Below, one piece after another: positions 1 to 39,777 of a stretch of 39,777 nt of DNA. Below the pieces are notes generated by a model. The model saw only the letters and a program-made list of their open reading frames with translations. It was not told the origin of the DNA and did no database searches. The stretch is from Candidatus Parcubacteria bacterium. GTDB lineage: Bacteria > Patescibacteriota > Minisyncoccia > Phycocordibacterales > JAACPR01. The position numbers and the translations under genes were made by a program. The stretch lies in NCBI GenBank assembly GCA_009995365.1, contig JAACPR010000006.1, positions 1 through 39,777 on the forward strand, given 5' to 3'. Position 1 is the first letter of the stretch; each line of letters begins with the position of its first letter.

Positions 1-733
<733 letters not shown>

Positions 734-1036
734 AATCTAAAAACCACTATATGTTTCTACGAGGTAAATTCTTACAAAAGTAAAAATTTACCTATTTTTT
801 ATGTTTGTGAAAATACAATTTCCTGATTGTATTTTTCAATATTACCACCCAAATGACGTTTAAGACTCTTAAATAAATTTGGATGGTTTGTTTATGTCAA
901 AGTTCAATTTACGAAATTAAGATTTTAGGTTTTTAAAAACCGCTTATGGTTTAAAGCGGCCTCTTTGAAAACATCTAGCAGATGCTCTTAAACTGACCAC
1001 TTGAACCTAAATCTTTTTCTCATAAATGTAGTGGCT

Positions 1037-1064
1037 ATTATACGCATGCAAATAAATAAGTCAA
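1037..1064 (-). promoter_or_regulatory. Putative sigma70-type promoter for the 23S transcript (TTGACT-N16-TATAAT)
   Basis: Minus strand TTGACT (1059-1064), 16-nt spacer, TATAAT (1037-1042), pointing toward the 23S rRNA. Confidence 0.65.
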
Positions 1065-1165
1065 TACTTTTTAGCAAAAGAAAATTTGATGAAAAGTGGA
1101 TAACAATTTTAAAAAAATTCATACCCTATTCACGCCCCACTAGCACCGCTTTAAACATCAATTAC

Positions 1166-1203
1166 ACAACCAAAAACCACCCCATAAATCAGAGGTGGTT
1201 TTT
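1166..1203. terminator. Intrinsic terminator, probably for the 1226-1918 gene
   Basis: Inverted repeat AAAACCACC...GGTGGTTTTT (aaaaaccaccccataaatcagaggtggttttt). Confidence 0.7.
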
Positions 1204-1225
1204 GCTTTTCTTCAAAAAACTTTAA

Positions 1226-1918
1226 CTAGTTTTTCTCAGTAATTTCTTTTTTGATTTTATCAACAGCTTCTGCTGCAGCGTCTTTACCACCGATACCAAA
1301 TGCGATACCTAGTGCAATAGCAAGAGCAGCAACAACACCTGTGAATAATGTTTGGATAAAGATAACTCCAATTCCAAGTTGAACAAGTGCAGCTAGTGCG
1401 GCAAAAATCCAAATTGACCATTTTGTAACTGAACCTAGAAAGTTTGCTGATTCTAGATTTGCAGCTTTAGCGCTGGCAACAACTGTTTTTCTAAGTGCTT
1501 CACCAATTAGTGCGGCAATAAATAGAATCAATACTGCGGCAATAACTTGTGGGATGTAATTAACAACAACACCTGATAGGAAGTCATTTACTTGTGTAAG
1601 TCCTAGAACATCAAAAGCTGTAATCAAGAAAACTACAATAGTAAACCATTTTACAAGTTCACCTAGGAATTTTCCTGAATTTAATTTAAAGCCTCCTTTT
1701 TCTATAACTTCACCAATTCCTGCTGAAGAAAGTGCGCTATCTAATTTAAGTGATTTAATTACTTGTTCAATCACTTTTGAAAGTGCTGCACCAATTATCC
1801 ATCCAAGTAGGACGATAATAACAGCAATTATTATATTTGGAAGTACTCCGATTACACCATTCAAAACATTTGTGAATGATGATTCTAGAACTACTGTCCA
1901 CATTTCTAATGTATTCAT
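1226..1918 (-). CDS. Conserved TM-helix / small-conductance mechanosensitive channel-like membrane protein
   Basis: Hydrophobic 230-aa ORF with repeated glycine-rich TM helices (LPNIIIAVIIVLLGWIIGAALSKVIEQVIK; IGVLIFIQ-type repeats; ALGIAFGIGGKDAAAEAVDKIKKEI), typical of MscS-like conserved TM helix proteins. Confidence 0.75.
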   Translation of the reverse strand: MNTLEMWTVVLESSFTNVLNGVIGVLPNIIIAVIIVLLGWIIGAALSKVIEQVIKSLKLDSALSSAGIGEVIEKGGFKLNSGKFLGELVKWFTIVVFLITAFDVLGLTQVNDFLSGVVVNYIPQVIAAVLILFIAALIGEALRKTVVASAKAANLESANFLGSVTKWSIWIFAALAALVQLGIGVIFIQTLFTGVVAALAIALGIAFGIGGKDAAAEAVDKIKKEITEKN

Positions 1919-2012
1919 AAATTCTGTTAAGTTTAATTATTAATTTTTAAATATTAAGTGCGGTTTCGACCGCCACGTGACGACTCGATAAGTCGTACTT
2001 TTATTATAACAT

Positions 2013-2630
2013 CTATAACTCAAATCCAAGTCTATCTATCACCACCTGGTGAGGATAATCGAAAACATCGCGAACTAGTCTGTCGTGTATTCCTAATCGA
2101 TATTTGAAATCCTGCGACCCTAAAATGGCGTATCGAAGCTCTTTCCCTACCTCTGATTCGAGCGTTGAAATCAAATTTTTGAGACTGCGGTCTTTCACAT
2201 CATCCGCTACAATCAGCATATCAATTCTGCTATCGTCGTTTTGAATGAAAATTCCAGAAACAGCGAACAGCTTTAATTTACCAATTCTCTGCATCCTCTT
2301 TCCCACATCGGCATGCTTGAAAGGTTCAGTATTAATAAGCAAACTTTTCAAGTGATTCAAATAAACAAAATTTTTATTCAAAACATAACCATTCACTCTT
2401 TTCTTTTTTATCCCAGTTTTTAACTTTATCTCTTTAAAAAAACTGCGCTTGCGAATTAAACCGACATTATCCAAATTACTAAGTTCTTTTTTAGTTTGTT
2501 GTTTGGTAAGTTTTGTCTTTTTAGATATTTCTGGCAGATCGAGATCCTCATCAGGATTGAATAGGAAAAGTTTCATTATTTTGACTCGAGCCATGCTCCC
2601 AAACAGCTTTTCAAGTATTTGCATTGACAT
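2013..2630 (-). CDS. Winged-helix transcriptional regulator with C-terminal nucleotidyltransferase-like region
   Basis: LFGSMARVKIMKLFLFNPDEDLDLPEISKKTKLTKQQTKKELSNLDNVGLIRKR resembles a wHTH; the C-terminus (FAVSGIFIQNDDSRIDMLIVADDVKDRSLKNLISTLESEVGKELRYAILGSQDFKYRL) resembles a degenerate nucleotidyltransferase fold. Confidence 0.7.
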   Translation of the reverse strand: MSMQILEKLFGSMARVKIMKLFLFNPDEDLDLPEISKKTKLTKQQTKKELSNLDNVGLIRKRSFFKEIKLKTGIKKKRVNGYVLNKNFVYLNHLKSLLINTEPFKHADVGKRMQRIGKLKLFAVSGIFIQNDDSRIDMLIVADDVKDRSLKNLISTLESEVGKELRYAILGSQDFKYRLGIHDRLVRDVFDYPHQVVIDRLGFEL

Positions 2631-2642
2631 ATCTTTCTTTGA

Positions 2643-2729
2643 TTACTGATTTAAATAAATTAACAAGAGACTAGTTGCTAAAATTGAAACAAAAACTAAT
2701 ATGAATGTTAACGATGTCTTGTTTAGCAT
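2643..2729 (-). CDS. Putative 28-aa single-TM micropeptide upstream of the winged-helix gene (below the ORF-track size cutoff)
   Basis: Minus-strand ATG..TAA encoding MLNKTSLTFILVFVSILATSLLLIYLNQ, preceded by AAAAGGGAATT (SD-like) and a TATAAT hexamer; ends 12 nt before the next gene start. Confidence 0.5.
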   Translation of the reverse strand: MLNKTSLTFILVFVSILATSLLLIYLNQ

Positions 2730-2799
2730 AATTCCCTTTTAATAAAATTATTATAGCAAAAAATGGATGAAATTTATATAGATTCTTGATTCTGATTCT

Positions 2800-4149
2800 T
2801 TATTTCATATAAAGTTCATAAATATTTATTATTTCTTCAAAATCATTTCTACGATCTGAATTTACATACTCAGATATTTCGTTTAAATCAAGCGTCTTTT
2901 CTTCTGTTTCAATATTTATTTGTTTATATTTTTTTCGATTTGGATAGTAAAATTTTATTTCACCCTTTTTATAAGGAAAGTTTGTTACTTCACCAGTCAA
3001 AACCAAAGTCTTTTCAGAGTCCAAAATAGTGTCTTCGGCAATTTTAAAAACAATCTTTTCATCAGTATCTACCTCAAAAGGTTCAAAGACAAGCGTAAAC
3101 CTACCAATATTGATTTCTTGTTTTAAAGTGTTTTTCAACAGAACATCCACAGTTTTTCCACTTTTTGAATAATCCAAGTTTATTTCGGGATTCGAGACGA
3201 AGACCTTGGTTCTGGCAGTTGAATCGCTTTGACCTTTTACAGCTTTTAGAACGACATTATAGACACCGGCTGAATTGTAGGAATAACTGATTTCATCCCC
3301 TCTCAATTGCTTGCCATCACCCATAGACCATAGCGCCTTTATACCACTTCCTTTTGATTGGTTGTGCTCAAGATGGAAATCAATTTCGGAATTAACCAAA
3401 GCGTAGCGATTGCGACCAGCAGAAACCTTTAGGTCGACTTTTGGTTTGTAGTTTGAGAGGTCGCTTATTCCGGAATGAGTCGATTTTGTGCCAGATGAAG
3501 TTCCAGAACCAGCGGAAGAACCACCACCCGAATCAGCGCCAGAGCCATCATCAGAATCACCTTGGTCACTTTGGTCGTCTGCCGAGGTTGCATTCTCTAG
3601 GAAGGGTGTTGGCTGGGCGGGGATCCAATCAGATGCGGAACTGGTAGTAAGTCCGCCATCACTAGAACTAGAGAGGTTGGTATTTTGCAGTGAACTACCT
3701 GTTCCGTCAGCTCCCCACTCTGGATCATATGTGACCGTGTAGATAATCTCTCCGTCAGGATTCACAATTGAAAGCTCTTCGCCTGTGTTTTTGAGTGAGA
3801 AAACCGAGTCTATCAATAATTCGTTCTCAGAGTAATCCTCCAAAAATTTGGTGGAATTGTCAGCAATAATGGCATATTTTTGTGGCTCTAATAATAACCC
3901 AGTGTCGTCTGGATTATGTGGCGACAATCTGTGGGCGACATCGTTTTCTAAAAATCTATAATTTATTAGGTCGATCGATTCGTCGCCTGTATTATAGACC
4001 TCGATCCATTCCCTACCAGAGTCAGCACCCTCGGGGTTATACATTATTTCGGTGATTATAATTTCGGCATGAAGTGTAAGGGGAAATATACAGAAAAGGT
4101 AGAAAAATACGGATAAAAATATTAATTTGGTATTTGAAATTATTGGCAT
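2800..4149 (-). CDS. Secreted protein with lamin-tail domain (LTD) and PKD-like domain
   Basis: Signal peptide, then IIITEIMYNPEGADSGREWIEVYNTGDESIDLINYRF (LTD), low-complexity SDDGSGADSGGGSS linker, and ALWSMGDGKQLRGDEISYSYNSAGVYNVVLKAV (PKD). Confidence 0.85.
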   Translation of the reverse strand: MPIISNTKLIFLSVFFYLFCIFPLTLHAEIIITEIMYNPEGADSGREWIEVYNTGDESIDLINYRFLENDVAHRLSPHNPDDTGLLLEPQKYAIIADNSTKFLEDYSENELLIDSVFSLKNTGEELSIVNPDGEIIYTVTYDPEWGADGTGSSLQNTNLSSSSDGGLTTSSASDWIPAQPTPFLENATSADDQSDQGDSDDGSGADSGGGSSAGSGTSSGTKSTHSGISDLSNYKPKVDLKVSAGRNRYALVNSEIDFHLEHNQSKGSGIKALWSMGDGKQLRGDEISYSYNSAGVYNVVLKAVKGQSDSTARTKVFVSNPEINLDYSKSGKTVDVLLKNTLKQEINIGRFTLVFEPFEVDTDEKIVFKIAEDTILDSEKTLVLTGEVTNFPYKKGEIKFYYPNRKKYKQINIETEEKTLDLNEISEYVNSDRRNDFEEIINIYELYMK

Positions 4150-4159
4150 GAATCAAAGG

Positions 4160-4250
4160 TAGCACATGAACACTAAAATAGTTTTAAAGAAAAGTTAAAA
4201 TCCGTCTAAAGACAAGTTTTGACAAGAGAGGTAGGTTTGTTAGTATGTAA
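4160..4250. repeat. Array repeat R1 (carries plus-strand TTGACA-N16-TAGTAT promoter)
   Basis: actaaaatagttttaaagaaaagttaaaatccgtctaaagacaagttttgacaagagaggtaggtttgttagtat; homologous to the other R copies. Confidence 0.8.
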
Positions 4251-4252
4251 TC

Positions 4253-4311
4253 ATAAATGGCAATTGAGCCGACCGAGGAACCACCTAGAAATAGGTGGTT
4301 CCGTTTTATTT
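4253..4311 (+). ncRNA. Putative short hairpin RNA 1 with intrinsic terminator
   Basis: Downstream of ttgaca (4219-4224)-N16-tagtat (4241-4246); hairpin GGC-AATTGA-GCC, then GGAACCACCT-AGAAAT-AGGTGGTTCC followed by GTTTTATTT. Confidence 0.55.
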
Positions 4312-4698
4312 AATCAAATCTATTACCCTCTCTTTAATTTGGTTAAAATCATTAAAATATAACTTACTAATAAATCTCCTCAATCTCTTAACACTCATTA
4401 ACTTAATTTGAGACAAAATAACAAAATTTTCAAGTCCGTTAATTTTTATCTTGTGATAGAATTTTTCGTCACCACTTTTGGAACTTATAGGTAGTGTTAA
4501 ACAAATTCTATTATTAAAATTCTTTAAAATTAAAACGGGTCTTTCATACCTATTTTTCTTGCCGTTTTCCTCATCACCTATATTTAACCCAACGGATGCC
4601 CACCAAACCTGTCTTTCTTTTATTTCCAAAAAATTGATTTTATTATCAATCTTTTTCTTCATCTTATTCCACTCATCAAAGTCTTTGCGCACCACCAT
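4306..4698 (-). CDS. PemK/MazF-like toxin family protein (cassette 1)
   Basis: MVVRKDFDEWNKMKKKID..RQVWWASVGLNIGDEENGKKNRYERPVLILKNFNNRICLTLPISSK..FVILSQIKLMSVKRL: PemK/MazF signature (W-x-x-x-G-x-N-x-G-x-E, RPVLIxK, xSQIxxxxxKRL). Confidence 0.85.
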   Translation of the reverse strand: MVVRKDFDEWNKMKKKIDNKINFLEIKERQVWWASVGLNIGDEENGKKNRYERPVLILKNFNNRICLTLPISSKSGDEKFYHKIKINGLENFVILSQIKLMSVKRLRRFISKLYFNDFNQIKERVIDLIK

Positions 4699-4788
4699 AC
4701 CCTATCAAACACACCTAAAATCCTGATAAAGAAAGGTTGAAATCCGTCTCAAGACAAGTTTTGACAAGAAAAATGAATTTGATAATAT
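4699..4788. repeat. Array repeat R2
   Basis: ccctatcaaacacacctaaaatcctgataaagaaaggttgaaatccgtctcaagacaagttttgacaagaaaaatgaatttgataatat. Confidence 0.9.
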
Positions 4789-4794
4789 AGAAGA

Positions 4795-4877
4795 TACAAG
4801 TGCCGTAGGCCCGCCTTCGAAAGAAGGCTAAAAGAAATACAAAAAGCGATTAAAACAAATCTTTAATCGCTTTTTTA
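4795..4877 (+). ncRNA. Putative short structured RNA 2 with terminator
   Basis: ttgaca (4761-4766)-N16-taatat (4783-4788); hairpins GCC-GTA-GGC, GCCTTC-GAAA-GAAGGC (4813-4828), and terminator AAAGCGATTAAA...TTTAATCGCTTTTTT. Confidence 0.65.
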
Positions 4878-5242
4878 ATTTCTTGAAATAAATCCTCGGC
4901 TAATACACAAATTAGTTGAGATAATCTTTTAGTATCTACGACCTTCATTTGAGATATAATTGCTTTTGCCTGTTTACCGCCAATTAGCCCAACATCAAAT
5001 CTATATTTATGCTCTTGTTGTGAAGTGGTGAGTGGTATTGCAAAGAAAGTCATTAGACTCAACCCTTTAATAACTATAACGGGTCTTTTAAAATTAATAT
5101 AATCACCATGTTGCTCGTTACCTATATTCAGCCCTATATTACACCACCATACTTCCCCTTCATGATAAAAACGACCTTTTGATTTTCTATCAATCTTTTT
5201 CTTCATCTTATTCCACTCATCAAAATTTTTGCGCACCACCAA
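4850..5242 (-). CDS. PemK/MazF-like toxin family protein (cassette 2), non-ATG start
   Basis: VVRKNFDEWNKMKKKIDRK..GEVWWCNIGLNIGNEQHGDYINFKRPVIVIKGLSLMTFFAIPLTTS..AKAIISQMKVVDTKRL; start codon is TTG or GTG (gggTTGGTGGTGCGC). Confidence 0.85.
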   Translation of the reverse strand: MVVRKNFDEWNKMKKKIDRKSKGRFYHEGEVWWCNIGLNIGNEQHGDYINFKRPVIVIKGLSLMTFFAIPLTTSQQEHKYRFDVGLIGGKQAKAIISQMKVVDTKRLSQLICVLAEDLFQEIKKAIKDLF

Positions 5243-5310
5243 ACCCTACCAAAACCACCTAAAATCCTGATAAAGAAAAGTTTTGACAAGAGAGGCAGGT
5301 TTGTTATCAT
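5243..5310. repeat. Array repeat R3 (internally deleted version)
   Basis: ccctaccaaaaccacctaaaatcctgataaagaaaagttttgacaagagaggcaggtttgttatcat; lacks the gttgaaatccgtctcaagacaa segment of R2. Confidence 0.85.
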
Positions 5311-5315
5311 TATGA

Positions 5316-5400
5316 ATACAAACGGCTTCGGCAAGACCTTGCGAAAGCAAGGGTAACAAATAGAAAAAATTCAAGGGAGTAATTCCTTGAATTTTTTATT
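5316..5400 (+). ncRNA. Putative short structured RNA 3 with terminator
   Basis: ttgaca (5283-5288)-N16-tatcat (5305-5310); hairpins GC-TTCG-GC, CCTTGC-GAAA-GCAAGG (5337-5352), terminator AAAAAATTCAAGG...CCTTGAATTTTTT. Confidence 0.65.
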
Positions 5401-5769
5401 TAAATCTTCAAAATCTAACGATTCAATATAATCAATTTTATTTAATAACCTCTTTGAATCCAGTAACCGAATCTGAGAAAGTATCGCTGTGCTTTTTTGA
5501 TCATCAAATACCGATTGGAAGGTGTGATAAAATGGCAATGTTTTTATTGTTCTCGTTAGGGGAATAGCCCAAAATATGGATTTATTAAACTTTTTAAAAA
5601 TCAAAACTGGTCTTATAAAATTAGCCCCGACACCATCTTGTTCACTAGAGATATTCAACCCTAAATTACAATTCCAAATTTCTCTCTCATAAAAAATTGG
5701 TTTATTTTCAGATAAATTTATCTGCTTATTCATCTTATTCCACTCATCAAAGTCTTTGCGCACCACCAA
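5371..5769 (-). CDS. PemK/MazF-like toxin family protein (cassette 3), non-ATG start
   Basis: VVRKDFDEWNKMNKQIN..REIWNCNLGLNISSEQDGVGANFIRPVLIFKKFNKSIFWAIPLTRT..TAILSQIRLLDSKRL. Confidence 0.85.
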   Translation of the reverse strand: MVVRKDFDEWNKMNKQINLSENKPIFYEREIWNCNLGLNISSEQDGVGANFIRPVLIFKKFNKSIFWAIPLTRTIKTLPFYHTFQSVFDDQKSTAILSQIRLLDSKRLLNKIDYIESLDFEDLNKKFKELLP

Positions 5770-5859
5770 ACCCTAACAAACTCACCTAAAATCATTATAA
5801 AGAAAGATTAAAATCGAACTAAAAACCAATTTTGACATTAAAAATGAATTTGATACTAT
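5766..5859. repeat. Array repeat R4
   Basis: ccctaacaaactcacctaaaatcattataaagaaagattaaaatcgaactaaaaaccaattttgacattaaaaatgaatttgatactat. Confidence 0.85.
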
Positions 5860-5865
5860 AAAAAC

Positions 5866-5916
5866 ATCACGACGAAAAGGTTTTGTAGGGGTTCCGTCCC
5901 TTACAAAGCCTTTTTA
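5866..5916 (+). ncRNA. Putative short hairpin RNA 4 with terminator
   Basis: ttgaca (5832-5837)-N16-tactat (5854-5859), then hairpin AAGGTTTTGTAGGG-GTTCCG-TCCCTTACAAAGCCTT with TTTTTATTT tail. Confidence 0.55.
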
Positions 5917-5918
5917 TT

Positions 5919-6416
5919 TTATTTAAGCTCTAACTTGTTTCTTTTTCTATTTAAAAATTCAAAAATGTTTTTATCAGGGCGACTAAGCCTCTTCAGCAAA
6001 GCTGAATATTTCTTTTCATCTGGCACCAAAACAATCTCTAATTTATTTTCATTTAGCAAATATTCAACTAAACAATAAAAATCGCCATCACCAGAGACAA
6101 CGATTGCTTTATCAAAATTCTTATACTGTATCATTGTGTGCAAAATTAATTCTGCGTCAACATTTCCTTTTATTTTTCCACCTTTCAATTCAAGAGTTGG
6201 TTTAAAGATACAAATGTAGCCCATGTTTTGAAGTTTTGTATATAATGTTTCATTTCCAGGTATATAACCTATAAATATATAGGCTTTTGTAGTAGAATAT
6301 TTTTCTTTTAAATATTTATAAAATTTTTTAAAGTCCAATTCCCAACCGAGATCTCTAATCCCAAGATTTAAATTCTGACTGTCTATAAAAGCAAAGTTAT
6401 TAACTAATTTTTTCAT
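5919..6416 (-). CDS. NYN-domain (LabA/DUF88, PIN-like) putative RNase, in cassette 4
   Basis: NFAFIDSQNLNLGIRDLGWELDFKKF..KGNVDAELILHTMIQYKNFDKAIVVSGDGDFYCLVEYLL: NYN acidic motifs (FIDxQN, NVDAEL, SGDGDF). Confidence 0.88.
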   Translation of the reverse strand: MKKLVNNFAFIDSQNLNLGIRDLGWELDFKKFYKYLKEKYSTTKAYIFIGYIPGNETLYTKLQNMGYICIFKPTLELKGGKIKGNVDAELILHTMIQYKNFDKAIVVSGDGDFYCLVEYLLNENKLEIVLVPDEKKYSALLKRLSRPDKNIFEFLNRKRNKLELK

Positions 6417-6440
6417 CGATTAACATATTAATAAAATTTA

Positions 6441-6529
6441 TCCTACCAAAACCACCTAAAATCCTGATAAAAAAAGATTAAAATCCGGCTCAAGACGAAT
6501 TTTGACAAAAAAGCTGAGTTTGATATTAT
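6441..6529. repeat. Array repeat R5
   Basis: tcctaccaaaaccacctaaaatcctgataaaaaaagattaaaatccggctcaagacgaattttgacaaaaaagctgagtttgatattat. Confidence 0.9.
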
Positions 6530-6535
6530 GGAGGG

Positions 6536-6608
6536 TACAAATGCCTTCGGGCCCGCCCTCGAAAGAGGGAAAACAAAAAGCTACCAGAACATGTTTCTGA
6601 TAGTTTTT
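6536..6608 (+). ncRNA. Putative short structured RNA 5 with terminator
   Basis: ttgaca (6502-6507)-N16-tattat (6524-6529); hairpins GCC-TTCG-GGC, CCCTC-GAAA-GAGGG (6556-6569), terminator CTACCAGAA-CATG-TTCTGATAG-TTTTTTT (one mismatch on the plus strand). Confidence 0.65.
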
Positions 6609-6973
6609 TTGATTAAATTAAAAGTTTCTTTATCTAGAATAGCTTCTCTTTTATAAAATCTTTTTGTGTCTATTAATTTAATTTGAGATATTATTACTTT
6701 CGCATTTTTACCTCCTATTTTACCTATTGATATATAATATTTATTATTCTTATTAGAAGTAGTTAAAGGAGCAACTATAGAAATATCTTTATTGAACCTC
6801 TTGATAACTAATACTGGTCTATCAAATTCCTTACCTGTTCCATCTTGTTCAAAACCAATATTAATCCCCAACTTACACCACCAAATTTCTCTTGCTTTAT
6901 AATACCGCCTATTGTTATAAGCATTAACATTCTTCTTAACCTTATTCCACTCATCAAAGTCTTTAAGCACCAC
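6581..6973 (-). CDS. PemK/MazF-like toxin family protein (cassette 5)
   Basis: VVLKDFDEWNKVKKNVN..REIWWCKLGINIGFEQDGTGKEFDRPVLVIKRFNKDISIVAPLTTSNKN..AKVIISQIKLIDTKRF. Confidence 0.87.
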   Translation of the reverse strand: MVLKDFDEWNKVKKNVNAYNNRRYYKAREIWWCKLGINIGFEQDGTGKEFDRPVLVIKRFNKDISIVAPLTTSNKNNKYYISIGKIGGKNAKVIISQIKLIDTKRFYKREAILDKETFNLIKKTIRNMFW

Positions 6974-7018
6974 CAGACCCTAACAAAACCCCCTAAAATC
7001 CTGATAAATAAAATCTAA
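6974..7018. repeat. Array repeat R6 (half copy, gene-proximal side only)
   Basis: agaccctaacaaaaccccctaaaatcctgataaataaaatctaaacc; no plus-strand TTGACA promoter follows. Confidence 0.8.
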
Positions 7019-7038
7019 ACCGAACAAAATATAAAACA

Positions 7039-7072
7039 CAAAAACCCCGCCGTTTTACGAGCGGGATTTTTG
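7039..7072. terminator. Intrinsic terminator
   Basis: aaaaaccccgc...gcgggattttt. Confidence 0.65.
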
Positions 7073-7080
7073 AGGTAAAC

Positions 7081-7108
7081 AAAAAACCACTCTTGCGAGT
7101 GGTTTTTT
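7081..7108. terminator. Intrinsic terminator
   Basis: AAAAAACCACTC-TTGC-GAGTGGTTTTTT, near-perfect hairpin with U-tract on both strands. Confidence 0.85.
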
Positions 7109-7190
7109 GCTGAACTTTTAAGTTGTTCTAAACTTTTCGATTTTTGCTATCGAGAAACTCTCAATTACTTTCAGAAATTTTTAACTAAAA

Positions 7191-9173
7191 CTAGTTAAGA
7201 ATTTGTTCTGAAGGTGATTGGTAATCTGATGTAGGAACTGCATCTTGTGAGTCATCTCCAGCAGCTTTTGTATCATTGAAGTTAACTTGTCCAAGTTGTC
7301 CTCTAAAGTTTCCTGTAGAAGCAGCATCGTGGTAAAGAGTTAATTTCAAATCAACTTCTTGTCCTGGGTTTAATCTCACGTAGTTTCCATCGATTGTACC
7401 ACCACTAACTCTTTCTAGAGTTGCTGTAGTTGTACCTGTTGAAACAACAACATCGTTATTGTTCACATCTTCAATGTAACCGTATGCACCTGCAGCGCTA
7501 ACTGCTGTATTTGTAGTTGTAGCTGTAAGAGCAATGTAAGCTGTTTCATCGAATGCTTTAACTGTGAAGTTAATTTCGAACTTACCTTGGTCATCAGTAC
7601 TTGTTGTATCTAGGTTAAAGATTCTAGCTGAAGAATCATTATCCCCTTCTGACAACATGATTCCTGTTGCAGCGAAACTAATGTCATCAGCTTGTGCTGA
7701 ACCTTTTAGATCTGTAACAGTATCACCGTTTTCATCATCAGCATCAATGTCAGCTGAATCGATAAATACAACTGAGAATGAATCACCATTTGTGAATCCT
7801 CCATCAATATCATTGATGTCAGCTTTCAATACAAATGAAACTCTATCTCCTTCTTCGATAACTACATCATCATCATCAAGATCGATGAATGTAAGTGTTC
7901 TTGTTGGGACTGAGCTTGAAGCGAAACTTCCACCATCAATTGTTACTCTACCAACTTCTTTTCCTTCCATAAATAATTCGAAGTCGTTAGCAATTTCAGT
8001 AACACCAGCACCTACTGATGTAATATCGATTTCCAATGAATCAAGTTCTAGATCAGAACCTTCAGCTTCTAATTCGAAGCTTAGGATTTCAACACCATTT
8101 GTGTCGCTTGTTTCTGAAATTTCAATTGTTCTTGCATTGTTAATTGATGAATCATCTTCACGAACTGTTAGTTCAACATCTCCTGAAGTTGAAAGATCTT
8201 CAAAAGTAAATGTTTCTGTGATTGTTCCATTTACTCCTGTACCTGTTGCGTCAGTTAGGATTGCTCCTGTTGCATCTTCATATCTGATTTGACCAATAGC
8301 AACTTCCCAATTTTCATCAAGATCGTTACTATCAATATTTCTGATTGCTGAAACAGCAACATAGAATCTTTCTTCTTCATCTTCATCAATAATAGCATTT
8401 GAAACTGCAATGTTTCTTGAATACACATCATTGTTTTCTGAGAAATCATCTACGTCAACTGTACCAACAACTGTGTTTCCCATCATGATTTGTACTTCAT
8501 CAACATAACGATCTAGTCTGTCTGAACCTGAACCATCGTGTTCAAATTCAACACGTACTGAAGTAACTGCGATGTCTGATCCTGTAGCTTCAATTTCGAA
8601 ACCAAGAACTTTAACCTCGTTTGCTCCTTCTAGAACTTCATCTTCAACACCTGATGATCTTTCTGTTACATCAATACTTCCAGCTCCACCTTGTAGACCA
8701 GTACTTGGTGTAGTTGGTGTAGTTGGTGTAGTTGGTGTAGAAACTAGACCTGCGAATGCTGATCTAGTGATTGGACCAAAGTATCCTGATGCTGGTGAGA
8801 TTCCTTCAGCTGCTTGCATTGAAGCTAGAGCTGATTGTGTAAGAGAACCGAAGTACCCTTTTGAAACACCTGCTGGGATATTTAAGTATCCTAGGTCAAT
8901 AAGAACATCTTGTAGGGCTACTACATCTGCTCCTGTTGATCCGATTGTTAAGTCTCTAGTGAAGTTGTATCCTGCTGCAGTTGAACCTGAAGTAGAACCA
9001 GTTGTTCCTAGAGCTGCGCGAGCTGCATCTGCTTTTTCTGAAGAAATGATATCTAGAGAAATAAGCAATTCAACTAACTCGCTTGCTGTCAAAGCAGAAG
9101 CTGGAACTGCTACACCTACGAAAAGTGCAATAGCTACAACAACACCTGCTGTTTTTGCGATTAAATTTTGCAT
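7191..9173 (-). CDS. Secreted surface protein with peptidoglycan-binding (PG_binding_1-like) domain, S-layer-like
   Basis: Signal peptide, two PG_binding_1-like half-repeats (GSTGADVVALQDVLIDLGYLNIPAGVSKGYFGSLTQSALASMQ..GYFGPITRSAF), a Thr/Pro linker, then long beta-rich Asp/Glu-rich repeats. Confidence 0.82.
   Translation of the reverse strand: MQNLIAKTAGVVVAIALFVGVAVPASALTASELVELLISLDIISSEKADAARAALGTTGSTSGSTAAGYNFTRDLTIGSTGADVVALQDVLIDLGYLNIPAGVSKGYFGSLTQSALASMQAAEGISPASGYFGPITRSAFAGLVSTPTTPTTPTTPSTGLQGGAGSIDVTERSSGVEDEVLEGANEVKVLGFEIEATGSDIAVTSVRVEFEHDGSGSDRLDRYVDEVQIMMGNTVVGTVDVDDFSENNDVYSRNIAVSNAIIDEDEEERFYVAVSAIRNIDSNDLDENWEVAIGQIRYEDATGAILTDATGTGVNGTITETFTFEDLSTSGDVELTVREDDSSINNARTIEISETSDTNGVEILSFELEAEGSDLELDSLEIDITSVGAGVTEIANDFELFMEGKEVGRVTIDGGSFASSSVPTRTLTFIDLDDDDVVIEEGDRVSFVLKADINDIDGGFTNGDSFSVVFIDSADIDADDENGDTVTDLKGSAQADDISFAATGIMLSEGDNDSSARIFNLDTTSTDDQGKFEINFTVKAFDETAYIALTATTTNTAVSAAGAYGYIEDVNNNDVVVSTGTTTATLERVSGGTIDGNYVRLNPGQEVDLKLTLYHDAASTGNFRGQLGQVNFNDTKAAGDDSQDAVPTSDYQSPSEQILN
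8706..8745 (-). repeat. Short tandem repeat (9-nt unit, ggtgtagtt) encoding a TPT linker
   Basis: ggtgtagttggtgtagttggtgtagttggtgtag = TPTTPTTPTTP in the protein. Confidence 0.85.
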
Positions 9174-9672
9174 AATTTTTTTTAATTTTTAAGTCTTAAG
9201 TTATGAGTCGATCCGTTAACTTTTAAATTTGTGGATCTCCTCGGACTAATTTACTAATAAACGTTTACTAATAACACGACGGGTCCAATACCCCATCTCA
9301 GTTTCTATCATGACTGTCCTGCGGAATTTTACCGCGTATGGGCGCGGCAGACATTTCTGTCTGATTGCTTGTAATCTCCATCTCAAAAAAGTTTTCGACA
9401 AACTTGATTTGAGTTTTGGATTCTTTGTTGCTGTCTTTTTCTGTCTTGTCTGTCGTTCATTTTTGCTCTGCATATTTCTAAAAATGTTTTTTATTTTTTT
9501 CAAAACTTCAAAATAAATTTCAAAATACAACAAGCAAAAAATCGGGATTGATCATCCTTTCTGTAAAAATAGTTTACAACGTTTACGATGCATAACCGTA
9601 TTTAATTGTAAATGTTCACTTCGTTCTGAGTTCACCAATATAAGCGATCTATCATTCGATCCGTATGTCTAT

Positions 9673-9700
9673 ATTATAAGCCCATTTACATTGCTGTAAA
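9673..9700 (-). promoter_or_regulatory. Putative promoter (TTTACA-N16-TATAAT) driving a long leader before the 7191-9173 gene
   Basis: Minus strand TTTACA (9695-9700), 16 nt, TATAAT (9673-9678); next minus-strand convincing CDS starts at 9173. Confidence 0.5.
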
Positions 9701-9928
9701 GTAATGATGTGGATAACTTTATTTTTAAGCATTTTTTCAGCAAAAATAAATAAAATTATTCATTCTAATCCAATCACTACCCTATCGATGGACATTGAAA
9801 TATTAACAGAAAATCCTTAATATCTCAATACCTACCAATAGTTTTCTGTGACACGGCGACTTTTATTTTCTATTTCGGATTGGCAGTTTGCGGACCGGCA
9901 TTCTGATTGGCATTTTGATATTTAAATT

Positions 9929-10765
9929 TTATTGTCCTTTAATCATGTATCTGCTCCATCGTCTCTCGCCCTCTTTCTCAAGGACACCTTCCTCGACCAT
10001 CGAAACTAATTCCCTCTGAAGTGTCTTTTCACTAGTGTCTTTTATAATAGCAGAAATGTCTTTTACAGAAACATCTTTCTTTTGTTTTATGATATTAATA
10101 ATCTCTTCCCTTCTCTTGTTTCTCTCGTGAATTTTGTTTGTAGTTTTGTTTGTAGTTTTGTTTTCAGTAAGTGTCTTTTTTGGTGTCTTTTTAATTACTG
10201 ATGAATATGCGGAATTTTGTTCATCCTCCTCAAAGACATTTCTATCAGACATTGATTGATGTCCTTTTTGTTTTTGTTGTCCTTTATAAAAGACGTTGTC
10301 TTTTATAATTTCTCCAGCAGGTTCTGCGAAGAAATCGTCTTTAATAATTCTTGTCCTTGATTCATTTTCTTTCATATCAAATTCATCAACAAAGTTTGCT
10401 ATTTTATTTAACTCTTCGTTAACGATTCTATAATTCATTTCTGATATAAAACCAGATCTAAACGCCACATTATACAGTGAGATTAATTGAAATAGTTTTT
10501 GACTAATATCTCGTAGGACCGATTCCCTAGAAGACATGGTTGCATTACTCAAGGACATAACATTGTCCAATAGGTTTAATGTTGTTTTTCTCAGTTGCCA
10601 TTTGATAGGTTCTTGGACACTCATCAAATTTGTTATGAGATAGATAGCGGTAGAAAGTCTTTCTGTCTTTTTGTATAAAAAGACAAAACTTTCGTCCTTG
10701 AAAATAGTTAGGTTTGTATTGCTACTTGTAGCCAAGTCTTTATTTGATTGTTTTCTAAAATCCAT
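9929..10765 (-). CDS. Winged-helix C-terminal domain protein, putative regulator
   Basis: C-terminal RREEIINIIKQKKDVSVKDISAIIKDTSEKTLQRELVSMVEEGVLEKEGERRWSRYMI is a DeoR/MarR-like wHTH; N-terminus is helical. Confidence 0.7.
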   Translation of the reverse strand: MDFRKQSNKDLATSSNTNLTIFKDESFVFLYKKTERLSTAIYLITNLMSVQEPIKWQLRKTTLNLLDNVMSLSNATMSSRESVLRDISQKLFQLISLYNVAFRSGFISEMNYRIVNEELNKIANFVDEFDMKENESRTRIIKDDFFAEPAGEIIKDNVFYKGQQKQKGHQSMSDRNVFEEDEQNSAYSSVIKKTPKKTLTENKTTNKTTNKIHERNKRREEIINIIKQKKDVSVKDISAIIKDTSEKTLQRELVSMVEEGVLEKEGERRWSRYMIKGQ

Positions 10766-10780
10766 AATGTCTTTTAGATA

Positions 10781-10840
10781 TGTCTTTTACTTAAAAACAA
10801 AAGTGTCCTTTTGGTTTAGGACACTTTTATGTAAAAGACA
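10781..10840 (-). promoter_or_regulatory. Nested inverted repeat / terminator-like leader hairpin upstream of the winged-helix gene
   Basis: Inner stem aaaagtgtcc (10799-10808)/ggacactttt (10819-10828), followed on the minus strand by GTTTTT; outer stem tgtcttttac (10781-10790)/gtaaaagaca (10831-10840). Confidence 0.75.
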
Positions 10841-10852
10841 CTCTTATTAGAC

Positions 10853-10880
10853 ATAATACTGATATTGTCTTTAATGTCAA
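10853..10880 (-). promoter_or_regulatory. Putative promoter TTGACA-N16-TATTAT for the winged-helix gene
   Basis: Minus strand TTGACA (10875-10880), TATTAT (10853-10858). Confidence 0.65.
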
Positions 10881-10987
10881 GGTTTTTAGTCTTTTATTAA
10901 CGTCTCAGTCTTATCACGCTTTAATTCATGATCAAATCTTGATTTCCGAGATAGTCGAGATAGTTAAAATAAAACTAAAATTTATTA

Positions 10988-11033
10988 TTGACTTTAAAAT
11001 ACTATTGTATATACTTTGGTATATGTATACAAT
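10988..11033 (+). promoter_or_regulatory. Promoter/operator of the RelBE-like TA module
   Basis: TTGACT (10988-10993)-N16-TATACT (11010-11015); perfect inverted repeat ATTGTATA (11004-11011)/TATACAAT (11026-11033). Confidence 0.65.
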
Positions 11034-11298
11034 TTTAAATGTTAAAACAGATAAAAAACTAAAAGAAGAGGCTCGGAGAGTTGCTTCTGAAATAGGTGTT
11101 CCGCTAAGCACTGTTGTTAACTCTTTCCTAAAACAATTCGTAAGAGATCAAGAAGTTACTTTCTCTGCAAAAGAATATAAGATGACCCCTTATCTAGAAT
11201 CTTTGATTGAGGAAACTGAGCAAGACTACAAGAAAGGAAAACTTGAAGGTCCTTTTGACAATGCTGACGATTTCATTAAAAACCTAAACAAACAGTAA
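11023..11298 (+). CDS. RelB/DinJ-like antitoxin
   Basis: MYTILNVKTDKKLKEEARRVASEIGVPLSTVVNSFLKQFVRDQEVTFSA: RelB/DinJ ribbon-helix-helix N-terminus; adjacent to RelE-like toxin. Start reassigned from the track's 10939. Confidence 0.85.
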   Translation: MYTILNVKTDKKLKEEARRVASEIGVPLSTVVNSFLKQFVRDQEVTFSAKEYKMTPYLESLIEETEQDYKKGKLEGPFDNADDFIKNLNKQ

Positions 11299-11561
11299 TG
11301 CTAATTCTTTACAAAAAGAAATTTGAAAAAGAATACCAAAAATTAACAAAAGCAAACAAAGACAAGTTTAATTTAAAGATAAAACTACTACTCGTTGATT
11401 TACACGACAAAAGACTAAATACTCATAAACTTCACGGGAAATATAAAGACTGTTTTAGTATAAACATCACTGGTGACATCAGAGCAGTTTTTAGACTTAA
11501 GGAAAATAATAAAGTTATCATTTTTATAGATATAGGAACACACAGCAAATTATACAAATAA
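11298..11561 (+). CDS. RelE/YafQ-like mRNA interferase toxin
   Basis: KKKFEKEYQKLTKANKDKFNLKIKLLLVDLHDKRLNTHKLHGKYKDCFSINITGDIRAVFRLKENNKVIIFIDIGTHSKLYK: RelE superfamily. Confidence 0.88.
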   Translation: MLILYKKKFEKEYQKLTKANKDKFNLKIKLLLVDLHDKRLNTHKLHGKYKDCFSINITGDIRAVFRLKENNKVIIFIDIGTHSKLYK

Positions 11562-11615
11562 AATCTTGATAAAATCCCCACCCCTCAAATCACAATATGC
11601 TATAATTCTTTAAAT

Positions 11616-13856
11616 ATGGGACGAAAAAAGAAGAACAAAAAAGAAGATTCTGAAAGCTTTTTAAATGCTTTCAAAAAAGAAACTCTTGAGGGTATTACCG
11701 CAATATTTTTTATTATAATTTCATTATTTTTGGTGCTGTCGCCTTTTGGTAAGGCAGGGATAGTTGGGACTGCAGTTCATAATTTTTTAGAATTAATTTT
11801 TGGACCGATTGGTTATTATTTGTTGCCAATTATTTTATTGATACTCGGAGCTTCATTTATAAAATCTCTTAGCCACAATTTGGCGTGGCCGAAAATTATA
11901 GGAGCTTCGCTGATGCTAATGACCGGACTTGGACTGATAGATATCGTAATAAAAGAAGGAGGAATGATCGGACACTACATCAATGTTCCCCTACTCTCTC
12001 TTTTTGGCACATGGATGACAGTCATCGGACACATCGGAGTTTTAATTATTTCAATTTTAGTCATTTTTGATCTTTCACTAAAATTCTCACACATCCAAGA
12101 CTTCATGAGCAAATACTTTTCTCGTGACAAAAAAGAAAGCGACGAGGAGGTTGAGCCGGAAATCAAGCAACCTGAAGATGAGTCGACCGAAGAAGCAGAA
12201 GAGAGTGATGAGGAAGAAGACGAGGAAATCGAAGTGGTCAGAAAAGACAAAAAAGAAGAAGAACCGAAAAAAACAAATGGACTTATTTTCTTTTCTCGAA
12301 AAAATGAAAGCTTCAAAGAATACACAGCTCCCCCACTCTCACTACTATCAAAAGATTCCGGAAAGCCAGGAGTCGGCGATATCAAAGCAAACACAAATAT
12401 CATCAAGAGGACTTTGGCGAATTTTGGAATCCAAGTCGAAATGGATGAAGTTTCAGTCGGACCATCGGTTACTCGTTACGCCTTGAAACCTGCCCAAGGG
12501 GTCAAGCTTTCAAAAATCGTCTCTCTGCAAAATGATCTGGCTCTGGCGCTAGCTGCCCACCCTCTTCGTATCGAGGCACCTATTCCTGGAAAGTCTCTTG
12601 TCGGGATTGAAATTCCAAACTCAAGCAAAACAACGGTCGGACTTGCCTCTATTTTCAAAAATACTGAATTCCAAAAAAGCGATAAGCCCTTGTTGCTCGG
12701 ACTTGGACGAGGAATTTCTGGAGATTCACTCTTTACAAACCTTGCCAAGGCTCCTCACATGCTGATTGCTGGTGCAACTGGTGCCGGAAAGTCTGTAACG
12801 ATTCACGCTATTATTACTTCTCTATTATATAGAAACTCCCCTGAGATGCTGAAGTTCATCATGATTGACCCAAAACGCGTTGAACTTACCATGTATAACA
12901 AAATCCCTCACTTATTAACGCCTGTTATTACTGATCCAAAGAAAACTATCCTTTCGCTAAAATGGGCCGGAAAAGAAATGAGTCGTCGTTATGACATTTT
13001 AGAAGAGCACGGTGTTCGCGATATCACCTCTTATCATGAAAATATTTTGGAGCCTGCCCTTAAAAAAGGTGGTGACCCTGAAGATATGCCCGAAAAAATG
13101 CCTTATATCGTCGTTATTATTGATGAGTTGGCTGATATTATGCAGACTTATCCTCGCGAATTAGAGTCTGGAATAGTTCGTTTGGCTCAAATGTCTCGTG
13201 CTGTTGGGATTCACTTGATTATTTCAACACAAAGACCTTCTGTTAATGTTATTACTGGTCTTATCAAAGCCAATATCCCATCTAGAATTGCCCTCCAAGT
13301 CGCCTCTCAGATTGACTCTAGGACAATTTTGGATATGCCGGGTGCTGAGAAACTGCTCGGCGCTGGAGATATGCTTTTCCTTTCTGGAGATATTTCACAA
13401 CCTCGCCGTATTCAATCAGCCTTTATTTCAGAGAATGAAGTGAAAAGTGTTGTAAGTTATCTGTATAAAAATTACGAATTCGATGGATTAAGCGATGCGA
13501 TTGATCTAGATGCAAAAGCCGAAGAATCAAATAGTGAGTCATTATTTAACGCAATAGAAGATGACGGCGAGGACGAAGACGATTTATACAGTGAAGCCAA
13601 AGCGGTCGTCATCCATGCAGGAAAAGCCTCTACTTCATACCTACAAAGAAAACTAAAAATTGGTTACTCTCGTGCGGCTAGAATTATGGATATTTTGGAA
13701 GAAAACGGTGTAATTGGACCAGCCGACGGATCAAAACCTCGTGAAATATTGACCGGAGGTGATGATGGTGATGGCGCTGATAGCGGCAACTCTTATGATG
13801 AAGCTTCTTCAGATTCAGACGAAGATAATTCAGAAGAAGAAAATGAGCAAATATAA
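11616..13856 (+). CDS. ftsK: DNA translocase FtsK/SpoIIIE
   Basis: N-terminal TM segments, acidic linker, Walker A (LIAGATGAGKSVTIHAIITSLL), Walker B (YIVVIIDELADIM), C-terminal gamma wHTH. Confidence 0.97.
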   Translation: MGRKKKNKKEDSESFLNAFKKETLEGITAIFFIIISLFLVLSPFGKAGIVGTAVHNFLELIFGPIGYYLLPIILLILGASFIKSLSHNLAWPKIIGASLMLMTGLGLIDIVIKEGGMIGHYINVPLLSLFGTWMTVIGHIGVLIISILVIFDLSLKFSHIQDFMSKYFSRDKKESDEEVEPEIKQPEDESTEEAEESDEEEDEEIEVVRKDKKEEEPKKTNGLIFFSRKNESFKEYTAPPLSLLSKDSGKPGVGDIKANTNIIKRTLANFGIQVEMDEVSVGPSVTRYALKPAQGVKLSKIVSLQNDLALALAAHPLRIEAPIPGKSLVGIEIPNSSKTTVGLASIFKNTEFQKSDKPLLLGLGRGISGDSLFTNLAKAPHMLIAGATGAGKSVTIHAIITSLLYRNSPEMLKFIMIDPKRVELTMYNKIPHLLTPVITDPKKTILSLKWAGKEMSRRYDILEEHGVRDITSYHENILEPALKKGGDPEDMPEKMPYIVVIIDELADIMQTYPRELESGIVRLAQMSRAVGIHLIISTQRPSVNVITGLIKANIPSRIALQVASQIDSRTILDMPGAEKLLGAGDMLFLSGDISQPRRIQSAFISENEVKSVVSYLYKNYEFDGLSDAIDLDAKAEESNSESLFNAIEDDGEDEDDLYSEAKAVVIHAGKASTSYLQRKLKIGYSRAARIMDILEENGVIGPADGSKPREILTGGDDGDGADSGNSYDEASSDSDEDNSEEENEQI

Positions 13857-14352
13857 CACTGCTAAAATAATAAAGAACGCTATTTACCTGTTTTTTGTTG
13901 TTGCAATAGTCGGTTATGCCCTATACAACTCTAGGATTTTTATTGCGGGGCCTCAGATTGAAATTTTCGCTCCGCAAAGTGGTGTGACGATTGAGGAAAG
14001 TCCTCTAGTTTTGATCGAGGGTGAAGCGCGAAATATCGCATTTATCGAGCTTAACAATAGGAAAATCAATACTAACGAAGAAAATCGATTTAGTGAGCCG
14101 GTTCTACTCTACCCTGGTTATAATATAATAACTATTTTAGCTAGAGATAAATTTGATAGGAGGATTGAAAAGCAGATTGAATTGGTTTACGAGGGTAAAA
14201 ATCCAGAGGAATTTTTGGACGAACTTTTGGATGAAAATGATCAAATAGAAAATGAGGGTGTCGAAGAAGGTGGTGAAAATATTTTAGAAAATGCCACAAC
14301 AAGCCTAGAAACAAGCGCTTCCTCCCCTTCTACTTCTTTAGACGAATTTTAA
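13843..14352 (+). CDS. Membrane-anchored protein with Ig-like/bacterial-type beta-sandwich domain
   Basis: MSKYNTAKIIKNAIYLFFVVAIVGYALYNSRIF (TM) then GPQIEIFAPQSGVTIEESPLVLIEGEARNIAFIELNNRKI..ILARDKFDRRIEKQIELVY; overlaps the ftsK stop by 14 nt. Start reassigned from 13759. Confidence 0.7.
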   Translation: MSKYNTAKIIKNAIYLFFVVAIVGYALYNSRIFIAGPQIEIFAPQSGVTIEESPLVLIEGEARNIAFIELNNRKINTNEENRFSEPVLLYPGYNIITILARDKFDRRIEKQIELVYEGKNPEEFLDELLDENDQIENEGVEEGGENILENATTSLETSASSPSTSLDEF

Positions 14353-14388
14353 AGAAATTTTAGTAATAGATGTTAAAATACAAGAACT

Positions 14389-15465
14389 ATGCCAAAAAAG
14401 AAAACAACAAAAAAAGATATCGAAGTTAAAAAAGATGTAGAAAAAAATACAGAGAAAATGTCGTCTGCTGACAAAAAAGCAGAAAACCAAATTAACATCG
14501 AAGCAACTCTAAAAGAGATCAAGACAAAGTTTGGGGATGAATCAATCATGAAACTTGGTGAGAGTCGCAAGGTAAATGTCGATGCAATACCTACAGGGTC
14601 AATCGGTCTCGATGATGCGTTGGGAATCGGTGGAATACCAAAAGGTAGGATTGTGGAAATTTATGGACCAGAATCTTCTGGTAAGACGACGCTTGCGCTT
14701 CACATTATTGCTGAAGCTCAGAAAAATGACGGAATTTGTGCCTTTGTCGATGCAGAGCATGCCATGGATCCTGATTATTCCAAGAAAATTGGTGTTAATA
14801 CGGACGATTTATTGATTTCTCAACCTGATACTGGTGAACAGGCTCTTGAAATTACAGAATCACTGGTTAGGTCTGGCAAGATTTCTGTGATTGTTATCGA
14901 CTCTGTAGCGGCTTTGACGCCAAAGGATGAGATTGAGGGAGATATGGGAGCTTATCATGTTGGAAAGCAGGCTCGTCTGATGTCTCAGGCACTACGCAAA
15001 TTGACTGCTCTCGTTGCAAAGACTGGAACAGTAGTTATTTTCATTAACCAAATCAGAATGCAAATCGGGGTGATGTTTGGTAATCCAGAGACGACTCCAG
15101 GTGGTCGGGCTTTGAAATTCTATACTTCAGTTCGATTAGATATTCGTCGAATCGCTCAAATTAAAAAAGGTGAAGAAATTATGGGCGGTAGGATACGCGT
15201 CAAAGTCGTCAAAAACAAGGTCGCTTCCCCATTCAAGATGACAGAATTTGATCTGATGTATAACGAAGGTATTTCTCGCGAAGGTGAAATGCTTGCCTTG
15301 GGTGAAAAATACGAAATCATCAGCAAAGCTGGTGCATTCTACTCATACGGTGAAGAAAAATTGGGTCGTGGTTATGATGCTGCTAGGACTTATCTAAAAG
15401 AAAATAAAAAAGTCAGCAATGAAATAATGACTAAAATAAGAAAAGCCCTTAAAGAAGACAATTAA
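14389..15465 (+). CDS. recA: Recombinase A
   Basis: [44 protein letters not shown]-like, [49 protein letters not shown]. Confidence 0.98.
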
Positions 15466-15487
15466 TTGTGCTAATATCTTCCCTATT

Positions 15488-16069
15488 ATGTTGAATTACA
15501 ATGAAATAAAAGAAAGAAAGTATATCGTTTTGGGCGATGAGCCTTATGAAGTGCTTAGCTCGAATGTTTTTCGCAAACAACAGAGAAAGCCGGTTAACCA
15601 AACCAAACTGCGTAATTTAATTACCGGCTCTGTCCGCGCCGAGACTTTTCATGTGACTGACACTGTTGAGGAGGCAGACTTGGACTATAAAAAGATAAAA
15701 TTTTTATTCAAAAAGCCAAATCGCCAAGCAAACACAAATGAATTTTGGTTTTGTGAAATTAATAACCCAGCAAATCGTTTTGAACTAGACGAGGAAGTCA
15801 TTGGTGACAAGGTAAAATTTATCAAAGAAAATTCAGAGGTCGATGCTCTGCTATTCGATGAAAAAATTATTGGTATCAAAATTCCTATCAAGGTTGAATT
15901 AAAGGTTGTCGATGCCCCACCAGCCGTCAAAGGCAACACCGCAACTGGTGCTAACAAGCAAATCACTCTAGAGACTGGGCTAGTTGTAAATGCCCCTATT
16001 TTTATCGAAGAAGGTGAAAGCGTTGTTATTAATACTGAAAAGTCTGAATATGTCGAGAGGGTAAAATAA
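15488..16069 (+). CDS. efp: Translation elongation factor P (atypical domain I loop)
   Basis: MLNYNEIKERKYIVLGDEPYEVLSSNVFRKQQRKPVNQTKLRNLITGSV..VVDAPPAVKGNTATGANKQITLETGLVVNAPIFIEEGESVVINTEKSEYVERVK. Confidence 0.93.
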   Translation: MLNYNEIKERKYIVLGDEPYEVLSSNVFRKQQRKPVNQTKLRNLITGSVRAETFHVTDTVEEADLDYKKIKFLFKKPNRQANTNEFWFCEINNPANRFELDEEVIGDKVKFIKENSEVDALLFDEKIIGIKIPIKVELKVVDAPPAVKGNTATGANKQITLETGLVVNAPIFIEEGESVVINTEKSEYVERVK

Positions 16070-16098
16070 TTATTAAATTTCATTCTTTAAAAAACAAA

Positions 16099-16128
16099 AA
16101 AACCCCGCTCGAAAGCGGGGTTGTTTGT
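16099..16128. terminator. Intrinsic terminator downstream of efp
   Basis: aaaaccccgctcgaaagcggggttgttt. Confidence 0.8.
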
Positions 16129-16160
16129 TTATGAAAAAATCTGCAATCTGCAGTGAGAAT

Positions 16161-16751
16161 TTAGTAGGCTGGCCTACCGCATTCAGTCAGTTCGCAAATA
16201 CGATTTGGCTCCTCATCAGGATCAATCATACCAATATGAGAACAGTCCTGCTCTACAGAATTCATACTACCTCTGACAAATGACTCAACAAGAATATCTT
16301 GCATATCGCCCAAATCATCAAGGCCATGTTCTTTCGCAAGATCAATAGCTTGTCTGATAAGTTTACTTGTGCAGTATCGCTTACCACCATTGTATTTACT
16401 ATTTTGGTAAATACTACGAAGATAATCGACTGTAGAACTAAGCTCTTCTTCGGTAAACTCTTTACCCAAGAAAATTTCAGCAAATTCCCCAAGATGATCA
16501 ATTGGAATCGGTCTCTTACTACCACAGGAATCCAGATAGGAAACCTTATACATAGCAACCACCTCTTCACAACCAAAACCTTCTTTTAGAAGTTTTCTGA
16601 TCTTTGGACATTTAATTTTACTGAAACTAGCCCCTGTTTCCTCCAAGACCTCCATTCTCAGAGTTTGCAGTTCTGTTAGCTCAATTTTATTTTCCCTTTT
16701 CATTAATGCACCTTTCGTTGTTGGTTTTTGTTTTTTTGAACTAGCATCCAC
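16161..16751 (-). CDS. Hypothetical protein, Cys-containing
   Basis: 196-aa ORF, no family recognised; C-terminal RICELTECGRPAY. Confidence 0.6.
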   Translation of the reverse strand: MDASSKKQKPTTKGALMKRENKIELTELQTLRMEVLEETGASFSKIKCPKIRKLLKEGFGCEEVVAMYKVSYLDSCGSKRPIPIDHLGEFAEIFLGKEFTEEELSSTVDYLRSIYQNSKYNGGKRYCTSKLIRQAIDLAKEHGLDDLGDMQDILVESFVRGSMNSVEQDCSHIGMIDPDEEPNRICELTECGRPAY

Positions 16752-16805
16752 CAGCTCTAATATTTGATGTTATTACTTTTATTTTAAATGTCAAACAATT
16801 TAAAA

Positions 16806-16842
16806 ACAAAAAACGCGATTAGTGTCGCGTTTTTTGTTATTT
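16806..16842. terminator. Intrinsic terminator downstream of rpsR
   Basis: aaaaaacgcgattagtgtcgcgtttttt. Confidence 0.75.
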
Positions 16843-16870
16843 TTTATCTTAAAGAAGGTATCGAATTTTA

Positions 16871-17077
16871 CTATCGATTGATGTATGGCATCAAAGCCAT
16901 GAATCTTGCTCTTTTGATTGCTTTTGCCAGACGTCTTTGCATTTTTGCACTGACAGCTGATCTCTTGCTACCAATAATTCTACCGTTTGGATTTACGAAT
17001 TGTTTTAGAACATGAACATCTTTGTAATCGATATGTTCAATATTGTTTTCTTTAAAGAAACATTGTTTTTCAGACAT
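16871..17077 (-). CDS. rpsR: 30S ribosomal protein S18
   Basis: HIDYKDVHVLKQFVNPNGRIIGSKRSAVSAKMQRRLAKAIKRARFMALMPY. Confidence 0.96.
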   Translation of the reverse strand: MSEKQCFFKENNIEHIDYKDVHVLKQFVNPNGRIIGSKRSAVSAKMQRRLAKAIKRARFMALMPYINR

Positions 17078-17128
17078 ATTTAGTAATTAAATTACGGTCG
17101 TTTTTTTGAAGAGTCGACACTCTAGCTA

Positions 17129-17572
17129 CTAAAACGGAATATCTTCTGGATTGATTTCATCCTCTGGATATTCAATTTGATTACCATCATCTGATGGAGA
17201 TTCTTGTGGTTTCTCAGCATCTGATTTTGGCGTATCAGCCATACTACCAGACTTTGGTCCAAATTGCACGCTTTCTGCGACCACTTCAGTTCTATATTTT
17301 TTAACTCCGTCTTGTTCCCAAGATCTAGTTTGCATTCTACCTTCAACAAAACATGACTGCCCTTTCTTCAAATATTGCCCTGAAGTCTCGGCCTGACGAC
17401 CAAAAACGACAATATTGTGATAATCTACATTTTCTTGCTTGTTACCCTCTTTATCCTTATAAACACGATTTGTGGCCAAACTAAATGTTGTAACCGCAAT
17501 TCCTGATGGCAAGGTTTTTTGTTCTGGGTCCCTTGTCAAATTTCCCACTATCATTGCTTTATTTATATACAT
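17129..17572 (-). CDS. ssb: Single-stranded DNA-binding protein
   Basis: MYINKAMIVGNLTRDPEQKTLPSGIAVTTFSLATNR..VVFGRQAETSGQYLKKGQSCFVEGRMQTRSWEQDGVKKYRTEVVAESVQFG, C-terminal tip DIPF. Confidence 0.97.
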   Translation of the reverse strand: MYINKAMIVGNLTRDPEQKTLPSGIAVTTFSLATNRVYKDKEGNKQENVDYHNIVVFGRQAETSGQYLKKGQSCFVEGRMQTRSWEQDGVKKYRTEVVAESVQFGPKSGSMADTPKSDAEKPQESPSDDGNQIEYPEDEINPEDIPF

Positions 17573-17612
17573 GATTAAATCTTAACCGAAAATCGCCGAT
17601 AGTCAATTTGAA

Positions 17613-17630
17613 ATTTTAGAAAGATTTTAG
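17613..17630. repeat. 18-bp direct repeat, copy 1 (attttagaaagattttag)
   Basis: Identical to 18243-18260; flanks the HicA-type TA module. Confidence 0.9.
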
Positions 17631-17644
17631 AATTTGAAATTAAA

Positions 17645-17956
17645 TTAATTTAATGCTAAATCACGCAGGTATTGCGATACTGAATCATACCCCTTAGATA
17701 TGGCCTTTTTTTCAATTCTCATTTTGTCTTTTGGAGAAATCCTAAATCTAATTATTTCATTTTGTTTATCTAAATACTTTTGTTCAGCGATAATTAAATT
17801 TGGTAAGTCTATAATTAAATTTGGGATATCCTCATTCAAAAAAACTTGATCAATGTTTGCATCTTTTGATATTAGACGAATTCTATTTTTGGTTTTTTTC
17901 TCCAAAATATAAGAGTAATTTTTATTTTTTATTTTAATGAATGATTTTGTTTTCAT
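17645..17956 (-). CDS. Putative antitoxin with C-terminal RHH-like segment, partner of HicA-like toxin
   Basis: RFRISPKDKMRIEKKAISKGYDSVSQYLRDLALN resembles a ribbon-helix-helix; overlaps the HicA-like ORF by 4 nt. Confidence 0.7.
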   Translation of the reverse strand: MKTKSFIKIKNKNYSYILEKKTKNRIRLISKDANIDQVFLNEDIPNLIIDLPNLIIAEQKYLDKQNEIIRFRISPKDKMRIEKKAISKGYDSVSQYLRDLALN

Positions 17957-18198
17957 TTTATTATTTTATTTATAATTAATATTTTAAGTATTTCTTTTTT
18001 ATAGAAATTTTTGCATTCACCATTATGGATTGGAACAATAACATCTGTATTCAATTTAGAATGTTTATACTTAACATGACTACCTTTTGCCTTGATTAAA
18101 TCAAATTCAAGATGAATTAAAACATTCTTAATATTTCTATATTTTAGGGTTTCGGGATTTGTTTTAAATTTGTGAATTAATTTATCTATCTTACTCAC
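17953..18198 (-). CDS. HicA/YcfA-like toxin
   Basis: IKAKGSHVKYKHSKLNTDVIVPIHNGECKNFYKKEILKIL: HicA pattern (GSHxxYxH..vPxHnxe). Confidence 0.8.
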   Translation of the reverse strand: MSKIDKLIHKFKTNPETLKYRNIKNVLIHLEFDLIKAKGSHVKYKHSKLNTDVIVPIHNGECKNFYKKEILKILIINKIIK

Positions 18199-18242
18199 GT
18201 AGCTACATATTATTATAAAGTAGCTACATTTGTCAATACAGT

Positions 18243-18260
18243 ATTTTAGAAAGATTTTAG
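18243..18260. repeat. 18-bp direct repeat, copy 2 (attttagaaagattttag)
   Basis: Identical to 17613-17630; a 17-bp match (attttagaaagatttta) also occurs at 29910-29926. Confidence 0.9.
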
Positions 18261-18269
18261 AAAAAAGAA

Positions 18270-18292
18270 AAAACGCCTTTTGGCGCTTTCCC
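18270..18292 (-). terminator. Intrinsic terminator after rpsF
   Basis: Minus strand AGCGCC-AAAA-GGCGTTTTTTC. Confidence 0.75.
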
Positions 18293-18314
18293 TACTCTGT
18301 ATTTTGGAGATGAA

Positions 18315-18827
18315 TTATTTATCGTCTTCTGAATCATCAGCAGGAGCTTCTTCGGTATCTTCCTCAGAATCATCTTGTTCTGAAACTTCTACTGTCTCTG
18401 GTGCTTTTTCTTCTTCTGATCCTTCTCCCTCTGAATCGTCTTCTTCTGACTTGTCCTCGTTAGTAATTTTTGAAGTGCTATGTTCATCATCATCTGTAGT
18501 TTTTATAATAATACTTCTGATAATTTCATCATTAGCATCAATTTCTTCTTTTATTGATTCAATCCCTTCTGCTGTAGAATTAAACTTAATCCATGCAAAA
18601 GTTGAAGTTGTAAATCTTTCATTTTTTCCAGCAATACTTTTAGTTATTTCATAAACTAATTTCATAGCTTGTGGTTCACCCTCTTTAACAATCTCTGCGC
18701 CATTTTTTGTTAAAACAGCCTTTATTTCATCGATTTTCTTTGAAATTTGGTCATCGTTAATAGCAGGATTAACATGAAATCCTAATTCATAAAGCTTTGC
18801 TTCGTTTGTTGTATTTTCATCTGTCAT
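18315..18827 (-). CDS. rpsF: 30S ribosomal protein S6 with long acidic C-terminal tail
   Basis: YELGFHVNPAINDDQISKKIDEIKAVLTKNGAEIVKEGEPQAMKLVYEITKSIAGKNERFTTSTFAWIKF = S6; tail EDKSEEDDSEGEGSEEEKAPETVEVSEQDDSEEDTEEAPADDSEDDK. Confidence 0.92.
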   Translation of the reverse strand: MTDENTTNEAKLYELGFHVNPAINDDQISKKIDEIKAVLTKNGAEIVKEGEPQAMKLVYEITKSIAGKNERFTTSTFAWIKFNSTAEGIESIKEEIDANDEIIRSIIIKTTDDDEHSTSKITNEDKSEEDDSEGEGSEEEKAPETVEVSEQDDSEEDTEEAPADDSEDDK

Positions 18828-18943
18828 GGGAAAAAGATTAGCACAATATATACCTATTTACAAGAGTATATATAACCCCACCAATTTTTGCAGTCTACTG
18901 TTATTTTCAATTGATTGGTAAATTAGATACAATAAGAAGCACT

Positions 18944-19888
18944 ATGAGAGTCAAGCTAGGGATCGTATCCGAAACGAATAGTAAATTTATAAATCAGGTA
19001 AAGCTGCTGATTTATTCGCTTAGAAAAAATGGCGGGTTATACAAAGATACCCCGGTGGTTTTAATAACAAACGACAAGCCGATTCAGAAAAAAGATAGAG
19101 AATTTCTTGAAAAGCACTTTTCACCTATTGAATTCAAGACAATGCCGAGATTAGGAGCAATTCCCCACACTTCTAAATTGAATGTTTTCCATGCGATTGA
19201 CCCGTCTACTTATGACGCTCTTCTTTTCATGGACTGCGATACAGTTATCAAAGCGCCGTTAGATTCATTATTTGATCCAATCGAGAAAGGAGAAGCGGAA
19301 TTTTTGTGTAGAAGAGGCGGGAAAAGTGACAGAGAATCTTTTGTTGATTTTGATTCTTTGGTAAAGGAATTTTGCGGAGATAACTACCAAGAAAAAACCT
19401 CACTCAGAGTTAATTTTGGAGGAGAAAAAGAATGGCCAATGTTTAATACGGGCGTCTTTGTCGCAACACCGAATGTAGCCGAGAAAATAAAAGATGATTC
19501 AATTCAAATAACTTACAAGATTTTTAATGAGTGGAGAATCAGAAATATAATAGAAAGTATCCCCTTATTCAGCTTTTTATACAAAAAAGGAATTCTGAAA
19601 TCAAAGAAAAAAGTCATCCCCTCTTGGCCAATTGAACAAGGTGCGGTGGCATTATCCTGTATTAAAAACGGAGTCAAAGTGCAATACTTGGATGAAATAT
19701 ATAACAGCTGGGGCAACCTCGAAGACTTGAAAATACTGCACTGTTTTAAATCAGCATATAAATTTGATAGGAGTAAAATGTTTACAAGCGACTCTGATGC
19801 TTGGATAAAAGAATACGAAAAATCTGACACCCCTGGCAAAGTTTTTCTGGCAGAAATTATGAAAGAGTATAAAGATAAATATTGTTGA
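18944..19888 (+). CDS. Glycosyltransferase (GT8/GT-A-like)
   Basis: YDALLFMDCDTVIKAPLDSLFDPI (DxD) and MFNTGVFVATPNVAEKI; start reassigned to ATG 18944. Confidence 0.75.
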   Translation: MRVKLGIVSETNSKFINQVKLLIYSLRKNGGLYKDTPVVLITNDKPIQKKDREFLEKHFSPIEFKTMPRLGAIPHTSKLNVFHAIDPSTYDALLFMDCDTVIKAPLDSLFDPIEKGEAEFLCRRGGKSDRESFVDFDSLVKEFCGDNYQEKTSLRVNFGGEKEWPMFNTGVFVATPNVAEKIKDDSIQITYKIFNEWRIRNIIESIPLFSFLYKKGILKSKKKVIPSWPIEQGAVALSCIKNGVKVQYLDEIYNSWGNLEDLKILHCFKSAYKFDRSKMFTSDSDAWIKEYEKSDTPGKVFLAEIMKEYKDKYC

Positions 19889-20829
19889 GTATGATTACTT
19901 TTTTAAAAAAGATAAAAAGAATTATATATTCACACAAAATAAAACCAAGTTTTTTTAAAAAAATTGTGTACTTATTTTTCATAAGATTTATGTTTAAAAA
20001 CATACAAAATACAAAACCTATTAAATCTGACAATAAATCTGAAACAGAAGTTCATAGTCTTGTGTGTCACAGAGATTTATATGTTTATTTATATTCAATT
20101 AAAAGCTTTATCAAAAACACAACTAATAACTGCTCAATAATTGTCCACGATGATGGAAGCCTAACCGAAGACGACATTAGAATGCTCAAAAAACACATAG
20201 AAGGATTAAAAATATATAACGTAAAAGAGGCGGATAAAATTGTTATACCAAAACTGGAAAAGTACCCATTGATTAAAAAACTAAGAAGTGAAAATGTCTT
20301 ATTGAGAAAATTAACTGATTTTTATTTTTTATCTAAGACCGGAAAAATAATATCTCTTGATTCAGATATATTGTTTTTAAGAAAAGCAAAAGAGATAAAA
20401 AATTGGATCGATATGGACAAAAAAGAAGCATTGTTAAGTAGCGAATACCCTGTTAACTCGCATCAAGATAAATATTTAATTAATACTGAATTAAATTATG
20501 TGAAAAATCTTAATAGCGGGCTTATATGCTACTATAAATCCATGATAAATTTAGAACTGGCGGAGAAATGTTTTAAAATGGAAAATTTTGTTACTTTATA
20601 TAGACCAAATGGTGTTGGAGACCAAAAATTTATGGCGGTTAATTTTGGCGAGGCAAGAGAAAGGAAAAATATAAAAATAAACAGATTAAATCCAAATCTT
20701 TATATACATAATCGAAATATAGAAAATAAATATGCGATTGCTAAACACTATTGGAGTTCAAAATATTCGCTAAGGAAAATCTACGCGTACTACAAAGATG
20801 TGAATAGAGTCTATAATCATATAAAATGA
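19882..20829 (+). CDS. Glycosyltransferase-like protein (GT-A fold)
   Basis: IIVHDDGSLTEDDIRMLKKHI..KIISLDSDILFLRKAKEI..NLNSGLICYYKS; DxD motif. Start may be ATG 19891. Confidence 0.7.
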   Translation: MLSMITFLKKIKRIIYSHKIKPSFFKKIVYLFFIRFMFKNIQNTKPIKSDNKSETEVHSLVCHRDLYVYLYSIKSFIKNTTNNCSIIVHDDGSLTEDDIRMLKKHIEGLKIYNVKEADKIVIPKLEKYPLIKKLRSENVLLRKLTDFYFLSKTGKIISLDSDILFLRKAKEIKNWIDMDKKEALLSSEYPVNSHQDKYLINTELNYVKNLNSGLICYYKSMINLELAEKCFKMENFVTLYRPNGVGDQKFMAVNFGEARERKNIKINRLNPNLYIHNRNIENKYAIAKHYWSSKYSLRKIYAYYKDVNRVYNHIK

Positions 20830-20830
20830 T

Positions 20831-21907
20831 ATGAAAAAATACTTAATTAACCTAATTGAATCTAAAAAATTAGATAATATACAAAAAAACACAAGAGTTG
20901 TTTTCGGTCCTCCATTAATAAACTACTCTACCAACGAAGCAATAGTTTTGTGTCTTGTTAAAAATGGTGAGACTTGGATCAAGGATTTTATCGAACATTA
21001 CCAAAAAAAAGGCTTCAAACATATTGTGTTTCTCGATAATAGGTCAAAAGACGAGACATTAGAAATTGCCAAGGATTATGAAAATATAACCATTCTGCAA
21101 ACAGATGTTCCATTTAAAAATAACAATATCCTTTTAAGGAGATACCTTGTGGAGAGATTCGCTAAAAATAGATGGAGTCTAACTGTTGATATAGATGAGC
21201 TATGGGACTACCCTCATTCTGATAAGATAAGTTTAGAGCAATTTCTGAGTTATATTAAAAAAAGTGGTGCTAATGCGGTTGTTGCGCAGATGCTTGATAT
21301 GTTTATGGAAAAGATACCTAACGAAAAACACAGCCTCAGTGATTATAATTATTACGATGTTAGCCAAATAAGAAAAGATGATTTCAATGAGAATGGGAAA
21401 TTTGCTCCAAATGACTTTGAGCTTGTTGGGCTATTTAAAAAAATAATAAAATTATTTAGAGGTGGGATAATAAATAGAATTTTTTCAGTAAATTTTTATT
21501 ATAAAGAAATATTAAATGACGATATTAAAATATTTAGAGGTGGAATAAGAAGTACAATTTTTGGATTAGATAGAGTTTGGCTAACAAAGATGCCCCTACT
21601 ATTTTACGATGATTCAATAGAGCCAATTGCCCACCAACACTTCTCTAACAATGCAATCATCGCTGATACAAGCACTGTCCTTTTGCATTATAAATTCACC
21701 CACGATTTCAAAGAAAATATTCAGCAAGCAGTAAAAAACAAGCAATACGCCAGCAATTCAGAATAATACCGCAGATACTTGGAGAAATATAAAGAGAATC
21801 CAAATATTGTCTTCAAGCAGTCAACTTCAAAAAAATTAAATTCTGTCGATCAATTGGTTGATGATGATTTTTTGGTAGTTTCGAAGAGTTATAAAAAATT
21901 GTTTTAA
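20831..21907 (+). pseudogene. Family 2-like glycosyltransferase interrupted by an in-frame TAA at 21764-21766
   Basis: AIVLCLVKNGETWIKDFIEHYQKKGFKHIVFLDNRSKDETLEIAKDY..WSLTVDIDELWDY; reading through TAA continues YRRYLEKYKENPNIVFKQSTSKKLNSVDQLVDDDFLVVSKSYKKLF to stop at 21905-21907. Intact ORF in the track is 20831-21766. Confidence 0.7.
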
Positions 21908-21909
21908 AA

Positions 21910-22719
21910 ATGAAGAAAAATACACCCAAAAAAATAAATTACGTAATATTAACAAGCCCAAGAACAGGTTCTACATTTTTTTGTGACATGCTTTACAACT
22001 TAAATATTATGGATAAAATTGATCCATTTTATGAGATTTTACATCCTGATATTTTAAAAAATAGCAAAAAAATACCTGATAAAAACTTTCTTATAAATGA
22101 ATTTGATAAACACAGGATAAAAGGCATGTCTGGTTTCAAAATTATGTATGGTCAACTTGATAAGATATTAACTAAAAAAAATATACCTATTGAAAAATCA
22201 ATTGATTTATTTCCAGAAAAAACTAAATTTATTGTAATAACTAGAAGGAATGTATTAAGGCAAGCTATATCTTTTCTAAAAGCATTAAAATTAAATGAAT
22301 GGAAAAAAACTAATAATCCAAACAAGCAAAAAGAAATTTCATTAAAAAATTGTGAGATTGATAGAAAAATACATGAATTAAAAAAAGAAAATTTACTTAT
22401 TAAAAAATTTTGTAAAGTAAATAACATAGAACCACTAACTTTATGTTACGAAGATTTCGCCGATAATAAAGAAATTGCTCTTAAAAAGATATTAGATTAT
22501 TTAGATGCAAAAATTGAAAATCCAATAATAAAAACTAGTTTAGTAAAACAATCAGATGATGTAACGGAGAAAATAATAAAAAACTACTCTGGAATAATGA
22601 CAAAAAGTAAAAATAGACAAAAAATTTACTTTTTAAAACGCGATATTTTAAACCCTTTCTATAGATTATTTTCTTTTATTAAAAGACGAATAGCAAAATA
22701 TAAAAAAGTAAAAAATTAA
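21910..22719 (+). CDS. Sulfotransferase (Stf0-like, PAPS-binding)
   Basis: NYVILTSPRTGSTFFCDMLYNLNIM (5'-PSB loop), HRIKGMSGFKIMYGQLD, FIVITRRNVLRQAISFLKALKLNEW. Confidence 0.8.
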   Translation: MKKNTPKKINYVILTSPRTGSTFFCDMLYNLNIMDKIDPFYEILHPDILKNSKKIPDKNFLINEFDKHRIKGMSGFKIMYGQLDKILTKKNIPIEKSIDLFPEKTKFIVITRRNVLRQAISFLKALKLNEWKKTNNPNKQKEISLKNCEIDRKIHELKKENLLIKKFCKVNNIEPLTLCYEDFADNKEIALKKILDYLDAKIENPIIKTSLVKQSDDVTEKIIKNYSGIMTKSKNRQKIYFLKRDILNPFYRLFSFIKRRIAKYKKVKN

Positions 22720-23612
22720 TCTAACAAATCCTCAATTTTATACTTAGAAAAATCTGGCTCGATATCATTCACACCATAACCAAGCGTCACTGAACCATCG
22801 AAAATCTGCAGACCTGAAAAATAAGTACAAGAAAAAAGATTTGTATTATGTTTAATCTTGCTACCCAGCAAACTTTTGAGTGAATACACGAGCCACTTCT
22901 TCCCTGTCTTTATTTTTTTGTTCCCAAAATCAAACGAACAAAATTTTCCAAAATATATTTTTTTCCATAAAAATTTAATCTTTTTGTGTGCCACAAAATT
23001 ATATCCACCTTTACTCTTATATAATTGTGTACCAATTGTTAAATCTGATGGAATATTCTGCTCTTCATTACCTGAATAGTAATCTTCAAATTCCCAACTC
23101 TCTTCACCTCTTCTCTTTAATTTCAATATTTTTAAAGGATTAACCCAGTAAAGCGCATATATATCTCCGTCCTCAAAGAAAAACGTCCAGTTTCTTTCTT
23201 GCTCTTTTCTTTTGTTGTAAATTATTTTTTTGGGGGGCTCTATTACAGGATATATTTTCATTACAAAAAGACTGTTTCCTTTTGGATTCCAGCCAGAGTT
23301 AAATGTTAAGTACAATTCATTATCAAGTTTTGTCACTTTAGGATCGATTAATTGATCTGTATCTAATTTTTCAGAAAACTCTTCTGAAATATTTTTTATA
23401 ATTTGTTTTTCTTTATCTTTAATAATGACGAAAGAAGAAATTTTATCTTCCCCGCTTTTTATAGCTCTGAACGAAAATATTTCTACATTTTCATCAATAT
23501 AAAAACTTGGATTAAAAACATTATGTATAGATAACGAAGACAAAGATTTTTTAAATTTGTTTAAAATTGCGTCGTCTTTATTTTTCTTACAAAAAAGTAA
23601 TTTAAATACCAT
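22716..23612 (-). CDS. Predicted beta-propeller, glycosidase-like protein
   Basis: VFNPSFYIDENVEIFSFRAIKSGEDKISSFVIIKDKEK..DPKVTKLDNELYLTFNSGWN..VYSLKSLLGSKIKHNTNLFSCTYFSGLQIFDGSVTLGYGVND: GH43/GH130-like propeller pattern. Confidence 0.55.
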   Translation of the reverse strand: MVFKLLFCKKNKDDAILNKFKKSLSSLSIHNVFNPSFYIDENVEIFSFRAIKSGEDKISSFVIIKDKEKQIIKNISEEFSEKLDTDQLIDPKVTKLDNELYLTFNSGWNPKGNSLFVMKIYPVIEPPKKIIYNKRKEQERNWTFFFEDGDIYALYWVNPLKILKLKRRGEESWEFEDYYSGNEEQNIPSDLTIGTQLYKSKGGYNFVAHKKIKFLWKKIYFGKFCSFDFGNKKIKTGKKWLVYSLKSLLGSKIKHNTNLFSCTYFSGLQIFDGSVTLGYGVNDIEPDFSKYKIEDLLD

Positions 23613-24508
23613 TATTTTATAATATTACCCCACCCTCTCTCTAGTCCATCCCTGATAGCCTCGTCTCTAATTGATAAATGTTTTTTTCGATTTTCTAAAG
23701 CAAAAAATGCCGGTAGATCAGAAATTTTATGTTTTATCGGAATTAGGTAACTTGGTTTTTTAAATTTTCTCTGTAATGCGATGTTTGCCCTTAAGTCATC
23801 CTCGGACATCAGAGCTGGAGTATCTAAATTTGAATTAGTGATTTCTTCAATTCCTTTTTTAGATATTATATGAAATCTACCCTTAATTAAATCAATAGGG
23901 ACTGTATTTTTATAAGCAAATTTATATTTACCCGATGTATAAGCTGTTTTAGGTTCATCTATATTTAATTCATACCCAAAAAACCCGATTACACTTTCCT
24001 GGCCAAATTTTCTCATAACAGAAAGAACCTCTTCGGAACAGTCTTGTTTTAGCATTAGGTCATCATCAGAAAAAACGAAATAATCATAACCATTCATCTC
24101 TGCCGCAATTTGATGCCTAACAACGCAACCCAAATTTTCTTCATTAAAAATATTTTTACACCCAGGAACCCGAAGCCAAGAAGGTTTATTGTGCACAATC
24201 ACAATATCATCAATAAAAGACTGCTTTTTCAAGCCGTAGACAACTAGCGGAAGATTTGCACAGCGCTTCCAACTTAGGACTATAGCAACAACTCGCTCTT
24301 TTCTTTCTTCGATTTTATCTTTTGATTGTTTTTTAAAAAATAATAAAAAATAAAGAAATATAGATTTTGGGAGATTTATAATGTATTGAACTGATTGAAT
24401 AATTTTATTAAACCAAATACTATCTTTTAAAATGAAAAAATGTCTCCATAAAAAAAAGTCTGAATTCCGCTTATCTTTAATTTTTTTCTTCAGTTTTCGC
24501 AACCCCAT
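23612..24508 (-). CDS. Glycosyltransferase (GT-A fold)
   Basis: VVAIVLSWKRCANLPLVVYGLKKQSFIDDIVIVHNKPS..NLGCVVRHQIAAEMNGYDYFVFSDDDLMLKQD. Confidence 0.78.
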   Translation of the reverse strand: MGLRKLKKKIKDKRNSDFFLWRHFFILKDSIWFNKIIQSVQYIINLPKSIFLYFLLFFKKQSKDKIEERKERVVAIVLSWKRCANLPLVVYGLKKQSFIDDIVIVHNKPSWLRVPGCKNIFNEENLGCVVRHQIAAEMNGYDYFVFSDDDLMLKQDCSEEVLSVMRKFGQESVIGFFGYELNIDEPKTAYTSGKYKFAYKNTVPIDLIKGRFHIISKKGIEEITNSNLDTPALMSEDDLRANIALQRKFKKPSYLIPIKHKISDLPAFFALENRKKHLSIRDEAIRDGLERGWGNIIK

Positions 24509-24530
24509 TATTTTATTCTACCATGTTTAG

Positions 24531-25382
24531 TTAATTCAATTTAAATAATCTTCTAGCGTTTTCAACTAACTGCTTTTCAGCTTCATTAAAAGAGACTTCC
24601 TTGATATCAGCAATGCGATTCACAACTTTCTCTACATAATTAGGTTCATTACGCCTACCGCGAAATGGCACTGGGGCAACATAAGGGCTATCAGTTTCGG
24701 CGTGCATTAATTCGAGTGGAACATATTTTACTAACTCCTTGTATTGTTCAGCGAAAGTAATAACACCCGTAAATGAAACGGTAAAATTCATGTCCAAAAA
24801 TTCTTTGGCGTGTTCAATTGTTCCTGCAAAAAAATGGCAATTTCCGTGCAATCTCTCTGGTGCATAAATCTCACCCCCTCTTTTCATTTCACCCATGTTT
24901 AATTTTTCTCTATATTCTTTTAAAATTTTAATGACATCATCATAAGCATCTCTGCAATGAATCATAATCGGCAAACTGTTTTCAATTGCAAATTCAATCT
25001 GGTCACGAAAAACTTTTTTCTGAATATTTTTTTCTGATTCCCTTTCTTCTTCGGTCTCACCTTTCAAATGAAAATAGTCTAGTCCGCACTCACCCACTCC
25101 GACAATTTTAGAATTTTCGTCTTTTTTATCATCATCAATTAATTTTTTAAATTCTTCAGCTCGAAATTCTGACTCTTCATTAGTATAGATTGGATGAACT
25201 CCGATAGTCGCCCACATATTTTTATTCTGATAAGCCAATTCGATAACTTCTTTAGATGTTTCCAATCCTGTCCCAATATTAATCATCCCTAAATCATTTT
25301 CTTTAGCGCGCTCTATAATTTCCTCTCGATCTTCATCGAAATCTTTGAAATTTAAATGGCAGTGTATATCGATATATCTCAT
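24531..25382 (-). CDS. tatD: TatD family metal-dependent hydrolase
   Basis: YIDIHCHLNFKDFDEDREEIIERA, VGVGECGLDYFH, LPIMIHCRDAYDDVIKIL, HAETDSPYVAPVPFRGRRNEPNYV. Confidence 0.95.
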   Translation of the reverse strand: MRYIDIHCHLNFKDFDEDREEIIERAKENDLGMINIGTGLETSKEVIELAYQNKNMWATIGVHPIYTNEESEFRAEEFKKLIDDDKKDENSKIVGVGECGLDYFHLKGETEEERESEKNIQKKVFRDQIEFAIENSLPIMIHCRDAYDDVIKILKEYREKLNMGEMKRGGEIYAPERLHGNCHFFAGTIEHAKEFLDMNFTVSFTGVITFAEQYKELVKYVPLELMHAETDSPYVAPVPFRGRRNEPNYVEKVVNRIADIKEVSFNEAEKQLVENARRLFKLN

Positions 25383-25391
25383 AAAAAATAT

Positions 25392-26849
25392 TTAATTTAT
25401 ACGAGCAAAGATTGGTTCGGACGGTTTTTTATTTTCTTTGATTGCTTTTTGAATTTTTTCAGCAGTTTCTGGCAAAAGTGGCTCTAGCATTTTTGATGTC
25501 TTATATAGCTTGACGACTAATTCTCGAATTATTTCCTGGGCTTTTTCTTTGTCTTCTTTGACAAGCTTGAAGGGCTCTGTTTCTTGGATTCTTTGATCGA
25601 TTTCTCCAATATAACTCCAAACAATATCTGCTACTTTTTGCAGATTGAATACATTAAAATATTTAATATATTCGTCACCTACAATTTTAGAAAAATCCGT
25701 ATCGAAACCTAATTCTTCATCTGATACTTTATTAATATGATCTTCAGCCATCTTCATAATCCGGCTAGTTAAATTCCCTATTCCGTTGGCTAAATTAGCA
25801 TTATAAGATTCTTTAAAAGAGTTTATTGTGAAATCAGAATCCTCGAACGGCGAAAGTTCGCGAATCAAATAATAGCGCAGCGCATCAGTTCCATATTCAT
25901 TCAAAACATCCATTGGGTCGATAACATTGCCGACACTTTTTGACATCTTCTTTCCATCACTCAATACAAACCCATTTACAATAACATTATTAGAAACAGG
26001 AAGGCCAACAGACATTAGCATTGCCTGCCAACGAGCTGATTGATGTTGAATATTGTCTTTTCCACAATACTGAACAGGAGTCCCATTTACCCAGAACTTT
26101 TCAAAATTTTCTTTGTTATCTGGCCAACCAAGGGTAGAAATATAATTAACCAAAGCATCAAACCAAACATACATAACATGTTCAGAATCTCCTGGAACCT
26201 CTACTCCCCAAGGCATTTTTTCTTTTAAGCGTGAAATTGAAAAATCGTTGAGACCTTCTTTAACAAAAGAACTAATCTCTTTCAGGCGATTTTCTGGTAT
26301 AACGAAATCTGGACGAGTTTCATATAATTCTTTTAACTTGTCTGCAAACTCACTATATTTGAAAAAGTAATTCTCTTCTGAAATTTCTTCTATTTTTTTT
26401 CCTGAGTGGTCGGGACACTCTCCGTTGATTAATTCTTTTTCTGTTTTAAACATTTCACAACCGACACAATAAAGACCGCTATATTGTTTTTTGTAGATAA
26501 AACCATTTTGATCGCAAATCTTCCAAAATTCTTGGGCAGCTTTTTCATGCTCTGGATCAGTCGTTCGAATAAACTTGTCATAACTAATGTTAAGTTTCTC
26601 TGCCAAAATTTTGAAATGTTCAACACCTTCATTCAAAAAATCCATTACATCTTTCCCCTCTTCTTGAGCTTTTTGATAAATTTTTATTCCATGTTCATCT
26701 GTCCCCGTATTGAAAAAGACTTCGTGGCCTGTAGCACGTTTAAATCTGGCCACAGCATCAGCACGAGCAAATTCTACCGCATGACCGACATGAGGCTTTG
26801 AATTAGCATAAGGTAGCGTTGTTGTTATATAGAAAGGTTTTTTATTCAT
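25392..26849 (-). CDS. metG: Methionyl-tRNA synthetase
   Basis: FYITTTLPYANSKPHVGHAVEFARADAVARFKR, NTGTDEHGIKI, VLSDGKKMSKSVGNVIDP (KMSKS). Confidence 0.97.
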   Translation of the reverse strand: MNKKPFYITTTLPYANSKPHVGHAVEFARADAVARFKRATGHEVFFNTGTDEHGIKIYQKAQEEGKDVMDFLNEGVEHFKILAEKLNISYDKFIRTTDPEHEKAAQEFWKICDQNGFIYKKQYSGLYCVGCEMFKTEKELINGECPDHSGKKIEEISEENYFFKYSEFADKLKELYETRPDFVIPENRLKEISSFVKEGLNDFSISRLKEKMPWGVEVPGDSEHVMYVWFDALVNYISTLGWPDNKENFEKFWVNGTPVQYCGKDNIQHQSARWQAMLMSVGLPVSNNVIVNGFVLSDGKKMSKSVGNVIDPMDVLNEYGTDALRYYLIRELSPFEDSDFTINSFKESYNANLANGIGNLTSRIMKMAEDHINKVSDEELGFDTDFSKIVGDEYIKYFNVFNLQKVADIVWSYIGEIDQRIQETEPFKLVKEDKEKAQEIIRELVVKLYKTSKMLEPLLPETAEKIQKAIKENKKPSEPIFARIN

Positions 26850-26890
26850 CTTTTCTTTTTTTATTGTTTTTATAACTTATACACAAAGAG

Positions 26891-27976
26891 CTAGATACTC
26901 ATTTTTTCGAATTGATCCTTTTTTCGTCTTTCGATGTCACCCAAGTATTCCATAATGACTGCGGCGACCGGCACAGATAATATTATTCCCAAAAATCCTG
27001 CTAGTTGAGCTCCGATTATCAAAGAGACGATAGCAATCAAAGCTGGTATACCGATTATTTTCTTTACAACTAATGGGTGAATCAATTGGCTTTCAAATTG
27101 TTGAATAATTACGTATAGACCGATAACCAAAAAACCTAGTGTAGGCCCACCTTGGACAAAACCAAAGGCGGCAGCTGGAACAGCGGCTAATATTGGCCCA
27201 AAGACTGGGATTAACTCGAATGCTGCGGCAATTACTGCCAACAACAAAGCGTTTTCAATTCCTAGAATGCTCAGACCTAAATAGGTCAAAACACCAATCA
27301 AAACTGCCAGAACCAACTGCCCTTGCATCCACAGACCAATTTTTCTTTGAGCTCTCTTCCAAAGATCTAATATATATTTTTCATGTTGAATTGGTGTAAT
27401 TATTTTCAAGAAATTGGCCACACCGTCCTCCTGAACAGAGAGATAGAACGACAGAACAATAATCAAAACGAAACTCATTATTCCACCGAAAATGGCACTA
27501 GCCGTTGTCAAAAATCCAAATGTTGCTCCAGAAATTCCCTTACCAATTGAAGACAAAACACCAGAGTCGGTAAACGATTCTGACACACTTTTCAAAAAAT
27601 CTTGAACTGCAGGAACATTTTGAATTGTTTTAGTATCAACCGCCAAGGTTTCTATATAATCAGGTAAAGTATTAATAAAGTTAGTTGTATCCTTTACAAG
27701 TGGTGGCAAAAAGAAATATAGAAATGAAGCCATCACCAACATTATAGAGATATAAATAACCAAAACGGAAATAATCCTAGGAAGTTTTCTTTTCATCAGC
27801 CATTTAGTTCCTGGCTCTACAGATGAAGCAATTACAATAGAGGCTAGCAAAATCAAAAGTAAGTCTTTGATAATAAAAGCAAAATACAACATCAAAATAA
27901 TAACTAAAGTTTTGATAATTGTCCCAGCTGTAATGGTTATATTAATTGGTTGATTTATGTTTTTCATACTAAACAA
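26891..27976 (-). CDS. AI-2E family transporter (PerM-like)
   Basis: Multi-TM ORF with AFELIPVFGPILAAVPAAAFGFVQGGPTLGFLVIGLYVIIQQFESQLIHPLVVKKIIGIPALIAIVSLIIGAQLAGFLGIILSVPVAAVI. Confidence 0.93.
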   Translation of the reverse strand: MFSMKNINQPINITITAGTIIKTLVIILMLYFAFIIKDLLLILLASIVIASSVEPGTKWLMKRKLPRIISVLVIYISIMLVMASFLYFFLPPLVKDTTNFINTLPDYIETLAVDTKTIQNVPAVQDFLKSVSESFTDSGVLSSIGKGISGATFGFLTTASAIFGGIMSFVLIIVLSFYLSVQEDGVANFLKIITPIQHEKYILDLWKRAQRKIGLWMQGQLVLAVLIGVLTYLGLSILGIENALLLAVIAAAFELIPVFGPILAAVPAAAFGFVQGGPTLGFLVIGLYVIIQQFESQLIHPLVVKKIIGIPALIAIVSLIIGAQLAGFLGIILSVPVAAVIMEYLGDIERRKKDQFEKMSI

Positions 27977-28047
27977 TATATCATTTTTAATGACAAATTT
28001 GAACCTTTGAGAAAATTACTCCAATAAATTAGCCTTTCTAGCATTTG

Positions 28048-29313
28048 CTAGACTTTTAAGTGTTTTTCGAATTTACGAGAATCCTTGTGAGGGCCAATCA
28101 TGGCTAGATTTAGTTTATCTTTTTTAATAACCTGTTTTAGAACACGTTTTATATCTTTTACAGTTACAGCGCGAATTTCTTTTTCTATTTGCTTGAGAGT
28201 TTTTATCTCTTGATGAAGTAGTTCTTGGAATCCGAAATAATCTGCCCATGACTCTGATGTTTCGTGGCTAGTTGCCATGTTTCCCATTATAAATTCTTTA
28301 GCTTTCTTTAATTCTTTTTCATCGATTTCATCATCACGAAGTTTTTTGAACTCATCGATGATAACTGAGACAGCTTCTTCGGCACGCGAATTACCTACAC
28401 CAGCAGCTACAACAAAATTACCAGCATCAGTTGAAGTCGAAAGCATGGCGCGAGTGTAATAACACATTCCTAATTCTTCACGCATCTTTCTGAAAAGTCT
28501 TGAGCTCATTCCACCACCTAGAATTGTCTTTGCAACAGCTAGCGGAATATTTCTCTTGTCACCTAATTTAAATGAGTGAAACCCAATCCTGAGATGAGTC
28601 TGGTCTAATTTTTTGTTTTTGATTTTTATTGCAGGAGTTTTTTGAGATATTTTTATTTTTTGTTTTTTAACAACTTTAGCTGTTTTGGCTTTGCCAAATT
28701 TTTCTTTCACTTGTTTCAAGATATCTTTTTTATCAATGTTTCCAGCCACTACCACAACGGTTTTTTGCGGAATATAATGAGTTTCATAATAATTAACAAA
28801 ATCATCTCGAGTGAATTTTTTAATATTTTCTTTTGGACCAAGAATTGGACGCCCTGCCGGCTGATCTCCATAGAGAAGCTCTTCCATCAAGACCTCAACA
28901 TTTCTCATCGGCAAATCTTCATACATGTTTATTTCTTCGATAATAACTCCTCTTTCAGTTTCAATATCTTTTTCTGGGAAAAGTGGATTCAAATACATAT
29001 CAGAAACAACATCTAAAATCTTTCCAACTTTTTTAGAATGTGCTTTGGCATAATAGCCGGTAAATTCATCACTAGTAAATGCATTCGATTCAGCACCAAG
29101 TGAATCAAGCTCGTAATTAATTTGCTCCCCTGTTCTATTTTCAGTTCCCTTGAAACACATGTGCTCTAGGAAGTGTGATAATCCATTTATTTTTTTATCT
29201 TCGTAATGTGAACCTGCCTCTACTGCAACCATCGCAATTGCTGATTGTGAATCTTTCATCGGCACAGTGATGACGCGAAGTCCATTATCTAAAACGTCTT
29301 TGTAATATTTCAT
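28048..29313 (-). CDS. M16 family zinc metalloprotease
   Basis: GLSHFLEHMCFKGTENRTGEQINYELDSLGAESNAFTSDEFTGYYAKAHSKKVGKILDVVSDMYLNPLFPEKDIETERGVIIEEINMYEDLP (HxxEH). Confidence 0.95.
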   Translation of the reverse strand: MKYYKDVLDNGLRVITVPMKDSQSAIAMVAVEAGSHYEDKKINGLSHFLEHMCFKGTENRTGEQINYELDSLGAESNAFTSDEFTGYYAKAHSKKVGKILDVVSDMYLNPLFPEKDIETERGVIIEEINMYEDLPMRNVEVLMEELLYGDQPAGRPILGPKENIKKFTRDDFVNYYETHYIPQKTVVVVAGNIDKKDILKQVKEKFGKAKTAKVVKKQKIKISQKTPAIKIKNKKLDQTHLRIGFHSFKLGDKRNIPLAVAKTILGGGMSSRLFRKMREELGMCYYTRAMLSTSTDAGNFVVAAGVGNSRAEEAVSVIIDEFKKLRDDEIDEKELKKAKEFIMGNMATSHETSESWADYFGFQELLHQEIKTLKQIEKEIRAVTVKDIKRVLKQVIKKDKLNLAMIGPHKDSRKFEKHLKV

Positions 29314-29356
29314 ATGTTGGTTAGTTTAACAGAAAGCATTAAAATAATAAAACATC

Positions 29357-29620
29357 TTATTGATAAATTTGATGACCGCCGACTTTTAATAAAATTATTT
29401 GATTATTTTTCTTATCGATTTCAAAAACAACTCGATATCTGTAATCAACAGAGAAAGAATAGAAACCAGACAATTGACCACTTAGCTTGTGCGCTTTCAA
29501 AGTTTTATTTTTAGGATTTTTTTGAAATTTATTAATTGACAGTTTAGTTTTCTTTTTTAGAGATGGAGTAAGTTTTTTGTATTGTTTTATAAAGTGTTTT
29601 GTATAAAATATTTTAATCAT
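29357..29620 (-). CDS. RelE/YafQ-like toxin
   Basis: MIKIFYTKHFIKQYKKLTPSLKKKTKLSINKFQKNPKNKTLKAHKLSGQLSGFYSFSVDYRYRVVFEIDKKNNQIILLKVGGHQIYQ. Confidence 0.85.
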   Translation of the reverse strand: MIKIFYTKHFIKQYKKLTPSLKKKTKLSINKFQKNPKNKTLKAHKLSGQLSGFYSFSVDYRYRVVFEIDKKNNQIILLKVGGHQIYQ

Positions 29621-29623
29621 ATT

Positions 29624-29845
29624 TTAAGAAACTTTTTTTACTAACTGATCTATATCTCCTTCAAAAATTTCTCCCAATTTTGCCATTTTTGATGCTTCAT
29701 GAATTTCTGCTATTTCTTTTTCTTCAATCATTTTTTTAATAGCATTACGAATAAATTGAGAACGACTGTCAAAATCACCTTTTTCGATTTCGGCGTCGAT
29801 ATATTCGAGATACTCTTTTTGGATTGGAATACTGATATTAGTCAT
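29624..29845 (-). CDS. RHH antitoxin (CopG/ParD-like)
   Basis: ISIPIQKEYLEYIDAEIEKGDFDSRSQFIRNAIKKMIEE. Confidence 0.82.
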   Translation of the reverse strand: MTNISIPIQKEYLEYIDAEIEKGDFDSRSQFIRNAIKKMIEEKEIAEIHEASKMAKLGEIFEGDIDQLVKKVS

Positions 29846-29926
29846 AATATTTTTTATTATTATTTAATAAATTTTATTATACACAAAACGAGTCAAAAAT
29901 CAATCACGGATTTTAGAAAGATTTTA

Positions 29927-31333
29927 TTATTTTAATTGATTCTTTAGATGAGAAAGAATTTCCCCAACCTTTACCCTCTCTTGCTTTCCTGTATCGCGAT
30001 CACGCACAGTTACTTCGGCGTCTTGATCGGCGCCATCAAATTCAATAGTTTCAAAATCAACCGTCACACAAACTGGTGTTCCGATTTCATCTTGTCTACG
30101 ATAACGCTTTCCGATATTTCCATTTGTATCAAACATAATTTGTGGAATTTCTTTTCGGATCATTTCGTAAATTTCACGCGCCTTTTTCAAAAGCTCTGGT
30201 TTATTTTTTAAAAGTGGGAAAACGGCGACCTTGATCGGAGCAACGCTAGGTGCTAATTTCAAGAAAGAACGCGGTTCTCCGTCCAATTCGTCCTCTGTAT
30301 AAGCACTGGTTAAAACTGCCAAAATTGTTCGTCCTACCCCAAGAGAAGGCTCGATAACATGTGGCAAGATTTTCTCACCAGAATCTGAATCAACATAGTC
30401 GATTTTCGATCCACTACCCTCTTTATGTTTAGTTAAATCGTAATCTCCACGATAAGCCAGCCCGTAAAGCTCTTTTCGTCCAAAAGGATAATCAAATTCA
30501 AAATCAATTGTGCGTTTTGAATAGTGAGCGCGATCTTCCTCTGGAACTTCTAATTCATGAACTAAATCACGAGGCAAACCTATCGCTTCCACATAATTCC
30601 ACATATCTTTACGCCATTTTTCAAAGTGCTCTTCCCAATTCTCTGGACGAACAAAATATTCAACCTCCATTTGTTCTAATTCGCGAACGCGGAAAATAAA
30701 ATCACGAGGAGCAATTTCGTTTCTAAAGGCTTTACCAATTTGTGCAATTCCAAAAGGAAGTTTTGGATGAAAAGAATCAACAACATTTTTAAAGTTAACA
30801 AAAATACCTCCGGCAGTTTCAGGACGCAAATATGAAACATTTTCGCCAGCAGCTTCAGCATCATCATAAGCACCGATTTTGGTTTCGAACATCATCTTGA
30901 AATTTTGAACTCCACCTAATTCATTTCCATCAGGAGATTTAACGCCGGCTCGCACGATTTCTGCTGACATTTCTTCAATAGACATCCCCGCTGGATTTAT
31001 CCCCGCTTCTTCCAAGAGATGATCTGCACGATAGCGCTTTTTAGTTTTTTTATCTTCAACAAGAGGATCAGAGAAAGAATCGACATGCCCACTTGAACGC
31101 CACACATTTGGATTCATCAAAATCGCGGCATCAATTCCATACATATCTTCGCGACTATCAACAAACATTCTCCACCAAATATTTTCAATATTTTTCTTAA
31201 GCGCTACGCCCAAAGGACCATAATCCCATGTCCCAGCTAGACCACCATAAATTTCTGAACCTTGATAAATAAAACCTCGCCTCTTACAAAGAGAGATAAT
31301 CTTTTCCATTTTATTGTCTTTATTTTCACTCAT
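29927..31333 (-). CDS. glyS: Glycyl-tRNA synthetase (alpha2 type)
   Basis: ISLCKRRGFIYQGSEIYGGLAGTWDYGPLGVALKKNIENIWW, YLRPETAGGIFVNFKNV, FRNEIAPRDFIFRVRELEQMEVEYFV, VIEPSLGVGRTILAVLTSAY. Confidence 0.96.
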   Translation of the reverse strand: MSENKDNKMEKIISLCKRRGFIYQGSEIYGGLAGTWDYGPLGVALKKNIENIWWRMFVDSREDMYGIDAAILMNPNVWRSSGHVDSFSDPLVEDKKTKKRYRADHLLEEAGINPAGMSIEEMSAEIVRAGVKSPDGNELGGVQNFKMMFETKIGAYDDAEAAGENVSYLRPETAGGIFVNFKNVVDSFHPKLPFGIAQIGKAFRNEIAPRDFIFRVRELEQMEVEYFVRPENWEEHFEKWRKDMWNYVEAIGLPRDLVHELEVPEEDRAHYSKRTIDFEFDYPFGRKELYGLAYRGDYDLTKHKEGSGSKIDYVDSDSGEKILPHVIEPSLGVGRTILAVLTSAYTEDELDGEPRSFLKLAPSVAPIKVAVFPLLKNKPELLKKAREIYEMIRKEIPQIMFDTNGNIGKRYRRQDEIGTPVCVTVDFETIEFDGADQDAEVTVRDRDTGKQERVKVGEILSHLKNQLK

Positions 31334-31339
31334 ATTTAC

Positions 31340-33292
31340 CTATTCAACCACAATTTCGTGCTTATTAATAGTGCTACCGTTTGTTAAAACAGTATTTGGT
31401 AGCGGTCCCTGGATTTCTATTTGGGTATCTGTAAATGTATCCAGAGCAGTAAAAGTTAGATTTCTTAATAAGTTTGGCTTTTCACCGACCTGACTAATGC
31501 TTGGGAAAAGTGACACCTGGAATGAAATCTCTCGTGCGTTTGAATTTATTCCTGTTCCAGCCGGCATATTACCTATATTCCAAACTAGAGTCTTAGAATT
31601 TTCATCATACGAATACACCTCACTAGAAGGGCTAACTTTATTATTCCAAAAAACATACTGAGGGAGAACCGCCGTCATTCTAGCGTTATTTAAGTCATTT
31701 GAACTATTCGAAGCATTTAAGGTAACTGTGTAAGTTGTTTCTGTATCAACTTTTGGTGGTATAGGACCAATATTTTGAAATGGACCTGATTCTCTTAGTG
31801 TGAAAGATCTGACAGAAACATCTGACAATAATTTAATAACTTTTGTTGAAGTTTCTTTTATCTCTGTCTCTGAATTTGAACTGGAAACCCTCTTTCCGTT
31901 AACCATTAAATCAATTTTTACATCTGGATTTTTAACATTTAAATTAGACCTCAATAAATCTTTTATTCTAAAACTAAAATCAGTTCTGATTTCTTCTCTT
32001 GCATCTATCCGCTCTAGAGATGGAAAATTTTCAGAATTAAATATGAGTGTATTATCAGCTGAACGATAATACCCATCAGAAGCTCTAATTTCTGATTCAT
32101 CAAAAGCCACCCCATCAAATCTCAGTCTAATATCCAAATCATTAATAACATCATTTGTATTATTATTAAAAACTAAATCAGCTCTGATTCTCTCTCCGCC
32201 ATTTACAACGACTACCGGATCCGAATTACCATTAATACTTAGATTAAGTCCGACGAATGGTTTTTTGATAACCAAATCATGAATATAATTATTAAACACA
32301 ACCCCAATCTCTTCTGGATTTTCATCACTAACTAAACCAGTATTAAATCTAAATACACGCTCCTCTTCATCTTGCCCTGTAATTGTTCCTCTGATTTTTA
32401 TTTCTTTCTTTTCATTTGGCGATAAGGAATCTATAACCCAAATATTATTTGAATAAGTAGGGTCTACGCTAGATTTTATAAAATTAAAACCAAATGGGTA
32501 TCTAGTTGTAACCATCAAGTTTTTTATTTCCGATGTAGAATTAGAAGTAACAGTCGCAACAAATTCAACTTCCTGACCAGAAGAAACTTCTTCTAAAGCA
32601 GAGACAGAAATTCTAGCTGGTGCAGCATTCAAAATAATACTAAATTTTTTCTCTTTACTGAAAATAGCGTTTGAGCCATCAACTTGATATTCAATTTTAA
32701 CTGATATTTCTTTGTTATCTCCTTCATCACCAAATAAAACAGCTTCTGCAGTCTCTCTAGTCAAAGTCCCTGGCTCTACGTCGTCTATCCTCTCCACAAC
32801 CCTATTTACCGGATCAACTAAATTTTCTGATGATTTTGTTCCAGACGGCCAATTAATAATCAAATCAACATCTTTTAGAGCAACAGGATTATTATTTTGA
32901 ATAATTAAATCTAGAGATAAATTTTCTCCTGCCCCAACAGATACGGGTCCTGAAATTGTGATATCAACATCGTTTGCTGATATTGTTTGAGTCCCCCCAA
33001 AAAATACATAACCCGCATAAGAAATAGAAGCTAAAAAGAAAATAAAAGCCAAGATCATCGTATAGCCAAAAAAACCAATTCTCTTTTTCTTTTTTTCATC
33101 AATAAAATCAGAAAAATCTTTGTATTCGGATTCTTTTTTTGATTTATCTTCCCAATCCGTATTTAAATTATAATTTTTATTATCCAAACTATGCCTTTTT
33201 GTTTTTTCTTGAACAAAATTTTTTTCGTAAAGTTTTTTCTGTATTTTCTCTAGACGAGTTTTGTCTTTATTATTGAAATCATTCATTTGCAT
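31340..33292 (-). CDS. Single-TM protein with long extracellular DUF11-like/Ig-like repeats
   Basis: Cytoplasmic charged N-terminus, TM GFFGYTMILAFIFFLASISYAGYVFFGG, then repeated beta domains (VSVGAGENLSLDLIIQNNNPVALKDVDLIINWPSG). Confidence 0.75.
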   Translation of the reverse strand: MQMNDFNNKDKTRLEKIQKKLYEKNFVQEKTKRHSLDNKNYNLNTDWEDKSKKESEYKDFSDFIDEKKKKRIGFFGYTMILAFIFFLASISYAGYVFFGGTQTISANDVDITISGPVSVGAGENLSLDLIIQNNNPVALKDVDLIINWPSGTKSSENLVDPVNRVVERIDDVEPGTLTRETAEAVLFGDEGDNKEISVKIEYQVDGSNAIFSKEKKFSIILNAAPARISVSALEEVSSGQEVEFVATVTSNSTSEIKNLMVTTRYPFGFNFIKSSVDPTYSNNIWVIDSLSPNEKKEIKIRGTITGQDEEERVFRFNTGLVSDENPEEIGVVFNNYIHDLVIKKPFVGLNLSINGNSDPVVVVNGGERIRADLVFNNNTNDVINDLDIRLRFDGVAFDESEIRASDGYYRSADNTLIFNSENFPSLERIDAREEIRTDFSFRIKDLLRSNLNVKNPDVKIDLMVNGKRVSSSNSETEIKETSTKVIKLLSDVSVRSFTLRESGPFQNIGPIPPKVDTETTYTVTLNASNSSNDLNNARMTAVLPQYVFWNNKVSPSSEVYSYDENSKTLVWNIGNMPAGTGINSNAREISFQVSLFPSISQVGEKPNLLRNLTFTALDTFTDTQIEIQGPLPNTVLTNGSTINKHEIVVE

Positions 33293-33316
33293 TTTATTAT
33301 AACAAATTTATTCAAA

Positions 33317-33913
33317 TTACAGACCCGAACTTTTGATTGAATGGTTGATAATTCTATTAATCTTTTTGCGATCATCTTGATCGATGCGATTGATAAGATT
33401 CAAATCGAGTTTTTCCATATTAAATTCATCATCAATAAAATTACCTTCGCTGATGTAGCCTAGAATATCTAGAATTTGATAAACAAAAACTGATTCAAAA
33501 TTACTAATTTGATCTTCATGTAATATTTGTTTTTGATTTTTAATCGCAAATTCTACAAATTCCAAAACTAAATCAAATAAATCGTCCTCTGACTCCCCTA
33601 AAACAAGTCTTTCTATTAAATTAAAAGTTCTAACAATAGATTTGAAAAGTTTCTGGTTTTCGATTTTAGACGGGATGAAATAAATAATTTGAGCGTTAGT
33701 TAATCGCCATCCTGTTCTCCCCTTCACCAGCGCAACATCAGAAACCGAAAAATCCTGAATCGATTGTCGAAGTTTTGATTCAATTTTTCGAGTTCCTTGT
33801 CCGATTACTCGAATCAGCCCGAAATCTTGAGTTAACAAAATTAGTTGCTTATCAGCTTCCTTGATTGGCTGACTGTTCAAAATAATTGCCCGAGTTTTGT
33901 AGATGTGGTGCAT
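33317..33913 (-). CDS. recO: DNA repair protein RecO (short form)
   Basis: HHIYKTRAIILNSQPIKEADKQLILLTQDFGLIRVIGQGTRKIESKLRQSIQDFSVSDVALVKGRTGWRLTNAQ. Confidence 0.87.
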   Translation of the reverse strand: MHHIYKTRAIILNSQPIKEADKQLILLTQDFGLIRVIGQGTRKIESKLRQSIQDFSVSDVALVKGRTGWRLTNAQIIYFIPSKIENQKLFKSIVRTFNLIERLVLGESEDDLFDLVLEFVEFAIKNQKQILHEDQISNFESVFVYQILDILGYISEGNFIDDEFNMEKLDLNLINRIDQDDRKKINRIINHSIKSSGL

Positions 33914-33919
33914 TGTCTT

Positions 33920-36900
33920 TTACCGATTGATCTTCACAACAAACTTCATATTATCAATATCGATATCTTTTCCGTCGTCAATCATGTCAGCGAAATCTAG
34001 TTCACTAGAATTTGTAATTTTTTGGATGTATTTTGCAAATTGCTTTATTAATTCTGGCTTGTCAGTTTTGATTTTTATACGAATTTTGTCACCCGGATTT
34101 AATTTTATTTCCTTACGATAATTTTGAATAAAACGGACAAGCTCACGGACATTTCCCTCTTGGCGTAGCTCTGGTGTAATTTCTGTATCCAACTTTATCT
34201 CTCTCTCTTTTAGACTCTCATCAAAAACAACTTCTTTAACGTTTATTTCATCAGCAACAATACTCTTCATTTGCTCATCAAGCTCTACACCGATTGAAAC
34301 TTTTTGGAGAGGTTGGCGAACTTTTATTCCAGCTTTATCACGCGCTTCTAGTGAGTTAGCTACGACGATGCGAACTTTTTTCATTTTTTCCAAGACATCA
34401 TCATCTGGTTTTTGGAAAGCTGTCCAAGATTCCAAGTGAACGGACTTTTCATCATTTTTAAAATTAAAGCCAGTCATTTTTTGATAAACAGTTTCAGACA
34501 AGAAAGGCATAAACGGTGCAGACATCTTTGCGAACTCTAAAATCACAAAAGACAATGTCGCTAAAGCGCTCTCTTTGTCTTGAAGTTTTTCTTTGTTCAA
34601 TTGCTCCCCCTTGAATCTATCTCTCGAACGACGCAAATACCATGTAGATAAATCATCAACAAAATCAAAGAAAGGTCTACAAGCTGAATCAAGCTTGTAA
34701 CTTTCCAAATTCTCGGTAGTTTCTTTCAAAGTCTCGTCGAAACGAGCCAAAATCCACTTATCCAAAACATTTTCTGAATCAGGACGATCAAAATTTTCGA
34801 CTGGTGAATTTTCATCTGGCAATTCTGGATCCTTATCAAAAATTGAATCTTTATAAAGGTCGTAGAAAGAGATGACATTTATAAATCTTTGAATGATTTT
34901 CTTTTGAACTTCGTCGACCCCTTTTTCGGTAAAGCTTAGTGGCTCCGCCTGAACAAGTGGAGAAGAAATCAAATAGTAACGCATCGCATCAGCACTATAT
35001 TTGTCGATTATCAACATTGGATCTGGATAGTTATTCATACTCTTTGACATTTTCTGACCGTCTTCAGCCAGGACAAGTCCATTTGCTATAACATTTTTAT
35101 AAGGAGCCTTTCCAAATAAAGCAGTATTAAGAGCAAGCAAAGTATAGAACCAGCCACGAGTTTGATCTAATCCTTCGGCAATGAAATCAGCCGGGAATCT
35201 CTGTGAAGATTTCAAAAATCCGCCCGGTGACATTTTCTTTTCGGGATTTTTCTCAAAAGGATAATGAGGAACAGTAAAAGGCATTGAGCCGGAATCAACC
35301 CAGCCATCAAAAATGTCTTGGATTCGATGCATTTCTTTTCCATTTTTATCGAAAGTAATTTCATCAATATATGGACGATGCAGGTCTAGAATATAATCAT
35401 CGTCATGAGGTAATTCAGCAAAATCATATTTTGCAAAATGTCCTGTTGGAACAAAGTCATGTTCGTATTCTTTTAAATCTGCCATCTTTTGATTATCTAG
35501 TCCGTCCTTAACAGCCATAAAAGCCCAAGCAGGATATTCGTGAGTTATAATCAAAATGTTTTTATTCTGATATTTTGAATTAACATCATAAATAAAGTCT
35601 CCAATCCTGCGACGAATATCAGCAATCGTTTCCCCACCCTCTGGAGCAATTTCAAATTTATCTAAAATGTTTTCAAAAAGTTTTCTATATTCATCGACAC
35701 TTTGACCATTTAAAACGCCAGTTTGAGTTTCAGTAATTCTTTCATCAACAATAATATCTTTTTCATTGAAGCCAATTTTTTGAGCAACAATTTCTGCTGT
35801 CTTTTTAGTCCTGAATAATGGAGAACAGAAAATCACATCAATATTTTTATCTTTCAGATTTTCCCCCATGTCTTCTGCTTGCCTTATTCCTGTTTCGGTT
35901 AAGTTTGAAATGACACTATCGTCAGCATTCAAAAAATGTTTGACGTTGTGATCAGCTTCTCCGTGACGAGCCAAGAAATAATTATTGGTAGACTTGGTTC
36001 TTTTTTTGATATCTCCGATTGAACCCAAGACTTCTACCTCAGAGCCGTCTTCTGATTTCCAAATTGGAATCGGAGTTCCCCAAAAGCGAGAGCGAGAAAC
36101 ACCCCAATCCTTTGAGTTTTTCAGCCAATTACCAAATCTCTTTTGACCAACCGCCTCTGGCACCCAATTAATTTTGTCATTAAGTGAAGACATTTTATCT
36201 TTGAAATCTGTCACTTTAATAAACCAAGATGAAAGAGCGTAGTTAAGAAGTGGGGCTTTTGTTCTATCGCAATGAGGATAGCTGTGAGTATATTTTTTCT
36301 TTGCAAAAAGTTTTCCTGTTGGAGCCAACAATTTCAAAACTTCAATATCAGTTTCTTGATGCTTGTTTGGTTCTTCGTCAGTTGCTTTTGGTTTAGCTTG
36401 GCGACCGACAAGTTCTGGAATATCTTCTTTGATTGAGCCATCAATATTTACATGTTGAACAAATGGCAGTTTTTCTTTTTGTCCAAGCACAAGGTCATCT
36501 TCACCGAAAGCGGGTGCAATGTGCACGATTCCAGTTCCATCTTCGGTGGTAACAAAATCAGCAGAATAAACTTTCCAACCATTTTGATGATTTTCTAATT
36601 CGGTTTGTTTTGAATAATGATCGAAAGCTGACTCATAGGCAAGTCCTACTAAATCTGCGCCAGAGATTTCTTCGATAATTTCATGTTCATAATTTTCGAA
36701 AACTTCTTCGGTTCGGTCTTTTGCGACAATCACTAAATCTTGTGCCTTTTCGTCATCAGAATTTTGATTGTTCGAATTTTTTGCAGAAACTTTTGCTTTT
36801 ACATAAGTAATTTCTGGATTAACTGCCAAAGCAACATTTCCAAACAAAGTCCATGGAGTTGTCGTCCACGCAATCAAGCTCGTTGGTTTATCGGTTTCTT

Positions 36901-37648
36901 TTTGTCCAACTTTGTCGCGCAATTGAAACTTTACATAAATAGAGATGTCGGTAATTTCTTTGTAGTTTTGGTTCACTTCGAAATTTGAAAGCGGTGTCTC
37001 GAGTGCAGGTGAGATATGCATTGAGCGAAAATTTTCATAAACAAGTCCCTTGTCATGAAGCCTTTTGAATCCCCACCAAACAGATTCCATGAAATTATTA
37101 TCCATGGTTGTATATTGATCTTCCATATCAACCCAGCGACCTGTTCTCGGGATTACTTCTTTCCAATCGGCGTCATAGCGAAAGACGCTCGCCTTGGCTG
37201 CTTTGTTGAAATTTTTAATACCGAAAGCTTCGATATCTTTTTTAGTATTTAAATTATTTTCTTTTTGAATAAGGCTTTCGATTGGAAGCCCGTGACAGTC
37301 CCACCCCCAACGACGCTCTACATGATAGCCTTGCATAGTTTTATATCGAGGAATTACATCTTTGATTGTTCCAGCCAATATGTGCCCATAGTGAGGCTTG
37401 CCCGTTGCAAAAGGAGGACCATCATAAAAAACGAATTCTCCCTGCGGCGATTCTTTGTTTAAAGATTTTTTAAAAGTTTCGTTATTTTGCCAAAAGCGAA
37501 GAACCCGCTCTTCTGCCTCGGCGTTTTGTGATTTAGTTTGTAAATTTTGTGCTGAATCTGTGGCAGAGTTTTGAGCCTGCGACTTTTGTTGAGCAATTTG
37601 CTCGGTTTTAGGTGAGAAATCAGCATCACCTTTTTTATCGTCAGTCAT
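33920..37648 (-). CDS. ileS: Isoleucyl-tRNA synthetase with inserted histidine-phosphatase (phosphoglycerate mutase-like) domain
   Basis: IleRS core FYDGPPFATGKPHYGHILAGTIKDVIPRYKTMQGYHVERRWGWDCHGLPIE, DQTRGWFYTLLALNTALFGKAPYKNVIANGLVLAEDGQKMSKSMNNYPDP; insert NYFLARHGEADHN..SPLFRTKKTAEIVA..ILIITHEYPAWAF. Confidence 0.97.
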   Translation of the reverse strand: MTDDKKGDADFSPKTEQIAQQKSQAQNSATDSAQNLQTKSQNAEAEERVLRFWQNNETFKKSLNKESPQGEFVFYDGPPFATGKPHYGHILAGTIKDVIPRYKTMQGYHVERRWGWDCHGLPIESLIQKENNLNTKKDIEAFGIKNFNKAAKASVFRYDADWKEVIPRTGRWVDMEDQYTTMDNNFMESVWWGFKRLHDKGLVYENFRSMHISPALETPLSNFEVNQNYKEITDISIYVKFQLRDKVGQKETDKPTSLIAWTTTPWTLFGNVALAVNPEITYVKAKVSAKNSNNQNSDDEKAQDLVIVAKDRTEEVFENYEHEIIEEISGADLVGLAYESAFDHYSKQTELENHQNGWKVYSADFVTTEDGTGIVHIAPAFGEDDLVLGQKEKLPFVQHVNIDGSIKEDIPELVGRQAKPKATDEEPNKHQETDIEVLKLLAPTGKLFAKKKYTHSYPHCDRTKAPLLNYALSSWFIKVTDFKDKMSSLNDKINWVPEAVGQKRFGNWLKNSKDWGVSRSRFWGTPIPIWKSEDGSEVEVLGSIGDIKKRTKSTNNYFLARHGEADHNVKHFLNADDSVISNLTETGIRQAEDMGENLKDKNIDVIFCSPLFRTKKTAEIVAQKIGFNEKDIIVDERITETQTGVLNGQSVDEYRKLFENILDKFEIAPEGGETIADIRRRIGDFIYDVNSKYQNKNILIITHEYPAWAFMAVKDGLDNQKMADLKEYEHDFVPTGHFAKYDFAELPHDDDYILDLHRPYIDEITFDKNGKEMHRIQDIFDGWVDSGSMPFTVPHYPFEKNPEKKMSPGGFLKSSQRFPADFIAEGLDQTRGWFYTLLALNTALFGKAPYKNVIANGLVLAEDGQKMSKSMNNYPDPMLIIDKYSADAMRYYLISSPLVQAEPLSFTEKGVDEVQKKIIQRFINVISFYDLYKDSIFDKDPELPDENSPVENFDRPDSENVLDKWILARFDETLKETTENLESYKLDSACRPFFDFVDDLSTWYLRRSRDRFKGEQLNKEKLQDKESALATLSFVILEFAKMSAPFMPFLSETVYQKMTGFNFKNDEKSVHLESWTAFQKPDDDVLEKMKKVRIVVANSLEARDKAGIKVRQPLQKVSIGVELDEQMKSIVADEINVKEVVFDESLKEREIKLDTEITPELRQEGNVRELVRFIQNYRKEIKLNPGDKIRIKIKTDKPELIKQFAKYIQKITNSSELDFADMIDDGKDIDIDNMKFVVKINR

Positions 37649-37707
37649 AATAGTGTTATCTTAGCACTTTTTTTGTTTTTTTGAAGTAAATAAATGAAGT
37701 AAGAAAA

Positions 37708-37735
37708 AAGCCGCGCACTTGATGTGCGCGGCTGA
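37708..37735. terminator. Strong hairpin, likely terminator of the 37755-38807 gene
   Basis: agccgcgcac-ttgat-gtgcgcggct; minus strand followed by TTTTTTCTTACTTC. Confidence 0.8.
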
Positions 37736-37754
37736 AATGTGCTGATATGAAAAC

Positions 37755-38807
37755 TTAGCCTTTGCCGGGAGGCGAATTCCACCCCGACTCTTCGAGGACT
37801 TCATACTCGAGTCGGAGATAGTATTCTCCTGGCTCAAGTTCAACCTTTAGGCCGTCATCTTTGTAGAAAACTTCTTCTTCGAAGCTGTCTCCTACTTTTT
37901 CCAGCCATCCTCGTTCTGGGGTGTGAACACTAACCAAATTAGGAGAACCTTTTAAGTTTTGATAAAGATAAGATTCCACCTTGAATGTAGTCGTCTCAGT
38001 CACCTTTAGGTAGTAAACCGGCGCAGTTCTCCGAACTCCGCTTTCGGTATACTCTGATGTATACCATTGGTCATATCGTCCACCACCATTGAGAGTCATT
38101 TCGCGATAGTTATCAATGGAAACCGATTTTTCTACCACGAAATCTTTTTCGGTTAGTCGATTTCCTGATTCTAGGTCGTAATTAAACTCTTGACCTTTTG
38201 AATCAATGAAAACGATTTCACCAAATTCGCCAGCATGTCGAGTTGGGAAATAAAATTCACCCATATGATGACCAACTTTTGTGGTCTGGGTGACATTCCC
38301 CCACTCATCACGAATGCGGATTTCAACATCTTCCACATCTCCTGGAGCATCTGGAATCGGCATTTTGATATTCTCTTGCAGAACAAGAGTAACCGGAACC
38401 AATTCGAAACTCCAAGAACCGTCATCATTTTTCGTAAGCTCAATTTTTTTTGAGCTTCCAGAAAAATAGGCAGTGTCATTGGACCCTCTAAGATAGACAT
38501 GGACCGTGATTTCCTCGTCTTCAGGACGAAGAGTCTCGACGTTGATTTCGTGGCTCATAATATCTTTAACGATTCCCTCAGGGCTTTCGCCCGAAAAGGT
38601 CCTTTCAATGTTGTCTCCATATTTTACGGAAACGAACATGTATCCCTGAGTCACCCGCTTGAGAGCATACTGTTTGATAGCTCCTTTAGAGTATGTCGGG
38701 ACCGACAGATCTTCAAAGGCCTCACCATCAACCGGCATGGCTGATAGAGAAACACTGATGAAAAGTGTAGCAACAAGGGCTACGAGAATTTGAAATGTGT
38801 TTTTCAT
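37755..38807 (-). CDS. Secreted hypothetical protein
   Basis: Signal peptide MKNTFQILVALVATLFISVSLSAMP; beta-rich remainder, no family recognised. Confidence 0.7.
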   Translation of the reverse strand: MKNTFQILVALVATLFISVSLSAMPVDGEAFEDLSVPTYSKGAIKQYALKRVTQGYMFVSVKYGDNIERTFSGESPEGIVKDIMSHEINVETLRPEDEEITVHVYLRGSNDTAYFSGSSKKIELTKNDDGSWSFELVPVTLVLQENIKMPIPDAPGDVEDVEIRIRDEWGNVTQTTKVGHHMGEFYFPTRHAGEFGEIVFIDSKGQEFNYDLESGNRLTEKDFVVEKSVSIDNYREMTLNGGGRYDQWYTSEYTESGVRRTAPVYYLKVTETTTFKVESYLYQNLKGSPNLVSVHTPERGWLEKVGDSFEEEVFYKDDGLKVELEPGEYYLRLEYEVLEESGWNSPPGKG

Positions 38808-38842
38808 TTTTTCCTTTCTTTTGTTTTTGTTTGATTTGAGAA

Positions 38843-39067
38843 TTATTCAATAGAAAGAGAAACTTTCCCTTTCACGAGCGTTGTTTGTTTTTTGGAAGCC
38901 TCACCAGTTTCAGATGAGACCTCTTTGATTTCCTCAATCGAGGAAAGTGAATTCGACGCAGGTAATTCTTTTACACCTGAATTATCGGAATGCTGAAACA
39001 AAAAAGTTCCAACAATAGCAAACGAAACGACTAAAAAGCCGACGAGTATGTATTTTTGTGTTTTCAT
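38843..39067 (-). CDS. Short N-terminally membrane-anchored protein
   Basis: MKTQKYILVGFLVVSFAIVGTFLFQH then a Ser/Glu-rich tail; sits directly upstream of the secreted protein gene. Confidence 0.55.
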   Translation of the reverse strand: MKTQKYILVGFLVVSFAIVGTFLFQHSDNSGVKELPASNSLSSIEEIKEVSSETGEASKKQTTLVKGKVSLSIE

Positions 39068-39166
39068 ATTCTATTGTAAAAAAGATGCCCAGAATTAGGC
39101 ATCCCATCCACCTATAATAATATCACGAATATACCAAAAGTCAACCTTACGCGCGTTTCACCTCCT

Positions 39167-39777
39167 CTACATCCTCTCCGGCACGCGAATTCCTAAAACT
39201 TTCAAAGCGTTGGCGATTGTATACTTCACAGCTTTGGCTAATGCGACTTTATACTCTTGGTTTTCAGAGTCATCTAAAATTTGAGTTGAAGCATAATAAG
39301 AATTAAACTCCCCTGCTAAATCAGTAACAAAAGTTACGATTTGCTGAGGCGCAACTTCTTCGTATGCTTTTTCGACAACTTCCGGAAAGCGATAAATTTT
39401 CTTTTCCAACACAGATTGACCAAATTTAAAATCATCACTACCCTCTGCAGAAAAATCACGAACAGAACCATCTTCGTTTCTCAAAATATCTACCGGCTTG
39501 ATTCCCTGCTTGCCCGCTTTATCTACAACTGACTTCGCTCGACTATAAGTGTATTGTAGATAAGGACCAGAATCTCCTTCAAAAGAAACAGAATTTTCAG
39601 GATCAAAAATAATATCTCGCCCAAGCGCATTTTTAAGAATTGAATATTTAATAGCCCCAATCGCTACATCGACTTTTACCTTTTTCGATTCATCCTCATC
39701 AAAATCACGATCAGCAATTTTCTCCTCGACCAGTTTTTCCATATCATTAATCAGTGATTCGCCAGTAATAACATTCC
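39167..39777 (-). CDS. argS: Arginyl-tRNA synthetase, C-terminal part (runs off the right edge)
   Basis: VDVAIGAIKYSILKNALGRDIIFDPENSVSFEGDSGPYLQYTYSRAKSVV..LAGEFNSYYASTQILDD..AKAVKYTIANALKVLGIRVPERM. Confidence 0.94.
   Translation of the reverse strand, partial: NVITGESLINDMEKLVEEKIADRDFDEDESKKVKVDVAIGAIKYSILKNALGRDIIFDPENSVSFEGDSGPYLQYTYSRAKSVVDKAGKQGIKPVDILRNEDGSVRDFSAEGSDDFKFGQSVLEKKIYRFPEVVEKAYEEVAPQQIVTFVTDLAGEFNSYYASTQILDDSENQEYKVALAKAVKYTIANALKVLGIRVPERM

What the first reader, a model, noticed from the sequence alone, without database searches (positions are those of the whole stretch)
17613..18260. HicA-type TA module inserted in the rpsF-ssb-rpsR operon and flanked by 18-bp perfect direct repeats
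rpsF, ssb and rpsR are normally contiguous. Here a HicA-like/RHH pair sits between rpsF and ssb, bounded by attttagaaagattttag at 17613-17630 and 18243-18260, and rpsF is followed by an intrinsic terminator. The repeats look like an integration scar, a recombination site or paired regulatory sites; the insertion should split the ribosomal operon transcriptionally.
Basis: partly seen in the sequence, partly recalled or inferred. Interest (0 to 1): 0.65.

Follow-up and report, generated by a model that had tools for sequence, protein, structure and literature searches.

The report
Shared promoter element of toxin-antitoxin operons
The two identical 18-letter repeats are not an insertion scar: they are two copies of a short promoter switch that this bacterium places in front of all 14 toxin-antitoxin-type toxin genes we found in it, plus one DNA-binding-protein gene, which suggests that systems normally thought to regulate themselves one by one are under one common control.

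Summary
In detail: a HicA/RHH pair lies between rpsF and ssb, with perfect 18-bp repeats at 17613-17630 and 18243-18260 and a terminator after rpsF. The insertion-scar reading fails. Read on the coding (-) strand, the conserved part is 17 bp (TAAAATCTTTCTAAAAT, two TAAAAT half-sites one helical turn apart). Each copy ends exactly 6 bp upstream of a -35 box: one for hicA, one for ssb. Genome-wide the exact 17-mer occurs 8 times (0.006 expected), and it or a close variant precedes the promoters of 7/7 RelE-type, 2/2 HicA and 5/5 PemK/MazF toxins (four of the latter through a convergent predicted small-RNA promoter). It is absent from 52 other promoter-like sites, including that of 23S rRNA. Close homologues of these modules in other families of the order keep the core promoter and palindromic operator but lack the element (0/28). 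The two nearest genera carry it on toxin-antitoxin modules, on small RNAs beside NYN/MazF genes, and (one genus) on ssb with no TA present. Best reading: a lineage-specific, UP-position activator site that puts unrelated toxin-antitoxin operons, and ssb, under common control on top of autoregulation. The binding factor is unknown. No binding or expression was measured.

The parts
18243..18259 (-). TA-promoter element TAAAATCTTTCTAAAAT, hicA copy (18-bp repeat 18243-18260)
   Evidence: ends 6 bp upstream of TTGACA
18231..18236 (-). -35 box TTGACA of the hicA promoter
18209..18214 (-). -10-like box AATAAT of the hicA promoter (spacer 16)
18199..18227 (.). two GTAGCTAC palindromes (18199-18206 and 18220-18227) flanking the -10; presumed autoregulatory operator of the HicA/RHH module
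   Evidence: read in the sequence; function inferred
17953..18198 (-). hicA toxin gene (GTG start, 81 aa)
   Evidence: PF07927 E=1.2e-8
17645..17956 (-). RHH protein, presumed antitoxin (103 aa, RHH at residues 64-103)
   Evidence: PF21983 E=3.7e-7
17613..17629 (-). TA-promoter element, ssb copy (18-bp repeat 17613-17630)
   Evidence: ends 6 bp upstream of TTGACT; G001 ssb has a copy without TA
17601..17606 (-). -35 box TTGACT of the ssb promoter
17579..17584 (-). -10-like box TAAGAT of the ssb promoter (spacer 16)
17129..17572 (-). ssb
   Evidence: PF00436 E=1.1e-37
16871..17077 (-). rpsR (S18)
   Evidence: PF01084
18315..18827 (-). rpsF (S6)
   Evidence: PF01250
18266..18293 (-). intrinsic terminator after rpsF
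29910..29926 (-). exact third copy of the element, 6 bp upstream of TTGATT
29624..29845 (-). ParD-like RHH antitoxin
   Evidence: PF01402/PF03693
29357..29620 (-). RelE/ParE-type toxin
   Evidence: PF05016/PF15781
10965..10981 (+). element variant TAAAATAAAACTAAAAT, 6 bp upstream of TTGACT
11023..11298 (+). RelB-like antitoxin
   Evidence: PF04221
11298..11561 (+). YafQ-like toxin
   Evidence: PF15738 E=4e-10
4196..4212 (+). element variant TAAAATCCGTCTAAAGA, 6 bp upstream of TTGACA of a predicted small-RNA promoter convergent to a MazF/PemK gene
4716..4754 (+). two successive element variants (4716-4732, 4738-4754), 22 bp apart, before a small-RNA promoter
5260..5276 (+). element variant before a small-RNA promoter
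5787..5825 (+). two successive element variants (5787-5803, 5809-5825) before a small-RNA promoter convergent to a NYN gene
6457..6495 (+). two successive element variants (6457-6473, 6479-6495) before a small-RNA promoter

Best explanation
The 18-bp repeats are two copies of one cis-acting promoter element, not the ends of an insertion. The element is an 11-bp direct repeat, TAAAAT-N4-CTAAAAT (usually TAAAATCTTTCTAAAAT). With the -35 hexamer counted as -35 to -30 it covers about -58 to -42, the position of an UP element or a class-I activator site. In this genome it stands in front of every TA operon detected and of ssb. Inferred mechanism: a factor bound there (a lineage-specific activator, or RNA polymerase alpha-CTD, on the face shared with RNA polymerase) raises transcription of all these promoters together, while each TA module keeps its own antitoxin-bound palindrome in the core promoter. 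HicA/RHH entered between rpsF and ssb after ssb already had its own promoter, and the two matching elements put the TA and ssb under the same control. Shown by sequence: the element, its fixed place, its near-exclusive link to TA modules, and its absence from homologous modules elsewhere. Inferred: that it is bound, that it activates, and that it co-regulates.
For: Exact 17-mer 8 times against 0.006 expected. Nine sites in G000 match the 17 bases plus 6 bp plus TTGA within 1 mismatch; none of about 295 other genomes of the order has an exact match, and only G002 (same family) and one other genome have one at 1 mismatch. 84,980 species genomes: 2 exact matches, apparently chance. IMG/VR: 0. Census in G000: RelE-type 7/7, HicA 2/2, PemK/MazF 5/5, covering RelB, ParD, Phd/YefM, HicB-like and MazE antitoxins. 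Of 58 sigma70-like sites in 278 kb, the 6 at TA or small-RNA promoters have 0-3 mismatches to the half-site pattern and the other 52 have 6 or more, the 23S rRNA promoter included (Fisher 2e-8). Homologous modules in other families share the core promoter and operator but 0/28 have the element. G002: BrnT-type TA, RelBE and small-RNA promoters with the element; G001: ssb and a NYN-linked small RNA. No second copy downstream at other TA loci.
Against: No transcription start, binding protein or expression data. Three sites are not TA: ssb, a cupin gene (C18:9022, exact 17-mer but no good -35 at 6 bp) and panD (C21:34362, 1 mismatch and a weak -35). The census covers three toxin families only; VapC/PIN, HipA, Fic and others were not searched genome-wide. 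Some class members are degenerate (C18 HicBA 2 mismatches, C17 RelBE with a different spacer, small-RNA copies). An exact, conserved 17-mer is unusual for a plain UP element, and no candidate regulator was found.
Confidence: 0.82

Rival explanations
1. The element is an ordinary UP element: it binds the C-terminal domain of RNA polymerase alpha and simply makes these promoters strong, with no dedicated regulator.
For: Position about -58 to -42 and two A-tracts one turn apart fit the UP element of E. coli (consensus recalled from memory). An alpha-CTD is present in all three genomes of the family (PF03118). Extra half-sites in 11-bp phase occur upstream of small-RNA promoters, and in G002 the element sits 17 (6+11) bp from -35 at two promoters.
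Against: No trace in 52 other promoter-like sites, including that of 23S rRNA, where UP elements are expected first; clean gap between 3 and 6 mismatches. The C at position 11 and the flanking T are nearly invariant. Absent in other families of the order, although alpha-CTD is a general RNA polymerase domain.
Confidence: 0.3
2. Integration scar or recombination site: the TA pair was inserted by site-specific recombination and left one 18-bp copy on each side.
For: Perfect direct repeats bracket the TA; the TA is absent at this place in relatives; single copies precede many TA modules.
Against: Other TA loci have no second copy within 1.5-3.5 kb. Both copies here sit at the same 6-bp distance from a -35 box. 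ssb of G001 has the element without a TA. No integrase was noted at the locus.
Confidence: 0.04
3. The repeats are operators of the RHH antitoxin, which thereby represses both its own operon and ssb.
For: RHH antitoxins bind short repeats; the element is upstream of both hicA and ssb.
Against: The same 17-mer precedes TA modules with unrelated antitoxin folds (MazE, Phd/YefM, HicB-like) and small-RNA promoters with no protein antitoxin. It lies upstream of -35 while a separate palindrome, GTAGCTAC twice, overlaps the core promoter. The element occurs in G002 and G001, where no RHH homologue was found.
Confidence: 0.05
4. Chance or low-complexity AT-rich repeat.
For: The genome sample is 66% A+T and the motif is A/T-rich.
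Against: 8 exact copies against 0.006 expected; reversed-pattern controls for the element plus -35 gave 2 against 11; positional and functional coherence.
Confidence: 0.01

Closest known systems
UP element of bacterial promoters (alpha-CTD site)
   Same: Place just upstream of -35, A-tracts in 11-bp phase, alpha-CTD present in the genome
   Different: Nearly invariant 17-bp sequence, found at TA/small-RNA/ssb promoters and not at the rRNA promoter, limited to one family
Direct-repeat sites of OmpR/PhoB-type activators (6-N5-6, 11-bp period; from memory)
   Same: TAAAAT-N5-TAAAAT geometry upstream of -35
   Different: The inner bases are conserved as well; no response regulator was tested
Cross-regulation between TA systems (CopA on pemIK; Axe-Txe and YefM-YoeB, reviewed in PMC10305079; cross-activation by toxins in E. 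coli, PMC3598666)
   Same: Links transcription of separate TA operons
   Different: Those cases involve an antitoxin on a second module with a similar operator, or toxin activity; here one element upstream of -35 is shared by unrelated TA families and RNA-linked modules
HicAB toxin-antitoxin
   Same: hicA first, HicA domain with a GSH motif, partner with an RHH domain overlapping by 4 bp
   Different: The partner matches NikA-like RHH, not a HicB family

Membership tests
Insertion with flanking direct repeats (target-site duplication or att scar) | Both copies exist only because of the insertion; an empty site has one copy | tested here: not met
   G001 has one variant copy without a TA, as the ssb promoter element; G002 has no clear copy; other TA loci have one copy each
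UP element | Located at about -60 to -40, A-tracts in helical phase | tested here: met
   (positions relative to predicted -35 boxes)
UP element | alpha-CTD encoded | tested here: met
   PF03118 in G000, G001 and G002
UP element | Found at strong general promoters such as rRNA | tested here: not met
   23S rRNA promoter at window 1064 (-): 8 mismatches; 52 non-TA promoter-like sites all have 6 or more mismatches
UP element | Bound by alpha-CTD, factor-independent activation | not testable with these tools
   needs footprinting or in vitro transcription
Transcription-factor regulon | Same sequence at fixed place before functionally related, non-homologous operons | tested here: met
Transcription-factor regulon | A cognate regulator | not tested
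HicAB | HicA domain | tested here: met
   PF07927 above cut-off
HicAB | HicB partner | tested here: not met
   only PF21983 NikA-like RHH; single-sequence structure model too poor to judge the N-terminal domain (pLDDT 55)

The most novel reading that the evidence does not exclude
A dedicated master regulator in this bacterial family switches on protein and RNA toxin-antitoxin modules of many unrelated types, together with ssb, through one site that newly arrived modules acquire upstream of their -35 box.
Probability: 0.45. Interest if true: 0.85.

Novelty: new variant of a known kind. Interest (0 to 1): 0.7.

Why it matters
TA modules are usually described as self-contained units, each repressed by its own antitoxin; the described cross-talk involves pairs of related modules or toxin effects (PMC10305079, PMC3598666). 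A single element in front of essentially all TA modules of a small genome, absent from the same modules in other families of its order, would mean that a host can gather acquired TA modules into one regulon. That gives a direct handle on what chromosomal TA modules do: the signal that acts through the element would be the signal to which the whole TA set answers, and ssb in the same set points towards DNA-related stress or DNA uptake (speculation). It also gives a simple computational marker: new TA types and RNA-linked modules can be found by looking downstream of the element, as the MazF/NYN small-RNA array here shows.

Tried and rejected
Integration scar: rejected (single copies elsewhere, TA-free ssb copy in G001). 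RHH-antitoxin operator: rejected on unrelated antitoxin folds and a separate palindrome. General UP element: kept only as a rival, because 52 other promoter-like sites lack it. Viral origin: 0 matches in IMG/VR. Presence in other phyla: 2 exact matches among 84,980 species genomes, Candidatus Pelagibacter and a marine-biofilm MAG; the latter lies inside a coding frame, and both look like chance. Single-sequence AlphaFold2 model of the RHH partner: pLDDT 55, not usable. Rfam on the window: only 23S rRNA, no known family for the small RNAs. Literature: no paper describing a shared upstream element of TA promoters in the open-access library; subscription papers are not covered.

Full report
Observation. 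The 18-bp repeats at 17613-17630 and 18243-18260 are real and perfect. All genes of the cluster are on the - strand: rpsF 18827-18315, terminator 18293-18266, hicA 18198-17953, RHH gene 17956-17645, ssb 17572-17129, rpsR 17077-16871. HicA is above the Pfam cut-off. Its partner is an RHH protein that matches NikA-like, not HicB, and a single-sequence structure model is too poor to say more.

What the repeat is. Reading the - strand, each copy contains TAAAATCTTTCTAAAAT followed by exactly 6 bp and a -35 box: TTGACA for hicA, TTGACT for ssb. The same 17-mer occurs 8 or 9 times exactly in the 758-kb genome, depending on whether the cupin-gene copy is counted with the promoters, against 0.006 expected under Markov models of order 1 to 4. 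All exact copies except the one before a cupin gene have TTGA, or TTGT in one case, at the same 6-bp distance. Downstream are RelB-YafQ (C1), RelBE (C6, C15), ParD-RelE (C17:29926), HicA (C17), a HicB-like orphan (C19:16581), MazEF (C19:105559) and ssb; with one mismatch Phd/YefM-RelE (C9). Relaxing the inner four bases shows that RHH-RelE at C11, HicBA at C18:6317 and RelB-YafQ at window 10965 have it too. The half-sites TAAAAT and CTAAAAT, 11 bp apart, are the conserved part (position weights).

Census and specificity. Family searches in the own genome give 7 ParE/RelE toxins, 2 HicA toxins and 5 PemK toxins. All 14 have the element, ten at the operon promoter and four (the MazF array in the window) at a convergent predicted small-RNA promoter. 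In 278 kb of this genome, 58 sites look like TTGACA/TATAAT promoters. The six at TA or small-RNA promoters have 0-3 mismatches to the half-site pattern and the other 52 have at least 6, including the 23S rRNA promoter at window 1064 on the - strand (Fisher p = 2e-8). So it is not a general feature of promoters here.

Comparison with relatives. Among about 295 other genomes of the order, none has an exact match to the element plus -35. Only G002, of the same family, and one other genome (G058) have a match at one mismatch; the G058 site was not shown to be a promoter. In G002 it precedes a BrnT-type TA pair; variants precede RelBE and small RNAs next to MazF and NYN genes. In G001 it precedes ssb and a small RNA convergent to a NYN gene. 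Twenty-eight RelE-type loci from other families of the order were inspected: none has it (Fisher p = 1.5e-7 against 7/7). Several are close homologues: RelB of C15 is 75% identical to that of L154, and both promoters share TTGACA and the operator ATACCAT...TATACTTATGGTAT, but the sequence upstream of -35 is unrelated. The RHH antitoxin of C11 and seven homologues (49-61% identity) likewise share the GTGATACAC-type operator without the element. The element therefore is not carried by TA modules in general. The simplest account is that it was added upstream of the -35 box in this lineage, in at least six separate modules.

The rpsF-ssb place. No relative examined has a TA here, so the HicA pair is an addition. 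Outside the family, ssb mostly follows rpsF closely (4-20 bp in many genomes, longer in some) without the element. In G001 and G002 the gap is 76 and about 95 bp and holds a -35/-10 promoter. In G001 this promoter carries the element (2 mismatches in the half-sites), in G002 not clearly. The downstream repeat is thus best read as the old promoter element of ssb, and the upstream one as the element of the TA promoter. At the other TA loci there is no second copy near by, which argues against a recombination scar.

Mechanism. Shown: sequence, fixed distance to -35, association. Inferred: the element is bound by a factor that contacts RNA polymerase from about -58 to -42. Two candidates remain. 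One is alpha-CTD, present in all three genomes of the family; the layout resembles the E. coli UP element (recalled from memory), and extra half-sites occur in 11-bp or 22-bp phase. The other is a lineage-specific activator, favoured by the near-invariant sequence, its absence from the rRNA and other promoters, and its restriction to one family. A repressor at this place cannot be excluded but is less usual upstream of -35. Each module also has its own palindrome in or near the core promoter (for hicA, GTAGCTAC at 18199-18206 and 18220-18227), consistent with ordinary autoregulation on top of the common control.

Known or new. Cross-regulation of TA operons is known as single antitoxins acting on a second, similar operator, or as toxin-driven activation (PMC10305079, PMC3598666). 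I found no report of one upstream element shared by unrelated TA families, within an open-access library only. I rate it a new variant of a known kind: a regulon with a promoter element is a known kind of thing, a TA-wide one is not known to me. The taxonomic identity of the genome is not given; that it is a small-genome Patescibacteria-like lineage is inference from size and gene content.

Limits. The TA census covers three toxin families; there is no expression or binding evidence; only two relatives of the same family were available; predicted promoters rest on consensus matches.

Noticed in passing
window 4196-7020: Array of four MazF/PemK genes and one NYN gene, all on the - strand. Each has, at its 3' side, a convergent + strand promoter with the TA element, a predicted short RNA (several with a UUCG-type hairpin and a GNRA-capped hairpin) and a terminator. 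The same layout occurs in G002 (C1:16500-18250) and once in G001. It looks like an uncharacterised RNA-linked TA type; no Rfam match.
   Followed up: partly
L010 625-1674, L013 691-1695, L069 515-1480: Reverse-transcriptase-like genes end directly before the element of three modules (RelBE at C6, HicB-like at C19, RelBE in G002 C1), so RT and TA appear to travel or stay together.
   Followed up: partly
L012 1723-1739 and L015 1763-1779: Exact 17-mer before a cupin gene (without a good -35 at 6 bp) and a 1-mismatch copy before panD: possible non-TA members of the set.
   Followed up: partly
L013 1682-1900: Orphan HicB-like antitoxin gene with the element but no toxin gene downstream.
   Followed up: partly
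window 1-1070 (- strand): 23S rRNA gene (5' end near 730) with its own TTGACT-16-TATAAT promoter at about 1064 and no 16S gene directly upstream: unlinked rRNA genes.
   Followed up: no
L083 16300-16950 (- strand): Weak element copy before TTGACA and a very short terminator-like transcript, upstream of a possible secreted or lysozyme-like protein.
   Followed up: no
L096 607 and 2059 (G002): Element variant TAAAATAGTTCTAAAGT lies 17 bp (6+11) from TTGACT, i.e. one helical turn further upstream, at two small-RNA promoters.
   Followed up: partly
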